Of a stretch of DNA of 64,000 nt, positions 1 through 64,000 are shown piece after piece. The position numbers were made by a program, and so were the translations under genes. How positions within the stretch are numbered: the stretch's first letter is position 1; the number at the start of each line of letters is the position of its first letter. Source of the DNA: Halobaculum rubrum (GTDB taxonomy: Archaea; Halobacteriota; Halobacteria; Halobacteriales; Haloferacaceae); contig NZ_CP082284.1 in assembly GCF_019880225.1 (NCBI RefSeq), positions 186,001-250,000 of the forward strand, given 5' to 3'. Below the pieces are notes generated by a model. It was given only the letters and a program-made list of their open reading frames with translations, was not told the DNA's origin and did no database searches.

Positions 1-865
1 CAGGATCGACCGCAACGAGCCCGTTGCCGCCGTTTTCCGTCACGCCGAATCCCGCGTCAGTGAGCGACTCGCGGATCGCTTCGAGCGCGTCGCCGTCGGA
101 AACGAGCATCTCGAACTCGGCGAGCCCGGTTCCCGAGGCGGGCTCGCTTCGTCGGTTCCAGGTGTTGAGGCCGACGTGGTGGTGATAACCGTCGGCGGCG
201 AGGAACAGGGCGTCGCCCCCCAAGCGCTGGCGCACGTCGAACCCGGCGGCGTCGACGTAGAACGCCTCGGCAGCATCGAGGCTAGTCGCCTCCAGATGAA
301 CGTGGCCGACAGTCGTGCCGGCGGGTGCGGGGTCGCCGGCGGCGTCCGCGTCGCCCGCGCGGTCCGCGAGAAGCGCGTCCACGTCGAGCGGCAGCGTGTC
401 CATCTGCACCTCGCCGTCCGCTTCCGGCCACTCCTCGCGCGGTCGATCGCGGTACAGTTCGACGCCGTTTCCCTCCGGATCTCGCAGGTACAGCGCCTCG
501 CTGACGCGGTGGTCTGAAGCGCCGGTGAGCCGTGCGCCAGCGTCGCGGATCCGTGCGAGCGCGTCGCCCAGCGCTCCCCGGGACGGAAACAGGAAGGCCG
601 TGTGAAACAGCCCCGCGGCGTTCGACGGCCGAGGGTCGGCGTCGGAGTCCTCCTCGAGAACGAGCAGATCGGCGGGAGCGTCGCCGGCGGAGTCGTCGTC
701 AGCGACGGCGTCGGCGGCGCTTCCGAGAACTGTCCGGCCGTCGCCCCGATCGCGAACGCGGAGGCCGACGACGTCGCGGTAGAACGGGAGGACGGTTTCG
801 AGATCGGAGACGGCGAGCGTGACGCGACCGAGCCGCGTCTCCGCGGGAAGCGAACGGGTTGGCAC
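1..865 (-). CDS. VOC family (glyoxalase/extradiol dioxygenase-like) protein, 3' end outside window
   Basis: The minus-strand reading frame from a GTG at 865 runs off the left edge, so the C-terminal end is missing. It has two vicinal-oxygen-chelate repeats (about residues 10-130 and 155-288), as in CatE-type catechol-2,3-dioxygenases. Visible signatures are GLFHTAFLF in the first repeat, the strand DPEGNGVELYRDRP, and VGHVHLE plus GYHHHVGLNTW in the second. The histidines and the glutamate of VELY are the positions that normally bind Fe(II). GTG 865 was chosen because the in-frame sequence before it (about 10 codons) shows no ATG and the family begins just before the RLGRVTLAVSD strand. The substrate is not predictable: catechol dioxygenase-like or another VOC enzyme. 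Confidence 0.85.
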   Translation of the reverse strand, partial: MPTRSLPAETRLGRVTLAVSDLETVLPFYRDVVGLRVRDRGDGRTVLGSAADAVADDDSAGDAPADLLVLEEDSDADPRPSNAAGLFHTAFLFPSRGALGDALARIRDAGARLTGASDHRVSEALYLRDPEGNGVELYRDRPREEWPEADGEVQMDTLPLDVDALLADRAGDADAAGDPAPAGTTVGHVHLEATSLDAAEAFYVDAAGFDVRQRLGGDALFLAADGYHHHVGLNTWNRRSEPASGTGLAEFEMLVSDGDALEAIRESLTDAGFGVTENGGNGLVAVDP

Positions 866-972
866 GGCGGATCTACTCGACAGGCGACCATAGTCGTGGC
901 GTCGGGGGCGGTTCGATCCGGCGTCACGATCGGTGCGGCGATTCACCCCGCCGGGAGTCGCTCCGGCCTCGG

Positions 973-2148
973 TCACTCCGGCAGCCACGACGCCCGCTGT
1001 GCCAGCACCAGTCCGACCAGCAGCACCACGAGGCCGACCGCGGCGGCGCCGAAGACGGCGTCGTACGCGAAGCCGGCGCCACGGAGCGACCCGACGACCG
1101 AGGAGCCGGTCGCCTGAACGACCATCATCGACGCGGAGTAGACGGCGTACGCCGACCCGCGTGTCGCGTCGGGCAGCGTGTCGAGCAGGTAGGTGTCCAT
1201 CGCCGGGAACAGCGAGTGGATAACGTAGCCCGTGACCGCCGACACGACGAGCAGCGGCACGAGCCCGGAGACGGACACCAGCGCGAACAGGCACACGATG
1301 AACGCCGCGAGAACGCTCAACAGATACGGGACGTGCGGGAACCGGTCGGCGAGCCGCCCGGAGATCAGGAACGCCGGGACGCCGGCCCCGAAGACGACGG
1401 TGAGCGCGTTGCGGGCGACGTTCGGCGCGAGCCCCTTGTCGAGCATGTACAGTTCATAGAAGTTGAACACGCCCTGCCAGACGAAGCCCGCGATCCCGAG
1501 GATGAGCACGCCGGTGAGGATGGTCCGCCACTCGGTTCGGGCGGCGCCGAGCAGGTCTCGGTCCTCCGCGCCGAGCTCGGGGAGGTCGGCGCCACGGGCG
1601 GCGACGAACACCGCGCCGGTGACGGTCGCCGCCGCGACGGCCAGCAGCGCGAAGACGGCGCGCCACCCGGCGAACGACTCGATTCCGAGACCGAGCGCGA
1701 CCGTCGCGAACGGCGCGGCGGAGACGGCGGCCAGTTGACTCGCGGTGCCGTGGATGCCCATGACCCGACCAACCGTTTCGGGGAACAGTTCCGAGACGAG
1801 CGGATTGCCAGCGATGAAGTAGACGCCGGAGGCCAGCCCCATACCGACCGCGGCGATCATCAGCACGTCGATTCCGGGGGCGAACGCCGCGAACGTCGAC
1901 GCCAACGTGAGGACGACCCCGGCGCCGAGGACGACGTAGTGGCGGGGGACTCGGGTGAGCAGCCACCCGGTCGGGAGCCGAGGGGCGGCGCTACCGACCC
2001 ACACGAGCGTGACGAGCAGCCCCGCGGTCGCCTCGCCGATCCCGAAGGTATCGATGAACTCCGACAACAGCGGCGCGAACACGACCCGCGCCATATTGAC
2101 GAGGAACACCGCCCCGCACAGCGTTCCGAACAGCCGTCCCCGTGACAC
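973..2148 (-). CDS. MFS family transporter
   Basis: A 391-residue integral membrane protein with about twelve hydrophobic segments spread over the whole length. It begins MSRGRLFGTLCGAVFLVNMARVV, where the first helix starts almost at once, as in single-domain major facilitator carriers of about 390-400 residues. The loop after helix 2 (GSAAPRLPTGWLLTRVPRHYV) resembles the MFS motif A region with its basic residues. Substrate cannot be inferred. It is divergent from the zinc-finger microprotein at 2282 and is followed by the VOC protein on the same strand about 107 bases downstream, so the two could be co-transcribed. Confidence 0.9.
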   Translation of the reverse strand: MSRGRLFGTLCGAVFLVNMARVVFAPLLSEFIDTFGIGEATAGLLVTLVWVGSAAPRLPTGWLLTRVPRHYVVLGAGVVLTLASTFAAFAPGIDVLMIAAVGMGLASGVYFIAGNPLVSELFPETVGRVMGIHGTASQLAAVSAAPFATVALGLGIESFAGWRAVFALLAVAAATVTGAVFVAARGADLPELGAEDRDLLGAARTEWRTILTGVLILGIAGFVWQGVFNFYELYMLDKGLAPNVARNALTVVFGAGVPAFLISGRLADRFPHVPYLLSVLAAFIVCLFALVSVSGLVPLLVVSAVTGYVIHSLFPAMDTYLLDTLPDATRGSAYAVYSASMMVVQATGSSVVGSLRGAGFAYDAVFGAAAVGLVVLLVGLVLAQRASWLPE

Positions 2149-2281
2149 GGTCCAACGATTTGCGTCTCAAAGCTCAAGCCTTCCGACTCGCCGCCGTCGT
2201 GGGTACGACTCGCAAGCCCCGCCGGACGGCGTGGTCGTCCGCAACGCCGTCCTTTTGGGGCCCCCGCGCCAACTCACGGGT

Positions 2282-2452
2282 ATGAAATCGACTCGTAAGG
2301 GGCTCCGCGAGGGTGAACTGGAGAAGGACAACTACGAACGGCTGGTGTGTGCCGACTGCGGTCAGTCGCTCGCGAGCGAGAACCCGCCTGATGAGGTGTA
2401 CACCATCCGGAGCTGTCAGGACTGCGGACGAGAGTGGAAGGAACTTCGCTGA
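2282..2452 (+). CDS. HVO_0758-like zinc finger microprotein
   Basis: A 56-residue protein starting MKSTRKGLREGELEKD with two cysteine pairs, CADC (Cys23/26) and CQDC (Cys45/48), that form one treble-clef or ribbon-type zinc site, and the end GREWKELR. Length, basic N-terminus and ending match the haloarchaeal one-domain zinc-finger proteins typified by HVO_0758 of Haloferax volcanii. Such proteins are thought to act through protein or nucleic-acid contacts, but the molecular role of this one is unknown. Its ATG lies about 130 bases from the divergent MFS gene; a T-rich stretch (ccttttggggc) sits about 30 bases upstream. Confidence 0.85.
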   Translation: MKSTRKGLREGELEKDNYERLVCADCGQSLASENPPDEVYTIRSCQDCGREWKELR

Positions 2453-2552
2453 CACGACCGATCTCCGACCGCGACGACGACCGACCCGGCCCCTCCACGT
2501 TCGATTCTCCCGTTTTCGACCCCGCTAACGACTTCGGCAAGCGATCCCCTCG

Positions 2553-3653
2553 CTACTCGAACACCGAGTCGAACGCCGACGCGCCCAACGGGTCGAACGT
2601 CCCCGCGGCGACGCTCTCGCGGACGTGTTCGGCCCGGCTACACCCAACGAGCGCCGCGGTCACTGCGGGCGCCGAGCGCGCGAAGTTCAGCGCCCGCTGG
2701 GCCGGCGAGTCCCCGGCCAACCGCGCTTCGACGGACTCGGGGATCGACCCCTCCTTCGTCAGATCCCCCTGCCCGAGGCTGGCGGCGGCGAACACGGACA
2801 ACCCCTCGCGGTGACAGAACTCCAGCGCGCTCACCGGTCCGTCTTCGCCGTCGGGGTCGTGGCGTTCGCGGGTGAACGCGTCGGCCATCCGGACGTTGAA
2901 CGGGAGCTGTACCGCCCGGAGGCCGTGCTCGTCGAGACCGACTCGGTCGGCGGCGGCCTCGGCGCGGGCGAGCACCGCCGCCAGATCGAGGGCGGCGTCG
3001 TGGTCGGCCGGCACGCGGAACGCCTCCCAGGTGGCGACGCCGTATCCGCCGATGTCGCCGGCGGCGCGGCGGTGCTCCAGTGCCTCGAACGCGGCGCCGA
3101 GCTGATCGTAGACGGCCTCGCGCCCGCGTCCCGCGAGCTGCGTCTCGGGGTTGTGGACGTAGTAGCAGTCGATCGAGTCGACGCCGAGCGCGTCCAGCGA
3201 TCGATCCAGCATCGCGTTGAGGAACCCGGGCGCGATGCAGTGACTTCCCCGCGCCAGGTCCGCGGGGTCGACGAGGCCGGCGTCGACGAATCGCTCGCGG
3301 ACGTACTCACTCGGATCGTCGGGGCGCTCTCTCTCGAACGGGAGGAAGCCCGCCTTGCTCGCGACGACGACGTGGTCGCGGTCGACGGTCGACTCGCGAA
3401 GCGCCTCTCCGACGACGCGCTCGGACCGTCCGCACCGATAGTTGCTCGCGGTATCGACGAGGTTGACCCCCGCTTCCAGTCCCGCGACTATCGCCTCGCG
3501 GTAGCCGTCGTCGACGGCGTCCGTGGGATCGCCCAGGTACGTGCCGAGGCCGACGCTGGAAACGACGCCGGGGCCGAACCGGCGGAAGTAGGTGCGACCG
3601 AAGCGGTCGCCGAAGCGGTCGCGGTACGCCCACGTTCCGCTGGAGGTTGCCAT
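2553..3653 (-). CDS. aldo/keto reductase
   Basis: A 366-residue NAD(P)H-dependent oxidoreductase of the aldo/keto reductase (TIM-barrel) family. The catalytic tetrad is complete: Asp67 and Tyr72 in VDTASNYRCGRSE, Lys100 in VVVASKAGF, and His167 in DCYYVHNPETQ. The C-terminal part (NFARSAPAVTAALVGCSRAEHV) is the cofactor-phosphate-binding region. It belongs to the longer subgroup, which carries a roughly 40-residue insertion between the Lys and His positions (RERPDDPSEYVRERF onward). The physiological carbonyl substrate is unknown. It lies downstream of the DHH protein on the same strand with a gap of about 60 bases and may share its transcript. Confidence 0.93.
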   Translation of the reverse strand: MATSSGTWAYRDRFGDRFGRTYFRRFGPGVVSSVGLGTYLGDPTDAVDDGYREAIVAGLEAGVNLVDTASNYRCGRSERVVGEALRESTVDRDHVVVASKAGFLPFERERPDDPSEYVRERFVDAGLVDPADLARGSHCIAPGFLNAMLDRSLDALGVDSIDCYYVHNPETQLAGRGREAVYDQLGAAFEALEHRRAAGDIGGYGVATWEAFRVPADHDAALDLAAVLARAEAAADRVGLDEHGLRAVQLPFNVRMADAFTRERHDPDGEDGPVSALEFCHREGLSVFAAASLGQGDLTKEGSIPESVEARLAGDSPAQRALNFARSAPAVTAALVGCSRAEHVRESVAAGTFDPLGASAFDSVFE

Positions 3654-3714
3654 GTCGGGCGGTCCGGGCCGAGCGAGAAAAGGGCTGCCGGACGGGCGTC
3701 GGTTCTCGCTCCCC

Positions 3715-4881
3715 TCAGCGCTCCCCGTCCATCGCGTCGAACAGCCGGTCGATCAGTTCCGTCCGGCCGAGGACGGGGACGTCCTCGCTCCCGTCGGCCG
3801 TGATCTGTGGCCCGATCTGGCCGCCGCCCATCCGGGCGTGCCCGCCGGCAGAGGCGTCGTTCGCGTCGCTGACAGCCGCCTCCAACGCCCGTCCCATGTG
3901 GACGCGGTCGTCGCGCGAGCGCCCCGAGAGATGGATCGTCCCCTCCCGTTCGCCGAGGACGACGACCGCCGTCACCCCCTCGAGGCCGACGAGTTCGTCG
4001 GCCGCCTGCGGGATGGTGTCGGCGCTGGAGACGCGCCCCACGTCGCTGACGGCGAAGGAGCCGCGGACCTCCCGGCCGGCGATCGCGCGCGCTTTCACGT
4101 CGAGCGCCTCGGTGCTGACGGCCGGGTCCGCGATCCGTTCGAGGGTGTCCTCGTCGACGCCCGGCTGAAGGTACGCCCCCGCAGCGAAGTCGGCCGCGGA
4201 CGCTCCTCTCGTCAGCCGGTTCGTGTCCGAGACGATGCCGTACAGCAGGCCGGTCGCCGTGCGCGTCGAAAGGGTGGCTCCGGTCACCTCCGTCTCGTGG
4301 GCGTCCGGCGGGATCGGCGTCGCGCCGGTGTCGCGGAAGTACTCCGCGAGGATGCTCGCGGACGCGCCGTAGTCGGTACGAACGTCGGTGTACGCCTCGC
4401 CGCCGCCCTCCCCGGGGTGGTGGTCGACGACCGCGAACGGGAGCACGCCGTCGGCGCCCGCGAACCCGCGCGGGGCGTTGTGGTCGACGAGGACGACCGC
4501 CTCGGCGGCCAGGTCCGAGACGTGGTCGATCCGGTCCAACTCCACGTCGAGGACGGTCCGAAACGCGCGGTTCTCCTGGCGGCGCACCTGGCCAGTGTAC
4601 TGGACGATCGCGTCGGTGTCGACGCTCTCGGCGAGTTCGGCGACGGCGATGCCGGCGGCCATCGCGTCCCCGTCCGGATTCGGGTGCAAGAGCACGCTGA
4701 TCGACTCTCGCCCGGCCAGCAGCGCCCGGAACCGCTCGCCCGGCGCCCGACGAAGTCGTCGGTACAGCGCAAGCGCGGCGACGAGCGTGAGAGCGCCGCC
4801 GGCGACGGCGACCACCAGCCGCGGGTTGGCGGTCAGCGCGTCCCACCCCGCCCGGATGGCTCGCGTGCTCACCTGTGCCAT
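3715..4881 (-). CDS. membrane-anchored DHH-DHHA1 family phosphoesterase
   Basis: A 388-residue protein with one N-terminal membrane helix (about 21-41), then a DHH domain with motifs LLHPNPDGDA (His66, Asp70, Asp72), LVDHN (Asp133) and VVDHHP (Asp153-His154-His155), and a C-terminal DHHA1 domain ending in GGHARMGGGQIG. All Mn-binding residues are present, so it should be an active phosphodiesterase on short oligonucleotides or a cyclic dinucleotide; which one cannot be decided. The start at 4881 (MAQVSTRAIRAGW) is preferred over an in-frame ATG at 4905 because a catatg TATA-like element lies about 25 bases upstream of 4881. It follows the SDR gene by about 40 bases. Confidence 0.88.
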   Translation of the reverse strand: MAQVSTRAIRAGWDALTANPRLVVAVAGGALTLVAALALYRRLRRAPGERFRALLAGRESISVLLHPNPDGDAMAAGIAVAELAESVDTDAIVQYTGQVRRQENRAFRTVLDVELDRIDHVSDLAAEAVVLVDHNAPRGFAGADGVLPFAVVDHHPGEGGGEAYTDVRTDYGASASILAEYFRDTGATPIPPDAHETEVTGATLSTRTATGLLYGIVSDTNRLTRGASAADFAAGAYLQPGVDEDTLERIADPAVSTEALDVKARAIAGREVRGSFAVSDVGRVSSADTIPQAADELVGLEGVTAVVVLGEREGTIHLSGRSRDDRVHMGRALEAAVSDANDASAGGHARMGGGQIGPQITADGSEDVPVLGRTELIDRLFDAMDGER

Positions 4882-4900
4882 AGCGGCGCTATTTGGGCCC

Positions 4901-4910
4901 ACCATATGAA
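4901..4910 (-). promoter_or_regulatory. TATA-like element for the DHH phosphoesterase gene
   Basis: An AT-rich ttcatatggt stretch on the minus strand is centred about 25 bases upstream of the ATG at 4881. That is the distance expected for a leaderless haloarchaeal transcript and it supports the shorter start. It lies within the short gap after the SDR stop codon at 4923. Confidence 0.4.
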
Positions 4911-4922
4911 GGTACTAGTCCC

Positions 4923-5813
4923 TTACTCGTCGCGATACGCCTCGACCGCCGCCCGGTATCCGCTCCGATACGTGGGATACGTAAACTGGTATCCGAGCGT
5001 CCGGAGGCGGTCGTTCGAACAGCGCTTGCTCGTACGGACCCGACGTTCGGCCGCCGTCGAGAGGTCGCCCGCGGCGATTCGTTCCTCCTTGGTGCGCGTT
5101 TCGGGCCGCTCGACGCCGCACTCGTCGGCGAGCCAGTCGGCGAACGTCCACTTGTCGGCGGGCTCGTCGTCGACGACGAGGACGGTCCCGTCGCGCGCGA
5201 GGTCGTCCGAGAGGAGGAACCGCACGGCGCCCGCGGCGTCGTCGCGGTGGACCATGTTCAGATATCCCGCGGTTACCGGCCCGTCCAGGTACCGCTCCAG
5301 TCGATAGCGGTCCGGACCGTAGAGGCCGGCGAACCGGGCGACGGTGCCGTCGATGCCGACCGCGGCCGCCTCCTCGCGGGCGACGCGCTCGGCCTCGGCG
5401 AGCACGCGGGTCTTGTCGGTGGTCGGGTCCAGCGGTGTCTCCTCGTCGACCCAGTCGCCGCCGTGGTCGCCGTACACTCCGGTGCTGGAGGTGTACACGA
5501 GTCGGTCCGGCGGAGCCTCACGAGCGTCGTACTCGCGGATCACGTTCCGCAGCCCCTTGACGTACACCGAACGGGCGGCGTCGGCGCCGCGGCCGCCGGA
5601 GCTGGCGGCGAACACGACGGCGTCCGTGTCGGGCAGTGCCGCAAGCGAGTCGGGGTCGGTCGCGTCGGCGGCGACGGCCGTCGCGCCGACCGCCTCGACG
5701 GCGTCCAGCCCCGACTGTGATCGACGAACGCCGACGACCGCGTGGCCGTCCGCGAGCAGTTGGCGCGCGAGTTCGAGTCCGACGTAGCCGCAGCCGATGA
5801 TCGTGACGTGCAT
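4923..5813 (-). CDS. SDR-family NAD(P)-dependent epimerase/oxidoreductase
   Basis: A 296-residue extended short-chain dehydrogenase/reductase-like protein. It opens with a Rossmann fold and glycine motif MHVTIIGCGYVGLELARQL (residues 7-14), has the strand LVYTSSTGVYGD that carries the catalytic Ser/Thr and Tyr, and a later NMVHRDDAAGAVRFLL segment typical of nucleoside-diphosphate-sugar-epimerase-like proteins of the YeeZ type. The usual Tyr-x3-Lys is not obvious, as in many atypical members. Substrate unknown. On the minus strand it precedes the DHH phosphoesterase. Confidence 0.87.
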   Translation of the reverse strand: MHVTIIGCGYVGLELARQLLADGHAVVGVRRSQSGLDAVEAVGATAVAADATDPDSLAALPDTDAVVFAASSGGRGADAARSVYVKGLRNVIREYDAREAPPDRLVYTSSTGVYGDHGGDWVDEETPLDPTTDKTRVLAEAERVAREEAAAVGIDGTVARFAGLYGPDRYRLERYLDGPVTAGYLNMVHRDDAAGAVRFLLSDDLARDGTVLVVDDEPADKWTFADWLADECGVERPETRTKEERIAAGDLSTAAERRVRTSKRCSNDRLRTLGYQFTYPTYRSGYRAAVEAYRDE

Positions 5814-5847
5814 GGGGGGATCAGTTGAGTTGGAGTCGAGTGGGCGA

Positions 5848-6282
5848 TCAGGGCGTCCGGTCGATCATGAGCGCCTGGATGTCTGCCAGTTCGCCGAGGG
5901 TGAGCCGGGTCCGACCTTCGAGCGCCTGTTGGACCTCCTGTCCGGTGAGGTCGGCGTCGATCTCGGCGGCGATCGTGTCCACGTCGAGGATGGCTGTCAC
6001 CATCTCCATCATCAGGTGGTCGCGCACCTCGTATGCGATGTCGTCCGCGGGAACCCCCTCGTGAAGTTCGAGAACCGCCGCGGCGTCGGTGAGTCGGACG
6101 GTCGCGAGCGCGTCGGTGTCGCCGGCGGCCATCGCGGCGACGACCGACTCGTCGACGCCGGTTTCGTCGGCCACCGCGGCCGGATCGGCGTCGTCGAGCG
6201 CTCCCGCCAACTCCCCCGCGTACGAATCGAGCAGGTCCCCCGGTGTCGCCCCGTCCGGATCCGCGAGGGCGTCGTAGAGCAT
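5848..6282 (-). CDS. DUF5791-like haloarchaeal protein
   Basis: A 144-residue soluble, strongly acidic and mostly helical protein starting MLYDALADPDGATPGDLLDSY. The conserved second half (EVRDHLMMEMVTAILDVDTI, then LTGQEVQQALEGRTRLTLGEL) matches my memory of the haloarchaea-specific DUF5791 family, though I could not search for it. The ends of the protein resemble small helix-turn-helix units (DETGVDESVVAAMAAGD; LTLGELADIQALM), so a regulatory role is possible but unproven. It sits between the SDR gene and the end of the pilus-like cluster on the same strand. Confidence 0.8.
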   Translation of the reverse strand: MLYDALADPDGATPGDLLDSYAGELAGALDDADPAAVADETGVDESVVAAMAAGDTDALATVRLTDAAAVLELHEGVPADDIAYEVRDHLMMEMVTAILDVDTIAAEIDADLTGQEVQQALEGRTRLTLGELADIQALMIDRTP

Positions 6283-6316
6283 ACCCTCCCTCCCGCCCGC
6301 GACGGCAAAACCGTTG

Positions 6317-9300
6317 TCACTCCCCGCCCGGAGGCGGACAGCCGGGAGCTTCGGCCGCCGCCGCGGTTCCGCTACCGTCCGGCACAGTCGGGCACGGCCA
6401 CTCCGGCGATCGCTCGTCCGCGTTCCCGTCCACGTCGCCGACGCCGGACGGTCCGGCCGGAACGACGACTACGACCACCGTCCAGGTCCGGAACGCGACG
6501 CGCTCGCTTCGGCCGAGTCGTTCGACTGTCCCGTCACCGTCCACGTCGATCGTTACGGTTCGGCCGTCGCGAACGTACCGGACCTGACTGACACCGCCGT
6601 CGGGGTCGCCGCCGGGGGCGGCAACTTCGAACCGGGGATACGCGCCGGCGACTTCCACGTCCCAGACGTTCACCGTCGCGTACCAGTAGCCGGGGACGGG
6701 CGCGACCGGGAGCCCCGCGAGGACCGGTCCGAGCTTCCCCTTGCCGTACCGCTTGTGGAGGCGCTCGGTGGCGTTGTCACCCGCTCGCTTCGCCGCGGTG
6801 CGCAGTTCAGCGCGCCGCGCCGCCCGCGTCTCGTCTACGACGCCCGCGCTGATCGACGCGGGGACCGCGACGCTGGCGTCGGTCGCCGCGTCCGCGGTCT
6901 CGACGCGCAGCCGGAGCGCCAACCGGTCCCTGTCGGCCTCGCCCCAGTCGTCGGCGCGGGCGGTCGCGGCCCGTGCGACGGCGGCGGCGTAGGACCCGTC
7001 GACGATCGCCGCCGTCCGCGCTCCCGGCGACGGCCACCGACGGTTCGCGGCGCGAATCGCGGCGGCCCGCTCGCGACGGGCGAGATCCGTCCGGCGGTCG
7101 AGCACCGCGAGCGCGCGCGAGTCGACAACTCGAAGCTCGTCGGCGACCCGCCGGCGCAGCGTCGCCCGCGCGCGGTCCTCGTCCGACCCCGGAGCCGCGC
7201 TCGCGTTCGTCGCCGCGGCCGTCCGGTTCGCAGCGACGAGCGCCCGCCCAGCTTCAGGGAGCGACGCGGTGCGCTGCGCGGGGAGCGCGGCGTCAGTGAC
7301 TGTGTCCGCTGCGTCGCCGGTGGGAACGGCAAACAGGTTCGTGTTACGCGCGACGAGCGGATGAACCGGCTCCCCGGGCGTCACCGACGCGACGTGATCG
7401 GCGCCGACGGCCGTGACCGGGAGATACCCCGGCGTTCCCTGCGGGGTGAACACCACTTCGCCGGCGCGCCACCGCCCCGCCGGCGCCGGCTCCGGCTCAG
7501 TCGCGTCGGCCGCGATCCGTGCGAGCTCGTCGATCCGTCCGTCAGCGTTCCCTCGTACCTGTCGGATCTGTTCGAGATAGGCGTCGTTGCGCGCGGCCGA
7601 GCTCTCGGATCGGGCGTCGAGTTCCGCGAGCACCGCGTCGACGTACGCAGCTCTGGCGGCCACCCGCGCCCGGTCGGCGGCGCCGTCGTACGTCCCCGGA
7701 GAGTCGACGAGTGTGTCCCGCCGTTGTCTGATTACAGCAGCCAGCCGTCGGGCGGCGTTCGCCCCTCCGGCGGCGACCTCGGAACGCGGAACGAGGACGG
7801 AGATACCCCGGACGCGTTCGCGGAGGGCCGCCACGTCGCGGTACACCCAGTCGTCGAGGCGATCCGGTCTGTCGCCGTAGAGAACCGTACGGTCCACAGT
7901 CTCGCCCGGTCTCGAGTCGTCCTCGGCGATCGACCGGACCGCGGCCCGTGCCTCGCGGTCGGCGGCGCCGGCGGGAAGTAGCTCGGCTCGCGCGGCCGCC
8001 GGTGTGTCCGCGAGGTTCGGCCCGTCGACGGCGCCGCCGCGAACGAACACCGGCTCGGTCGGTCGTGCGGGGCCGGCCGACGGGGCATGCTCGATCGACA
8101 CCGCGATCCGCACCTCGTACCGGTCGGTCCACGTCGCCGTCGTCGTCCGAAAGGAGCCGTTAGCTATCCATCGTCTCGTCACACGGTGTCTGACGGCGAC
8201 CGTCCGCCGTTCGTCGGCGACCGAGCGGGACGACGACGCGGAGTGCGGCGAGGACGACGAACGCGACGGCGTGGAGCCCGATTCCCGGTCGACGATGACG
8301 ACCCGCTCGTCGGTCCGCGCCGAGAGGAGCGTCCAGTTGGGACCGGGCGGGGACGCCGACGGTCGCCGTGAGCGGGCGACCGACTCTACGGTCACGCTGC
8401 GGACCGCCTCGGCGCGGTAGGCGTCGCGGACCACGGCGTCGAAGCCCCGAGGGGAGTCGTCGTCGATGAACTCGAGGAAGGCCCGATCCGCGGTGGCGTT
8501 CACGCCAACGCGGAAACCATCAGCGCCGGCGGCTCCGGCGGCGCCGCCGCTCGGGTCCCACCGGCTGTCGTTCGCGGACGCGGTCGATGACGGTCCGCCC
8601 GCGCCCGCTCCGATAGCGGACGTGCTCGCGTCGAGGACACGACCGGTCCACGACGGCCCGCTCTCCATCGCCGGCGTGAGCAGGTCCCGTGCTCCGACGC
8701 GACCGGTCGCCCTGATCAACGCGGCGCGGCCCGCCGGGTCGCTGTGGCCGTACGTCGCACCCTGCGCGCGCAACGCCGCGGCGTTCGTCGACAGCTCCAC
8801 GTGGCGGGCGGCGAGCACGTTCGAGATCGGCGCGCCGAGGTACTGTCCGGTGCCGCGAGCCTGCGCGACCGACCACAGGCGCCACGTGAGCGCACGGCCC
8901 AGTCCCGGTCCCTGGAAGGGGGAGCGGTTCAGCCGCGTCTCGTACGCGACCGTGCGGTCGTGCATCGCGAGGACGGGCACCGCCACCGCGACGGTGTAGT
9001 TCACCCGACGCGTCGCGACGGCGTCGCCCCCGCGGGTCGCGGTGAGCGTCACGTTCCGGACGGTGACGCGCATCGCGGTTCCGTTCGCGAGCGACGCGAC
9101 CGAGACGCGCTCGATGGCGGCCCGCGTGTCGTTCGGGGACTCGACCGCCGGGAGCGACGCGGTCGCCGTCACCCCGCCGGCGTCGGTCCGCGCGTCGGCC
9201 AGCGCATCGGCGACCGCCAGCGAGATCCGCAGCCGAAGCGCGTCCCGGAACGGCCGGTGGGGATCGAGGGCGCGTCCAGCCGTCGTGTTCGCGGGCGCCG

Positions 9301-9619
9301 TTACGGGGTTCAGGGCCGCCTCGCGGGCCGCGGCGGCCGCTGCAGTCCTGACAGCGGGCCTGCCGACCGCTTCGGCGCGGTCGAGCGCGTCGTCCGCGGC
9401 GGTGTCGACGACGACCGGACCGCGGAGCGCGAGCGTGTTCGCGTAGACGACGCTTCCGAGCAGGAGCACGACGGCGATCAGCGCGAAGGGAACCAGCGCC
9501 CTGTCGCCGTCGTCTCCGCCCCCGGATCCGCCGAGTGCGCCGAATCCGCCGAACCCGCGGAGTCCGCCGCATCCGGAGACCCTGGCGGGCGCGGACCCCG
9601 GACTGCCTCGTGCGTTCAT
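6317..9619 (-). CDS. large single-anchor surface/pseudopilin-like protein (DUF7286-like)
   Basis: A roughly 1,100-residue protein and the last gene of the pilus-like cluster. After a Gly-rich start (MNARGSPGSAPARVSG) comes one hydrophobic segment (ALVPFALIAVVLLLGSVVYA, about residues 45-65) followed by a very long Ala/Arg/Asp-rich extracellular-type region, and a second Val-rich stretch (TWTVVVVVVPAG) near the C-terminus. Start 9619 was chosen because its ATG overlaps the stop of the preceding gene by four bases (ATGA), as at other junctions here. I believe it corresponds to the haloarchaeal DUF7286 family. Function unknown; the anchor and position suggest a large minor pilin or surface component of the secretion machine. 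Confidence 0.8.
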   Translation of the reverse strand: MNARGSPGSAPARVSGCGGLRGFGGFGALGGSGGGDDGDRALVPFALIAVVLLLGSVVYANTLALRGPVVVDTAADDALDRAEAVGRPAVRTAAAAAAREAALNPVTAPANTTAGRALDPHRPFRDALRLRISLAVADALADARTDAGGVTATASLPAVESPNDTRAAIERVSVASLANGTAMRVTVRNVTLTATRGGDAVATRRVNYTVAVAVPVLAMHDRTVAYETRLNRSPFQGPGLGRALTWRLWSVAQARGTGQYLGAPISNVLAARHVELSTNAAALRAQGATYGHSDPAGRAALIRATGRVGARDLLTPAMESGPSWTGRVLDASTSAIGAGAGGPSSTASANDSRWDPSGGAAGAAGADGFRVGVNATADRAFLEFIDDDSPRGFDAVVRDAYRAEAVRSVTVESVARSRRPSASPPGPNWTLLSARTDERVVIVDRESGSTPSRSSSSPHSASSSRSVADERRTVAVRHRVTRRWIANGSFRTTTATWTDRYEVRIAVSIEHAPSAGPARPTEPVFVRGGAVDGPNLADTPAAARAELLPAGAADREARAAVRSIAEDDSRPGETVDRTVLYGDRPDRLDDWVYRDVAALRERVRGISVLVPRSEVAAGGANAARRLAAVIRQRRDTLVDSPGTYDGAADRARVAARAAYVDAVLAELDARSESSAARNDAYLEQIRQVRGNADGRIDELARIAADATEPEPAPAGRWRAGEVVFTPQGTPGYLPVTAVGADHVASVTPGEPVHPLVARNTNLFAVPTGDAADTVTDAALPAQRTASLPEAGRALVAANRTAAATNASAAPGSDEDRARATLRRRVADELRVVDSRALAVLDRRTDLARRERAAAIRAANRRWPSPGARTAAIVDGSYAAAVARAATARADDWGEADRDRLALRLRVETADAATDASVAVPASISAGVVDETRAARRAELRTAAKRAGDNATERLHKRYGKGKLGPVLAGLPVAPVPGYWYATVNVWDVEVAGAYPRFEVAAPGGDPDGGVSQVRYVRDGRTVTIDVDGDGTVERLGRSERVAFRTWTVVVVVVPAGPSGVGDVDGNADERSPEWPCPTVPDGSGTAAAAEAPGCPPPGGE

Positions 9620-10497
9620 GCTGACCACGTCCTGACGACGACGGTCACGCGGTCCGGATCTCCCGTCCGGCATGCGTCGGCTGTCTCATTGGAGGCCGAG
9701 GAGCTATCCCCCACATATCGGTCAGCGAGCGCCGTCGCGAGCGCGCGGTTCGCCTCGCGCGGCCCGCCGCGCTTCAACGCGTCGACCGCGTCGACGCCGA
9801 GCGCCTCGCCGGCCCGACGATACCGGTCCGTCACGGCCGTCGCCGCCGCGGGGTCACCCCGTGCGGCGGCGGCGATCCTGTCGGGCGGAAACAGCACCGC
9901 GATCGTTCGCGCGGCGGCGCTCCCGACTCGAGTGGCGTCCCCGTCCCCGGACGTCAATGACTCCGATGACGGGGCGACCGGAACCGCGAACCGTGCGGCG
10001 TGGACGGTCGCCGCCGGCGGTGGGCGGGGCCCGACTCTGATCACCTCCGTGACTCGGGACCCCTCGTCGGAGTCGTCACACGGGAGCGGACGCCAGACGG
10101 CGCGAACCCTCGTGTTCGAACCGAGCGCGTCGGCGACCGTTCTGCGGACCGACCGACGGTAGTCAGCGGCCGTCGGCGACGGCGTCGCGTCTTCGAAGGT
10201 CGCCGACCGGACCGCGGCGCGCGCGAGGTGCTCGGCGAGCGTCGCGTGTGCGACCCGCTGTGCCTCCGGCGACGGGGTTGCGCCGTCGTCGGTCCCCGTC
10301 CTCTCGCCTGCGGGGACGACCGTGTACTCGACTGCCGCCGTCGACGCGGCAAGCGTCTCCGCCGTCTCGCCGGCTCGCGAGGACGACGCTCCGATATCGT
10401 CGGCGGTGGCCGCCTCCGCGTCGGCGCCGACAAGCGTTCCGGCGGCGGCGCTGATCAGGAGGAGCGCGAGGCACACGTCGAGCAGCGACCCGGTCAT
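9616..10497 (-). CDS. single-anchor pseudopilin-like protein (DUF7284-like)
   Basis: A 293-residue protein starting MTGSLLDVCLALLLISAAAG: a hydrophobic segment right at the N-terminus, then a polar Ala/Thr/Asp-rich domain (DRIAAAARGDPAAATAVTDRYR near the middle) and an end RVTVVVRTWSA. The start at 10497 overlaps the upstream stop by ATGA, and its own stop overlaps the next ATG the same way. The topology resembles TadE/TadF-type minor pilins. I think it equals the haloarchaeal DUF7284 family; no enzymatic motif is visible. Confidence 0.8.
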   Translation of the reverse strand: MTGSLLDVCLALLLISAAAGTLVGADAEAATADDIGASSSRAGETAETLAASTAAVEYTVVPAGERTGTDDGATPSPEAQRVAHATLAEHLARAAVRSATFEDATPSPTAADYRRSVRRTVADALGSNTRVRAVWRPLPCDDSDEGSRVTEVIRVGPRPPPAATVHAARFAVPVAPSSESLTSGDGDATRVGSAAARTIAVLFPPDRIAAAARGDPAAATAVTDRYRRAGEALGVDAVDALKRGGPREANRALATALADRYVGDSSSASNETADACRTGDPDRVTVVVRTWSA

Positions 10498-10904
10498 TGC
10501 CACACCGTGACGCGGAGTCGTCCTGGCCGGACGCGGCCGGGTGCGAGTGCGACGCCGACGCGATGGGTCGCCGTCGCCCGAGTCGAGGCGGGAGCCGAGG
10601 ACTTCGGAACCGCATCTCCGGCGCGCCAATGTCGACCCGCGACGGTCAGCGTGACGCTCGCGTTCCCGTCCGTTCCAGCGATCACGGAGCGGACTCGATC
10701 GAGGCGGCCGGGATCCGCGACGCCGCCGACCGAGATCGCGTCGTGAACGCGTTCCAGCGTCGGCTCCGCGGTCGGCTCTCGCTCGTCGACACCGCCCAGT
10801 ACAACCGTGTACGCGGCGACGCCGAGCGACAGCGCGAGTACGGCCGCCAGCGCGACGGTCGGCTCGGCGAACGCGCGCTCACGCGACCAGAACGAGCGTG
10901 ACAT
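10494..10904 (-). CDS. single-anchor pseudopilin-like protein (DUF7285-like)
   Basis: A 136-residue protein starting MSRSFWSRERAFAEPTVALA. A short charged leader precedes one hydrophobic helix (TVALAAVLALSLGVAAYTVV, about residues 16-36), and then a small globular domain with VSVGGVADPGRLDRV-like strands and GRLRVTVW at the end. A charged leader followed by a helix beginning with Glu/Pro resembles prepilin-like TadE organisation. The start 10904 overlaps the end of the upstream gene by 26 bases; longer in-frame starts lie deep inside that gene and are unlikely. Probably the DUF7285 family. Confidence 0.78.
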   Translation of the reverse strand: MSRSFWSRERAFAEPTVALAAVLALSLGVAAYTVVLGGVDEREPTAEPTLERVHDAISVGGVADPGRLDRVRSVIAGTDGNASVTLTVAGRHWRAGDAVPKSSAPASTRATATHRVGVALAPGRVRPGRLRVTVWQ

Positions 10905-11379
10905 CCGTCTCCCCCCACGAGACGTGGCGGACATGCAGCGTCCGGCCCGCGGTCCATTCGGCGGCCGACTCCGTTCGCGTCGCGATCGAGTCCTCCTCCG
11001 CACGCGCGGTCGCGACCGCGACGGCGAACTCTCCTGGTGCGTCGAACGCCCGGTTCGGGTGATCGCCGAGCGCGATCCCCGCGAGCGCGTCGCCGGAGTC
11101 GACGGGAACAACCGAGTCCGTTCCGAAGGCGGCGAACGCGCTGCCGCCGTCGGAGCGCAGCGAGACGCCGCGGGTCGTCACTCGGGTCCGATCCGCTGTG
11201 ACCCGATAGCGGGCGGTCGCGGGCGGGTCCGCAGCAGCGACGGTGTCGACGGTCTCGGCGGCCGAGACGGCGTCGGGCGGCGGTGCAGTCGGGAGCCCCG
11301 ACACGACCCCGAGGGTGACCGCGCCGGCGACGGCGAGCCCGATCCAGGCGTACCAGACGTCAAGCGGTGCGTCGATCAT
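10879..11379 (-). CDS. single-anchor protein of the pilus-like cluster (DUF7283-like)
   Basis: A 166-residue protein starting MIDAPLDVWYAWIGLAVAGA. One N-terminal hydrophobic helix (about 9-30) is followed by a secreted-type domain with conserved-looking strands (RYRVTADRTRVTTRGVSLR; EWTAGRTLHVRHVSWGE). It heads its own sub-operon: a TTCAAATAC promoter element lies 22 bases ahead of the ATG, and the next gene overlaps its 3' end. I believe it corresponds to the DUF7283 family. The role is inferred only from the neighbourhood. Confidence 0.8.
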   Translation of the reverse strand: MIDAPLDVWYAWIGLAVAGAVTLGVVSGLPTAPPPDAVSAAETVDTVAAADPPATARYRVTADRTRVTTRGVSLRSDGGSAFAAFGTDSVVPVDSGDALAGIALGDHPNRAFDAPGEFAVAVATARAEEDSIATRTESAAEWTAGRTLHVRHVSWGETDVTLVLVA

Positions 11380-11401
11380 GTCCCGGGGTGGTCCCGTTCT
11401 C

Positions 11402-11410
11402 GTATTTGAA
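11402..11410 (-). promoter_or_regulatory. promoter TATA element, copy 1 (upstream of DUF7283-like gene)
   Basis: On the minus strand the sequence reads TTCAAATAC, ending 22 bases before the ATG at 11379. The same element at the same spacing occurs upstream of the ATPase gene (15279-15287, TTCAAGTAC) and of the first gene of the cluster (16333-16341, TTCAAATAC). Confidence 0.7.
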
Positions 11411-11424
11411 GGCTCGGGGCGGGG

Positions 11425-13293
11425 TCACCCGATGAGCATCGCGACGGCGGCGTGTCCGGCGACGAACGCGCCGCTCGCGGTGACGAGCGCGATCCCGACG
11501 CGGTAGCCGACGACCGTGCGGTCGAGCCCGCGCTCCAGTCCCGTCGCGAGCACGGTCAGCGTCGCCGCCAGCGACAACACGTACACCCCGACGACTGGGC
11601 CGACGAGCGACGCCGAGAGCGCGGCGGTCTCCGCTGTGACTGCGCCCCCGGCAGTGTGTCCGACGGCGCCCGCGGTCGAGCCGATGTTGCCGGCACCCGA
11701 TGCGAGGCCGCCGACCGCCCCCGAACCGCCGAACCCGCCGAGATCGTCGAGCCGTCCCGCCAGCGCGACCGTCGCGCCGCCGACGAGCGGGCCGAACAGC
11801 GCCGCCGTGTCGCGGAGCGTCCCCGTCACGGTCGCCAGCTCCCGGCGGGCGGCGCGCTCGGCGCTCGCCAGCGCGTCGAGTCGGTCGGCGTGTGTCACCA
11901 GCGCGTCCCCGGCTGGCCGCCCCTCCGTCGCCGCCGTGGCGATCGCGGTCACCGCGCCGGCCGCTCGGCCGCCGGAACCGCGATCTGGACCGAAGGGAGC
12001 ACCGTCGCCGGCGAGCGCGCGCCGGACCGGAACGCCGAGCGCCGACCGTCGCCGGCTTGCCTCCGCGAGCGCGTCGGCCGTCGGCCCGGACAGCGACGCC
12101 GCGACGGCCGGGAGCGCCCGTTCGACGGCCTCGCCGTCGGCCACACGACGACCCAGCAGCGCGAGGGCGTCGCTCAGCCCGCGATCTCGCTCGTCGACCG
12201 CCCGCCGGACCTCGCGGCGCGGATGCAGATGGACGCAGAGCCCGACACCGACGCCGCCGCCGACGGCGAGCACCGGGCTCGCCCACTCGCCGGCGACGAT
12301 CGGGGCAGCGAACCAGCCCGCGGCAGCCGTCGCCACGGCTGCAAGCAGTGCCGGTCCCCGTCGGTCGGGAACGTCCGGATGTGTCGTGTCGATCCGCGGT
12401 GCGGGTATCGCGACCGGGCGGCGCAGCAGCAGCCGGCCGGCGGCGACAGCGACCGCCGCGGGCAACACCACGTCGTACGTCACGACGAACGCCCGCGGCG
12501 GAACCGGCACGCCCGCGGCGATCGCCGCCGGAAGCGTGCCGACGAGCGCCAGCGGGAGCAGCACCCCGAACGCGTACAGTCCGGTGACCGGCGCGCGGAG
12601 GTCGCCGGCGAACGAGGCCGTCCGGTCGCGGAGGTCGTCCTCGACGGCCGCGACCGCGCGATCGAGCAGCCGAGTCCGATCGGTGCCCGCGTCGGCGTCG
12701 ACGGCCGCGAGCAGGAGCGCGACCGAGCGATCGAGCGCCGGGAACCACTCGCGCCACTCCGCGGCGAACGCCGAGAGTCCGCCGTCGGCGGCGCCCGTGA
12801 CGACGGCGTGATCGGCGTGTTCGGCCAGGCTCCGGTGGAGGGGTCCCGTCCCGGCGTTCGCGGCGAAGCGCGCCGCCCGCTCCGGCACCGGCGAGAGCCG
12901 GAGCGACAGCGCCAACGCGCTCGCGACGGCCGCCGCGTCCCCGACCGCCCGGGTTCTGGCGATCGCCGCCGCGACCACGGGCGCACGACAGCTTCCCGAG
13001 AACGCGATCCAGCCGGTCGCCACCGCGATTCCGGACGCCAAGGGGACCGCAATCGACGGGGGTACTGCACGACCGAGGAGCCACCAGCCGAGCGCGACGA
13101 CGAACGTACCCGCTCCGACGAGCGCGCTTCCGGTTGCGGCCGCGGACGTGATACGGTCGGCGTCGACGGTGAGATCGAGGAACGCGCACGCCCGGCGGAG
13201 TTCCTCGTCCGGGGCGACCCAACCGGCGTAGCGATCGGGCCATGCGCGGGCGGCCGACGCGATCCAGCGCTGGACGGCTCTCCGTCCGGTCAT
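11425..13293 (-). CDS. TadC/PilC-like type II secretion system F-domain membrane platform protein
   Basis: A 622-residue polytopic protein with paired hydrophobic segments near the N-terminus (about 50-105), the middle (about 225-275 and 305-345) and the C-terminus (last about 80 residues). Two soluble, Arg/Ala-rich helical stretches lie between them (for instance AVASALALSLRLSPVPERAARF). This duplicated layout is that of archaeal secretion-system F-domain platform proteins that pair with a GspE/TadA ATPase. Its ATG at 13293 overlaps the ATPase stop by ATGA, so the two are translationally coupled. It would form the inner-membrane base of the pilus-like machine. Confidence 0.85.
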   Translation of the reverse strand: MTGRRAVQRWIASAARAWPDRYAGWVAPDEELRRACAFLDLTVDADRITSAAATGSALVGAGTFVVALGWWLLGRAVPPSIAVPLASGIAVATGWIAFSGSCRAPVVAAAIARTRAVGDAAAVASALALSLRLSPVPERAARFAANAGTGPLHRSLAEHADHAVVTGAADGGLSAFAAEWREWFPALDRSVALLLAAVDADAGTDRTRLLDRAVAAVEDDLRDRTASFAGDLRAPVTGLYAFGVLLPLALVGTLPAAIAAGVPVPPRAFVVTYDVVLPAAVAVAAGRLLLRRPVAIPAPRIDTTHPDVPDRRGPALLAAVATAAAGWFAAPIVAGEWASPVLAVGGGVGVGLCVHLHPRREVRRAVDERDRGLSDALALLGRRVADGEAVERALPAVAASLSGPTADALAEASRRRSALGVPVRRALAGDGAPFGPDRGSGGRAAGAVTAIATAATEGRPAGDALVTHADRLDALASAERAARRELATVTGTLRDTAALFGPLVGGATVALAGRLDDLGGFGGSGAVGGLASGAGNIGSTAGAVGHTAGGAVTAETAALSASLVGPVVGVYVLSLAATLTVLATGLERGLDRTVVGYRVGIALVTASGAFVAGHAAVAMLIG

Positions 13294-15257
13294 GGATCTG
13301 CGGTCACGTCGACCCCGCTCACGTCGGTCCTGTCGACGTCCGCGAGTGAACCGATCGCCCGCCCACGGCGACGGATCGCCTCACGAACGTCGGCGTACGT
13401 TTCGCCCGGTCCGGCGAGCTCGGCGACGATCGCGCTCTCGCCGCGATCGATCACGTCGGTCACGACCCCGCCGCCGTCGCGCTCGACGACCTCCACGATA
13501 TCCCCGAGGTCGGGTCCGCGAACCTCCTCGATCGACGCCAGCGCTCTGTCCGGCCCGAGCGTCACGACGAGATCCGTCGCGGCGAACGACGACGCCGGCA
13601 CGTCGAGGTCGGAGACGACCCGCTCGCGAACCGCCTCGCCGCCGGTCCCGTGGATCGTCCCGAGGACGGCGTCGGCGGCGGCGCCGACGCGCATCGCCTC
13701 GTACAGCGCCCGCGCCTCCGGTCCGCGGACCTCGCCGACGGCCAGCGCGCCCTCGCCGAGCCGGAGAGCGGTTCGGACGGCGTCGGTCGGCGTGAGCGCG
13801 TCGTCTCGGTCGGTCCCGGCATGCAGCGGCTGTACATCACGGCCGGCCTCGCGGATCGCCGCGACCGGGAGTTCGGGCGTGTCCTCGATCAGGACCGTCC
13901 GGGCGTCGACCGGAACCTCCATACATAACCCGCCGAGCAGCGACGTCTTGCCCGCTCCGCGGGGGCCGGCGACGAGGATCGCGGCGCCGCGCTCGACGGC
14001 GACCGATAGGAGTCCGGCGGTTCGTGCCGAGAGAGAGTCGACCGAAACGAGCCGGGGGAGCGTCCACGGGTCCTCGTCTCGTCGTCGGAAGGCGAACCCG
14101 CGGCCGTCGCTCGCGGGATCGGTGACCGCCGCGACGCGAACGTCGCCGAGGGCGGCGTCGGTCGTCGGCGACGCCCGCGAGAACGCCCGCCCGCTGGACG
14201 CGCGGACTCTGGACGCCAACGCGTCGAGATCGTCGCGCGAGAGCCGGACGTTGGTCGTCATCGTCTCGTCGTCGACGACCGCCCGGAGCCTCCCGTCGGC
14301 CGCGGGCGCCGACAGGAACGCGTCTGTCACGCGGTCGTCGTCGAACAGTTCGTCCAACACGCCGAGCCCGCAGGTGTGGCGACGCAGCGCCGCCGCCAGG
14401 GAGTCGATCGGAAGCGGCTCCGCCGGGTTCCCGGTTTCGCCCGCGTCGGACGTTCGATCGGCGACCGCGTGGCGGACGGCACGGCGATGAGAGCGCGGCC
14501 CGTGAGCCACGGATCCGTCGGCGAGTGCGTCGGCAGCAGCCGCAAGCATGCCCAGCGCGTCCGCCGAGAACGTTCGATCCGCGGGCGTGAGGTGATAATG
14601 CGGAACGTCGTCCGGTCGGTCGTACACGGTCGCGCTTCCGCCCGTCGAGAGGTCCCGACGCCCGCGCAGCACAGTGTCGGATGGGGGCGCGGGTCGAGTT
14701 CGTCCCAGCGCCGCCACCGAGGCGACGCTCGCCGAAAGCGACGCCTCGCCGTTCCCCGGGTCGGCGCAGGTGTCGGCCCACGTCGAGAACCCCGTCTCGG
14801 CGGCGAGTCGAGCGACCGGCCCGGCACGGCCGACCGTCTCGCGGGCGACCGCGAGGGGATCCCCCGGGACGCGCTCCGCCAGGGCCGGATCGCGGCCCTC
14901 GACCGCGTCCGCGAACCGGCCCGCCCCGAGCAACAGCGCGGCCGCCTCGTCCTCGTAGAACCGATCGAGTCCGCCGGATCGGACGCGAACGAGCCCGGCG
15001 TCCCGGTCTGCGAGCGCGTCGATCACCGTCGCTCTGCACGCCGGATCCGCCGCGAGGTCGCCCCCGGAACACCCCGACGCGTCGACGTGCAGTGCGGTCG
15101 TCTCGGTCATCGAACCGGGATCGGGACTCGATCCGTGACCGGGGACCGAACGGGTTGCGAACTCGGTGGTGCACCGGCAGCCACCCCCGGCGCATCCGCG
15201 GTCGTCGGCACTCCGTCCGTCGCCGACGCGGTCGCGGAGGTCGTCGATGAGTCGCAT
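13290..15257 (-). CDS. type II/IV secretion (TadA/PilB-like) ATPase
   Basis: A 655-residue ATPase powering the pilus-like system. Walker A is VAGPRGAGKTSLLG, followed by the Asp box RTVLIEDTPEL, Walker B LAVGEVRGPEARALYEAM and the His box GTIHGTGGEAVRERV, all in the usual order in the C-terminal half. The N-terminal part has a cysteine cluster (GCAGGGCRCT, then DASGCSGGDL and PACRAT) that may bind a metal. Start 15257 (MRLIDDLRDRVGDG) is preferred because a TTCAAGTAC promoter lies 21 bases upstream and it includes the first cysteines. An alternative ATG at 15110 overlaps the upstream stop by ATGA. The long form overlaps the upstream gene by 151 bases. Confidence 0.88.
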   Translation of the reverse strand: MRLIDDLRDRVGDGRSADDRGCAGGGCRCTTEFATRSVPGHGSSPDPGSMTETTALHVDASGCSGGDLAADPACRATVIDALADRDAGLVRVRSGGLDRFYEDEAAALLLGAGRFADAVEGRDPALAERVPGDPLAVARETVGRAGPVARLAAETGFSTWADTCADPGNGEASLSASVASVAALGRTRPAPPSDTVLRGRRDLSTGGSATVYDRPDDVPHYHLTPADRTFSADALGMLAAAADALADGSVAHGPRSHRRAVRHAVADRTSDAGETGNPAEPLPIDSLAAALRRHTCGLGVLDELFDDDRVTDAFLSAPAADGRLRAVVDDETMTTNVRLSRDDLDALASRVRASSGRAFSRASPTTDAALGDVRVAAVTDPASDGRGFAFRRRDEDPWTLPRLVSVDSLSARTAGLLSVAVERGAAILVAGPRGAGKTSLLGGLCMEVPVDARTVLIEDTPELPVAAIREAGRDVQPLHAGTDRDDALTPTDAVRTALRLGEGALAVGEVRGPEARALYEAMRVGAAADAVLGTIHGTGGEAVRERVVSDLDVPASSFAATDLVVTLGPDRALASIEEVRGPDLGDIVEVVERDGGGVVTDVIDRGESAIVAELAGPGETYADVREAIRRRGRAIGSLADVDRTDVSGVDVTADP

Positions 15258-15775
15258 GGCCGGGCTGGTTCCGTCTCGGTACTTGAACCTGCGCTCGGGG
15301 TCGGCGGGGTACGCAGTCGGACCCGAACGCGGCGCGTCGTTCCTCCGGGCCCGGAACCGATGGGGACCAACGAGAGGGACACGCGGCGACCTCGGTCGAG
15401 CGCGATCCCGCCGTTCGGGAGGTCGTACGGGGCCGAGAGCACCGTTCGTGACGGGACGGCGTCGCCGACGGCGGAGACCAGGACCGCCGTTCCCCGTTCG
15501 TCGCCCGGACACAGCGACAGCGATCGAACCGGCGCGGTCGCGACCGATCCACCGGGAACCGGGATCGACACGACGCGTCGTGCGGTCGGCGCCGATCCGG
15601 TTGACGGCCGCCGCTCCGGCTCCCCGGCGAGCGTCGACAGCGCCGCGCGGTCGATCCGGTCGGGGACGCGCTCGATCGCGGCCGTCGTCCGTTCGACCCG
15701 TGCGGTCTCGACCGCCGGGAGCGACGCCGAGAGCAGCGCCGCCGCGACCGCGACCGCGACGACCGCGCGGATCAC
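15107..15775 (-). CDS. exported protein of the pilus-like cluster (DUF7311-like)
   Basis: A 222-residue protein with an N-terminal hydrophobic signal/anchor (MIRAVVAVAVAAALLSASLP), then a compact domain with strands such as RVVSIPVPGGSVATAP and GGIALDRGRRVSLSLVPIG, and a low-complexity Ser/Thr/Pro/Ala tail from about residue 165. The tail is the part that overlaps the long form of the ATPase gene in another frame. Its ATG overlaps the upstream stop (ATGA at 15772-15775), and its stop overlaps an ATG inside the ATPase frame (15107-15110). Probably the DUF7311 family. Function unknown. Confidence 0.77.
   Translation of the reverse strand: MIRAVVAVAVAAALLSASLPAVETARVERTTAAIERVPDRIDRAALSTLAGEPERRPSTGSAPTARRVVSIPVPGGSVATAPVRSLSLCPGDERGTAVLVSAVGDAVPSRTVLSAPYDLPNGGIALDRGRRVSLSLVPIGSGPGGTTRRVRVRLRTPPTPSAGSSTETEPARPCDSSTTSATASATDGVPTTADAPGVAAGAPPSSQPVRSPVTDRVPIPVR
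15279..15287 (-). promoter_or_regulatory. promoter TATA element, copy 2 (upstream of secretion ATPase)
   Basis: The minus strand reads TTCAAGTAC, 21 bases before the ATG at 15257. It differs by one base from the copies at 11402-11410 and 16333-16341. It lies inside the coding region of the upstream DUF7311-like gene, which points to an internal promoter for the ATPase. Confidence 0.6.
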
Positions 15776-16311
15776 AGCGCGTCGTGCAACCGCTCGACGA
15801 GCGGCGCGTCGTCGTCCTCGGGGTCGCCCGCGTCGTCGGGGGGCCCGGTCGTCTCGTCCCCGACCGCGTCGGCCGGGGCCGCCGTCCCGTCGATCGCCGG
15901 TCGGTCCCCGGCCGGTCGGGTCCGCCCCGAACGCTCCTGATCCGGTCGCCCTTCCGTGGGGCCCTCCCCTGTCGCTGCGAGCGCCCGGTCGGCGCGTCGC
16001 TCGACGCGCTCGTTCACCGCGCGTATCGATCCGACGTAGCCGCGGAGCGCCTGCGTGGCCGATTCGAGTTCGGCGACGCGCGCTTCGAGGTCGTCGAGCC
16101 GTGTGGATGCGCGTTGCAGCTCCGCCGTGGCTTCGGCAGCGTCGGCGAGATCGGATAGGTCGGTGTCGGCGTCGCCGGTGCAGGCGCGTTCGACGGCGGC
16201 GATCCTGGCTCGGAGGTCATCGACCGTGGTCGTCGTGGCGTCGAAACCGGTGTCTGCGTCCGTCAGCCGTCCGTCTTCGGGGGAGAACCGCTCCGACGTG
16301 TCACGGGACAT
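15772..16311 (-). CDS. coiled-coil protein, first gene of the pilus-like cluster (DUF7310-like)
   Basis: A 179-residue soluble protein starting MSRDTSERFSPEDGRLTDAD. A long heptad-type helix occupies about residues 35-105 (VDDLRARIAAVERAC; AELQRASTRLDDLEARVAELE), and a disordered Asp/Pro/Gly-rich stretch precedes a short helical end (APLVERLHDAL). This is the layout of the haloarchaeal DUF7310 coiled-coil family. A TTCAAATAC promoter lies 21 bases upstream of the ATG, marking the first transcription start of the cluster. Its stop overlaps the next ATG by ATGA. Probably a cytoplasmic scaffold or ATPase partner; this is inferred. Confidence 0.8.
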   Translation of the reverse strand: MSRDTSERFSPEDGRLTDADTGFDATTTTVDDLRARIAAVERACTGDADTDLSDLADAAEATAELQRASTRLDDLEARVAELESATQALRGYVGSIRAVNERVERRADRALAATGEGPTEGRPDQERSGRTRPAGDRPAIDGTAAPADAVGDETTGPPDDAGDPEDDDAPLVERLHDAL

Positions 16312-16332
16312 ACGAGGGATAGCCGCGTGTTC

Positions 16333-16341
16333 GTATTTGAA
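16333..16341 (-). promoter_or_regulatory. promoter TATA element, copy 3 (start of the pilus-like cluster)
   Basis: The minus strand reads TTCAAATAC followed by G, 21 bases before the ATG at 16311. It is identical over nine bases to the copy at 11402-11410, and the flanking G is also shared. Confidence 0.7.
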
Positions 16342-16496
16342 CTTCGAGGCCGACAGGGGCCGCAATGTGGAGCGCGAACGTCGAGGACAGCGCCCCACCG
16401 GCGGCGCGTTCGCGGCGACACGCTCGAAGTCACCGCGAGTGAAGCCACCCCGACCGTGGGAAGATTCAAGCGCTGGGCTGCACGAACTGCGTGCGT

Positions 16497-17585
16497 ATGA
16501 AGACGGTCCTCATCGGCGTCGGCCAGGCCGGCGGCAAGGTCACCTCCTCGCTGGTCGAGTTCGACCGCGACATGGGATTCGATTCGGTCCGAGGGGCGCT
16601 CGCCGTCAACAGCGCCACGGCGGACCTCCAATCGATCCCGATCGACACGGTACTCGTGGGACAGGACCGCGTGAAGGGACACGGGGTGGGCGGCGACAAC
16701 GAGCTCGGCGCCGAGGTGATGCAGGCGGACGCGGGCGAGGTCATGTCCGCGCTCGACGGCCGCATCACCGCAGAGGCGGAGGCGATCGTCATCGTCGCGG
16801 GGCTCGGCGGCGGGACTGGCTCAGGCGGCGCGCCGGTGCTCGCGAAGGAGCTCAAGCGCGTGTACGACGTGCCCGTCTACGCCATCGGCATCCTCCCCGG
16901 ACGCGGCGAGGGCGCGATGTACCAAGTCAACGCCGGACGCTCGCTGAAGACGCTGGCGCGGGAAGCCGACTCGACGATCCTCATCGACAACGACGCGTGG
17001 CACTCCTCGGGCGAGAGCCTGGAGGAGGGGTTCGACAGCATCAACAAGTCCATCGCCCGCCGGGTCGGCCTGCTGTTCGCCTCCGGCGAGAACGTCGAGG
17101 GAGTCGGCGAGTCGGTCGTCGACACCAGCGAGGTGATCAACACGCTCCGCTCGGGCGGCATCGCCGCGCTCGGCTACGCCAGCGCGCAAGCCGACGACGA
17201 CCCGGACACGAACATCAACGTCGTCACCAGCGTCACCCGCAACGCGTTGCTCACGGGGACGAGCCTCCCGAACGCGACGGAGGCGGACGCCGCGCTGCTC
17301 GTCGTCGCCGGCAAGCCCGACCGCATCTCGCGCAAGGGCGTCGAGCGAGCCCGCAAGTGGCTCGAGGAGGAGACCGGGTCGATGCAGGTCCGCGGCGGCG
17401 ACTTCCCGCTCGACTCCGACCGCCTCGCCGCGCTGATCGTGCTCGGCGGCGTCGAACGCTCCCCCCGGGTGGAGGAGTTCATGGAGCGGGCGAAGGAGGC
17501 CCGTGAGGAGGCGCAACGGCAGAGCGAGGAGACCGACGAGGCCGATAAGCTGTTCCAGAACGACGACCTCGACGGGTTGATGTGA
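16497..17585 (+). CDS. cetZ: CetZ-family tubulin-like cell-shape protein
   Basis: A 362-residue tubulin/FtsZ-superfamily GTPase. The N-terminal GVGQAGGKVTSSL loop and the tubulin signature LGGGTGSGGAP (residues 103-113) are intact, with DNDAW/NKSIARR helices and a C-terminal tail (TDEADKLFQNDDLDGLM). The GxGQAGGK variant and the lack of FtsZ-specific tail motifs place it in the archaeal CetZ group, which controls cell shape and rod/motile morphology in Haloferax. Which CetZ paralogue it is cannot be told. ATG 16497 is preferred to a GTG six bases earlier; a gattcaagc element lies about 30 bases upstream. It is divergent from the pilus-like cluster, 185 bases apart. Confidence 0.92.
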   Translation: MKTVLIGVGQAGGKVTSSLVEFDRDMGFDSVRGALAVNSATADLQSIPIDTVLVGQDRVKGHGVGGDNELGAEVMQADAGEVMSALDGRITAEAEAIVIVAGLGGGTGSGGAPVLAKELKRVYDVPVYAIGILPGRGEGAMYQVNAGRSLKTLAREADSTILIDNDAWHSSGESLEEGFDSINKSIARRVGLLFASGENVEGVGESVVDTSEVINTLRSGGIAALGYASAQADDDPDTNINVVTSVTRNALLTGTSLPNATEADAALLVVAGKPDRISRKGVERARKWLEEETGSMQVRGGDFPLDSDRLAALIVLGGVERSPRVEEFMERAKEAREEAQRQSEETDEADKLFQNDDLDGLM

Positions 17586-17595
17586 TCTGATCCTG

Positions 17596-18072
17596 TCAGC
17601 GACGAGAGTGTTCCCAGTCGCGATCCGTGTCGCCGTCGCGACCTGACGCGGCCGCGACCGATCGTCCGGCGTCCGTACGGGATCGGTCCGCGTCGAGAAC
17701 GGCCTCCATCCGTTCATCGAACTCGCCGCGGTCGATCTCGCCTGTCGCGTACTGCCGTTGTAGCTCCGTCACCGGATCGCTCTCGGTTCCATCGGCGGCG
17801 TCCCCGGGGCGATCGCCGGGGCCCCCTGCGTCCGGGGCCAGCAACGCTGCCGCCGCGAACGCCGGCGCGAGGAGCGTTACCGCGGCGAACGCCGCGATAA
17901 GCAGGTTGTAGATCGGCCCGCTCTTGACGCCGGAGACCACTGCAACGGCCGCATACAGCGCGATCACCGCCGCGAGCGACGCCGTCGCGGCGACCAGTCG
18001 CCGCCTCCGGCGGTCGTCCGGAGTGACTCGTGCGAGGAAGGCTGATCCGATCGGGTTCGGTGGAGGGCTCAC
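17596..18072 (-). CDS. SHOCT-domain two-helix membrane protein
   Basis: A 158-residue protein from a GTG start (VSPPPNPIGSAFLARVTPDD). Two hydrophobic segments (AATASLAAVIALYAAVAVV and IYNLLIAAFAAVTLLAPAFA) are followed by an acidic linker and a SHOCT motif (DPVTELQRQYATGEIDRGEF, about residues 102-121). SHOCT motifs are short oligomerisation segments at the ends of otherwise unrelated proteins. No ATG is available in the right place; the GTG at 18072 fits a TATA-like ttaagttcc (plus-strand 18093-18101) about 25 bases upstream. Role unknown. It is convergent with the cetZ gene, ten bases apart. Confidence 0.8.
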   Translation of the reverse strand: MSPPPNPIGSAFLARVTPDDRRRRRLVAATASLAAVIALYAAVAVVSGVKSGPIYNLLIAAFAAVTLLAPAFAAAALLAPDAGGPGDRPGDAADGTESDPVTELQRQYATGEIDRGEFDERMEAVLDADRSRTDAGRSVAAASGRDGDTDRDWEHSRR

Positions 18073-18092
18073 GATTCCCGGCGCGTCGCATC

Positions 18093-18101
18093 GGAACTTA
18101 A
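18093..18101 (-). promoter_or_regulatory. TATA-like element for the SHOCT protein gene
   Basis: The minus strand reads TTAAGTTCC, centred about 25 bases upstream of the GTG at 18072. The spacing is that of a leaderless transcript and supports the GTG start. Confidence 0.45.
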
Positions 18102-18134
18102 TGGTGACCCCATCGCGTCGGATTCGACCGCGCG

Positions 18135-18143
18135 TTCTAAGTG
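18135..18143 (+). promoter_or_regulatory. TATA-like element for heme A synthase gene
   Basis: The sequence ttctaagtg is centred 27 bases upstream of the ATG at 18166. The distance fits a leaderless transcript. Confidence 0.45.
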
Positions 18144-18165
18144 CGAGCGCGACCCAGATCCGTCG

Positions 18166-19041
18166 ATGACACGCGGACCCGACTGGCTCTCGTTCCGTCG
18201 GTACGCGGCGTTCACGGCCGGGATGGCGCTGACGCTCATCTCGCTCGGGATCTACACCGCCGCGACCGGCGCAGGATTGGCGTGTGCCCAACAGTGGCCG
18301 TTGTGTGACGGGGGCGTGCTCCCGCAGTCGATCCCCTCGTTCATCGAGTGGTTCCACCGGCTGTGGGCGATGATAACCGGGATCTTCATCCTCGGCGCGG
18401 CCGTGTGGGCGTGGCTCGGACGGGGAACGGTGTCGACCCGTGGTCGGTACGCAGCGACCCTCGCGACGGTGCTCACGCCGATGCAGGCGATCTTCGGCGC
18501 GATCACCGTGACTCTCAACGGCGCGCTGCCGGGCGGCTACTCCGCGCCGGTGCACGCGGCGCACTTCCTCACCGGCTTTTCGATCTTCGCGCTGCTGTCG
18601 TACACGACGATACTCGCGTACGACGGGCGGTTCTCGCGGGACGCGCTCTCGCGCAGTCGACTCGCCGTCGGCGTCGGATTGGTCGGGCTGCTCCTCGCGT
18701 GGGTGTTCGCGCGGATCGATCCGGTTTCGTCGTACAGCCCCCCCGAGCAGGCCGCCTTCTTCGCCGTGTCGCTGTCGGCGTTCGCGGGACTGCTGGCGGC
18801 GACGCGCTGGCTCGGCGAACTGGACGAACTGGTCCCCCGTGTCGCGACCGGCGCCGCGGGCGTGCTGCTGTTCGTCGGGATGCTGCTGGGTCGCGACCTC
18901 GTCGTGTATTCGGCCGGCGTGCGGTTCGTGAACTGGCTCGTGTTCGCGGCCGCGGTGGCGCTGACTGCGGGCGCGGCGTGGGTGCTGCGCGGCGTCGAAC
19001 CCGACGTCTCGGAGCCCGTCTACGGGTCGACGGACGACTGA
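18166..19041 (+). CDS. ctaA: heme A synthase, CtaA/COX15 family
   Basis: A 291-residue membrane protein with about eight helices that converts heme O to heme A for aa3-type terminal oxidases. Evidence: after the first helix an extracytoplasmic loop with the cysteine pair CAQQWPLC, then EWFHRLWAMI with a heme-binding His, PVHAAHFLTGF with another, and a repeated four-helix layout in the second half. The second half is more diverged. The paired cysteines are those of Bacillus-type CtaA. No cytochrome oxidase or CtaB gene is in the window, so the partner must be elsewhere. Confidence 0.9.
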   Translation: MTRGPDWLSFRRYAAFTAGMALTLISLGIYTAATGAGLACAQQWPLCDGGVLPQSIPSFIEWFHRLWAMITGIFILGAAVWAWLGRGTVSTRGRYAATLATVLTPMQAIFGAITVTLNGALPGGYSAPVHAAHFLTGFSIFALLSYTTILAYDGRFSRDALSRSRLAVGVGLVGLLLAWVFARIDPVSSYSPPEQAAFFAVSLSAFAGLLAATRWLGELDELVPRVATGAAGVLLFVGMLLGRDLVVYSAGVRFVNWLVFAAAVALTAGAAWVLRGVEPDVSEPVYGSTDD

Positions 19042-19119
19042 GCGGGCCGCGGCAATACTTGCGTCCGCGGACGGCCACCGAAGGGAACTAATAGCCAGGC
19101 CGGAGTATCACACGCTGTC

Positions 19120-19935
19120 ATGGATAGACGCACGTACATCAAGTCCGCCGGCGCGACCGGCGTAGCGCTCACGGCCGCCGGCTGTCTCGGCGGCGGCGGC
19201 GGCGAAAGCGAGACGATCACCATCGGCTCGGACATTCCGTACCGGCCGTTCGAGTACGAGACGACCGACGGGGAGCTGACCGGCTTCGACGTCGACATCG
19301 CGCAGGCGGTGTTCACCGAGGAACTCGGCTACGAGCACGAGTTCGTCCAGACGTCGTTCGACACCATCATCCCGTCGTTGAACAACGGGAACTTCCGCGT
19401 CATCATGTCCGCGATGACGATCAACGACGAGCGCGACGAGGAGGTCGACTTCTCGGACCCGTACTTCACGGCGTACCAGACCATCGTCGTGCTAGAGGAC
19501 TCCGACATCTCCTCCGTGGAGGACATGGCGGGCGTCCGCGTCGGCGTCCAGAAGGGGACCACCGGCGCCGCCGCCGCCCAGTCGCTCAAGGAGGACCTCG
19601 GGGGCGACCTCGAGATCAACGAGTACGACCAGATCCCCGACGCGTTCAGCGCCCTGCTGAACAACCAGGTCGACGCCGTGGTCAACGACAACACCGTCAG
19701 CGCGGAGTTCGTCAACGGCGATGGCGAGGGGGAGGTCCGGTTCGTCGAGGGCGAGGGCGCCGCCAGCGAGGCCGGCCAGGACGCGCCGCCGTACCTCACG
19801 CTCACCGTCGAGAACTACGGTATCGCGTTCCGCGAGGACGACGACGAGCTCCTCGAGGAGGTCAACGGCGCGCTCGCGACCATCAAGGACAACGGGACGT
19901 ACGACGAGATCTACAGCGAATACTTCGCCGGGTAA
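19120..19935 (+). CDS. polar/basic amino acid ABC transporter substrate-binding lipoprotein
   Basis: A 271-residue type II periplasmic-binding fold protein. The leader MDRRTYIKSAGATGVALTAAGC has an Arg pair near the N-terminus and a lipobox ending at Cys22, so export (possibly by Tat) and lipid anchoring are expected. The mature part has SDIPYRPFEY, the FDVDIAQAV strand-helix and VGVQKGTTGAAAAQ, which are the family-3 amino-acid binding signatures. It is the first gene of a three-gene importer, three bases ahead of the permease. Ligand specificity (basic amino acids, glutamine or cystine) cannot be read from the sequence. Confidence 0.92.
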   Translation: MDRRTYIKSAGATGVALTAAGCLGGGGGESETITIGSDIPYRPFEYETTDGELTGFDVDIAQAVFTEELGYEHEFVQTSFDTIIPSLNNGNFRVIMSAMTINDERDEEVDFSDPYFTAYQTIVVLEDSDISSVEDMAGVRVGVQKGTTGAAAAQSLKEDLGGDLEINEYDQIPDAFSALLNNQVDAVVNDNTVSAEFVNGDGEGEVRFVEGEGAASEAGQDAPPYLTLTVENYGIAFREDDDELLEEVNGALATIKDNGTYDEIYSEYFAG

Positions 19936-19938
19936 CCG

Positions 19939-20775
19939 ATGGCGACAGACACCGGGCGCGCGGCAGAGCGGGATCGCGGTTTTTTCGAACGGCTGAACGA
20001 CCGCACGTTCCGACGACTCGGCATCGTCGGGACGACGGTGTTCGCGCTCGGCGTCGCCGCGTTCATCGCGTACATCCTGTTCGTCAGGGTCGACTACGCG
20101 CTGCTGGTCAACATCGTCTACCCGCAGTTCACGTTCGCGTTCCTGCGCGTCATCGGGATCGTCGTGGTCTCAAGCGTGCTGTCGGTGATCGCGGGCGTCT
20201 TGGTCGGGTTGGCGCGCGTCTCGAAGACGCGCGTGACGAGTTCGATCGCTAAGAGCTACATCGAGTTCTTCCGGGGGACGCCGCTGTTGTTCCAACTGTT
20301 CGTCATCTATCTGGGCATCCCTCAGTTGTGGCCGCCGGGCCAGTTCCCCATTCAGGGGTTCAACTACTACGCCGCGGTCATCGGGCTGACGCTCAACCAC
20401 GCCGCGTACGTCGGCGAGGCGCTCCGCGGCGGCATCGAGTCGATCCCGGACGGCCAGATGGAGGCCTCGCGCTCGCTGGGCCTGTCGTACATCCAGTCGA
20501 TGCGCGAGGTCATCCTCCCGCAGGCGTGGCGCAACTCCCTGGCCGCCATCGGCAACGACCAGGTGATCCTCGTGAAGGACACCTCGCTGCTGACGGTGCT
20601 GGCGATCCCGGAACTCCTCTCGGCGTTCCGGCAGATCAACTCCGCGACGTTCGACGCGTGGACGCCGATCGTCCTCGTCGCGATCGCGTACCTCATGATC
20701 ACGGTCCCGCTCGGGAAGGTGATCCGGACGCTCGAGGACCGTGCCGATCCGGCGACTCACGGAGGTGACGACTGA
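19939..20775 (+). CDS. amino acid ABC transporter permease (HisM/GlnP type)
   Basis: A 278-residue permease with about five to six helices. It carries the polar amino acid transporter signature [19 protein letters not shown] and the EAA loop [20 protein letters not shown] followed by QAWRNSL, which contacts the ATPase. Only one permease gene is present, so a homodimer is likely. It starts three bases after the binding-protein stop, and its stop overlaps the ATPase start by one base (TGATG). Confidence 0.93.
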
Positions 20776-21503
20776 TGGCACTGCTCGAGTTCGATGGGGT
20801 GAACAAGTACTTCGGCGAGACGCACGTGCTGAAGGACATCGATCTGTCGGTCGACGAACAGGAGGTGGCCGTCGTCATCGGTCCCTCGGGGTCCGGGAAG
20901 TCGACGCTCCTGCGGTGTACGAACCGTCTCGAGGAGATCCAGTCCGGGGAGATCCGCCTCGACGGCGTGCCGCTCACCGACCCGGACGCCGACATCAACC
21001 AGCTCCGCCAGCGCATCGGAATGGTGTTCCAGTCGTTCAATCTCTTCCCGCACAAAACGGCCCTAGAGAACGTCGCGCTCGCCCCCAAGCGGGTGAAGAA
21101 CGTCCCGGAGGAGAAGGCAAACGAGAACGCACGGGACCTGCTGGAGCGGGTGGGCCTTGGGGCCCAGACGGATTCGTACCCGAGCGAGCTCTCCGGCGGC
21201 CAGCAGCAGCGCGTCGCCATCGCCCGCGCGCTCGCGATGGATCCCGACGTGATGCTGTTCGACGAGGTGACCAGCGCGCTCGACCCCGAGCTGGTCGGCG
21301 AGGTGCTGGAGGTCATGCGCGATCTGGCCGAGGAGGGGATGACGATGATGGTCGTCACCCACGAGATGGGCTTCGCCCGCGAGGTCGCCGACACGGTGAC
21401 GCTCATGGCCGACGGCCGGATCGTCGAGCGGACGCCCCCCGAGCAGTTCTTCGACCAGCCGACGACCGAGCGCGGGCAACAGTTCCTCTCGAAGCTACTG
21501 TAA
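20775..21503 (+). CDS. amino acid ABC transporter ATP-binding protein (GlnQ type)
   Basis: A 242-residue ABC ATPase of the polar amino acid class. Walker A is GPSGSGKST (residues 36-44), the Q-loop lies in [17 protein letters not shown], the signature is LSGGQQQR, Walker B is [14 protein letters not shown] and the switch His is in VVTHEMGFA. All catalytic residues are intact. It overlaps the permease stop by one base, confirming a single operon with 19120 and 19939. It faces the alcohol dehydrogenase gene convergently with a gap of about 40 bases. Confidence 0.95.
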
Positions 21504-21543
21504 CGCCGGCGATCACCCGCCGGTCGCGTTCGCTCCATCTCGG

Positions 21544-22599
21544 TCAGAACGTCAGCACCTCGACCCCGTCTGTCTCGTAGTCGGTCATCGCCGCCAGTCG
21601 CTCCGGCACCTCGTCCAACCCGACCTCGCGACCGACGAGCACGCTCGGATCGAGGTCTCCGGCCTCCAACAGGCCGAGCAGCTCGTCGTACCGCGTCGGC
21701 GGCATCCCGCGCGAGCCGAGGAAGTCCACCTCCCAGCGGCTCATCGCGTCCGTCGGCAGCGACACCTCCCCCTTCTCGGCGTCGGTCGTCAGCCCGACCT
21801 GCACGTGCGTGCCGCGCTCGCGGAGGCAGCCGACGGAGTTGCGGCACGTCTCCGCTCGGCCGAGCGCGTCCACCGAGACGTGTGCACCCCGACCGGTGAT
21901 CGATTCGACCGCGTCGGGCACGTCCACCTCGTCGCCGCGGACGGTCTCGTCGGCGCCCGCCGCCGTCGCCCGCGAGAGCGCACTGTCGTCCACGTCGACG
22001 GCGATCACACGGGCCCCGAGGGCGTCCGCGACCTGCACTGCCGAGAGCCCGACGCCGCCGCAGCCGTGGACGGCGACCCACTCGCCGGCGCCGACGACCG
22101 CACGGTGTTCCAACGCGTGGTAGGCGGTCATGAACCGGCAGCCCAGCGCGGCCACGTCCTGGGGGGCGACGCCCTCCGGCAGGCGCATCGCGTTGTAGTC
22201 GGCGTGCGGGAGGTGCACCCGCTCGGCGAACGCGCCCGGCGCCGCGCGCTCGAACCCCAGCGCACGACCGTCGAGGCAGGTGTTCCCGTGGCCGTTCACG
22301 CACTCGGGGCAGGCGCCGCAGCCGAGATTGAACGGGACGGCGACGCGGTCGCCCTCCTCGACGGAGGCGACGCGCTCCCCGACCGCGACGACGGTGCCCG
22401 CGGGCTCGTGACCGAGCACGTAGTCGAGGGGGACCTGATCGTCGGCCCACTCGCCGTGGCCCATCCAGGCGTGCCAGTCGGAGCGGCAGATGCCGCACGC
22501 CTCGACGTCGACGACGACGCCGTGGGGTTCCAGCTCAGGCCCGGGAACGTCGGTCACGTCCAGTGGCTCCCCGTACTCGCGGAGGACGGCCGCTTGCAT
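21544..22599 (-). CDS. zinc-dependent alcohol dehydrogenase (MDR family)
   Basis: A 351-residue medium-chain dehydrogenase. Catalytic zinc ligands are Cys38 (EACGICRSDWH), His64-Glu65 (LGHEPAG) and Cys154 (LGCRFMTAYHAL). The structural zinc site has four cysteines (94, 97, 100 and 108) in LGCGACPECVNGHGNTC. The Rossmann motif VHGCGGVGLSAVQVA is followed by VIAVDVDDSAL, whose Asp favours NAD over NADP. Its alcohol or aldehyde substrate is unknown. It stands alone on the minus strand, convergent with the amino acid importer. Confidence 0.93.
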   Translation of the reverse strand: MQAAVLREYGEPLDVTDVPGPELEPHGVVVDVEACGICRSDWHAWMGHGEWADDQVPLDYVLGHEPAGTVVAVGERVASVEEGDRVAVPFNLGCGACPECVNGHGNTCLDGRALGFERAAPGAFAERVHLPHADYNAMRLPEGVAPQDVAALGCRFMTAYHALEHRAVVGAGEWVAVHGCGGVGLSAVQVADALGARVIAVDVDDSALSRATAAGADETVRGDEVDVPDAVESITGRGAHVSVDALGRAETCRNSVGCLRERGTHVQVGLTTDAEKGEVSLPTDAMSRWEVDFLGSRGMPPTRYDELLGLLEAGDLDPSVLVGREVGLDEVPERLAAMTDYETDGVEVLTF

Positions 22600-22698
22600 G
22601 GCTCGTGGTTCGGGGACGGGGATGAAAAGTAGGTCTGTCCCGGCGAACGGCGGGACGGCCGCGGGGTCCCGTCGCCGATCACACGGGGTTCGGGCGGA

Positions 22699-24195
22699 TC
22701 ACATGAAGTCCGACAGCCCCGACTGGCCGTCGTCTTCTTCGGCGGCATCGGGGTCGGCGTCGCGGTCGTCATCGTCCATGTGTTCTGTTTCGTTCCCGCC
22801 GGCGGCCGCGAGGCTCGTCTGGCCGTCGTCGGATCCCTCGTCCGTCTCGGCTTCCGCCTCCCTCTCCGCTTCCGTGCTCGGCGCGACGCCCGCGAACGCC
22901 CCGCCGGAGTGCGCTTCCATGCGTTCTGCCCGCATCTCTTCGGCGTCCGCGACGATCGACTCGACCTTGTTCGTCGTCTCGCCCGAGCCGGTGACGAACG
23001 AGATGTGCTCCTCCTCGAACTCGTAGGCGGCGGCCATTTCGACCGTCAGTTCCCGCGGTTTGCAGTGGTGGGTCATCGCCTGAAGATACGGCAACACGGC
23101 GCGGCGGGCCGTGTCCATCGAGAAGCCGCCGCGCTCGGCGATGGCGCGGACGACCTCGTCGCTGGTGTTCGAGGTGGAGTGGTAGAACTGCGGGCGACCC
23201 CAGCGCGTCCATCCGCCCTTCGTCTCGTCGCGGGCGGCAGCGACGCCCGCCGAGAGGTTGTCGCCGGCGTAGCGCCAGTACGAGTAGTTCTGGCTGGCCC
23301 ACACGCGACCGAGCCACACGTCGGCGTCGGCGAGATAATCGTACGCGCGGGTCGCCTCCGCCGCGTCGTACACCTCCAGCATGTTGTCCTCGATCCACTT
23401 CGTCAGGTCGTCCGGCGTCTCGTCCACGTCGTAGCTGGCCTGCAACGCCTCCTGTGCGGACTCGGTCTCCTTGAGCACCAGATCGAGGAACGGGAAGACC
23501 CCCATCGAACGGTCGCGGTCGCCGGTGATCACGTCCTCCAGCGTGAGTCGGTTCCTGCCGTCGGCGACGGCCTGCAGGTCGTTGACGGCGCCGCGGAGGT
23601 CGCCGTTGTTGCGCTCGGCGATGCGATCGAGCGCGTCCGAGTCGAACTCGATCCCCTCCTTGCGGCAGATGTCGCGGAGGACGGGCACGATCGATCGCGT
23701 GCCCACGTCGCGGAACTCGATGTCCTGCGTCGCGTTGCGCAGTCCGCGACTCATCTCGTAGTACTCGTTGGCGATGAGGATCACCGGCTGGCCGGCGCTT
23801 TTCACCAGCTCCGTCACCGCGCTCTTGCCGCCGCGGTCGTAGTTGCCGTGAATGTTGTCCGCCTCGTCGAGGACCACCAGCTGGCGGCCGCCGGTGTCGT
23901 CGCCGCCGCTGGAGCCGCTGAGCGTCTCGTTGTTCGCCGCGCGGCCGGCGTACCGCTCGATCACGTCGGCGGTGCGCTGGTCGGACGCGTTCAGCTCGAC
24001 TGTCTCCCAGCCCATGTCCGCCGCCAACGCGTGCGCCGCGGAGGTCTTCCCGACCCCCGGCGAGCCGTGGACGACGAGCGCCTCGCGGTGGTCGTCCCAC
24101 GTGTCGGCCCACTCGCGGACCCCCTTCACCGCCTTGTCGTTGCCCCGGAGCTCCGAGAGCGAGGATGGGCGGTACCGCTCCGTCCAGTCGGTCAT
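22699..24195 (-). CDS. rfcL: replication factor C large subunit (clamp loader)
   Basis: A 498-residue AAA+ clamp-loader subunit that, with RfcS, loads PCNA onto primed DNA. Seen: MTDWTERYRPSSLSELRGND at the start, Walker A HGSPGVGKTSAA (from residue 43), Walker B LVVLDEADNI (about 106-115), and sensor-type motifs in EYYEMSRGLRNATQDIEF. The C-terminal collar domain is followed by a long acidic linker. The last residues QSGLSDFM form a PIP-box-like PCNA-binding peptide (aromatic Phe, final Met). No intein interrupts the ATP-binding region. The conserved start MTDWTERYRP fixes the ATG at 24195. Confidence 0.96.
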   Translation of the reverse strand: MTDWTERYRPSSLSELRGNDKAVKGVREWADTWDDHREALVVHGSPGVGKTSAAHALAADMGWETVELNASDQRTADVIERYAGRAANNETLSGSSGGDDTGGRQLVVLDEADNIHGNYDRGGKSAVTELVKSAGQPVILIANEYYEMSRGLRNATQDIEFRDVGTRSIVPVLRDICRKEGIEFDSDALDRIAERNNGDLRGAVNDLQAVADGRNRLTLEDVITGDRDRSMGVFPFLDLVLKETESAQEALQASYDVDETPDDLTKWIEDNMLEVYDAAEATRAYDYLADADVWLGRVWASQNYSYWRYAGDNLSAGVAAARDETKGGWTRWGRPQFYHSTSNTSDEVVRAIAERGGFSMDTARRAVLPYLQAMTHHCKPRELTVEMAAAYEFEEEHISFVTGSGETTNKVESIVADAEEMRAERMEAHSGGAFAGVAPSTEAEREAEAETDEGSDDGQTSLAAAGGNETEHMDDDDRDADPDAAEEDDGQSGLSDFM

Positions 24196-24379
24196 TATCG
24201 GAGGGAGGAGCGAGCCGCGTTTAGTGGTTGTGGACGGGGGCGGACCGCGCCGGCGATCGTCCCACAGGTCGGGCGCTTTCGGTATCAGCCGTGATTCTCC
24301 CGGCGACGCGATTACGTATCGAACCGGGAGAGTTCCGGTAGTTCGGGCGCGTCGCTGGGGACCCGACAGTCGGAAACCC

Positions 24380-24832
24380 ATGACAGCGACACCACAGCGG
24401 GACACGCCCTCGCGCGACAGAGCGGTGACGCCGGTGATCGCGACCGTCACGATGGTCGCGATCACGGTCGTGCTTGCGGCCGTGCTCGGCGCCGCGGTGC
24501 TCGGCCTCCCGGGCGGACTCGGTGCCGGTCCCCCGGCGCTGTCGGTCGACTTCACCTATCGGACGGTCGGCAACGACTACGAGGTGGCCGCCAGTATCCA
24601 CGGCGGGGAAACCGTCACCAAGCAGAACACGGGCAACCTGACGCTCGTCGCCGACAGCGGCCACGAGCACGCCGCGGTGAAGGATCGCTACCCGCTCACC
24701 GGCGGCGACAGCATCATGCTCTCAGAAGAGACGGATGGGCCGGTTCCGTCGGGAACCGACGTGCGGTTGGTCTGGACCGACCCGGACGGGCGGGCCTCCG
24801 TCGTGCTCGCTCGTGGGCGGACGCCGTTTTGA
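24380..24832 (+). CDS. type IV pilin N-terminal domain protein
   Basis: A 150-residue archaeal pilin. A charged leader (MTATPQRDTPSRDR) ends just before AVTPVIATVTMVAITVVLAA, the hydrophobic H-domain typical of haloarchaeal pilins (VSPVIG-like). Processing by prepilin peptidase PibD is expected at the leader/H-domain border. The rest is a small beta-rich head (LSVDFTYRTV; GTDVRLVWTDPDG). ATG 24380 gives the leader length seen in the family. It is divergent from rfcL, about 185 bases apart, and has no pilus assembly genes next to it. Confidence 0.87.
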   Translation: MTATPQRDTPSRDRAVTPVIATVTMVAITVVLAAVLGAAVLGLPGGLGAGPPALSVDFTYRTVGNDYEVAASIHGGETVTKQNTGNLTLVADSGHEHAAVKDRYPLTGGDSIMLSEETDGPVPSGTDVRLVWTDPDGRASVVLARGRTPF

Positions 24833-24928
24833 GGGCACGTCGGCGGGAGGGGCAGCCGCGGTGGTTCGCCCCCGCCGGCGACGACCGCGGCCCGCAGAGT
24901 TTTCGAGCGCCGCCGCGCAACCCCGAGT

Positions 24929-25792
24929 ATGAGCGAGGACCTCGGGACGCCCGTGCTCGACAACCACCTCCACCTCGACCCCGAGCACGGCCGTGGCATG
25001 GCCGCCGTCGACGACTTCGCACGCCTCGGCGGCACACACTTGATCGTCGTCAACAAGCCCTCGTGGCACCTCGGTCCGATCCCGTCGAGCCGCGAGGAGT
25101 TCCGCCCAGTGTTCGAGGCGACGGTCGACGCGGTCCGTGAGGCGAGCGACCGGCTTCCCGGACGGGCATGGCCCGTGCTCGGCGTTCATCCGGGGTTGAT
25201 CTCCCGCCTCGTCGACGAGGAGGGATACGAGCCGACAGCGGCGCGGGATCTGATGTGCGAGGGGCTGTCCGTCGCCGCGGAGTTCGTCGCGGAGGGTCGC
25301 GCGCTGGGGCTGAAGTCCGGACGGCCGCACTACGACGTGTCCGAGGCGGTGTGGGAGGGGTCGAACGCCGTGATGCGCCGGGCGTTCGAGTACGGCGCCG
25401 AGTTGGACTGTGCGGTGCAACTTCACACGGAGGCGAGCGAGGACCTCACCGGGATCGCCGAGTGGGCCGCCGACGCCGGGATGGACCCCTCTCGCGTCGT
25501 GAAACACTACGCCTCCGGGACACTGGCCGGCCCGACCCCGAGCGTGATGAGCGAGACGGACTGGCTGTCGACCGCCGCCGAGCGCGGGGAGCCGTTCCTG
25601 ATGGAGACGGACTTCGTCGACGACCCCGAGAAGCCGGGAATGGTGTTGGGGCCGAAGACCGTGCCGCGGCGCGTCCGGTGGCTGCTCGAGGAGGGGTACG
25701 ACGATGCGGTGCGGACCGCACACGTGGAGACGCCGCGGACGGTGTACGACATCGACACCGAGGCGACGCTGTCGGCCGGGGATTCGACCTGA
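24929..25792 (+). CDS. TatD-family metal-dependent hydrolase
   Basis: A 287-residue amidohydrolase-fold TIM barrel. The first metal site is LDNHLHLD (His13, His15). Later candidate ligands are AVQLHTEAS, SRVVKHYAS and METDFVDDP, in the order expected for TatD-like phosphohydrolases. It differs from bacterial TatD in spacing and forms a haloarchaeal branch, so nuclease activity is a guess. It starts about 95 bases after the pilin gene on the same strand. Confidence 0.85.
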   Translation: MSEDLGTPVLDNHLHLDPEHGRGMAAVDDFARLGGTHLIVVNKPSWHLGPIPSSREEFRPVFEATVDAVREASDRLPGRAWPVLGVHPGLISRLVDEEGYEPTAARDLMCEGLSVAAEFVAEGRALGLKSGRPHYDVSEAVWEGSNAVMRRAFEYGAELDCAVQLHTEASEDLTGIAEWAADAGMDPSRVVKHYASGTLAGPTPSVMSETDWLSTAAERGEPFLMETDFVDDPEKPGMVLGPKTVPRRVRWLLEEGYDDAVRTAHVETPRTVYDIDTEATLSAGDST

Positions 25793-26011
25793 TCCCGCGG
25801 GAGAGATACGTGAACTCACAGTTGGGAACGGTCGTCGGGCGAGCCTGACGCGGGAGACTGGGTCGGCCCGGCGTCGGAGACGGCAACTGTCGCCGCTATC
25901 GGTGCATGAGAGTGACACGGGAGATCGCCGGGAGATCCCCTGACTCGGCCAGGATCGGCGGGCGTACGGAGAGAAGAAAGGCCTATCAAGACAGGCCGAA
26001 ACCGTGTGGGT

Positions 26012-26590
26012 ATGAGCGAATCCGAGGACACGTTCTACACCGCCGACCGGTGGCAGAACTGGCTCGACCGCGTGGCGGAAGAAGACCTCGATCCGGAAAA
26101 CGAGGACTCCGCCCGACTGCTGCTCAATCTTCAGGACGACACCGCGATCGCGATCGCGAAAGTCCTCGCGGCGTACGACGACGACCAGCTGAGCGAGGAG
26201 GAGGCGACCGACGAGGTCGCCGACATCCGCGACATCGTGCTCGCCGACGTGGACATCACCGACGAGGAGAAGGCGATGTTGATCGACGGCGTTCAGACGA
26301 GCCTGGTGTGCGTGTTCTACGCCGCCGAGGAGTACGTCGTCGGCGGCCCCGCCGAGGAGGGAACCGTCGCCGAGTACGTCGAGGCCGCCGCGGCCGCGGA
26401 GGCCGAGGAGGACGTCGACGCCGCGCTCGGCTACCTCGTGCAGGCCGGCACGCGCATCATCGACGGCGACGAGCTGCCGATGGACCTCGTCGAGGACCTC
26501 GAGTACGGCTTCGTCTCCGAGTGGGTCAACGGGCTCGACTCGCTGCAGTCGGCGATGGCCGACCCCGAGGTCGTCGAGGAAGACGAGTAA
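26012..26590 (+). CDS. DUF2150 family protein
   Basis: A 192-residue, very acidic soluble protein. Helical blocks TADRWQNWLDRVAEEDLDPE and LLLNLQDDTAIAIAKVLAAY precede the more conserved DITDEEKAMLIDGVQTSL, and the C-terminal half ends GFVSEWVNGLDSLQSAMADP. The pattern and length match the haloarchaeal DUF2150 family of unknown function. ATG 26012 is preferred to a GTG six bases upstream; a cctatcaag element lies about 28 bases upstream. Confidence 0.85.
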   Translation: MSESEDTFYTADRWQNWLDRVAEEDLDPENEDSARLLLNLQDDTAIAIAKVLAAYDDDQLSEEEATDEVADIRDIVLADVDITDEEKAMLIDGVQTSLVCVFYAAEEYVVGGPAEEGTVAEYVEAAAAAEAEEDVDAALGYLVQAGTRIIDGDELPMDLVEDLEYGFVSEWVNGLDSLQSAMADPEVVEEDE

Positions 26591-26665
26591 GATCACCGAC
26601 GTGGCGGCGTCCGAACTGATATTTGGTCCCGCACGCTTATCCCCGTCCTCCGGCTACAGGGCCCC

Positions 26666-28276
26666 ATGACTGGCCGGGGGGACGGGAACGGAGAGCGAGA
26701 CCGCGCCGTCACGGTGCAGATCGGCGCGGTGATCCTCTTCGGATTTCTGATCGTCGCCCTCTCGACGTACCAGGCCACGGTCGTCCCCGACCAGAACCGC
26801 GAGGTCGAGTTCCTCCACAACCAGGAGGTCCAGACCGACATGGTGGAACTGTCGTCCGGTATCACCGCCACCGGTCGGACCGGCGACGCCGCGCCGGCGA
26901 CGGTGAAACTCGGGACGCGCTATCCGAGTCGGACGTTCTTCGTGAACCCGCCGCCGGCGTCGGGGAGACTACAGACAGTCGATCCGCCGGACGGCGGGAA
27001 CGTGACGCTGGAGAACATCACGATTCAGAGTTCCGCCAACGGCGAGGCGAACGACTACTGGAACGTCGCGGCGAACCGGAACAAGTCGACGCGGTTCATC
27101 GTGTACGAGCCGGGGTACAACCTCTATCGCGGGGCTCCGACGACACGCTACGAATCGGGGGTCGCGTTCAATCGGTTCTCCAACGGGGCGAACCTCACGC
27201 TGACCGATCAGGGCGTCGTCAGGGGCGACCGGATCACACTCGTCGCCGTGTCGGGAGAACTCCAACGTAACGGTGTTTCGACCGTTTCTGTCGACCCCGA
27301 GTCGATCAGTTCGATCAGCCGGCGCGAGCGCGTCTCGGGAGAGTTGACGATCGTGATCCCGACGACGCTCAGCAACGAAACGTGGGAGAACGAACTGTTG
27401 AACGAGGAGATCGAGGACGGGTGGGTGAACGGGACGGAATCTATCTCGGGGGAGGACCGGATCAGGATCCACCTGAACGACAATCGCAACTACTCGCTCG
27501 GCATCGCGGCGGTCCACGTCGGCTCCGGCGACGGTCCGGACCGATCGGCGGCGTATCTCGACATCGACCAGCGCCCCTCGGAGATGACCGAGGGGACGAC
27601 CCGGGAGGTCGTCGTCGAGGTGCGCGACCAGTTCGGGAACCCGGTCTCGGGGACGACCGTCACCGGCTACGCGTCGGACGGATCGTTCGTGGACGACACC
27701 AATGCGACCGTACGTACCAACGGTGACGGACGAGCGATCTTCGAATACACCGCCGGGACCGCGAACACGACGCTGAACTTCTCGTTCGCTGACGACCCCG
27801 CTCTCGCCGGGTTCGACGCCTCCACGGCGGAGAACGCGAGCGTCGACATCACGGTGAACGATGGCGGAGCGGCGGGCACAGGCGATGACGCGGAGGGTAT
27901 CAATCCTGCTTCCGCCGGGGAGATCAGACTCGAGGACGAGACGACGAACGGCAAAAGTGTCGCAGATCTGGTGCTTAACAACACTGCAAACACGACAGTG
28001 AACGTCACCAACGCGCGGGTTAGTTTTTACTTCGAGACGGAGAATAAAAAGGAGTTCGACACCGCCGAGATTCGGCAGGGCGGGACGCCGTCCGCGACGC
28101 TGACCATCGGTGGGAAGTTTGAGCGGCTCGATCCCGAAATAAACCTCCCTCCGGGTGAGACAACTGTCACGCTTGAGTTCTCCGGCGATGCGCAGTTCAG
28201 TAGAGACGAGTTCTTCGTCCTTAGTCTCCGGTTCGACAACGGGGAGTCCGTTACATACTTCATCAATGCCGGCTGA
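26666..28276 (+). CDS. large N-anchored surface protein with Ig-like domain
   Basis: A 536-residue protein with a short charged leader, then AVTVQIGAVILFGFLIVALS (about residues 15-34), a single membrane or pilin-like helix, and a long extracellular part rich in Asn/Thr and NxS/T sequons (FENITIQSS-type, NNTANTTVNVTN). Residues about 310-400 (EVRDQFGNPVSGTTVTGYAS onward) look like a bacterial Ig-like/invasin (Big_1-type) beta domain. The C-terminal about 100 residues form another beta domain ending ESVTYFINAG. A cell-surface adhesin or S-layer-associated role is inferred. The last part of the gene, from about 27900, is clearly more AT-rich than its surroundings. Confidence 0.8.
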   Translation: MTGRGDGNGERDRAVTVQIGAVILFGFLIVALSTYQATVVPDQNREVEFLHNQEVQTDMVELSSGITATGRTGDAAPATVKLGTRYPSRTFFVNPPPASGRLQTVDPPDGGNVTLENITIQSSANGEANDYWNVAANRNKSTRFIVYEPGYNLYRGAPTTRYESGVAFNRFSNGANLTLTDQGVVRGDRITLVAVSGELQRNGVSTVSVDPESISSISRRERVSGELTIVIPTTLSNETWENELLNEEIEDGWVNGTESISGEDRIRIHLNDNRNYSLGIAAVHVGSGDGPDRSAAYLDIDQRPSEMTEGTTREVVVEVRDQFGNPVSGTTVTGYASDGSFVDDTNATVRTNGDGRAIFEYTAGTANTTLNFSFADDPALAGFDASTAENASVDITVNDGGAAGTGDDAEGINPASAGEIRLEDETTNGKSVADLVLNNTANTTVNVTNARVSFYFETENKKEFDTAEIRQGGTPSATLTIGGKFERLDPEINLPPGETTVTLEFSGDAQFSRDEFFVLSLRFDNGESVTYFINAG

Positions 28277-28339
28277 TTTCGACGATCGACGTATTCGATC
28301 ATCGACAGACCTACAACCCGGTTTCGCATACACCCGCCC

Positions 28340-29677
28340 ATGACAGCAGTCGGCATCGACGCGATCGAGATCTGGACGGGGAAGCTCCAGCTTGACCTCC
28401 CCGGAACGTTCGCGCCGGCGAAGGGTGAGGATCCCGGCAAGTACACGAAGGGACTCGGACTGGAGACGTCCTCGTTCCCGGACGCCTACGAGGACATCGT
28501 CACGATGGGGGCGAACGCGGCCAAGCGCCTGATCGACCGGAAGGGGCTCGACCCCCAGGACATCGGGCGCATCGACGTGGCGACGGAGTCGGCGTTCGAC
28601 AACTCCAAGCCCGTCTCGACGTACATCGCGGGCTGCCTGGAGCAGGTGTACGACGACGACTTCCACCACGCGAACAAGGGCGAGCGGAAGTTCGCGTGCC
28701 TCGCGGGCACCCAGGCGATCGACGACGCGTACAACTGGATCAAGGCGGGGCGAAATCGCGGGCGCGCGGCGCTGGTCATCGCCACCGACACCGCGCTGTA
28801 CGCCCGCGGCGACCCCGGCGAGGCGACCCAGGGCGCCGGCGCGGTCGCGATGCTCATCACGGAGGACCCGTCGGTCGTCGAACTCTCGACCGAGCAGGGG
28901 TACGGCAGCGCCGACGAGACGGACTTCCTGAAGCCGAACCAGCAGTTCCCCAGCGTGGACGGCAAGCGCTCGATGCAGGTGTATCTCGCGCGGATGCGCG
29001 AGGCGTTGACGGACTTCGAGTCCGTCGCGTGGGACGCCCACCCCGACGACTTCGCGTACGTCCCGTTCCACACGCCGTTCCCGGGGATGGTCCGCAAGGC
29101 GGGGCTGCTCGGCTACCGGCACATGATCCGCGACACGGAGATCGAGGACGCGCTGGAGGGTCGCATCGGCCGCCAGCCCCGCGAAGAGGACTTCGACGAC
29201 TGGGAGGCGTACGAGGAAGCCATCCGCGCGTACATGGACGACCTGAAGGAGACCGAGGAGTACCAGAGCTGGTACGCCGACACGATCGAGCCGACGCTCG
29301 ACATCGCCCGGCGCGTCGGTAACTGGTACACCGGCTCGGTCCACGTCGCCCGCGCGTCCGCGCTGCGACGCGCCGCCGAGAACGACCGCGACCTCGCGGG
29401 GAAGAAACTCCTCGTCGCGTCGTACGGCTCCGGGGCGCAGGCGGAGATCCACGCCGAGACGGTCGCCGACGGCTGGCGCGAGGAGATCGAGGCGGCGAAC
29501 GTCGAGGACCAACTCCAGCGGCGCTACGACCTCTCGTACGAGGAGTACGAGGGCGTCCACGATCGCCACAACCACGACATGGACGTGGAAATGGAGAAGT
29601 TCACCCAGCCCGAGGGCGAGTTCGTGTTCACCGGCTGGGGCCGCATGAGCGAGCGGAAGTACGACTACGTCGAGTAG
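28340..29677 (+). CDS. hmgB: hydroxymethylglutaryl-CoA synthase
   Basis: A 445-residue enzyme of the mevalonate pathway that condenses acetyl-CoA with acetoacetyl-CoA to HMG-CoA for archaeal isoprenoid lipids. Catalytic residues are visible: Glu83 in ATESAFDNSK, Cys120 in RKFACLAGTQA and His244 in YVPFHTPFPGM. Length and the insertion EEDFDDWEAYEEAIRAYMDD agree with the archaeal/halophilic type. It starts about 60 bases after the surface protein gene. The gene symbol follows Haloferax usage. Confidence 0.95.
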   Translation: MTAVGIDAIEIWTGKLQLDLPGTFAPAKGEDPGKYTKGLGLETSSFPDAYEDIVTMGANAAKRLIDRKGLDPQDIGRIDVATESAFDNSKPVSTYIAGCLEQVYDDDFHHANKGERKFACLAGTQAIDDAYNWIKAGRNRGRAALVIATDTALYARGDPGEATQGAGAVAMLITEDPSVVELSTEQGYGSADETDFLKPNQQFPSVDGKRSMQVYLARMREALTDFESVAWDAHPDDFAYVPFHTPFPGMVRKAGLLGYRHMIRDTEIEDALEGRIGRQPREEDFDDWEAYEEAIRAYMDDLKETEEYQSWYADTIEPTLDIARRVGNWYTGSVHVARASALRRAAENDRDLAGKKLLVASYGSGAQAEIHAETVADGWREEIEAANVEDQLQRRYDLSYEEYEGVHDRHNHDMDVEMEKFTQPEGEFVFTGWGRMSERKYDYVE

Positions 29678-29773
29678 ACAGCGCTTCGCCGTCGGCGTCC
29701 GGCGTTCTCCCGTCGATGCGCGGGTCGCGCATTCGGGTGCAACGGCTTTACCCGCGGACGGCGAACTTCGTTC

Positions 29774-30157
29774 ATGAGCGACACATCAGCCGCAGAGCCG
29801 TCCGCCGACACGACACCCAAGCCCCGCAGCGTCGACGCCCACGACTTTCCCGACGAACTCCGAGCGGCCGTCGCCGAGTCGGACCTGGTACTCGTCGACT
29901 TCTACACGAACGGCTGTTCGATCTGCAAGAGCATCGAGCCGGTCTTGGGCGGCGTCGCCCGGAATGCAACCGTGCCCATCCTCCTGGTGAATCCCCGAGA
30001 CGACCCGCCGCTGGTGAGCGAGCACGCGATCCGCTCGGTGCCGACGCTCGCACTGTTCGAGGCGGGCGACGACGGCGAGCCGGTCGAGGTCGACCGCCTC
30101 GCCGAGGGGTTCGTCGGCGCCGACGAGCTCGTCGAGTTCGTCGAATCGCACCGCTGA
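29774..30157 (+). CDS. thioredoxin family protein
   Basis: A 127-residue thioredoxin-fold protein with a disordered N-terminal tail of about 20 residues, the strand LVLVDFYTNG, a redox motif CSIC (Cys48/Cys51) instead of the usual CGPC, and the cis-proline loop IRSVPTLALFEAG. It probably reduces protein disulfides in the cytosol. The motif and the lack of a signal peptide favour a cytosolic reductase, but the partner is unknown. A ggctttacccg TATA-like stretch lies about 27 bases before the ATG. Confidence 0.9.
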   Translation: MSDTSAAEPSADTTPKPRSVDAHDFPDELRAAVAESDLVLVDFYTNGCSICKSIEPVLGGVARNATVPILLVNPRDDPPLVSEHAIRSVPTLALFEAGDDGEPVEVDRLAEGFVGADELVEFVESHR

Positions 30158-30180
30158 GGCTGCCGCTTCGGCGACCCGGA

Positions 30181-30900
30181 CTACAGCGTTCGAAGCTTCT
30201 CCAATGCCGGCTCCAGCTCCGCGGTCGACACCGCCAAGGAGAACCCGTCGACTCGCGCCAGCGCGGCGGCGTGATCCCACAGCGCCCCCTCGTCGAGGCC
30301 GTGGAGGATCACTGCGTTCGGCGTCGGCGTCACCACCCGCAGCGCCACCAGCGGCGACTCTCCCCGGGTGACGCCCGTGAACACTAACGCGCGGTCGGTC
30401 GACTGGCCGTACAGCCGATAGAACTCCTCGGAGGACAGCGAAGTGATCGCCTCGATGGAGTTGATCACCGTGTGGCCGTTGACGGTGTCGCGCTCGCCGG
30501 CCGTGATCTCGGTGGCGTCGAGCGCCTCGTACACCCGTTCGGTCGGGATGGCCGCGGGATACTCGCGGATGTCGCGGACGATGTCCGACTCGAAGCCCGC
30601 CGAGACGACGCGTGCGAACTGCCGGATCCGCGATCCGCCGCGGGCCTCGTCGATGTCGAGCAGCCCCTCCACGACCCGGGAGACGAGGCCGATCCCGGGC
30701 GACTCCCGGCGACCGCTCTCGTAGTCGGAGACGACCGACGATGAGACGTCCATCCGCTCGGCCAACTCCGTCTGTGAGACGTCGAAGTCCGTCCGCCATT
30801 TTCGAAGCGTCGCCCCGGGGTCAGTCGAGAGCGTGATCTCGCCCGCGATCCGGCGGGCGAGTTGCGCGCGCGCCTCGCCGGAGTGCTCGCCCACTGTCAT
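30181..30900 (-). CDS. XRE-type HTH transcriptional regulator with C-terminal sensor domain
   Basis: A 239-residue protein. An N-terminal helix is followed by a Cro/CI-type HTH at about residues 31-66 (VSQTELAERMDVSSSVVSDY, then ESGRRESPG). A C-terminal alpha/beta domain (NSIEAITSLSSEEFYRLYG; ALVFTGVTRGESPLVALRVV) looks like an effector-binding module conserved in archaeal regulators of this class. Target genes are unknown. It is convergent with the thioredoxin gene and divergent from the DUF457-like gene. Confidence 0.86.
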   Translation of the reverse strand: MTVGEHSGEARAQLARRIAGEITLSTDPGATLRKWRTDFDVSQTELAERMDVSSSVVSDYESGRRESPGIGLVSRVVEGLLDIDEARGGSRIRQFARVVSAGFESDIVRDIREYPAAIPTERVYEALDATEITAGERDTVNGHTVINSIEAITSLSSEEFYRLYGQSTDRALVFTGVTRGESPLVALRVVTPTPNAVILHGLDEGALWDHAAALARVDGFSLAVSTAELEPALEKLRTL

Positions 30901-31036
30901 AGCCCGGAGGTCGTCGCACCCGCGTGTAAGGGTGTCGGAGCGGACGGTTCACGGCGCCCGGACGCCGTCAGCGATGCCAACTATCGGAGCCCGGGACGCC
31001 GAAACGGCCATACCGTCGCGCCGCCAGAGTCATCCC

Positions 31037-31657
31037 GTGCCGTCCACGCTCGTCCACCTCGCGCTCGGGGGGCTGCTCGCGGCGGCGCTGCTGCGCGAGT
31101 CCGCGTTCGGTCGTCGCGCGGTCGGCGTCGTCCTCTTGGCGACCGTGATCCCCGATCTGGACTCGTTCGTTTCGCCGGTGCTCGCGGGCGCACATCGCTC
31201 GCTGGGCCATAACGTCCTGATCCCGATCGCGCTCGTCGGCGTGCTCGCATACGACGCCCGCGTTCGCGAGCGCTCGTGGCTGCGGGAACACTGGGGCGAC
31301 GCCGCGCCGCATGTCGCGTGGATCGCGCTCGCCGGCTTCGCCGTCGCGGGGGTCGGACTGGACTACGTCGCCAACGGCGTCAACCTGTTCTGGCCCGTGC
31401 ACGACCAGTTCTACACCCTGAACGGCCGTGCCGGCCTGTCGAACCAGCGCGGCTTCTTTCAGACGTTCGTCGAACTGACGCCCGAGACGGTTCGCACGAC
31501 CGAGACCCTCCACTACGCGACCGGCGTGGATCCCTCGCCCGGCGACGAGGCCGAAGACGTCGAGCGGGTGTTTCCGCTCGTGTGGGCCGGGTGGCAGTTG
31601 CTGCTCGTCGCGACGAGCGCCGCCGTGCTCGCGGTTCGATTCGCGCGTGGGCGGTGA
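31037..31657 (+). CDS. membrane-bound metal-dependent hydrolase (YdjM/DUF457-like)
   Basis: A 206-residue, four- to five-helix protein starting with GTG (VPSTLVHLALGGLLAAALL). The conserved polar residues of the family are visible: His7 in the first helix, IPDLDSFVSP and HRSLGHNVL, which together would bind metal at the membrane face, and a later LDYVANGVNLFWP. The enzymatic role is not known in archaea; related bacterial proteins are membrane hydrolases. The GTG at 31037 fits the family start at PSTLVH. Confidence 0.83.
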   Translation: MPSTLVHLALGGLLAAALLRESAFGRRAVGVVLLATVIPDLDSFVSPVLAGAHRSLGHNVLIPIALVGVLAYDARVRERSWLREHWGDAAPHVAWIALAGFAVAGVGLDYVANGVNLFWPVHDQFYTLNGRAGLSNQRGFFQTFVELTPETVRTTETLHYATGVDPSPGDEAEDVERVFPLVWAGWQLLLVATSAAVLAVRFARGR

Positions 31658-31723
31658 GGCGGTCGCTGTCGTCGGGATCGCCGCCACCGGCGGGTTGATT
31701 CGTCCGCCGGCGAAGACGACGGC

Positions 31724-32323
31724 ATGGACGACACGGACGACGGGAGCGACGCTGATTCGACGATCCGGCCGTACGAATCGAGCGACGCCGACGCGCTGTG
31801 GGCGCTCAAGCGCGGCTTCGAGACCGGACTCGGCGCCGGAACCGGCGGCGAGGAGAAGGCGGCGACGTACGAGGCCAAGTTGACCGACGAGTATCGGCGA
31901 CGCTGGCTCGAGTGGGTCGACCGCTGCGTCGACGAGCAGGCGGCGACCGTGACGGTCGCGGAGGCTGGAGGCGACACGGCCGCCACGGGGGGCGCCGCAG
32001 ACGGCGCCGCGGACGACGCAGCCGCGGACGAAGGTCCCGTCGGGGAGGCGTCGGCCCTCGCGGGCTACGTGTTCGTCCTCCCGGAGTCGCTGTCGTTCGT
32101 CTGGGACGCCGCCGTCCTCAACGAGGTGTACGTCCGCCCCGAGTATCGCAGCACGGGCGTCGCCGACGACCTGATGGAGGCGGCGCTGTCGACCGCCCGC
32201 GAGCAGGACCTGCCGCTCGACCGGATGGTGCTCGACGTGGACCGAGAAAACGAGCGCGCACAGGCGTTCTACGAGCGATACGGCTTCGAACACTGGGGCG
32301 AGATGGTCGCCCGCGATCTGTAG
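31724..32323 (+). CDS. GNAT family N-acetyltransferase
   Basis: A 199-residue acetyl-CoA-dependent transferase. It has STIRPYESSDADALWALKRG at the start and the core AAVLNEVYVRPEYRSTGVAD, where RSTGVA is the pyrophosphate-binding loop that replaces the usual RGxGxG/A, then DRMVLDVDRENERAQAFYER and YGFEHWGEM. A low-complexity Ala/Asp/Gly loop (about residues 80-105) interrupts the central sheet. Acceptor unknown. Confidence 0.87.
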   Translation: MDDTDDGSDADSTIRPYESSDADALWALKRGFETGLGAGTGGEEKAATYEAKLTDEYRRRWLEWVDRCVDEQAATVTVAEAGGDTAATGGAADGAADDAAADEGPVGEASALAGYVFVLPESLSFVWDAAVLNEVYVRPEYRSTGVADDLMEAALSTAREQDLPLDRMVLDVDRENERAQAFYERYGFEHWGEMVARDL

Positions 32324-32365
32324 CGGCGCCGCGGGCGAACGGAGTCGCGCCCGCCGAACCGGCCG

Positions 32366-32989
32366 TCAGGCGTCGCCGACGAGCGACCCCAGCGCACCCC
32401 CGATACCGCCGAAGACGGCCGGGTAGACGACGCCGGCGAGGAGCGCGCCCGTGACGTAGTCCGGGTGGACGCTCCCGGCGTCGCCGACGCCGTACGCGAA
32501 GGCGACGGTGCCGACGACCGCGAGCAGGAAGTACGCGGGGACGACGCCGAGCGCGGCCAGCGCCCCGTAGGCGGGGTCGTCGACGCCCGCAAACACGGCG
32601 ACCGCGACGCCGGCGAAAAGCAGCGCGAGCGGCGGTACCACGTACAGGTACGTCAGGCCGGCGTCCGCGCTCGCGAGGAGATTCGACGAGCGCGTCCCGC
32701 CGCCGAACGACGGCGACACGGTCGCGACGAAGTGGGCGTTGTAGAAGTACCAGCCGACGCCCTGCCACGCCGCGACCGGGTCGCCGCCGAACAGGCTGGT
32801 GAGGAAGTTCAGCCCCGAGACCCGCTCACGAACCGCGCCAGCCTGTGTCGCGTACGTCACGAGATAGCCGAGCAGGTACGCGCCGACGCCCGCGATCGCC
32901 CCGGGACCCAGCGAGATCCGCTCGCGTCTCCCGACCGTGTTCGATCCGTCCGATCCCGTCGCTCCCGCGTTCGTCCGTGCATCCCCCAT
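32366..32989 (-). CDS. haloarchaeal multi-pass membrane protein (possibly DUF7978)
   Basis: A 207-residue protein with a polar N-terminus of about 30 residues, then hydrophobic segments at about 31-48, 110-130, 140-160 and 178-200. Between them is a conserved-looking GVGWYFYNAHFVATVSPSF segment. I associate this layout with the haloarchaeal DUF7978 membrane family but could not check it. No catalytic motif is visible. Function unknown. It is convergent with the acetyltransferase gene and divergent from the amidohydrolase gene. Confidence 0.72.
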   Translation of the reverse strand: MGDARTNAGATGSDGSNTVGRRERISLGPGAIAGVGAYLLGYLVTYATQAGAVRERVSGLNFLTSLFGGDPVAAWQGVGWYFYNAHFVATVSPSFGGGTRSSNLLASADAGLTYLYVVPPLALLFAGVAVAVFAGVDDPAYGALAALGVVPAYFLLAVVGTVAFAYGVGDAGSVHPDYVTGALLAGVVYPAVFGGIGGALGSLVGDA

Positions 32990-33101
32990 GCCCTCGGGGA
33001 GCCCCCGGCGAGCTAAACCCGTTGTGGCCGCGCCGTCAGGTCCGCGATCCTCCGCCCCCGGATCCGGAACCCTCATTCGACCGCCGTCCGGACCGGAGAG
33101 C

Positions 33102-34298
33102 ATGCTTCTGCGGGACGCGACGCTCGTGGACTCCGGAGGCGTTCGAACCGGCGGTCTCCGCGTGTCCGATGGACGGATCGAGGACGCGGGCGATCTGACC
33201 GCCCGGACCGACGAATCGGTCGTCGACCTCGCCGGGTACGCCGTGCTCCCCGGGCTGGTCGACGCCCACGTGCACTTCTCGCTGTCGGGCGAGCGAACCG
33301 TCGAGGACGTCGTCGGCCGAAGCGACGCCGAACTCGCGTTGACCGAGGCGCGCAACGCTCGCCGGACGCTTGAGGCGGGGGTAACCGGTGCCCGCGTGAT
33401 GGGCGCACGCGACGTGGACGTGCACGTTCGCGATCGGATCGACTCGGGGGACGTTCCGGGCCCGCGAACGGTCGCGAACTGCCGGTCGATCACGGCGACC
33501 GGCGGCCACGGTCACCATCTCGGCCGGGAGATCACCGGCGCCGACGACGCCCGACGGGCGGTCCGCGAGCAGGCGAAGCGCGGCGCCGACTTCATCAAGT
33601 TCATGGTGACCGGCGGGGTGACGACGCCCGGCAGCGACCCGAACGCCGTCGCGCTCACCGACGCCGAGGTGGAAACGCTCGTCGACGAGGCCCATCGCCG
33701 CGGGCTGCACACGGCGACCCATGCGCACGGCGGCGCAGGGGTGAAGGCGGCCGTCGCGGCCGGCGTCGACACCGTCGAGCACGGGACGCTCCTCGACGAC
33801 GAGGCGGTCGACATGCTCGTCCGCGAGGACGTGACGCTCGTGCCGACGCTGTCGGCGCCCCACCACATCGTCCGCAACGTCGCCGCCGCGACCGAGGAGG
33901 ATCGCACCCAGACCGAGGCGGTGTACGAACGCCACCTCGACTCGTTCGCCCGCGCCGTCGAGGCGGGCGTCCGGATCGCCGGCGGAACCGACGCCGGGAC
34001 GCCGTTCAACATGCACGGCAGCAACGCGGCGGAGGTTCGGCTCATGCACGAGTACGCGATGGACCCGCTGGAGGCGATCGTCGCGATGACCGAAACCGCC
34101 GCCGCCGCCGTCGGCCTCGACGGACAGGGGACGCTGGATCCGGGGACCCACGCCGACCTGCTCGTCGTCGACGCGGACCCGACCGACGACCTCACCGCGC
34201 TGAACGACCCGGGCGTCGTGATCAAGGGCGGAAGGGTCGTCGCGGGCGGAGCCGAACGGACGAAGCGGGCGATCGTCGACGCCCGCAGCGACGACTGA
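33102..34298 (+). CDS. metal-dependent amidohydrolase (imidazolonepropionase/prolidase-like)
   Basis: A 398-residue amidohydrolase with the full metal site: HVHF (His56, His58), Lys166 in DFIKFMVTGG (probable carboxylated bridging lysine), His207 in HTATHAHGG, His227 in VEHGTL and Asp297 in GGTDAGTPFN. The small beta-sandwich formed by the first about 50 and last about 60 residues frames the barrel. The arrangement is that of Xaa-Pro dipeptidase/carboxypeptidase-like members (the Sgx9260 group), so hydrolysis of an N-acyl amino acid or dipeptide is plausible. The exact substrate is open. Confidence 0.9.
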   Translation: MLLRDATLVDSGGVRTGGLRVSDGRIEDAGDLTARTDESVVDLAGYAVLPGLVDAHVHFSLSGERTVEDVVGRSDAELALTEARNARRTLEAGVTGARVMGARDVDVHVRDRIDSGDVPGPRTVANCRSITATGGHGHHLGREITGADDARRAVREQAKRGADFIKFMVTGGVTTPGSDPNAVALTDAEVETLVDEAHRRGLHTATHAHGGAGVKAAVAAGVDTVEHGTLLDDEAVDMLVREDVTLVPTLSAPHHIVRNVAAATEEDRTQTEAVYERHLDSFARAVEAGVRIAGGTDAGTPFNMHGSNAAEVRLMHEYAMDPLEAIVAMTETAAAAVGLDGQGTLDPGTHADLLVVDADPTDDLTALNDPGVVIKGGRVVAGGAERTKRAIVDARSDD

Positions 34299-34369
34299 GC
34301 ACGGGTCGGACGGCGTCGGGCCGGACGGTCGCGGATCGCCTCCGCGCACCCGGTGCACACCCCGGCGGA

Positions 34370-34378
34370 GTTTAAGTC
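34370..34378 (+). promoter_or_regulatory. TATA-like element for the glutaredoxin gene
   Basis: The sequence gtttaagtc is centred 30 bases upstream of the ATG at 34404. Confidence 0.45.
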
Positions 34379-34403
34379 GGCGGCGACGCTACGTCCGGAC
34401 GCG

Positions 34404-34661
34404 ATGTCAGATCTCGTCCTCTACGAACTGGAAGGCTGCCCGTACTGTGCGAAGGTGACGAACAAGCTGGCCGAACTCGGCCTGGAGTACGAGTCTATCG
34501 CGGTCCCGGGCTCGCACGCCGACCGCACCGAGGTCGAGGAGGTGTCGGGACAGACCGGCGTTCCCGTCCTCGTCGACGAGGAACACGGCGTCGAGGGGAT
34601 GCCCGAGTCCGACGACATCGTCGCGTACCTCGAAGAGACGTACGGCGACGGCGCGGCGTAG
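34404..34661 (+). CDS. glutaredoxin family protein
   Basis: An 85-residue thioredoxin-fold protein with the redox motif CPYC (Cys12/Cys15) directly after the first strand (LVLYELEGCPYCAK). The cis-Pro loop is TGVPVLVDEE, and the C-terminal glutathione-site region (MPESDDIVAYLEETYG) resembles the N-domain of GST-like proteins. Haloarchaea use gamma-glutamylcysteine rather than glutathione, so the natural thiol is probably that or a protein. ATG 34404 gives the standard length. Confidence 0.93.
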   Translation: MSDLVLYELEGCPYCAKVTNKLAELGLEYESIAVPGSHADRTEVEEVSGQTGVPVLVDEEHGVEGMPESDDIVAYLEETYGDGAA

Positions 34662-34713
34662 TCGTTTCGGCGCGCAGTCGATCGCGCAAACGATCCCGCG
34701 CTGTCGGGGCCGC

Positions 34714-35697
34714 TCACGCCTCCGCCGGTTCGTCGGAGCGCTCGCGGATCAGCTCGCGGATGCGCTCGGGGTCGTCGGCGCGCGACAGTTCGACCATCGT
34801 GACGATGGCGGTGCCCTCGACGGTCTCCTCTTTCGGCTCGTCGTCGCCCTCGGTGAAGTAGACGGCGCGCGTGCCGGTGACGCGCCCGAGTGACCCCATG
34901 AGCTTGGCGCGTTTCTCGGCGGTCCTGGTAAACGGCGAGTGCCCAGTGAGCAGCGTGAACTCCACGCGCGGTTCAGCCTCGTCCTCGCCGACTGCGGTGA
35001 ACGGCGCCCGCTGGGTCGGGTGAACCGCGAAGCCGGCCCGCGAGAGCACGCCGTACACGTCCTCGTCGTCGGGGTCGGCATCCGGCGGCTCCGGGGTGGG
35101 GTCGGCCTCGCGGACCTCCTCGGCGCCCTCCATCACTCGCACCGGGTCCGAGAAGGGGCGGTCGAACAGGTCCTCCAGCTCGACGGCGACCTCGACGGAG
35201 GCGTTCATCCCGTCCTCGTACTTCGCGACGGTGCGCCGGGAGACGCCCAGCTCGTCGGCCAGGCGGCCGAGGCTCCAGTCACGGTCCCTGCGCTCGTCCG
35301 CGATCGTGTCGCCGTCGATGTTGACGTACAGACCGCCGGGGGCGGCGTAGATGAGCGGCGGCACCTCCTCGACGAGCAGATCGTACAACGTGTCGGGATG
35401 GATCGCCGGGACGCCATGGCGGAAGTAGACGACGCCGGGCTTGAGGTCCTCGTCGCGCGTGCGCATCCCCACGAGGATCGGCGTCCCCGAGAGGTACTCC
35501 CCGAGCCGGCGCATCTCCGCGCCCGTGGCCCGGTCGAACGCGTCGACGTTGCCGAGCACCTTCACGAGGAGGAGGTCCTCTCCCCGCCGGGCGGCCACGT
35601 CGAAGCTTTTGGGGCGAACCGCACAGCGCTCGCTGACCAGGAAGTCGGCGTCCGCGAGCATGGCGGTCACGTTCCCGACCAGCGCTTTCCGCGACAT
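34714..35697 (-). CDS. HTH-type transcriptional regulator (archaeal Cro/CI family, MF_00584-like)
   Basis: A 327-residue regulator. The N-terminal about 115 residues ([20 protein letters not shown] onward, with [10 protein letters not shown]) form an alpha/beta domain found in the archaeal 'putative HTH-type transcriptional regulatory protein' family. A Cro/CI HTH follows at about residues 130-160 ([20 protein letters not shown]). The C-terminal domain contains [20 protein letters not shown]. Start 35697 is chosen over an ATG at 35718 because the gttaaaggg element (35721-35729) then sits at TATA distance. The palindrome CGTATATACG lies between the two and could be an autoregulatory operator. 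Confidence 0.87.
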
Positions 35698-35700
35698 ACT

Positions 35701-35710
35701 CGTATATACG
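35701..35710. promoter_or_regulatory. perfect 10-bp palindrome at the regulator's transcription start
   Basis: CGTATATACG is self-complementary and begins four bases upstream of the ATG at 35697, inside the promoter of an HTH regulator gene. Binding there would block initiation, so an autoregulatory operator is possible. A ten-base palindrome can also arise by chance. Confidence 0.3.
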
Positions 35711-35720
35711 CGACTCACCG

Positions 35721-35729
35721 GTTAAAGGG
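35721..35729 (-). promoter_or_regulatory. TATA-like element for the HTH regulator gene
   Basis: The minus strand reads CCCTTTAAC, centred 28 bases upstream of the ATG at 35697. Confidence 0.5.
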
Positions 35730-35875
35730 ATTGTGCCGAGTGTCACGACGGTCCATTCGACGCCGTCACGCGGTCAGTACGCGCTCGCGGCCGATAGAGC
35801 TATACACCCGTGTCGCCGCCGGCGGACGGCGCCAGACGCGAAAGGCACAACTCCGGTCGCGCTCTCCGACCGGTC

Positions 35876-37270
35876 GTGACGGTCCTCGGCATCGACGACA
35901 CCGACTCGCGCACCGCGGGGATGTGCAGCACGTACCTCGCCGCGCTGGTCGCCGAGGCCATCGAGGACGCCGGCGACACCGTGCACCGCCGGCTGCTCGT
36001 CCGGCTCAACCCCGCCGTCGAGCACAAGACGCGGGGCAACGCCGCGCTCGCGCTCCACACCGACGCACGGGCCGGGGACGCCCTGGCGATCGCGAGCGAC
36101 CTGGTCGGGACGTACGCCGTCGACACCGACCCGCGGACGTCCCCCGGCGTCGTCGTCGCCGACTGCGACCCCGCGGCCGTTCCGGACCGCGTCGCCGCGT
36201 TCGCCCGCGAGGCGGTCCGCGAGTTCCACGAACTCGACGACGCACTCGCGCTCGCCGACGAGGTCGGATTCGACCATCGTGGATGGGAAGCCGACGGCGG
36301 TGGCGACACCCGAGCAGCCGCCGCCGGCGACGACGCGGACGACGCTGACGACGTGGCCGGCCGCGGCCGGATCGGCGCGCTCGCCGCCATCGGGGCCTGG
36401 CGAGCGTTCGACGACTGGACGTACGAGCACATCTCGTATCGGGAGTTCGACCGGTGCGGCACGCCCCGCGAGGTCGAGGAGGCGAGCGTGTTCGCCGCCG
36501 CCGAGGAGGCGTATCCGCTCGCGTGGGACACCGTCGACCGCGACGAGGGCGAGGCAGTGTGCGTCCCGAACGCCCCCGGACCGATCCTCCACGGGATCCG
36601 TGGCGACGACCCCGACGCCGTTCGGTCGGTCGCCGACGGAATCGACGGCGAGCCGGTCGAGCGGGCGGCGCTGTTCGTTACCAACCAGGGAACCGACGTA
36701 CACCTCCGGGAGGGGACCCTCGGCGACCTCCGCGACGGGGGCGCCTACCGCGTCGAGTGCGAGGTCGCGACGGCGCCCGAGACGCGCCGCGGCGGGCACG
36801 TGTTCTTCGAGGTGACAGACCCGGACAGGGACGCCGCCGACGCACCCGGTGACGGGGACGCCGCCGACGGCGACCCCGCCGAGTCGGCCGCGGTCGACTG
36901 CGTCGCGTTCGAGCCGACGAAGCGGTTCCGTGACCGCGTCCGCGACCTGCGTATCGGCGACCGCCTCACCCTCTGCGGCGAGGTCGCCGACGGCACGCTC
37001 AAGCTCGAGAAGTTCGCCGTCCGCGACCTCGTCGAGACGGAGCCCGCCGTGCCGACGTGCCCGGACTGCGGTCGCTCGATGGAGTCGGCCGGCGCGAACC
37101 AGGGCTACCGCTGTCGGGACTGCGGAACCCGCGAACCCCGGAAGGTCGTCGAGCCGATCGATCGGGGGCTGGAGCCCGGCTGGTACGAGGTGCCGCCGTG
37201 CGCGCGGCGCCACGTCAGCAAGCCGCTCGTCCGCGGCGGCTTCGACGCGCCGACGCACCCCGAGCGGTGA
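35876..37270 (+). CDS. tiaS: tRNA(Ile2) 2-agmatinylcytidine synthetase
   Basis: A 464-residue archaeal enzyme that attaches agmatine to C34 of tRNA-Ile(CAU), so that it reads AUA codons. Seen: the N-terminal VTVLGIDDTDSRTAGMCS signature and LVRLNPAVEHKTRGNAAL, the central FDDWTYEHISYREFDRCGTP, an OB-fold-like region (YRVECEVATAPETRRGGHVF) and a C-terminal zinc ribbon (CPDCGRSM, CRDCGTREPR). The GTG at 35876 is used because the conserved DDTD segment follows within about eight residues and no ATG precedes it suitably. Two acidic low-complexity linkers (about residues 138-162 and 320-340) are halophilic additions. Confidence 0.94.
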   Translation: MTVLGIDDTDSRTAGMCSTYLAALVAEAIEDAGDTVHRRLLVRLNPAVEHKTRGNAALALHTDARAGDALAIASDLVGTYAVDTDPRTSPGVVVADCDPAAVPDRVAAFAREAVREFHELDDALALADEVGFDHRGWEADGGGDTRAAAAGDDADDADDVAGRGRIGALAAIGAWRAFDDWTYEHISYREFDRCGTPREVEEASVFAAAEEAYPLAWDTVDRDEGEAVCVPNAPGPILHGIRGDDPDAVRSVADGIDGEPVERAALFVTNQGTDVHLREGTLGDLRDGGAYRVECEVATAPETRRGGHVFFEVTDPDRDAADAPGDGDAADGDPAESAAVDCVAFEPTKRFRDRVRDLRIGDRLTLCGEVADGTLKLEKFAVRDLVETEPAVPTCPDCGRSMESAGANQGYRCRDCGTREPRKVVEPIDRGLEPGWYEVPPCARRHVSKPLVRGGFDAPTHPER

Positions 37271-37303
37271 CGCCGCTCGGGCGAGGACCAACCGCGGACC
37301 GAG

Positions 37304-37816
37304 TCAGCCGTCGAACACGGCCGCGAGCAGGTCGCGGTCCCACGGGCTTATCCCGCCGTCGTCGCGGAACGCATCGAGCGTGTCGAACCGGGCGGCGCTG
37401 GTCTCGTCGCGGGCGGTCGGCTCGCCCGCGGTGACGGCCCGGTCGACGACGTAGCGGATCCCGACGACCGACCGGCGCTCCTTCGCCGTGTGATCGACCG
37501 AGAACAGTTGCAGATCCCCGGGAGCGACACGGACGCTCGTCTCCTCGCGGAGTTCTCGCGCGGCACCCGCCGCGGGATGCTCGTCGTGTTCGAGGTTGCC
37601 GCCGGGGACACCCCACAGGCCCCGGTTTGGTTCCACATCGCGCTTCCCGAGCAGCACCGCGTCGCCGTCGCGGACGACAACGCTCGCGACTGGTTTGCTG
37701 TTTTGCCAGACGACGCGGTCGCAGTCGGGACAGCGGCGCCGTTCGCGTCCCTCGACACGGGTGCGATCGAGTGCAGCGCCACAGAGCGGACAGTAGTCGC
37801 CGTCGACGGTGATCAC
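37304..37816 (-). CDS. Nudix hydrolase with N-terminal zinc ribbon
   Basis: A 170-residue protein. An N-terminal zinc ribbon has CPLC (Cys9/12) and CPDC (Cys29/32), followed by the strand KPVASVVVRDGDAVLLGKRD. The Nudix box spans about residues 73-95 (GNLEHDEHPAAGAARELREE), with Arg87-Glu88 and Glu91-Glu92 as Mg ligands. This is the layout of ADP-ribose/NAD-type pyrophosphatases, though the preferred nucleotide is unknown. It is convergent with tiaS, and on the minus strand it follows the threonine synthase gene by about 40 bases. Confidence 0.92.
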   Translation of the reverse strand: MITVDGDYCPLCGAALDRTRVEGRERRRCPDCDRVVWQNSKPVASVVVRDGDAVLLGKRDVEPNRGLWGVPGGNLEHDEHPAAGAARELREETSVRVAPGDLQLFSVDHTAKERRSVVGIRYVVDRAVTAGEPTARDETSAARFDTLDAFRDDGGISPWDRDLLAAVFDG

Positions 37817-37856
37817 GCTCCGACCACCATGAAGAGCGACCTCGTTGGGTCCATCG

Positions 37857-38993
37857 TCACGTCTTCAGTCCGCTTCCTGTCAGGGGAACGACGACGTCCT
37901 CGTCGTCGTCGAGCGCGCCCCGTTCGCGGTACGCGCGCAGCGCCGCGGGCGCGACCGCGCAGGTCGGCTCGGTGTAGAACCCCGACGCGTGGAGGTCGGC
38001 GAGTTCGGCCTCGACGGCGTCGCCCCCGAGCGCGATCACGTCGCCGTCGGTGTCATCTATCGCCTCGAGGATCTGGTCGCGGCGAACGGGCTCTGCGATC
38101 TGGATGCCGTCCGCGGCGTCGTTGTCGCCGGCGGCGGCCTCCGGGCCGTGGAGCGCCTCGACGACCGGGGCGTGGCCGGCCGCCTGCGCGCCGAGCAGTC
38201 GCGGCACCTCGTCGATCCAGCCGGCGTCCCGAAGCGCGTGAAAGCCGCGATACGCGCCGAGAAAGAGCGTGCCGTGCCCCAGCGGGAGGACGACCGCGTC
38301 GGGGGCCTCCCAGTCGCGCTGGAGCGCGGTCTCGTAGGCGAACGTCGCGGTCCCGGCGAAGAACGCGGGGTTCCACGCGTGGCTGGCGTACCAGCCGGCG
38401 CGCGTGACTCGCGGCTCGTCGCCGTTCGCCCCGTCGGCGGCGCTTCGCGCCGCCCGCTCGACGGCGTCGATACACGCGTCGGTCGTCGCCTGCCGCGGAC
38501 CCTCGGTCTTCACCGGCGTCGCGCCGGCGCGGCGGATCGCCCGCAGCTTGGCGTCCTTCACCGACGCCGGGACGTAGATCTCGGCGTCGATGCCCGCGCG
38601 GGCGGCGTAGGTGGCGATCGCGGCGCCGGCGTTGCCCGAGGAGTCCTCGACGAGCGTGTCGACGCCGAGGGCGGCCGCCCGCGAGACGGTCGTCGTCGCG
38701 CCGCGGTCCTTGAACGAGCCGGTGGGGAACACGTACTCCAGCTTGAACTGGGCGTCCCACGCGTCGGCGTCGACCAGCGGCGTCATTCCCTCGCCGAGAG
38801 TGACCAGCGGCGACTCGGGGAGGAACTCGTCGAACGACCAGAGCCCGTCGCGCGTGTCGAACGCGGACGGGTCGGGGGCGGGCTCGTCCGGAAGCGGTCG
38901 GGATCCGTACTCGAGCGGGTGTCCGCACTCGCAGCGCCAGCGGTCCGCGTACGTGGCGCCGCAGTCGGGGCAGCGGAGCGGCGGAGCGGTCAT
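37857..38993 (-). CDS. thrC: threonine synthase
   Basis: A 378-residue fold-type II PLP enzyme that converts O-phosphohomoserine to threonine. An N-terminal zinc-ribbon-like stretch (CPDCGATY, CECGHP) is followed by the PLP lysine in FPTGSFKDRGATTT (Lys95), the substrate loop EDSSGNAGAAIATYAARAG and the phosphate-binding VLPLGHGTL. The ribbon plus this catalytic core is the archaeal/plant-type threonine synthase layout, although related PLP enzymes (cysteate synthase, diaminopropionate lyase-like) share it. It may be co-transcribed with the Nudix gene downstream. Confidence 0.87.
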   Translation of the reverse strand: MTAPPLRCPDCGATYADRWRCECGHPLEYGSRPLPDEPAPDPSAFDTRDGLWSFDEFLPESPLVTLGEGMTPLVDADAWDAQFKLEYVFPTGSFKDRGATTTVSRAAALGVDTLVEDSSGNAGAAIATYAARAGIDAEIYVPASVKDAKLRAIRRAGATPVKTEGPRQATTDACIDAVERAARSAADGANGDEPRVTRAGWYASHAWNPAFFAGTATFAYETALQRDWEAPDAVVLPLGHGTLFLGAYRGFHALRDAGWIDEVPRLLGAQAAGHAPVVEALHGPEAAAGDNDAADGIQIAEPVRRDQILEAIDDTDGDVIALGGDAVEAELADLHASGFYTEPTCAVAPAALRAYRERGALDDDEDVVVPLTGSGLKT

Positions 38994-39077
38994 GCCTGAA
39001 CGAGCGACGGCGACCGACCAGTAGGTGACGGTTCGAGAAATCGGGTCCGAGTCGTCCGTCGAGGACCGCCGACCCGT

Positions 39078-39308
39078 TTACCGCTCGTCGTCCGATCGCT
39101 TCGATCTGAGCCGGTCGAGGCCGAGCGTCGTGACGAAGAAGACGCTCCCGACGTACAGCAGCGTCTGCGGACTCGTAATAAGGGAGTTGCTATAGCCGAT
39201 AGCGGTACCCAGATATCCGAGAAGGGACGCCGTCCAGCCGAAGCCCGTTATCCCCGCGATCTGATCGATCACGTCCCTGTCCGATCGTGCCTTCTGTTTC
39301 AGCGACAT
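39078..39308 (-). CDS. small two-helix membrane protein, hypothetical
   Basis: A 76-residue protein, not recognised. A charged N-terminus (MSLKQKARSDRDVIDQIAG) is followed by two hydrophobic stretches (about 20-40 and 45-65) and a basic-acidic end (LDRLRSKRSDDER). The positive-charge distribution would put both ends in the cytoplasm. It is more AT-rich than its neighbours and stands alone between thrC and a 300-base stretch without genes. Coding is supported only by the clean helix pattern and the charged ends. Confidence 0.55.
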   Translation of the reverse strand: MSLKQKARSDRDVIDQIAGITGFGWTASLLGYLGTAIGYSNSLITSPQTLLYVGSVFFVTTLGLDRLRSKRSDDER

Positions 39309-39611
39309 GGAGCAGTCACACCCAGCATAGGACGTGCTTACTCGTCGGCGGTGATGAAGGTGTTTTCAGCCTGCCATAGTATGAGTACCATTCCGTCCCC
39401 GCTGAGGATCGAACGCGTCCTCGATACGTGCATCGTTCGGTCGACCGCTCGTCGTCCCACCCGTGAATCACCCGTTTGAGGGAGGGTCCGCTTCGGTACC
39501 GTCGATCACCGTCGTACGGAGGGAGACGGGAGCCGGACGGGGCGACGGCCGAACCCGATCGACACCGACGCGTCGGTGACGGGGCTGTGCGACGCTGCCA
39601 GTGCCGGCGAG
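39309..39611. other. intergenic stretch without a recognisable gene
   Basis: About 300 bases between the small membrane protein and the end of the succinylglutamate desuccinylase-like gene. The left part is AT-richer (around 39355-39390). The right part holds a perfect 16-base palindrome at 39563-39578. I see no reading frame with haloarchaeal protein character and no RNA gene. Confidence 0.5.
39563..39578. repeat. perfect 16-bp inverted repeat
   Basis: CACCGACGCGTCGGTG is fully self-complementary. It lies 34 bases past the stop codon (minus strand) of the gene ending at 39612. As RNA its loop would be too tight for a stable hairpin unless the centre opens, and no T-run follows, so a protein-binding site or weak terminator are both possible. 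Confidence 0.4.
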
Positions 39612-40571
39612 CTAGAACTGATCGATGTCCGTTCCCACCGAGCAGACGTACTCCCCAGTGGCGACCTGCGGCAGGCGTCGGGAGCGCCAGAAGACGCCGT
39701 CGTTGTCGGCGGTCACGCGACCCTTGAGCGAGCCGAACGTGTCGGTCACCTCGAACAGGGTGTCGCCGCGCTCGACGCGATCGCCAAGGTCGCGCTCGAA
39801 GGTGACGAGCCCCCCGGCGGGGGAGCCGTACTGGTCGAATCCGGAGGCGCGCGTCTGCAGATCGCGGTCCACCTCGCCCTCGAGAAAGCCGTAGTAACGG
39901 AGCACGCGGACCATCCCGTCCACCCCGATCTGAATCGACTCCTCGTCCCACCCGACAGCGCCGCCGAGTTCCGGATCGATCGTCGGGATGCCGTTGTCGG
40001 GCGCCGTCCGCGCGAGCTGGCCGTCGGGACCCTTCTGATCGAGGACGTAGCCGGTGCCGAAGACCTTCGCGAGCTCGAGACACTCCCGGTGGAGTCGATG
40101 CCGGGGCCCACAACGCACGCGTGTCTCGTTGATCATCCGGGAGGTACGCCCTTGGTGGAGGTCGACGACGAGGTCGGCGCGCTTGGCGGCCTCGAACGTC
40201 GCGGCGGCGATGCGCTCGGAGGAGGTGCCGTTGGCGTCGCCGGGGTACGCCCGATTCATCTTCGTGTCGTCGATGGGGTTGCGGTGCTCGGCGACCTGGA
40301 AGGCGTGGTAGTTGACGATCCCGACGAGGAGGATCTCGCCCGCGACCTCGTCGGGGTCGAGTTGCGGCACGAGACGGTTGATCACGCCGAGTCCGTTGAG
40401 CTCGTCGCCGTCGCTGACCGCCTGCACGTACAGCGTCTTCCCGTCCTCGGCGCCGTTGAGTACCGCCACGGGGAGCCCGACGGTCGAGCCGTCGCGGGTC
40501 TCCCCGACCGCGAGCCGGCCCGTGTCGAACTCGCCGGGGGACGCACTCGCGCTCCCGAGCGTCGTCTTCAT
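39612..40571 (-). CDS. succinylglutamate desuccinylase/aspartoacylase family protein
   Basis: A 319-residue M14-like zinc carboxypeptidase-fold protein. The second metal site DLVVDLHQG is intact, and the segment MNRAYPGDANGTSSERIA is typical of the haloarchaeal branch. At the first site, however, the usual HGDE reads DGDE (Asp54-Gly-Asp-Glu57), so a zinc histidine is replaced by Asp. The C-terminal part (from about residue 240) is a lipoyl/biotinyl-like beta domain (GDTLFEVTDTFGSLKGRV). Start 40571 fits the domain; an open frame continues far upstream without family similarity. Reaction uncertain (N-acyl amino acid deacylation). Confidence 0.85.
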   Translation of the reverse strand: MKTTLGSASASPGEFDTGRLAVGETRDGSTVGLPVAVLNGAEDGKTLYVQAVSDGDELNGLGVINRLVPQLDPDEVAGEILLVGIVNYHAFQVAEHRNPIDDTKMNRAYPGDANGTSSERIAAATFEAAKRADLVVDLHQGRTSRMINETRVRCGPRHRLHRECLELAKVFGTGYVLDQKGPDGQLARTAPDNGIPTIDPELGGAVGWDEESIQIGVDGMVRVLRYYGFLEGEVDRDLQTRASGFDQYGSPAGGLVTFERDLGDRVERGDTLFEVTDTFGSLKGRVTADNDGVFWRSRRLPQVATGEYVCSVGTDIDQF

Positions 40572-40988
40572 TACGTCGTGGCTTTCGAGTATCGCCTCTT
40601 TAGGGGTTCGGTCCGATCGTGCGCTCCTCTCGGTATCGGCCGTGGACAAGGGGCCTCCCCAGGTAGAGATGAGATCCGTCAAGAGAGGACTCAGAGGACT
40701 CAGAGGACGGACCGCGAAAGCCCCCGCGGCCCTTTTCAGTCCCACCCTGTGGACGGACGGGTGCGCCGTCGCCGGCGGCTGCTCGGGGTCGTCGATTCGG
40801 CTCCCCGCCCCTCCCCGGTCGCCCGCGAGGGCGCGGCACACCGAGGCGCCGCGCGTGAATGCGGGCGACACGCGTCCCCGTGGATGGTCGGTTGTCGTCG
40901 GTTCCCGGCGGTTGACCGGAGGTCGTCGGGTTCCAACGGTCGTCGGCGATGCCGCGGGTTTGAAGCCCGGGCGGTCGGACCCGCGAGT
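40572..40988. other. divergent intergenic region with a short direct repeat
   Basis: About 415 bases between two divergent metallohydrolase-family genes. It holds 9-base direct repeats (gaggactca, 40685-40702, then a partial third copy) and a GC-rich remainder. Just before the M24-like gene lies cgggtttgaagcccgggc, which could be its TATA region. I see no gene in it on either strand. Confidence 0.5.
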
Positions 40989-42086
40989 ATGGTCGACATC
41001 GACGAGCGCGAGGAGCGCCTGGAGCGCTTCCTCGCCGAGGAGGGGTACGAGGCGGCCTGGTTCGCGCGACCCAACGCGTTCGCGTGGCTCACCGGCGGCG
41101 ACAACTGGGTCGACGCGAGTGCCGACGTGGGCGACGCCGCCGCGGGCTACCTCGGCGACGGCGAGTGGACAGTCGTCACGAACAACATCGAGGCCGCGCG
41201 GCTGGCCGCCGAGGAACTCCCCGCGGAGCTGTCGATGTCCGTCGTCGCCGACGACTGGTACGAGGCCTCCCTGGCGGAATCGGTCGCCACGCGTTCGCCG
41301 ACGCCCGCGGCGGCGGACTTCGACGTCCCCGGGCTCGACTCGGTCGACCCCACACGGCTGCGCCTGCGGCTCGGCGACGACGACCTCGCGTCGTACCGCG
41401 ACCTCGGCCGGGAGGTCGCGCTGGCGGTCGAGACGGTGTGTCGGGAGCTGCAGCCGGGCGACACCGAACACGAGGTCGCCGCAGGACTGCGAATTTCGCT
41501 GGCCGGCCGGAACATCGACGCGCCGGTCGTGCTCGTCGGCGGGAGCGAGCGCGCGCCCGAGTACCGCCATCCGACCCCGACCGACGCCGCCCTGGGCGAG
41601 TACGCGCTCGTGATCGTCACCGCCCGGCGGGGCGGGCTGCACGCCTCCTGCACCCGGACCGTCGCGTTCGACCCGCCCGAGTGGCTCGAGGACCGGCACC
41701 GCGCGGCCCAGCGTGTGGAGACACGCGCGCTCGCGGCGACCCGCGAGGCCGCCGGGCGCGAGGATGGCACCGCGGGCGACGTGTTCGCGGCGATCCGGGA
41801 GGCGTACACGGAGGAGGGATACGACGGCGAGTGGCGCGAACACCACCAGGGCGGCGCGACGGGGTACGCCGGCCGCGAGTGGTTCGCGACCCCCGGCAGC
41901 GACGCGCCCGTCGCGAACGGGGCCGCCTACGCGTGGAACCCGACCGTACAGGGAGCGAAAAGCGAGGACACCGTCTACGTCGCCGACGACTCCGTCGAGG
42001 TGCTCACCGACTCGGGGCGCTGGCCGACCGACACCGTCGAGGTCGACGGGCTTAGCTTGCAGCGGCCGGCGATCCTGGAGAACTGA
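40989..42086 (+). CDS. M24 (Xaa-Pro peptidase-like) protein with degenerate metal site
   Basis: A 365-residue two-domain 'pita-bread' fold protein: an N-terminal creatinase-like domain (about 1-130), then an M24 domain. The usual metal ligands are largely missing. The place of the first Asp reads LVIVTARRGGLHAS (about 207-220), and the second, normally SDxTRT, reads SCTRT (Cys221). A histidine pair (EHHQGG, about 286-287) and Glu326 (GAKSEDTV) remain. It is therefore probably not a standard aminopeptidase. It could be inactive, a binding protein or use another chemistry. ATG 40989 is followed by the typical MVDIDEREERLERFL helix. Confidence 0.83.
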   Translation: MVDIDEREERLERFLAEEGYEAAWFARPNAFAWLTGGDNWVDASADVGDAAAGYLGDGEWTVVTNNIEAARLAAEELPAELSMSVVADDWYEASLAESVATRSPTPAAADFDVPGLDSVDPTRLRLRLGDDDLASYRDLGREVALAVETVCRELQPGDTEHEVAAGLRISLAGRNIDAPVVLVGGSERAPEYRHPTPTDAALGEYALVIVTARRGGLHASCTRTVAFDPPEWLEDRHRAAQRVETRALAATREAAGREDGTAGDVFAAIREAYTEEGYDGEWREHHQGGATGYAGREWFATPGSDAPVANGAAYAWNPTVQGAKSEDTVYVADDSVEVLTDSGRWPTDTVEVDGLSLQRPAILEN

Positions 42087-42173
42087 CCCGCCGAACTGCG
42101 TACCGGACCGGAACCGGAGTTCCTCGCCGAGCCGAGGAACAACCTTCATGTTGCGCGGCCATGAGACGCCGAC

Positions 42174-43601
42174 ATGAGTTGGCACGGCGTCGACGCGGTC
42201 GACGACGCGATCGACGTGACCCGCGAGTTCCTCTTTCCCTTCAGCCTCGGACGGTGGATCAGAATGGTGGTCGTGAGCCTGTTCACCGGCGGCGGCAGCG
42301 CCGGCGGACAGGTCGTCAGCAACGCCGGCAACTTCGGCGCACGCCTCGCCGGCGTCGGCGGGGTTTCCGGACCATCCAGCGGGGCGAGCGCGCTGGCGGC
42401 GCTGCTGGTCTCGGTCCCGGCGCTCTCGGTGGGCGCGCTCGCACTCGGCGGCCCCGTCCTCCAAGCCGAGGGCGTCCCACAGCCGGGCGCGCTCGGCGCG
42501 CTCGGGATCGCCGCCCTCGTCGTGGTCGCCGTGATCGCGTTGCTCGCGGTCCTCCTCTCGCCGGTGTTCGAGTTCGTTCTCGTCGACGCCATCGCCCGCG
42601 ACGACCTCCGCCTCCTGCGGGACGTCGGCAGCCACCTGACGAACGGGCTCCGGCTGCTCGGCTTCCGGATCGGGCTGTTCGCCGCGTTCGTCGTTCCTCC
42701 CGCGGCCGTGGTCGCCGCGATCGTCCTCAGCGGCACCCGCGTCGAACCGCTGGCCGGGCGACCGCTGCTCCTCGCCGGAGTGGCGATCGTTGCGATCGCG
42801 TACGTCGTCGCGTACGCGTTGATCGACCGGTTCACCGTCGAGTTCGTCGTCCCGGCGATGGTCGCCGACGGCGGCGGCGTCATCGACGGCTGGCGGCGCG
42901 TGTGGCCGTGCCTGCGGAGCCAGCCCGGACAGACGATCGTCTATCTCGTGATGCACGTGCTCGTCGGGATCGGCATCTCGATCGTCTCCGTTGTGCTGCT
43001 GCTGATCGGACTGCTCGCGGTCGGTGCCGGGGCGGCCGGGATCGGCTTCGGGGTCGGGACGATCTCCAGCGGCGCCGCGTCGACCGATCTCGGGGTCGGT
43101 CTGGGCCTGCTTGCCGGCGTCGCCGTCGGTATTCCGGTGTTCATCGTGTGTGTTCTGCTCCCGGTTCAGGTGCTCACGGTGACGTACCGGCGCTCCTACG
43201 AGATCGCCGCGCTCGGTCGGTTCGGCGAGAACCTGGATCTCATCGGGCGCTATCGTGACGGCGACGGTGACGACGACGACGGCGACGATATCGCCGCCGC
43301 GATCCGGGACGACGGGAGCGACGGCGACGACACAGCGGCTCTCGGCGCCGATGGCGACGCCGTCACCGGCGACAACGACTCGCCCGCGGACGAGGAGTTC
43401 GGCGGGTTCGTGCCCGCGTCGTCAACTGTGGCGGCCGAGGAGGACGAGGCTGTCGAGGAGGACGAGGCGGTCGAGGAGGACGAGGCGGTCGAGGAGGACG
43501 AGGCGGTCGAGGAGGACGAGGCTGTCGAGGAGGACGAGGCGGTCGAGGAGGACGATCGGGACGAACCGAACCACGGCGACGACACGGAACGCCGCGAGTA
43601 A
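42174..43601 (+). CDS. multi-pass membrane protein with acidic EEDEAV-repeat tail (DUF7544-like)
   Basis: A 475-residue protein. [20 protein letters not shown] and [14 protein letters not shown] at the start, and about six hydrophobic segments to about residue 345, match what I remember as the haloarchaeal DUF7544 membrane family. It ends in a cytoplasmic-type acidic tail (about 360-475) that contains six exact six-residue repeats EEDEAV. The tail is encoded by 18-base tandem repeats (43437-43544). Function unknown; similarity to glycerophosphoryl-diester phosphodiesterase membrane regions is conceivable but not demonstrable here. Confidence 0.8.
43437..43559. repeat. 18-bp tandem repeat (six full copies plus a partial seventh)
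   Basis: The unit GAGGAGGACGAGGC(T/G)GTC repeats head-to-tail from 43437 to 43544, followed by a partial GAGGAGGAC. Copies 1 and 5 have GCT and the others GCG, suggesting a four-unit higher-order duplication. It encodes EEDEAV repeats in frame, so copy-number changes would keep the gene open. Confidence 0.95.
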
Positions 43602-43692
43602 GGGGAACTCGGCGTCGAGTTGCGGTTTCGGGCCCGGGCACTCGGGGGTGTCGGCTCGGTAGGTTTTTCCCCGATCCTGCGGTCCCGACAGT

Positions 43693-45957
43693 ATGGGACT
43701 AGACGACGACGCACGGGAGTACCACCGGTCGGATCCTCCCGGGAAGATCGAGATCTCGACGACGAAGCCGACGAACACCCAGCGTGACCTCTCGCTGGCG
43801 TACTCGCCGGGCGTGGCCGCGCCGTGTCTCGACATCGACGAGGACCCCGAGCGCGCGTTCGAGTACACCGCGAAGGGGAACATGGTCGGGGTCGTCTCGA
43901 ACGGGTCGGCCGTGCTCGGACTCGGCGACATCGGCGCCCAGGCTTCCAAGCCCGTGATGGAGGGGAAGGGCGTCCTGTTCAAGCGGTTCGCCGACATCGA
44001 CGTGTTCGACATCGAACTCGACGAGGACGACCCCGACGAGATCGTCCGCTCGGTCGCGGCGATGGAGCCGACGTTCGGCGGGATCAACCTCGAGGACATC
44101 AAGGCGCCCGAGTGCTTCGAGATCGAGGAGCGCCTCCGCGAACGGATGGACATCCCCGTGTTCCACGACGACCAACACGGCACCGCGATCATCTCCGGGG
44201 CCGGGCTGCTCAACGCCGCCGACATCGTCGACAAGGACCTCTCGGAGCTGGATATCGTCTTCTCCGGTGCGGGCGCCTCCGCCATCGCGAGCGCGAAGTT
44301 CTACGTCTCGCTCGGGGCGGACCCGGACAACATCACGATGTGTGACTCCTCGGGGATCATCACCGAGGAGCGCGCGGCCGCCGGCGACGTGAACGACTAC
44401 AAGGCGCAGTTCGCCAGCGAGGGCGAGGGCGGCGACCTCGCGGACGCCATCGAGGGCGCGGACGTGTTCGTCGGCCTGTCGGTCGGTGGGATCGTCAGCC
44501 AGGAGATGGTCCGCTCGATGGCCGACGATCCGGTCATCTTCGCGATGGCGAACCCCGACCCCGAGATCACCTACGAGGACGCCAAGGACGCCCGTGACGA
44601 CACCGTCATCATGGGGACGGGCCGGTCGGACTACCCCAATCAGGTGAACAACGTCCTCGGGTTCCCGTTCCTGTTCCGGGGCGCGCTCGACGTTCGCGCG
44701 ACCGACATCAACGAGGACATGAAGCGCGCGGCCGCCGAGGCGCTCGCGGAGCTGGCGCGTCAGGACGTCCCGGACGCGGTCGTGAAGGCGTACGGCGACC
44801 AGCCGCTGAAGTACGGCCCGGAGTACGTCATCCCGAAGCCGCTGGACCCGCGCGTCCTCTTCGAGGTCGCGCCCGCGGTCGCGAAGGCGGCCATGGAGTC
44901 GGGCTGTGCCCGTACGGAGGTCGACACCGACGTGTACGCCGAACAACTCGAGGCCCGCCTCGGCAAGAGCCGCGAGATGATGCGCGTCGTCCTGAACAAG
45001 GCGCGCTCGGAGCCAAAGCGCGTCGCGCTCGCGGAGGGGACCGACGAGAAGATGATCCGCGCGGCCTACCAGATGGCCGAGCAGGGCATCGCCGACCCGG
45101 TGTTGCTGGGGGACCGCGACACGATCGAGTCCACCACCGCCCACCTCGGGCTGGAGTTCGACCCCGAGGTCGTCGACCCTGACGGGGACAGCAAGGCCGA
45201 CGTGTACGCCGACCGCCTCCACGAACTCCGCAGGCGCAAGGGAGTCACCCGGTCGGAAGCGGACGAACTGCTCCGCCGTGACACGAACTACTTCGGCAGC
45301 GTGATGGTCGAACGCGGCGACGCCGACGCGCTCCTCACGGGCCTGACACACCACTACCCGAGCGCGCTCCGGCCGCCGCTGCAGGTCATCGGCACCGCCG
45401 ACGACGCAGAGTACGTCGCCGGCGTGTACATGCTCACGTTCAAGAACCGCGTCGTGTTCTGCGCCGACACCACGGTGAATCAGTCCCCCGACGCCGAGGT
45501 GCTCGCCGAGGTGACGAAACACACCGCGAAGCTGGCGCGTCGGTTCAACGTCGAGCCGCGCGCGGCGATGCTGTCGTACTCCAACTTCGGCTCCGTCGAC
45601 AACCCCGGGACACGCAAGCCCCGGGAGGCGGTCGACCGGCTCCACGACGACCCCGAGGTCGACTTCCCGGTCGACGGGGAGATGCAGGCCGACACCGCCG
45701 TCGTCGAGGACATCCTCGAGGACACGTACGACTTCTCGACGCTCGACGGTCCCGCGAACGTCCTCGTGTTCCCGAACCTCGAGGCCGGCAACATCGGCTA
45801 CAAGCTGCTCCAGCGTCTCGGCGGCGCCGAGGCCATCGGGCCGATGCTCGTCGGGATGGACCAGCCCGTCCACGTGATGCAGCGCGGCGACGAGGTCAAG
45901 GACATCGTCAACCTCGCCGGCGTCGCCGTCGTCGACGCACAGAGCGAGACGGAGTAG
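43693..45957 (+). CDS. maeB: NADP-dependent malic enzyme with phosphate acetyltransferase-like C-domain
   Basis: A 754-residue fusion. Residues about 15-420 are malic enzyme: [54 protein letters not shown] and the Rossmann loop [16 protein letters not shown]. Residues about 430-750 resemble phosphotransacetylase ([60 protein letters not shown]), which in MaeB proteins is usually regulatory and lacks full PTA activity. The enzyme decarboxylates malate to pyruvate and makes NADPH. It is a monocistronic gene. Confidence 0.95.
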
Positions 45958-46082
45958 TCAGTCCCGCTGCCGGCCGATTCAGGCGGGCGACTATCCCGCT
46001 GTCCCTCGTCATCGCGCGGACGGTGACCGAGCCGACAGGCCGAAGCGTCCGGGGCTCGAGCGTGTGCGCCACAGTACCCCAG

Positions 46083-46091
46083 CATATAAGG
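46083..46091 (+). promoter_or_regulatory. TATA element of the peptide-importer operon
   Basis: The sequence catataagg is centred 28 bases upstream of the ATG at 46115 and fits a leaderless operon transcript. Confidence 0.6.
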
Positions 46092-46114
46092 AGTCGTCTC
46101 ACATCGTTCCTGCT

Positions 46115-47764
46115 ATGTCTGATCAAGACACGAGCAGACGGCGGTTCCTCCAAGCGGCGGGTTCGGCGACTGCGGCCGTCGCGCTCGCCGGCTGTTCCGG
46201 CGGCGGCGACTCGACGCCGACCGACGAGGCGACCGAGACCAGCGGGGGCGGCATGGAGACGACGAGCGAGCCGGAGGAGACGACCGAGCGCCCCGAGCCG
46301 GACACTCGTGACGGCTTCCTCCAGCGCGCCAACCGCCACACCCACGAGCAGGCGCCGTGGGTGTTCCTCCACCGCCAGTACTCCGTGTACGGGCAGTCCT
46401 CCGACATCGAGTGGCAGCCCCGGACCGACGAGCGTGTGTCGGCGTACGCCATCGAGCCGGCGACCGACGCCGGCGACGACGTCGTGATGACGCAGTCGCA
46501 GATGGACTCCGGGCTCGACCCGCAGGACCACCGCGAGACGCCGACCGACAACATCGTCCTGCAGGCGTACGAGGGGCTGCTCGAGCGCGATCGCGAGGGC
46601 GCCATCGTCGAGACGCTGGCGACCGACTACCAGCGCCTCGACGAGACGACGGTCCAGTTCACCGTCCGTGACAACGTCTCGTTCCACTCGGGCGACTCGC
46701 TCACTCCCGAGGACGTCGCCTACTCGATCAACCGGATCGTCAAGTCGGACGTGGGCATCGAGTCGCCGCAGGTCGACCAGCTCCTGGGCGTCGAGGGTGC
46801 CGAAGTCGCCTCCTCCGACGACCGCACGGTGAACGTGAACCTCTCGGGGCTCAACCCGATCGTGTTCGCCTCGTTCGCGACCTACTGCGACGTGATGAAC
46901 AAGTCGTGGGTCGAGAGCAACGACCAGGCGTACATCAACCAGAACATGGAGGGGACCGGTCCGTTCGTGCTCTCCAACTACGAGCAGGGCGTCGAGGTCG
47001 CCTTCCAGCGGAACAACGACTACTGGGACGAGCCGGCGGCCATCTCGACGTTCACGATCAACTCCGCGTCCGAGTCCTCGACGCGCGTGAACCGGCTCCT
47101 CAGCGGCGAGACCGACATCGCGGTCAACGTTCCACCCCAGGAGGTCTCCCGGGTCGAGAACAGCGAGGACGCGTCGATCTCGGCGGTGCCGTCGACGCGC
47201 GTCATCTTCAACGCGATGCGCTACGACGTGGAGCCGTTCGACTCGCCGACGTTCCGGCAGGCGGTCAACTACGCGGTCGACCTCGACTCCATCATCGAGA
47301 ACGTCCTGCAGACGTTCGGCTCGGCGACCGGCCAGCCGACCCTCGAGGGCTTCTTCGGTCACAACGAGGACCTCGACCCGTACCCGCAGGACCTCGACCG
47401 CGCCGAGCAGCTCGTCGAGGAGTCCGGCTACGCCGGCGCCGAGATCGAGCTCGTGACGCCGATCGGTCGGTACCTCAAGGACGTCGAGATCGCCCAGGCG
47501 GTCGCCTCGCAGGTCGACGAGATCCCGAACGTCTCGGCGACCGCGCGACAGGTCGAGTTCTCGACGCTCGTCAGTCAGGTGACGACGGGCAACATCGAGG
47601 ACAAGCCCCCGTGGTACCTGCTCGGGTGGGGGAACGCGACGTTCGACGCGATCCAGACGATCCAGCCGCTCCTCGCGAGCGACGGGGCGCTGACCTCGTA
47701 CAAGAACGACGAGCTCGATCGGCTGCTCGACGAGGCGCAGAGCCTCCCGAGCGAGAGCAACTAG
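46115..47764 (+). CDS. dipeptide/oligopeptide ABC transporter substrate-binding lipoprotein, apparently circularly permuted
   Basis: A 549-residue family-5 solute-binding protein. The Tat-type leader SRRRFLQAAGSATAAVALAG ends at lipobox Cys27, then a Thr/Glu linker. Residues about 64-117 (RDGFLQRANRHTHEQAPWVF, then LHRQYSVYGQSSDIEWQPR and TDERVSAY) are what normally forms the extreme C-terminus of these proteins. Only afterwards, from about 121 (DDVVMTQSQMDSGLDPQDHR), does the usual mature N-terminus begin. The protein stops at NDELDRLLDEAQSLPSESN, exactly where the displaced segment should follow. Between lie regular features such as VQFTVRDNVSFHSGDSLTPE. It is the first gene of a five-gene importer. 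Confidence 0.93.
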   Translation: MSDQDTSRRRFLQAAGSATAAVALAGCSGGGDSTPTDEATETSGGGMETTSEPEETTERPEPDTRDGFLQRANRHTHEQAPWVFLHRQYSVYGQSSDIEWQPRTDERVSAYAIEPATDAGDDVVMTQSQMDSGLDPQDHRETPTDNIVLQAYEGLLERDREGAIVETLATDYQRLDETTVQFTVRDNVSFHSGDSLTPEDVAYSINRIVKSDVGIESPQVDQLLGVEGAEVASSDDRTVNVNLSGLNPIVFASFATYCDVMNKSWVESNDQAYINQNMEGTGPFVLSNYEQGVEVAFQRNNDYWDEPAAISTFTINSASESSTRVNRLLSGETDIAVNVPPQEVSRVENSEDASISAVPSTRVIFNAMRYDVEPFDSPTFRQAVNYAVDLDSIIENVLQTFGSATGQPTLEGFFGHNEDLDPYPQDLDRAEQLVEESGYAGAEIELVTPIGRYLKDVEIAQAVASQVDEIPNVSATARQVEFSTLVSQVTTGNIEDKPPWYLLGWGNATFDAIQTIQPLLASDGALTSYKNDELDRLLDEAQSLPSESN

Positions 47765-47770
47765 GCCGTC

Positions 47771-48763
47771 ATGGGCTACGGTCGATTTCTTCTCAAGCGC
47801 GGCGTGCAGGGAGTGGGTGTCGTCTGGGGAGTCGTGACTGTCGTCTTCGTCCTCCGATTCATCACGCCGGGGTCGCCGATCGACACGGTGGCGCCGCTGG
47901 ACGCCAGTCAGGAGACGCGCCAGCGGATCGCCGAGGAGCTGGGACTGAACCAGCCGCTGTACGTCCAGTATCTGGATTACCTCTGGGAACTCCTCCAGGG
48001 AAACATGGGGTACTCGTACATCTCGAGCATCCCGGCATCGGTGCAGGTGTTCCAGAAGCTCCCGGCGACCCTGGAGCTCGCGGTCGCCGCGAGCGTCGTG
48101 GCGGTCGTCATCTCGATTCCGTTGGGGGTCATCTCGGCGACGCGGCGCCACGAGCCGGCCGACTACGCCGCCACGACGTTCTCGCTGCTCGGCATCTCGA
48201 CGCCGAACTTCTGGCTGGGGATCATGCTCGTGCTCGTGTTCGCGGTGGAGCTCAACGTCTTCCCGACCAGCGGTCGGGCGTACGGCTTCATGGAGTCGCT
48301 CGCGGCGATCACCGGCCCGGAGCCGTTCTTCACGGTCGTGACGGCGTGGCTCGCCTCGCTGTTCCTCCCGGCGATCACGCTGGGGACGTACTTCACGGCG
48401 CTCATCACTCGACTGGTCCGCTCCGGGATGCTCGACGAGCTGTCGGAGGGGTACGTCCGCGCGACGCGAGCGAAGGGGCTTCCCGAGTCCCTCGTCCGAT
48501 ACAAGCACGTCCTCCGCAACACGCTCGTTCCGGTGGTGACCGTCCTCGGGCTCCAGCTCGGGACGCTCATCGGCGGAGCGGTGATCACGGAGGCCGTCTT
48601 CGCGTGGCCCGGACTGGGCTCGGAGATCATCCGCGCGATCAACGCGCGCGACTGGCCGATCCTGCAGGGGAGCCTCATCGTTATCGGGACCGGGTTCGTC
48701 CTCTTGAACATCGTCGTCGACGCGCTGTACGCGTATCTCGACCCGCGGGTGATCGCTGAATGA
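47771..48763 (+). CDS. dppB: dipeptide/oligopeptide ABC transporter permease (DppB type)
   Basis: A 330-residue permease with six helices, starting GRFLLKRGVQGVGVVWGVVT and including a long external loop after helix 1 (typical of DppB/OppB). The ATPase-contact EAA loop is EGYVRATRAKGLPESLVRYK followed by HVLRNTLVPVVT. It pairs with the next gene; its stop overlaps that gene's ATG by four bases (ATGA at 48760-48763). The preceding binding-protein gene ends only six bases before it. Confidence 0.94.
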   Translation: MGYGRFLLKRGVQGVGVVWGVVTVVFVLRFITPGSPIDTVAPLDASQETRQRIAEELGLNQPLYVQYLDYLWELLQGNMGYSYISSIPASVQVFQKLPATLELAVAASVVAVVISIPLGVISATRRHEPADYAATTFSLLGISTPNFWLGIMLVLVFAVELNVFPTSGRAYGFMESLAAITGPEPFFTVVTAWLASLFLPAITLGTYFTALITRLVRSGMLDELSEGYVRATRAKGLPESLVRYKHVLRNTLVPVVTVLGLQLGTLIGGAVITEAVFAWPGLGSEIIRAINARDWPILQGSLIVIGTGFVLLNIVVDALYAYLDPRVIAE

Positions 48764-49833
48764 AGATCGGACCGATATCGATCTCCCCACGTACCATCCG
48801 GAACCTCCGCAAGGAGTTCCGGTCGTCCGGACTCGCGCGGATCGGCGTGGTGCTCGTGGTCGTGATCGTACTCGCGGCGGCGTTCGCCCCCATGATCGCC
48901 CCGCACAACCCCCGAACCCAGGATCTGGACCGGGCGCAGCTCCCGCCGCTTGGGTTCACCGATACCGAACAACAGACCCGGACCGAGATGGTGAACGGGA
49001 GTGTCCAGACCGTGACTGAGAACGTCACGGTGAACGCGACCGCTCAGCACCCATTGGGGACCAACTCGCTGGGACAGGACATCCTTTCGCGGGCGATATA
49101 CGGCGCCCGGACGTCGCTGCTCGTCGGGTTCTTCGGCACGGTGCTCGCTGCGCTGTTGGGCGTCACCGTCGGGCTGACCGCGGGGTACTACCGCGGCCGA
49201 ATCGACGACGCGCTGATGCGCACCGCCGACGTGTCGCTGGCGTTCCCGTCGCTCGTGCTGGCGATCGCGTTGATCGGGCTGTTCAGCCGCTTCCAAGCCG
49301 ACGTGGCGGTCGCGATCACCGACCCGCTCGTGACCACCGGCGTGGCCGGCGCGTTCCGCGACGCGGTCGGGCTACCGACACCGATGCCGGAGGCGTTCGT
49401 GTTGCCGACGGTCGTCATCCTGGTCGTCGGGTTCGTCAACTGGGTGTGGTTCGCCCGCATCGCGCGCGGCGAGGCGCTCTCGGTCCGCGAGGAGGAGTAC
49501 GTGAAAGCCGCGCGGGCGCTCGGCGCCAGCGACGTGCGGATCGTGTTCCGGCACGTCCTTCCGAACTCGATCACGCCGATCCTCGTGTTGGCGACCATCC
49601 AGGTCGCCGCGATCATCCTGTTGGAGTCGGCACTGTCGTTCCTCGGTTTCTCGGGGACGACGCTCTCGTGGGGTTTCGACATTGCGCAAGGACGCGACTA
49701 CCTCTCGTCGTCGTGGTGGATCGCAACCGTGCCCGGGATCGCGATCGTGCTCTCGGTCATCGGCATCAACCTCGTGGGTGACTGGCTCCGCGACGCGCTC
49801 GATCCGGGTATCGAGGGCGAGGGGGGGATGTAG
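48760..49833 (+). CDS. dppC: dipeptide/oligopeptide ABC transporter permease (DppC type)
   Basis: A 357-residue permease. The N-terminal cytoplasmic part precedes helix 1 (IGVVLVVVIVLAAAFAPMIA), then an external loop with HPLGTNSLGQDILSRAIYG, the DppC/OppC hallmark, and the EAA loop EEYVKAARALGASDVRIVFR with HVLPNSITPI. An extra external loop (VNGSVQTVTENVTVNATAQ) carries sequons, suggesting glycosylation. It overlaps dppB by ATGA, and its stop abuts the next ATG directly. Confidence 0.94.
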   Translation: MKIGPISISPRTIRNLRKEFRSSGLARIGVVLVVVIVLAAAFAPMIAPHNPRTQDLDRAQLPPLGFTDTEQQTRTEMVNGSVQTVTENVTVNATAQHPLGTNSLGQDILSRAIYGARTSLLVGFFGTVLAALLGVTVGLTAGYYRGRIDDALMRTADVSLAFPSLVLAIALIGLFSRFQADVAVAITDPLVTTGVAGAFRDAVGLPTPMPEAFVLPTVVILVVGFVNWVWFARIARGEALSVREEEYVKAARALGASDVRIVFRHVLPNSITPILVLATIQVAAIILLESALSFLGFSGTTLSWGFDIAQGRDYLSSSWWIATVPGIAIVLSVIGINLVGDWLRDALDPGIEGEGGM

Positions 49834-51093
49834 ATGAGCGAGACAGCCTCCACGGAGTCCACCGGCGCCCCCGACGAGCACGGTGCCCCGGAGGGCCACC
49901 CGGACGACGTGCTCCGGGTTCGGAACCTCTCTACGCGCTTCTTCACCGAAGAGGGGCAGATCAACGCCGTCGAGTCGGTCGACTTCACCGTTCGTGACGG
50001 CGAGGTGTACGGTATCGTCGGCGAGTCCGGCTCCGGGAAGTCGGTGGCGGCGCTGTCGCTCATCGACCTCGTCGACTCGCCGGGGCGGATCACCTCCGGC
50101 GAGGTGTGGTACCGCGACGCCGACCTCGCGGACGAGTTCCGGGACGAGCTGCCCGAGGCCGTGGACGGCGACCTCGTCGACACGCGTCGGCTACCCGAGG
50201 GCGTCCGCCGCGCGCTGCGCGGGCCGGCGTTCTCGATGGTGTTCCAGGACCCGATGTCCTCGCTGAACCCCTCGATCACCGTCGGCGAACAGATCGCCGA
50301 GGCCGTGGAGGTGCAGCGACGCGCCCGCGCGAACCCGCGAAGCACGCGCTCGCGGACACAGGGGTACGGGATGGGACGACTCATCGCCGACACGCTGCTG
50401 CCGAACCGCGGATACACCTCCGAGTCGAGCATGAACCGGGCGATCGAGCTGCTCGAACAGGTCGGCATCCCCGACCCCGCCGATCGCGCCCACGAGTACC
50501 CCCACCAGTTCTCCGGCGGGATGCTCCAGCGCGCGATGATCGCGCAGGCGCTTGCCGGGGAACCGGACGTGCTGATCGCCGACGAGCCGACGACCGCCCT
50601 CGACGTGACGATCCAAGCGCAGATCCTCAACCTCCTGCGCGACCTGCAGGAGGAGCAGGACACCTCCGTCGTGATGATCACCCACGATCTGGGCGTCATC
50701 GCCCGGATGTGCAACCGCGTGGGCGTCATGTACGCGGGGCAGATCGTCGAGCGGGGAACGCTCGCGGACGTGTTCGACTCGCCCGTCCATCCGTACACCG
50801 AGGGACTCATCGGCTCGATCCCGGACCTCGACGATCCGGACCCTCGGCTCCAGCCGATCGGGGGGAACGTCCCCTCGCTGTTGGACGAGGAGATGGGCGG
50901 CCGGTGTTTCTTCGCCGACCGCTGTCCGAAGGCGATGGCCGATTGCCTTCAACCGATCCCCGAGTACGACGCGGAACCCGGAACCGACGACCACGCCGTT
51001 CGCTGCGTGCTCGCACAACGGGAGTTCAGCGAGGCGGACGCGCTCCCGCCGGATCACTTCGACCGCAACGAGGAGGTGCGCGGCGATGAGTGA
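49834..51093 (+). CDS. dppD: dipeptide/oligopeptide ABC transporter ATP-binding protein (DppD type)
   Basis: A 419-residue ABC ATPase. Walker A is GESGSGKS (63-70), the Q-loop VFQDPMSSLNPS, the signature FSGGMLQRAM, Walker B VLIADEPTTALD and the switch His in VMITHDLGV. After the ABC domain a cysteine-bearing C-terminal region (GGRCFFADRCPKAMADCLQP) is characteristic of peptide importers and may bind an iron-sulfur cluster or metal. It is longer than the usual 330 residues because of two insertions (about 95-125 and 160-200). The ATG directly follows the dppC stop. Confidence 0.94.
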   Translation: MSETASTESTGAPDEHGAPEGHPDDVLRVRNLSTRFFTEEGQINAVESVDFTVRDGEVYGIVGESGSGKSVAALSLIDLVDSPGRITSGEVWYRDADLADEFRDELPEAVDGDLVDTRRLPEGVRRALRGPAFSMVFQDPMSSLNPSITVGEQIAEAVEVQRRARANPRSTRSRTQGYGMGRLIADTLLPNRGYTSESSMNRAIELLEQVGIPDPADRAHEYPHQFSGGMLQRAMIAQALAGEPDVLIADEPTTALDVTIQAQILNLLRDLQEEQDTSVVMITHDLGVIARMCNRVGVMYAGQIVERGTLADVFDSPVHPYTEGLIGSIPDLDDPDPRLQPIGGNVPSLLDEEMGGRCFFADRCPKAMADCLQPIPEYDAEPGTDDHAVRCVLAQREFSEADALPPDHFDRNEEVRGDE

Positions 51094-52582
51094 GTCCCCG
51101 CCCGGAGACCCGCTGCTCGAGGTCCACGGCCTGCGGAAGTACTACTACGAGAACGACTCGCTGTTCGATCGACTGCTCGGCCGGGACCCGTCCAGCGTGA
51201 AGGCCGTCGACGGCGTCGATCTGGAGGTGTACCCCGGGGAGACGCTCGGCGTCGTCGGCGAGTCCGGCTGCGGGAAGTCGACGACGGGCGAGACGCTCCT
51301 CAGACTGCGCGAGGCCACCGACGGCACCGTCCGCTTCGACGGCGAGGACGTCATGGAGATGGCCGGGGACGAACTGACGCGCTTCCGCAAGCGCGCGGGT
51401 ATCGTCTTCCAGGACCCGTTCTCCAGCCTCGACCCGCGGATGACCGTCGGCGACATCGTGGGCGAGGGGTTGAAGATCCACGACATGCCCGAGGAGTCGC
51501 CGGACGACGGCCGCTCAAAGCGGGAATGGCGCCGCGACCGCGCGAAGGAACTGCTCGAACGCGTCGGCCTCTCGGCCGACCAGATCGATCGGTACCCACA
51601 CGAGTTCTCCGGCGGGCAGCGCCAGCGCGTCGGCATCGCGCGCGCGCTCGCTCTCGACCCGGAGTTCATCGTGCTCGACGAGCCGGTCTCCGCGCTCGAC
51701 GTGAGCGTGCAAGCGCAGATCCTGAACCTCCTGGAGGACCTCCAGGAGGACTTCGGGCTGACGTACCTGTTCATCGCCCACGACCTCTCGGTCGTGCGGC
51801 ACATCTGCGACCGCGTCGCCGTGATGTACCTCGGCGAGGTGGTCGAGACCGGCCCGACCGACGACATCTTCGAGTCGCCGAAACACCCCTACACGAAGGC
51901 GCTGTTGGAGTCGGTTCCGCGCGCGTCCGTCGAGGAACAGGGGCGCCGCGTCGACGCGCTCCCGGGGGACGTTCCCTCGCCGCGGAACCCGCCGTCGGGC
52001 TGTCACTTCCGGACGCGCTGTCCGAAGGTGATCCAGCCGGCGACCGTCGACGTCCCGCAAGAGCAGTATCGCGGGATCATGAACCTCCGCGACCGCCTCG
52101 AACGCCAGGGGTTCACCGCCGACTCCGTCTGGGAGACGCTCGAAAGCGAGCACGACGGCGAGGACTTCGAGCGGAACACCGTCGTGTTCAAGGAAGCGAT
52201 GCGCGAGGAGTTCGACCTCGCGGGACTGTCGGGCGCGACCATGGACACCGTCGAGGACGCCCTCGAGATCCTCGCGAACGGCCGCGAGACGGAAGCCGCG
52301 GACCGGCTTCGGGACGCGTTCGCCTCGCCGTGTGAGGAGGAAGAGCCCATCCTGACCGGGGGCGAGCACGCGGCAGCGTGCCACCTCTTCGCCGACGAGG
52401 AGTACGACCGCGACCTCGACCCCACAGACATCGGGAGTGCGATGGGCGGGATGCCGGCGCCCGATCAGTCGCCGACAGCCACCGGCGACGTGGACGACGA
52501 GCCCGATCTCGACAGCGTCGACACCGCCACCGAGTCGGACGCCGACGACACCGCCGAGCCGGATACCGACGACAGCCAGTAG
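51086..52582 (+). CDS. dppF: dipeptide/oligopeptide ABC transporter ATP-binding protein (DppF type) with long insertion
   Basis: A 498-residue ABC ATPase overlapping dppD by eight bases. Walker A is GESGCGKST (58-66), the signature FSGGQRQRVG, Walker B FIVLDEPVSALD and the switch His in FIAHDLSVV. The peptide-importer C-region begins GCHFRTRCPK (about 303-313) but its second half, SPCEEEEPILTGGEHAAACH, appears about 100 residues later. The insertion between is an acidic helical stretch (about 313-411). After about 445 follows a very acidic tail. Usual DppF length is about 330. Confidence 0.93.
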   Translation: MSESPPGDPLLEVHGLRKYYYENDSLFDRLLGRDPSSVKAVDGVDLEVYPGETLGVVGESGCGKSTTGETLLRLREATDGTVRFDGEDVMEMAGDELTRFRKRAGIVFQDPFSSLDPRMTVGDIVGEGLKIHDMPEESPDDGRSKREWRRDRAKELLERVGLSADQIDRYPHEFSGGQRQRVGIARALALDPEFIVLDEPVSALDVSVQAQILNLLEDLQEDFGLTYLFIAHDLSVVRHICDRVAVMYLGEVVETGPTDDIFESPKHPYTKALLESVPRASVEEQGRRVDALPGDVPSPRNPPSGCHFRTRCPKVIQPATVDVPQEQYRGIMNLRDRLERQGFTADSVWETLESEHDGEDFERNTVVFKEAMREEFDLAGLSGATMDTVEDALEILANGRETEAADRLRDAFASPCEEEEPILTGGEHAAACHLFADEEYDRDLDPTDIGSAMGGMPAPDQSPTATGDVDDEPDLDSVDTATESDADDTAEPDTDDSQ

Positions 52583-53039
52583 GACCGCGACCGGGGGGCT
52601 CTCTTCGTTCCAGAACGGCGAATATCGACGGTCTGATCGTTCGATCCCCCGTCGACCCGCCTTCGCGTGTCGGCCACGATCGGGCGAACGGACGACCAAC
52701 GCCCGACGCATCTGCCATCGCCGGGGTGGTCGAGTCGCCCGAATGAACGGTCGGTTACGAACGGGCTTCCGAGCGCCACGGTCGTCGTCGCGACCGGCTG
52801 TCCCGACGGCGGGTCGTGATCCGGCTGGATCCAGCGCCAGACAGCGGTGCGAGTGCCGGATGTTCCTACGGATTCGATCCGACGAGAAAAAGATTCAGCG
52901 GGCGTAATGAACCGTTTAGCCTATTCTCGGGGAGTCGTGAAACGTCGTCGTAACCTCTCGACGAGACGATGAACGGTTCGAATCCGCCCGAATGCTCTTA
53001 ATACTATATGTGGTCGGGGATCCATCGGATCAGTGTACG
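52583..53039. other. intergenic region, partly AT-rich
   Basis: About 455 bases after the importer operon. The first 250 bases are GC-rich and show no credible frame. From about 52870 the sequence turns clearly AT-richer and contains two TATA-like stretches (aaccgtttagcctattc and ctcttaatactatatg), the second likely serving the gene at 53040. No RNA gene or repeat is recognised. Confidence 0.5.
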
Positions 53040-53321
53040 ATGACCCCCTCCAATCCCCTCCGCTCCGTCGCCGGTCTCCGGGACGCGGTGCCGGCATCGT
53101 CGAGACTGAAAGACGCCCTTACCGAATCCACGGGCACCGGTCGGACGCTCGCGGTCGAGCCGGTGCGCGCGCTCGCCTTCTACGCCGCGATCGTCCTCCC
53201 GTTCGTCTACCTCCCGCTCCTCGCGAACGGCGTCACGACCGAACAGCTCTCCGTCCTCGTCGGTCTGTTGCTGGCGAATGCGGCCGCACTGGTGCTCGGC
53301 CACGGACACGGCTCGGCATAA
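53040..53321 (+). CDS. small haloarchaeal two-helix membrane protein, hypothetical
   Basis: A 93-residue protein starting MTPSNPLRSVAGLRDAVPAS, with two hydrophobic helices, PVRALAFYAAIVLPFVYLPL (about 42-61) and EQLSVLVGLLLANAAALVLG (about 68-87), and a short end GHGHGSA. It is not recognised with certainty. Amphipathic start, short loop and length are common to haloarchaeal microproteins of unknown role. An AT-rich taatactatatg element lies about 37 bases upstream. The next gene is the tRNA on the other strand, about 270 bases away; I see nothing in that gap. Confidence 0.65.
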   Translation: MTPSNPLRSVAGLRDAVPASSRLKDALTESTGTGRTLAVEPVRALAFYAAIVLPFVYLPLLANGVTTEQLSVLVGLLLANAAALVLGHGHGSA

Positions 53322-53593
53322 CTCGCCGCGCCTCTCGGTCTCTTCCCCGCACCTCTTCGCCCGACGAACCACGACCCCGGAGCTCGCCAGGGTGACCACT
53401 CGGGTTCACAGTGGGCAAGAGCCACGGTACACAGCGCCCGTCGTCGGTGGGGCGCTATGGCCGGCTTCCTCGATCGACCGTCCGACAGTATCGCGGATCA
53501 GTACTGTCAGACCCTCGGAAGTGACCTCGTGAGCGGCGCAGCTCTCTACGGAGAGATAGTGCTATGTCTTGCGATCACAGCGTAAGAAGCGGA

Positions 53594-53668
53594 TGGGTTG
53601 GGGCGGATTTGAACCGCCGGCCTCCTCCATGTCAAGGAGGTGTCATAACCGGACTAGACTACCAACCC
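53594..53668 (-). tRNA. tRNA-Val (anticodon GAC)
   Basis: On the minus strand a 75-base cloverleaf: acceptor stem GGGTTGG pairs with CCAACCC before a discriminator A; D-arm GTC...GAC; anticodon arm CCTCC-TTGACAT-GGAGG with GAC in the loop; T-arm GGCGG-TTCAAAT-CCGCC. GAC reads GUC (and GUU) valine codons. No intron, and the CCA end is not encoded. Confidence 0.95.
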
Positions 53669-53705
53669 GACCGGTCGTTCCTCGCATCCAACGATTCCGC
53701 AGGGA

Positions 53706-53716
53706 CGTAATTAAGG
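53706..53716 (-). promoter_or_regulatory. TATA element of the tRNA-Val gene
   Basis: The minus strand reads CCTTAATTACG about 40 bases upstream of the mature tRNA 5' end. That fits a TATA box with a short 5' leader removed by RNase P. Confidence 0.55.
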
Positions 53717-53763
53717 CTTCCGAAAGGGTGCCGATCCGGGGCGCCGTCCCACGGTTTCTCTCC

Positions 53764-54039
53764 TCACCCGCCGCTGACCGGCGGGAACAGCGCGAGTTCG
53801 TCGCCGGCGTCGACCGGGGTGTCGAGCCCCTCGGCCGCTCGGACGTCTCGACCGTTTCTGAGCAGGTTGATGTGTCCCCGGAGGTCGCCGCCCTCGTCGA
53901 GCACGCGGGCCGCGAGCGCGGGGTACGCGTCCAACAGCGCGTCCAGCGCCTCCCCGACCGTCTCGGCGTCGGCCCCCTCCACCTCCGGCTCGGACTCGCC
54001 GGCCGCCTCGGCGAGATCGGCGAACAGCTTCCAGTGCAT
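53764..54039 (-). CDS. samp1: ubiquitin-like small archaeal modifier protein SAMP1
   Basis: A 91-residue beta-grasp protein that ends in the diglycine VSGG needed for adenylation and isopeptide or thiocarboxylate chemistry. MHWKLFADLAEAAGESEPEV, the AYPALAARVLDEGGDLRGHI block and GLDTPVDAGDELALFPPVSG match SAMP1/MoaD-like sequences. It is attached to lysines of target proteins by the UbaA E1-like enzyme and can serve in molybdopterin synthesis. ATG 54039 was chosen because the preceding residues (MPARQGRGD) do not belong to the beta-grasp fold. Confidence 0.92.
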   Translation of the reverse strand: MHWKLFADLAEAAGESEPEVEGADAETVGEALDALLDAYPALAARVLDEGGDLRGHINLLRNGRDVRAAEGLDTPVDAGDELALFPPVSGG

Positions 54040-54084
54040 ATCTCCCCGTCCCTGTCGGGCGGGCAAGAGCGTTGCGCCGTCGAC

Positions 54085-55566
54085 TCAGTCGTCGTCGGTG
54101 TTCGGGCCGTCCGTCGTCCGTGACGTGCCGCCGTCGGTCCCGGCGCCCGCGTCGGTGGGGTCGGTCCCGGCGTCCCCACCGGCGCCGGCCCCGCGTCGCT
54201 CCAGCTCCCGGATCGCCTCGGGGCGCGCGATCACGTACACCGTCTCGCCCGCGGAGAACGTCCGGCCGCGCGGCGGGATCGGCTCGATCGAGCCGTCGAT
54301 GCCCTCGACGGCGACGACCGATCCCCGCACCGCCCCGACACGCGTGCCGTCGAGCACGCTCCGCTCTCCGACGGTGACGACCGCCATCGTCTCGTCGGCG
54401 ACCCGGAGGATCGACGCGAACTCCCGGTCCGCGCGCGCCTCGGCGGGCATCGTCACCAGTCGATAGCTGCCGTCGGCGTGGAACTCATCGGCGTCCGACT
54501 CGTCGACCGCGAGCGTCACCACGTCGCCGGCCGTCGCGCGCAGTTCCGCGGTTGCGACCCGTCTCGGGGCGGGGTCGTCTCCGTCATCGGCTCCCGTTTC
54601 CGCCGCCGCAGAGTCCGTCACAGCCGGGACTGTCGGGTCCCTCGGGCTCGCCTCCGCCGCGACCGATCCGTCCGATATGGAGCCCGCCGAGTCGCTCGGT
54701 TCTGACCCCGCCGGTGTGGATGCCGCAGACGTATCGGGGACTCGCCACACCTGAACGACGTCGCCCGGGCCCGCGCCGTTGGGCGGGTCGGCGCGGATCG
54801 CGACCGCACACGCACCCGGCCCGAGCGTCGGGCCGATGCCGGCGACGCGGCGACCGACGCCGAGGTATGTCACGTCCCCGCCGTCGAACTCGGCGTCGAC
54901 GTGGCCGACGCCGTACTCCTGCTTCAGTCGCGTCAGGAACGCGTCGCGCAGTTCCCCGTCCGAGAGCCGTCGCGGGAACAACAGCGTCTCCCCGGAGAGG
55001 CGCTCCTTGGTCGCCTCGTCGACGGGGTCGTAGCCGTCGATGTCGGCGATCTCCTCGGGGAGCTCGACGCTCCGGATCCGGCCGACCGTCCGCGCGAACC
55101 TGCTCAACTCGCCGTCGACGCGCTCGCCGCCCGCGACGGCCGTCACGTTCGTCGCGAAGTGGTCGCCGACTCGGCGACCGATCGGCGCCGTCCCCGCGGC
55201 CACGAGGAGGCTCACGACGTTCCGGATGACCGTCATCGGCGCGAACGGGTCCGTCGTGACGACGCCCGCGACGGGGAGGACGGACGCGAACAGTCCGACC
55301 GTGTTGAGATACACCGCGACCGTCGCCGTCCCGAGCAGCGTAGTCAGTCCCCGCGGAACCGGCTCGTTGACGTACCACCGGTACGCCGCCGCGCCGAGGG
55401 CGGCGACGAGAAACGAGGCGACCGCGAAGCCGACGAGCCGCGGGGCGTTCACGAGCTCGAGCACCTCGGACACGGACTGAAGCGGCGGGGCCGTCCGGAG
55501 CGGCCGGTTGGCCCGAACCGGCGAGATCCCGGCCTCCGTGAGGCGCCCGATGGCAGCCGGGATCAC
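54085..55566 (-). CDS. membrane protein with TrkA-C (RCK-C) domains, second of a pair
   Basis: A 493-residue protein with GTG start (VIPAAIGRLTEAG). About three hydrophobic segments (about 45-125) are followed by cytosolic regions with two TrkA-C-like modules (GACAVAIRADPPNGAG; RTFSAGETVYVIARPEAIRE near the end), which usually sense ligands or Ca/c-di-AMP to gate potassium transport. A disordered Ser/Gly/Asp-rich linker lies between them. The GTG overlaps the stop of the preceding minus-strand gene by four bases (55563-55566). Next to a potassium channel gene, a role in K+ homeostasis is inferred. Confidence 0.83.
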   Translation of the reverse strand: MIPAAIGRLTEAGISPVRANRPLRTAPPLQSVSEVLELVNAPRLVGFAVASFLVAALGAAAYRWYVNEPVPRGLTTLLGTATVAVYLNTVGLFASVLPVAGVVTTDPFAPMTVIRNVVSLLVAAGTAPIGRRVGDHFATNVTAVAGGERVDGELSRFARTVGRIRSVELPEEIADIDGYDPVDEATKERLSGETLLFPRRLSDGELRDAFLTRLKQEYGVGHVDAEFDGGDVTYLGVGRRVAGIGPTLGPGACAVAIRADPPNGAGPGDVVQVWRVPDTSAASTPAGSEPSDSAGSISDGSVAAEASPRDPTVPAVTDSAAAETGADDGDDPAPRRVATAELRATAGDVVTLAVDESDADEFHADGSYRLVTMPAEARADREFASILRVADETMAVVTVGERSVLDGTRVGAVRGSVVAVEGIDGSIEPIPPRGRTFSAGETVYVIARPEAIRELERRGAGAGGDAGTDPTDAGAGTDGGTSRTTDGPNTDDD

Positions 55567-56786
55567 GCCGCCACCTCGCGACCGAATCGGTCGAGGGCGT
55601 CCCGCGTCCCGACGACGACGAGGTCGGCGCCGGCCTCCGGCCTGACGTCGCCGTCGGGTCCGAGGCGCCACCGTCCGGCGCTGCGAACCGCGAGGACGGC
55701 CACGCCGTACTCGTCGCGGACCGCCGCCTCCCGAAGGCTGTGTCCGTCGAGGGGCCCGTCGGCCCGGACGCTGAACCGACGGAACCGCTTGCCCGCCCGG
55801 CGGAGCAGTGCGATGAGTTCGAACTCGCGTCTCGTCCCCCGCGAGCGCACGGCCAACCGCCGCACGTCGGCGTCGAGGAGCCGAGGCGCGGCCGACCGGT
55901 CGACCGCGAGCGTGAGGCGACCGTCGCCGCCGGTCGTCGTCGGGGAGGGCGCCGGCGGCGCGTCCGTGCCGCCGTCGGCCGCCGTCGCGGGCGTCTCATC
56001 CGGCGTAGCGCCGTCGGTGCGGGCGGCGACGACGGTGCCGTCGACGGCGTCGCCGTCGGCCGTGACGACGGTTATCTCGTCGCCCCGGGCGACTCCTGTC
56101 GGGAGCAACACCGACACGGAGACGGCGCGCTTGCCGTCCGGAATGCGGCTCGAGACGCCGGCCAACGGCGGCGCGGCGGCGACGGTCGCCCGTCCCCGCT
56201 CGTCGAGGTGGACGGTCACCTCGGCGAGGTCGTGCTCCGAGCGGAGGCGCTCGGCAACGGCCGCCTCCAGTTCGCTCAGCGGGAGGTCGGCCGGGAAGTC
56301 GTCGGCGAAGGCGCGAACCTCCGCCCGGAGGTCGGCGGGGAGCGCGGGGTAGCCCTCGATGTCGCCCACGTCGCCTGCGACCGAGACCGTCACTCGTCCG
56401 CGTCCCGCGGTCAAGTCGATCGCGTCCGTGGAGAGCGTCCGCTCCGTCAGCTGTCTGAGCGTGAGTCGCTTGGGGAGCGACGCGCCCATCGCGTCGCCTT
56501 TGGAGTGGGCGTACAGCGAGATCATCAGCACGACGATGATCGCGATCAGCAGCGCGGTGCCGTTGGCGGAGTTCCGGATCGTCTGATCGTTGAGGGCGAG
56601 GAGGCCGCCGTTGACGCCGGCGACCGCCAGCGCGAGGACGACGACACCGAAGCCGGGGATCGACACCCCGGTGAAGTACTTGAACGTGAATCCGAGCGCC
56701 CACGAGACCAGCCCGGGGACGATCCCCGTGAGCAGGCCGAGATACAGCCCGAGCAGGAGCTGGATCGGGAGCGAGGAGGCGGGCAT
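55563..56786 (-). CDS. membrane protein with TrkA-C (RCK-C) domain, first of a pair
   Basis: A 407-residue protein with three N-terminal helices (MPASSLPIQLLLGLYLGLLT; VVVLALAVAGVNGGLLAL; ALLIAIIVVLMISLYAHSKG). A cytosolic part has an IEGYPALPADLRAEVRAFAD segment shared in type with its partner (ELPEEIADIDGYDPV in the next gene) and a C-terminal TrkA-C module (DGHSLREAAVRDEYGVAVLA, then PEAGADLVVVGTRDALDRFG). It overlaps the second gene by GTGA. The two are probably subunits of one sensor or transporter accessory complex. Start at 56786 by the first ATG before the first helix. Confidence 0.83.
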   Translation of the reverse strand: MPASSLPIQLLLGLYLGLLTGIVPGLVSWALGFTFKYFTGVSIPGFGVVVLALAVAGVNGGLLALNDQTIRNSANGTALLIAIIVVLMISLYAHSKGDAMGASLPKRLTLRQLTERTLSTDAIDLTAGRGRVTVSVAGDVGDIEGYPALPADLRAEVRAFADDFPADLPLSELEAAVAERLRSEHDLAEVTVHLDERGRATVAAAPPLAGVSSRIPDGKRAVSVSVLLPTGVARGDEITVVTADGDAVDGTVVAARTDGATPDETPATAADGGTDAPPAPSPTTTGGDGRLTLAVDRSAAPRLLDADVRRLAVRSRGTRREFELIALLRRAGKRFRRFSVRADGPLDGHSLREAAVRDEYGVAVLAVRSAGRWRLGPDGDVRPEAGADLVVVGTRDALDRFGREVAA

Positions 56787-56901
56787 AGGTTGTCGCTGAC
56801 GCCCGTCGTACAAATCCCTGCCGGCGTGAGATCTCCTGTCGGGTCGTGGCCCGGTCGGATGGTGTCGCATCGCTTATCACCGGCCGAGTGAACGTCGGGG
56901 C

Positions 56902-58059
56902 ATGGACGGCTGGCGCGATCGGGTCGGCGGTCGGATCGCCGTGACGCTCGTGACGGTCGCGGCGCTGCTGTCTGTCGTCGCCGGCATCGGGGGTATCGTC
57001 ACCCGACCCACGAGACGGCTCTCGATCGTCGCTGCGCTCCCCGACGATGCAGTGATTCTCGCCGGCTTCACCGGCGCTATCACGGGGTTTCTCCTCCTCG
57101 TTGCGGCGTACGGACTCCGGCGCGGACTCCGTGCTGCGTGGATCGCGGCGGTCGTGCTGCTCCCGCTGACGGCGATCCAGGGGCTCGTCGGCTCGACCGT
57201 CGCGGGGCCGGTGCTGCTCGCGCTCTCGCTGGCGGCCCTGCTCGCGCTCGCGCTCAACCGGCGACTGTTCGCCACGGAGATCGACCTCTCGCCGACACAG
57301 TGGGCCTCGCTGTCGGCGCTGGTCGGCTCGCTCGGCTACTCGACCGCCGGCGCGTTCGCGTTGGACGACCAGTTCACCGGCGTCTCGACGATCACCGACG
57401 CGGTGTACTTCTCGGTCGTCACCGCATCGACCGTCGGCTACGGCGACGTGACGCCGGCGACGCCGCTGGCGAAGTGGTTCGCCATGTCGGCGCTCGTGCT
57501 CAACGTCGCCGCCTTCGCGATCGCGCTCGGCGTGCTCATCACACCGGCCATCGAAGCCCGCCTCACGAACGCTCTCGGACGCATGACAGACACAGACATC
57601 GACCTGCTCGCCGACCACGTCATCGTGCTCGGCTACGGCGAACTGACCGAACCGATCGTCGACGAACTGATCGCCGCGGACGTGGAGTTCCTCGTGATAA
57701 CGCCCGACGAGGGGGCCGCACGTTTGCTCCACGAGGAGGACGGTGTCCACGTGCTCACTGCCGACCCGTCCGGCGAGGAGCCGCTGGAGCGCGCAAAGAT
57801 CGGCGACGCCCGCGCGGTCGTCGCCGCGACGAACAACGACGCTGAGGACGCGCTCGCGATCCTCACGGCCCGACAGCTCAGCCCGGACGCGACGATCGTC
57901 GCCGCCGCGACCGACCGCGAGAACGTGAACAAGCTGAAGCGCGCGGGCGCCGACACGGTCATCTCGCCGGCGACGATCGGCGGACATCTCCTCGTCGAGT
58001 CCGCGCTGGGCGGAGAAGACTCCGAGGCGGTCGCTCGACAGCTGCTCGACGAGGAGTGA
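56902..58059 (+). CDS. potassium channel with RCK (TrkA-N) NAD-binding domain
   Basis: A 385-residue two-domain channel. The selectivity filter TVGYGD (177-182) follows a pore helix (AVYFSVVTAS), and a last helix (FAMSALVLNVAAFAIALGVL) leads into an RCK domain HVIVLGYGELTEPIVDELI (from about 222) with LVITPDEGAARLL and ARAVVAATNNDAEDALAIL. The N-terminus adds about four helices before the pore, more than a simple MthK-like channel. It is divergent from the TrkA-C pair, about 115 bases apart, suggesting a joint role in potassium uptake or release under osmotic change. Confidence 0.92.
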   Translation: MDGWRDRVGGRIAVTLVTVAALLSVVAGIGGIVTRPTRRLSIVAALPDDAVILAGFTGAITGFLLLVAAYGLRRGLRAAWIAAVVLLPLTAIQGLVGSTVAGPVLLALSLAALLALALNRRLFATEIDLSPTQWASLSALVGSLGYSTAGAFALDDQFTGVSTITDAVYFSVVTASTVGYGDVTPATPLAKWFAMSALVLNVAAFAIALGVLITPAIEARLTNALGRMTDTDIDLLADHVIVLGYGELTEPIVDELIAADVEFLVITPDEGAARLLHEEDGVHVLTADPSGEEPLERAKIGDARAVVAATNNDAEDALAILTARQLSPDATIVAAATDRENVNKLKRAGADTVISPATIGGHLLVESALGGEDSEAVARQLLDEE

Positions 58060-58093
58060 CGCGTCCGGCCGGCGGGGACGGGCATCCCCGAGG

Positions 58094-58792
58094 TCACGCC
58101 GCGGCCAAGGCGGCGAGTAACTCCTCGACGACGGCGACGTCATCGGTCCAAAGGCCCGTGTACCCGTCCGACTCCTCCCTCGCCACGAGTCCGCACGCCT
58201 GCGCCTCGTCGCCCCCGTCGAACGCGAGGGCCCAGAACCGGTCGAGGTCGCCGTCGCCGGTGGCGTGGTACGTGACGCCCGGTATCGTCGGCGGCTCCCA
58301 GTCGTCGGCCCCGTACACGTGGACGGCGAGGTCGGTGTCGGCCGCGAGGTGACGGTACGCGTCGACCTGCGGTCGGAACGCCGAGAACCGCTGAAAGCTC
58401 GCGCGAAGGGTTCCCGTACCGACCCGATAGGCGCGGTCCTCGATCTCCCGACTCACCGCGCGTAGCGCCCCGCGCCGCATCGACGTGAACAGCGTGTCGT
58501 CGAACAGCTCGAAGATCGCTCGATACCCCGGGGACACCTCGTCCCGTTCGCCGGGGCGGACGATCGGCGGAGCGAACAGCCCCTCCAGCTCCGCGGCGCC
58601 GATCACCCCGGCGAACTCGCCGTCGGTCTCGATGTGGACGAACGGGTCCGGCCCGGTCGGCGGGAGCTCGCGGACCGCGTACTCGACGCCGTGTGCGGCG
58701 AACAGCGACTCGACTTCGATCGGCTCGTCGCCCCGATACACGACGATCGCGTGCTCTCGGTTCCGGGCTCTCGTGAGCAGGGAGTCGAGCAT
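58094..58792 (-). CDS. DICT sensory domain-containing protein
   Basis: A 232-residue protein. It starts MLDSLLTRARNREHAIVVYR, has a CBS-like/loop region (GPDPFVHIETDGEFAGVIGA; EGLFAPPI) and then the DICT block (LFDDTLFTSMRRGALRAVSR; YRVGTGTLRASFQRFSAFRP; DLAVHVYGADDWEPP), which resembles input domains tied to light or redox signalling in haloarchaea and cyanobacteria. The stimulus is unknown. It starts one base after the stop of the HTH gene on the same strand, so the two form a sensor-regulator pair. Confidence 0.87.
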   Translation of the reverse strand: MLDSLLTRARNREHAIVVYRGDEPIEVESLFAAHGVEYAVRELPPTGPDPFVHIETDGEFAGVIGAAELEGLFAPPIVRPGERDEVSPGYRAIFELFDDTLFTSMRRGALRAVSREIEDRAYRVGTGTLRASFQRFSAFRPQVDAYRHLAADTDLAVHVYGADDWEPPTIPGVTYHATGDGDLDRFWALAFDGGDEAQACGLVAREESDGYTGLWTDDVAVVEELLAALAAA

Positions 58793-58793
58793 G

Positions 58794-59192
58794 TCACGAC
58801 CGCGGTGACGACTCTGCGGCGACGCTTCGGTCGAGAAGCTCTTCGACCGCCGGGTCCAGCGGGCGCGGCGAAGCGGCTCCGTCTCCTCGGTCGTAGTCCA
58901 CCAGCCCGACGGCGTCGAGGTGTGGGAGATGCACGTGCGTCAGTGCGGCCAGCAGCCGATCCCGGTCACTCGGGGTTTTCATCGTGCCGGTGTCCGCGGC
59001 ATCGTACCCACACAGCAGCGTCGCGAGTTCCTCGACGGACGTTTCATCCGAACCCGTGTCTCGAAGTATCGCCAGCACCCGCCGTCGTTGTCTCGACGCG
59101 AACGCGCGATAGAGCGCATCGTCCGCCAGCGTCACGGTCGCGTCCGCCTGTTCCTCCTCACCGTGTCTGTCGGCGCGCGTCGTGTCGTTCAT
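58794..59192 (-). CDS. DUF7344-like HTH-type protein
   Basis: A 132-residue protein. After an acidic start, DALYRAFASRQRRRVLAILR begins a winged-helix-like domain (SVEELATLLCG; DRDRLLAALTHVHLPHLDAV) ending in GLVDYDRGDG, the haloarchaeal DUF7344 pattern. Such proteins are taken to be transcription regulators, often fused or adjacent to sensors. Here it is translationally coupled to the DICT gene. ATG 59192 is the first usable start. Confidence 0.86.
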   Translation of the reverse strand: MNDTTRADRHGEEEQADATVTLADDALYRAFASRQRRRVLAILRDTGSDETSVEELATLLCGYDAADTGTMKTPSDRDRLLAALTHVHLPHLDAVGLVDYDRGDGAASPRPLDPAVEELLDRSVAAESSPRS

Positions 59193-59359
59193 CGTACTAT
59201 TTCGAATGTTGATTCTACTCTATCATAACGTCTTCGACGGGGCCGTGTCGGGCGTCGAGCCGGGAGCTCGAACCGCTCGGCGACGGCGATGCAACCCGGA
59301 TCCGCCGACGCGGCGACGGGTGATGCCCCCGACCGACAACCACGCGCTGCCGTCGAACG

Positions 59360-60085
59360 CTACAGCGACGCGACCGAATCGAGCGCGATGTCGATGGCGC
59401 GTCCGACGTTGTTCTTCGCCTTCTCGGGGAGTTCGTCCTCGGAGTCGGCGCCCTTCTGGGTTCCGGCGACGAGGTTGCCGTCGGCGGTACAGATGGCCCC
59501 TGCGTTCATGCCGCGGCGGCGCGCCAGCGAGAACACGGCCGACGCCTCCATCTCGATCGCGAGCAGCCCCGCCTCCTCCCAGTCGGCGACGTACTCGTCG
59601 GACTCGTTGTAGAAGGCGTCGTCGGAGACGATCGGCCCCACGTGAACGTCCTCGTCGTTCGCCTCGGCCGCGTCGACGAGCGCCGTAAGCGTGTCGTAGT
59701 CGGGGACGGCGGGGTACGTCTCGGACTCGTAGCGCTTGCTCGTCCCCTCCTCCTTCGCGGAGCCGGTGGCGACGACCATGTCGCCGATCTCCACGTCGGT
59801 CTGGAGGCCGCCGCAGGTGCCGACGCGGATCACCGTCTCGACGCCGACGTTGTGGAGCTCCTCGATGGCGATGGCGGCGGAGGGACAGCCGATCCCCGTC
59901 GAGCAGATCGTGAGGTCGACGCCGTCGTAGGTCGCGTTGACGATCCGGTACTCGCGGTTCTCGGCGACGAGTTCGGAGTCGTCGCAGTGGTCGGCGATGC
60001 GGTCGACGCGATCCGGGTTGCCCGGGATCAGCGCGATCTCGTGAACGTCGCCCTCGTCGACGAGCAGGTGGGGCTGGTTGGCCAT
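59360..60085 (-). CDS. udp: uridine/purine nucleoside phosphorylase
   Basis: A 241-residue nucleoside phosphorylase-I family enzyme. Seen: IALIPGNPDRVDRIADHCDD (phosphate-binding start), VIRVGTCGGLQTDVEIGDMV, GLLAIEMEASAVFSLARRRG (the catalytic Glu-Met-Glu) and AICTADGNLVAG. It cleaves nucleosides with phosphate for base salvage. Uridine specificity is likely by similarity, but purine activity is possible. Start 60085 excludes an in-frame but unrelated Arg-rich upstream extension. Confidence 0.92.
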   Translation of the reverse strand: MANQPHLLVDEGDVHEIALIPGNPDRVDRIADHCDDSELVAENREYRIVNATYDGVDLTICSTGIGCPSAAIAIEELHNVGVETVIRVGTCGGLQTDVEIGDMVVATGSAKEEGTSKRYESETYPAVPDYDTLTALVDAAEANDEDVHVGPIVSDDAFYNESDEYVADWEEAGLLAIEMEASAVFSLARRRGMNAGAICTADGNLVAGTQKGADSEDELPEKAKNNVGRAIDIALDSVASL

Positions 60086-60178
60086 ACGATCGCTCGCCCC
60101 GCGCTCAGCAAAAACCCCGCGAAGCGCCGGCGCGGCGGCGACAGCGTAGTTCGTCGCCGTCGATCGTGGCCTCGGTCG

Positions 60179-60226
60179 GTCGCGTCGCTCACGGGTCGCG
60201 TCGCTCACGGGTCGCGTCGCTCCCCG
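60179..60226. repeat. 16-bp tandem repeat in the udp-map intergenic region
   Basis: Two exact copies of gtcgcgtcgctcacgg (60179-60194, 60195-60210) and a third diverged copy (60211-60226). A related gcgtcgctccccgttcg reappears around 60257. It lies between the divergent udp and map genes and may be a regulatory or slippage-prone element. Confidence 0.8.
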
Positions 60227-60369
60227 TTCGACTCGCGGTCTCCCTCCGGTCGACCGCGCGTCGCTCCCCGTTCGCATCGAGGCCTCCCGTCGGTCGGCCT
60301 CACACCGCTCACTCTCTCGGCCACGCAGGTAGCGCAATCCCTTTCCCCCGCTCAATCGAACGGCGGGGT

Positions 60370-61263
60370 ATGAGTGTCCTCGACGATGACGTGCTGGAGA
60401 AGTACCGCGAGGCGGGCGAGATCCTGACGACGGTGATGGGCGAGACGCGCGAGCTGGTCGAGCCGGGCGCGACGCACCTCGAAGTCGCCGAGTACGCGGA
60501 GGAGCGCATCCGCGAGGAGGGCGCCGGACTCGCGTTCCCGGTGAACGTCTCGATCGACGAGGAGGCGAGCCACGCGACCCCCGAGCGCGACGACGGAACC
60601 GTCTTCGGCGAAGACGTGGTCTGTCTCGACATGGGCGTCCACGTCGACGGCTACATCGCCGACTCGGCGGTGACCGTCGACCTCGCGGGCGAGACCGAAC
60701 TCGTCGAGGCCGCCGAGCAGGCGCTGGAGGCGGCCGTCGACGCCGCGGGGCCGGGCGTCCCGGTCGGCGAGATCGGCGCCGAGATCGAGGACGTGATCGA
60801 GGCGTACGGCTACACCCCGGTGTACAACCTCTCGGGCCACGGGGTCGAACGGTACGACGCGCACACGGGACCGAACGTCCCCAACCGGGGCGTCGACCGC
60901 TCCGTGGAACTGGAGCCGGGGCAGGTCGTCGCCATCGAGCCGTTCGCCACCACCGGCAGCGGGAAAGTCGGCGAGGGCAACGACGAGGAGATCTTCGAGC
61001 TGACCCAGGACGTGTCGGTGCGCAACCGCACGGCCCGGCAGACGCTGGAGCAGGTGCGGGAGTTCGACGGCCTCCCCTTCGCCGCGCGGTGGCTCGACTC
61101 CTCGCGCGACGAGATGGCGCTGCGTCGGCTCGTCCAGCAGGACGCCGTCAAGGGGTACCCCGTGCTGAAAGAGCAGGACGGCGAACTGATCAGTCAGGCC
61201 GAACACACGCTCGTCGTCACCGAGGACGGGATCGAGGTGACGACCACGGGCCTGTTCTCCTGA
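60370..61263 (+). CDS. map: type II methionine aminopeptidase
   Basis: A 297-residue M24 enzyme that removes N-terminal methionine. Metal ligands are Asp87 and Asp98 (VCLDMGVHVDGYIADSAV), His157 (LSGHGVERY), Glu190 (VAIEPFAT) and Glu278 (SQAEHTLVV), with His68 in SHATP. The archaeal type II insertion between the fourth and fifth ligands is present (about 210-255). ATG 60370 (MSVLDDDVLEKYREAGEIL) fits the family start. Confidence 0.96.
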   Translation: MSVLDDDVLEKYREAGEILTTVMGETRELVEPGATHLEVAEYAEERIREEGAGLAFPVNVSIDEEASHATPERDDGTVFGEDVVCLDMGVHVDGYIADSAVTVDLAGETELVEAAEQALEAAVDAAGPGVPVGEIGAEIEDVIEAYGYTPVYNLSGHGVERYDAHTGPNVPNRGVDRSVELEPGQVVAIEPFATTGSGKVGEGNDEEIFELTQDVSVRNRTARQTLEQVREFDGLPFAARWLDSSRDEMALRRLVQQDAVKGYPVLKEQDGELISQAEHTLVVTEDGIEVTTTGLFS

Positions 61264-61386
61264 GACAGTCGAGGGATCCGTCGTGAGGAGTCGCCACGAA
61301 CGGGCGTCGGGAACGGGCGGCGAGTAGTCGGTCCCGGCTCGGCTCTCCGGTCCGGTGGGACGGTCGATCGATGCGGACGGTCGGTG

Positions 61387-61587
61387 CTACGCGTTGTTCA
61401 TCCGGGTCGCGGTCTCGACCCCACACTCGTTGCAGGTGGTGATGCGGTAGGGTTCGCGGGAGAACTCCGCGTTTTCCTCCTTCTGACTCTCCGTGCGGAT
61501 CTCCACCCGCACGCCGTGGGTCGTCTTTCCTCCGCACGTCACGCAGCGCTCTGTGACGTGGTCGGAGACGGAGGGTTGGGTCGCCAT
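61387..61587 (-). CDS. zinc beta-ribbon microprotein (DUF7835-like)
   Basis: A 66-residue protein with cysteine pairs CVTC and CNEC. The middle, EIRTESQKEENAEFSREPYR, and the end VETATRMNNA match a conserved haloarchaeal microprotein that I associate with DUF7835. Role unknown; binding to RNA or protein is plausible. It is convergent with map. Its ATG is preceded by two TATA-like sites (see the promoter entry at 61611 and the AT-rich site at 61629). Confidence 0.83.
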   Translation of the reverse strand: MATQPSVSDHVTERCVTCGGKTTHGVRVEIRTESQKEENAEFSREPYRITTCNECGVETATRMNNA

Positions 61588-61610
61588 GCAGTAGGGTACG
61601 ACGCTAACCC

Positions 61611-61619
61611 CGATAAAGG
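61611..61619 (-). promoter_or_regulatory. TATA-like element for the zinc microprotein gene
   Basis: The minus strand reads CCTTTATCG, centred 28 bases upstream of the ATG at 61587. A second, more canonical element GGTTTTATACCC lies 18-29 bases farther upstream. Confidence 0.45.
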
Positions 61620-61628
61620 TGTCACGTT

Positions 61629-61640
61629 GGGTATAAAACC
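61629..61640. promoter_or_regulatory. strong TATA-like sequence without a gene at standard spacing
   Basis: The plus strand reads gggtataaaacc. It is AT-rich in a GC-rich context and readable on both strands. On plus it is about 90 bases from the HIT ATG, and on minus about 48 bases from the zinc microprotein ATG. It could give a leadered transcript or a small RNA. Confidence 0.35.
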
Positions 61641-61697
61641 TTCGCCCGGCAGCCGCGAGCGCGGCGGCCGCCTGCCCTCCGCCCGCGCTCACTGGGT

Positions 61698-61706
61698 TCT
61701 AAGAGC
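61698..61706 (+). promoter_or_regulatory. TATA-like element for the HIT gene
   Basis: The sequence ttctaagag is centred 25 bases upstream of the ATG at 61727. It resembles the ttctaagtg element before ctaA. Confidence 0.4.
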
Positions 61707-61726
61707 CGCGCGGGTGACCGCCCGGT

Positions 61727-62275
61727 ATGGATCAGGTGTTCGCGCCGTGGCGGATCGAGTGGGTCGACCGGGACGCCGACGAGGACGCGATCGACGGCTG
61801 TCCGTTCTGCGTGCTTCCCGAGCGCGGGAACGACCGCGACTCCCGGATCGTCGCCCGCAGCGAGCGCGCGTTCGTCCTGCTCAACAACTACCCGTACAAC
61901 CCGGGCCACGTCATGGTGATCCCGCGGGTCCACGAGGGGGAGTTCCCCGCCCTCGACGACGCGACGCTGTTGGATCACGCCCGCCTGAAGCAGCGGACGA
62001 TGCGCGCACTCGAGGACGCGCTCGGCCCGGACGGACTCAACGCCGGGATGAACCTCGGCGGCGACGCCGCCGGCGGCTCCATCGACGACCACCTCCACAC
62101 CCACGTCGTCCCGCGGTGGGGCGGCGACACGAACTTCATGCCGGTCATCTCGGACACGAAGGTGATCGTCGAGGCGCTCGAGGACACCTGGGAGCGCCTC
62201 CGGGACGCCCTCGCCGAGCAGGAGGGCGCCCGCGCCGGCGACGACGACGAGGCGGTGCGGTTCGCGTTCGAGTAG
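61727..62275 (+). CDS. HIT family nucleotide hydrolase/transferase
   Basis: A 182-residue histidine-triad protein. The HxHxH motif is DDHLHTHVVPRW (His122, His124, His126), and a zinc pair CPFC (Cys25/Cys28) sits near the N-terminus. NYPYNPGHVMVIPRVHEGEF is the classic Hint/FHIT strand. It probably hydrolyses nucleoside-phosphoramidates or dinucleoside polyphosphates such as Ap4A. The acidic end is a halophilic addition. Confidence 0.94.
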   Translation: MDQVFAPWRIEWVDRDADEDAIDGCPFCVLPERGNDRDSRIVARSERAFVLLNNYPYNPGHVMVIPRVHEGEFPALDDATLLDHARLKQRTMRALEDALGPDGLNAGMNLGGDAAGGSIDDHLHTHVVPRWGGDTNFMPVISDTKVIVEALEDTWERLRDALAEQEGARAGDDDEAVRFAFE

Positions 62276-62352
62276 GCCGGCGGGTTCGCCACCACCGGGA
62301 GGAGTTCACACGCCGGCCGAACCGTCAAGTGTCGACCGACGAAGGCGACGCC

Positions 62353-62889
62353 ATGGAGATCCGACCGCTCCGAGGCGAGGAACTCGAGGCGTTCGTCGAC
62401 GACCTCTGGATACCGTTTCAGCGCGAGGCCGCCGCGGACGAGCCGTTCCACCCCCTCGTCGACGACCTCCGGACTCCCGGGATCGACCACCGCGAGGACC
62501 GCCTCGCGGACGACGACGCCGCCGACCTCGTCGCGGTCGTCGACGGCGATCGCGTCGGCTTCGCGTCGGCGACCCGGGAGCCGACGGCGCCGGTCTTCGA
62601 CCGCGATCCGAACTGCCACGTCTCGGAGCTGTACGTCGCCGAGGCGTATCGCCGTCGGGGCGTCGCGACGGCCCTCCTCGACGCCTGTGTGGATCGGGGC
62701 CGCGAGTGGGGCTGCGAGACGGCGTCGATCTCCGTGGCCGTCGACAACGACGCCGCCCTGGCGCTGTACGAGCGCGAGGGCTTCGAGGTACGTCGCCGCC
62801 GCCTTCTGCGCGGGATCGACGGCAGGGCCGACACCCGCGTCGATGACGAGGACGGCGACGGCGGGACCGAGCGCGGCGTGGACGCCTAG
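62353..62889 (+). CDS. GNAT family N-acetyltransferase
   Basis: A 178-residue acetyltransferase. MEIRPLRGEELEAFVDDLWI starts the fold, HVSELYVAEAYRRRGVATAL carries the RRxGVA acetyl-CoA loop, and SISVAVDNDAALALYEREGF the C-terminal strand-helix. The order and the EREGF ending suggest a RimI-like or aminoglycoside-like subfamily, but the acceptor is unknown. It follows the HIT gene on the same strand by about 75 bases. Confidence 0.9.
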   Translation: MEIRPLRGEELEAFVDDLWIPFQREAAADEPFHPLVDDLRTPGIDHREDRLADDDAADLVAVVDGDRVGFASATREPTAPVFDRDPNCHVSELYVAEAYRRRGVATALLDACVDRGREWGCETASISVAVDNDAALALYEREGFEVRRRRLLRGIDGRADTRVDDEDGDGGTERGVDA

Positions 62890-62937
62890 GGGCGTATCGA
62901 CCCAACGACTATGTTCGGCGACGTTCCATGACCCGGC

Positions 62938-63963
62938 ATGAGCAGATCCGCGGAGGAGGCCGTCGACCACGCGGGGGAGGCGGACCTCGACCCGGCGGAG
63001 GCGTTCGCCCTCCTCGGCAACGAGACCCGCATCGACATCCTCCAGTCGCTGCACGAGGCGACGATCGAGCGCGGCGACGACCAACCGGTCGCGTTCTCCG
63101 AGCTGTACGACCGCACCGACCTGAACGACAGCGCGCACTTCAACTACCACCTGAAGCAGCTACTCGACCACTTCGTCCGCAAGATCGAGTGCGGCGACGA
63201 CGCCGCCGACGGGGACGGTGGTTCCGTCGGCGACACCGCCGGCGCCACGGCGGCCGACGACTGCGTCGAGGGGTACGAGTTCCGCACGCCGGGCTGGAAG
63301 GTCGTGCGCTCGGTGTTCGCGGGGACGTTCACCGGCCGCAGCGAGCTGGGGCCGTTCGACGCGCCAGGGGCGTGTTACGAGTGCGACGGCGACCTGGAGG
63401 CGCGGTACGCGAACGAGCTGCTCACGATCGCGTGTACCGAGTGCGGGCGCACGCCGGTGAACTACTCGTTCCCGCCGGGCGGTCTCGCCGACCGGACGCC
63501 CGCGGAGTTCCTCGACGCGTTCCATCACCACGTCCGCCACCACTACTGTCTCGCCGCCGACGGCGTCTGCCCGGAGTGTATGGGGCGCATGGAGACCGAT
63601 CTGGTCACCGAGACCGCCGTTCCCGGACAGGACGTCGCGGTGCGCCACACCTGCGGCCGCTGTGACAACCGGCTCACCTCCGCCGTCGGCGTGAACCTCC
63701 TCGACACCGCGCCCGTGCTCACGTTCTTCGCCGAGCGCGGCGTCGACCTCACGACCGAGCCGTTCTGGACGCATCCGTGGACCGTCAGCGACGGGCACAC
63801 GAGGGTGGTGAGCGAGGATCCGCTCCGCGTTCGGCTCGATCTCCCCTGCGACGGCGACGTGATCCGCGTCACCGTCGACGAGACGCTCGAGGTGCTCGAC
63901 GCGGAGACGAACGAGCCGACAGAGACGAACACAGCCGACGACGATGTCGAGGCCGACGCGTAG
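62938..63963 (+). CDS. ArsR-like winged-helix protein with zinc-ribbon C-terminal domain
   Basis: A 341-residue protein. An N-terminal winged helix (about 15-85: DPAEAFALLGNETRIDILQS; SELYDRTDLNDSAHFNYHLK, then QLLDHFVRKIE) is followed by an acidic linker and a C-terminal region with cysteine pairs CYECDGD, CTECGRTPV, CPECMGRM and CGRCDNRL, suggesting two zinc ribbons. I associate the layout with the haloarchaeal DUF7351/DUF7347 HTH family. It is probably a transcription regulator. It starts 48 bases after the acetyltransferase stop. Confidence 0.87.
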   Translation: MSRSAEEAVDHAGEADLDPAEAFALLGNETRIDILQSLHEATIERGDDQPVAFSELYDRTDLNDSAHFNYHLKQLLDHFVRKIECGDDAADGDGGSVGDTAGATAADDCVEGYEFRTPGWKVVRSVFAGTFTGRSELGPFDAPGACYECDGDLEARYANELLTIACTECGRTPVNYSFPPGGLADRTPAEFLDAFHHHVRHHYCLAADGVCPECMGRMETDLVTETAVPGQDVAVRHTCGRCDNRLTSAVGVNLLDTAPVLTFFAERGVDLTTEPFWTHPWTVSDGHTRVVSEDPLRVRLDLPCDGDVIRVTVDETLEVLDAETNEPTETNTADDDVEADA

Positions 63964-64000
63964 CTCTCACCGACCAACGGTTCCTGGTTTCTCACCGACC

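Follow-up and report, generated by a model that had tools for sequence, protein, structure and literature searches.

Evidence for natural circular permutation of a family-5 solute-binding lipoprotein in haloarchaea

The protein P0001 is very likely the lipoprotein that captures substrate for a complete ABC importer of the Dpp/Opp type, with a mature domain that has been naturally circularly permuted; its part in binding and transport is inferred. Our computations establish the altered order of its segments, the conservation of that order, the purifying selection acting on it, the predicted fold, the presence of a single copy of the moved segment and the non-monophyly of the permuted proteins.

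Gene layout and the importer operon

The gene encoding P0001 (549 amino acids, stop codon TAG) occupies positions 46115..47764 on the plus strand of the window, by which we mean the whole stretch of 64,000 nucleotides of Halobaculum rubrum DNA that was analyzed, and was assigned from its open reading frame, Pfam, its relatives and a segment HMM. The protein begins with a twin-arginine signal carrying the lipobox LAGC (residues 1-27, 46115..46195), recognized in the sequence and not permuted, and continues with a low-complexity tether linker (residues 28-57, 46196..46285) that is predicted to be disordered (pLDDT <50 for residues 1-58). Next comes the displaced segment (residues 58-117, 46286..46465), which comprises the canonical C-terminal helix (65-79), strand (82-95) and W..R.DE end and rests on HMMs, AlphaFold2 and the alignment to the conventional relative L016. 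The binding-protein core (residues 118-549, 46466..47761), supported by Pfam, HMM and structural alignment, runs from the canonical first strand to the loop where the C-terminal segment would start. The signal peptide and lipobox linker are still N-terminal, and the permutation is limited to the mature domain. A twin-arginine motif and lipobox were present in 48/48 permuted relatives, and the tether between the lipid cysteine and the first folded element has a median length of 34 residues in permuted and 35 in conventional proteins.

Beginning 6 bases past the stop codon, and in one gene run on the plus strand, there are four further Dpp/Opp-type genes, two for permeases and two for ATPases: a DppB/OppB-type permease (47771..48763; PF00528, PF19300), a DppC/OppC-type permease (48760..49833; PF00528, PF12911), a DppD/OppD-type ATPase (49834..51093; PF00005, PF08352) and a DppF/OppF-type ATPase (51086..52582; PF00005, PF08352). 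The operon is intact, as the original prediction had stated for the rest of the importer. Its label of "peptide-binding" has not been shown. The substrate of P0001 is undetermined, there are no binding or transport data, and no NCBIfam equivalog came near its cut-off (the best was NikA-like, with 137.7 of 600). A permease lies downstream of the binding-protein gene in permuted and conventional loci alike. Elsewhere in the window, positions 42174-43601 encode a predicted membrane protein of 475 residues with about seven tandem EEDEAV repeats at its C-terminus.

Order of the segments and predicted fold

A C-terminal helix-strand segment is usual in family 5, yet it lies outside both the Pfam model and the family definition. 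PF00496 (SBP_bac_5) matches only residues 164-524 of P0001 (222.8 bits, against a cut-off of 32.4), and the match stops at residue 524 because the model omits this segment. P0001 does not follow the conventional chain order with the segment at the C-end, since its segment is found at residues 58-117. A phmmer search against solved structures gave a main match of residues 164-456 to 53-347 of 4zec (a 490-residue chain) and aligned residues 69-106 to 442-479, an out-of-order hint that is not significant alone. The relatives fall into two kinds: those that match P0001 over the full length, and those that match from residue ~115 only, carry the segment at the C-end and have a core ~47-66% identical to that of P0001.

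We built a segment HMM exclusively on the C-terminal 62 residues of 30 conventional relatives; it gave a single match in P0001, at residues 58-115 (E 1.4e-28, 91 bits), and none at its C-end. The same model matches each permuted protein near the N-end and each conventional protein at the C-end. No second copy of the segment was found with this model or by inspecting the flanks in any of the permuted ORFs and loci, and no relic of it remains near the C-end of the permuted genes in any locus examined. Duplication of the segment, the alternative in which homologs would hold a second copy at the C-terminus, was ruled out on these grounds, as no protein has both copies.

A full-length HMM was derived from 43 conventional relatives. 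Native P0001 matches this model as three out-of-order pieces (the signal at model positions 6-60, the segment at 485-544 and the core at 65-489), versus one match of 830 bits for P0001 reordered as signal, core and segment. The core followed by the segment scored 778 bits and the core alone 700; when the segment was shuffled the score was 699-700 bits (three shuffles), with nothing gained over the core alone. The contrast between three pieces and a single match is far beyond chance. After reordering, L016 is 62% identical to P0001, and the segment of P0001 is 47% identical to the C-terminus of L016.

The original prediction, made from the sequence alone, had proposed a natural circular permutation of the family-5 fold, and this is supported by the HMMs, the predicted structure and the relatives. 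Its open reading frame, lipobox and segment position held, with the segment placed here at residues 58-117. Its identification of the segment as a displaced C-terminus held with the HMM of conventional C-termini, and its claim that joining the end of the protein to the displaced part restores the normal order held with the single match of the reordered chain. The structure prediction it had proposed as a check was favorable, as was the structural alignment, and both are described below.

The AlphaFold2 model of P0001, obtained with the permuted alignment, has a mean pLDDT of 84.8 and a pTM of 0.81, with pLDDT of 86-94 in the blocks spanning residues 61-120, where a helix (65-79) and a strand of 14 residues (82-95) are predicted. 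The segment reproduces the helix, strand and end elements of the conventional C-terminus; in the model of L016 these are a helix at 487-504 and a strand at 507-520, and the secondary structures of the two models agree at 93% of 58 segment positions and at 97% of 481 positions overall. The P0001 model has the DppA/OppA fold, with Z of 28-33 to DppA, YliB, GbpA and others over ~400-425 aligned residues. In sequential structural alignments to 1dpp (DppA, 507 residues), residues 121-548 of the permuted model align to 1-453 (Z 31.6), versus residues 63-541 to 1-507 for the conventional model (Z 39.7). The permuted model thus stops 54 residues short of the end of DppA, a stretch exactly as long as what is folded of the moved segment (residues 64-117), and the same C-terminal shortfall was seen versus 1uqw, 8c6u and others. 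That the fold is the same despite the altered chain order is a model prediction, without an experimental structure or a non-sequential superposition; that the moved segment occupies the canonical C-terminal place is inferred from the secondary structure, the confidence of the model and the missing stretch.

Conservation, selection and number of origins

We used a junction model, A1, that joins the segment and the start of the core. Contiguous matches to A1 (160-224 bits) were found in 39 of the 392 sampled order genomes, representing 14 of 95 genera and six families (f1, f4, f5, f7, f10 and f15). The model is spanned unbroken from 2 to 128 in permuted genomes, versus two reversed-order matches ~1.2 kb apart in conventional genomes. 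Carriers of the permuted order include Halobaculum saliterrae, H. gomorrense and H. litoreum and, by the segment HMM, Halosimplex aquaticum and H. pelagicum. The search for the same order in haloarchaeal genomes that the original prediction had called for has revealed a conserved lineage. No plasmid-borne permuted copy was found; the four plasmid matches all begin at query residue >=121, with 34-38% identity. The possibility that the order in the window stems from faulty sequencing or assembly, of which the original prediction had named a local assembly error as something that would refute it, is all but excluded: we found no support for it, and an assembly error is ruled out by dozens of genomes from six families that were assembled separately, complete chromosomes among them, and share the order.

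Pairwise dN/dS values, calculated with a simple counting method and to be taken as rough estimates, were 0.16-0.29 for the segment, 0.19-0.21 for the core and 0.28-0.50 for the signal and linker in three permuted clades. P0001 is under purifying selection, and because the dN/dS of the segment is close to that of the core, the segment is maintained like the core. One could also regard P0001 as a degenerate protein, in which the C-terminus of the core is gone and the piece at the N-terminus is an appendage that either has no function or acts on its own. The only support for this reading is that the function of P0001 is untested. We consider it very unlikely, as the invariant positions of the segment are conserved across 24 permuted proteins, its dN/dS resembles that of the core, it folds confidently in AlphaFold2 and the operon is intact.

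Two observations were made on individual genomes. In the G003 ortholog (L002:502-3156, minus strand), CAG replaces the stop codon of the permuted protein and the frame continues into the permease for a total of 885 amino acids, which could be a natural fusion of binding protein and permease or a sequencing error. Genome G015 holds both a permuted (L068) and a conventional (L014) member of the subfamily, respectively 64% and 51% identical to P0001.

The permuted proteins are not monophyletic. A core tree, from which the moved segment was left out, rejects a single permuted clade (AU p = 7e-7) and places the second permuted set, L054-L057, with the conventional L087/L091 (support 100/99). The main 23 permuted rows as one clade were not rejected by this tree (p 0.38). 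In the segment-only tree, the L054-L057 segments join the C-ends of L087/L091 (96/94), and one permuted clade is not firmly rejected by that tree alone (p 0.056). The permease tree also rejects one permuted clade (p 8e-4), puts L054-L057 away from L087/L091 and rejects monophyly even of the main permuted group (p 0.007). Concatenation of core and permease returned L054-L056 with L087/L091 (100/99) and gave p 0.28 for the main group as one clade. Neither the core tree nor the concatenation shares the permease tree's rejection of the main group. Separately, the permeases of the conventional L019, L024 and L028 nest inside permuted systems (99/96) and their binding-protein cores do not, a pattern that could stem from an additional origin, a reversal or an exchange of the binding protein for another.

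The same trees bear on the source of the segment. It has been suggested that the permuted part of TpMglB-2 was acquired from another gene (PMC4990184), and by the same reasoning the segment could have been cut-and-pasted or copied from a paralogous binding protein rather than from the protein's own C-terminus. This is very unlikely, given that the second clade's segments group with the C-termini of their own core's relatives and that the P0001 segment has the identity to the L016 C-terminus given above. Because the second clade's segment matches its own core, an intragenic event is favored.

Our results suggest, beyond anything in the original prediction, that the identical cut probably arose independently at least two times rather than once with reversals, although this is an inference. 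Two gains are preferred because they need fewer steps and because conventional proteins inside and outside the clade have the same uncut loop (AQ..-D..RE.LL..AN). The alternative, a single ancient permutation followed by at least two reversals to the conventional order, appears unlikely, as each reversal would need to rebuild that common loop. In its favor, one gain with ~2 reversals is just one step above two gains, the permease tree puts the conventional L019/L024/L028 within permuted systems, and in both permuted groups the helix is preceded by an 'LP[ED]' linker and a proline lies close to the new C-end. This common LP motif may hint at a common origin, or it may be convergence at a helix cap.

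Proposed mechanism and comparison with known systems

In the arrangement we propose, the final ~55-60 residues of the canonical chain come ahead of its first strand, the old termini would be bridged by about ten residues and the new chain ends would be located in the loop that separates the last two canonical helices. P0001 would most likely fold as a normal two-lobed binding protein and pass its substrate to the permease, both binding and transport being inferred, with the lipid tether entering where the canonical C-terminal helix begins and not at the first strand. Each permutation is inferred to have been intragenic: the segment, or the gene, would have been duplicated and fused through the old termini, and the redundant C-terminal copy would then have been lost via a stop codon. 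Duplication, fusion and loss is the standard model of circular permutation (PMC3320104). The intermediates it predicts, with a segment at both ends, were not found among the loci examined, and the search for matching DNA repeats at the junctions of the window gene returned only one 10-base match, which is uninformative. A less likely possibility is that the recurrence at the same loop is adaptive, the anchor entry being moved, the C-end freed beside the co-translated permease and tethered docking altered.

Natural permuted binding proteins are already known, and the open-licence literature that we searched contained no account of a permuted family-5 protein, a permuted archaeal binding protein or recurrence; within it, these three aspects are apparently new. 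The DppA/OppA proteins (1dpp, 1uqw, 5u4o) share the fold of P0001, and the conventional haloarchaeal family-5 proteins L016, L060 and L065 share the fold, Tat lipobox, operon and downstream permease; in all of them, unlike in P0001, the C-terminal segment stands at the end of the chain. Permuted DNA methyltransferases and swaposins (PMC3320104) are natural within-family permutations and the classic case for permutation by duplication. Their folds differ from that of P0001, and the methyltransferases have documented duplicated intermediates (PMC3320104), whereas none was found for the P0001 family.

In kind, the known system closest to P0001 is Tp0684/TpMglB-2 from Treponema pallidum ('Type Ic / Cluster Bc'), a glucose-binding lipoprotein of cluster B whose fold is circularly permuted (PMC4990184). 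Both are tethered ABC solute-binding lipoproteins with a natural, lineage-conserved circular permutation. TpMglB-2, for which ligand binding has been demonstrated, differs in being bacterial and of cluster B, with a permuted part that matches poorly in sequence (13%). P0001 does not belong to cluster Bc (a Type I / cluster B fold with permuted N-lobe strands), being family 5 by both sequence and structure; it is archaeal, ~60% identical overall to its unpermuted relatives, cut at a different site and apparently recurrent.

The Pfam model, by ending before the segment, hides such permutations from annotation. In many known cases of natural circular permutation, relatives with and without the permuted order have diverged so far that cause and effect are hard to separate. 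The permuted and conventional pairs described here are ~60% identical overall, with orthologous operons, equal tether length and apparent recurrence at one loop, and amount to a natural experiment in rewiring proteins that may still work, their function being inferred. Because the relatives are close and the event apparently recurrent, two open questions become testable: how permutation passes through functional intermediates, and whether it makes a difference to a tethered binding protein that its point of attachment has shifted, tethering having been raised by the authors of the TpMglB-2 work as a possible driver of permutation (PMC4990184).
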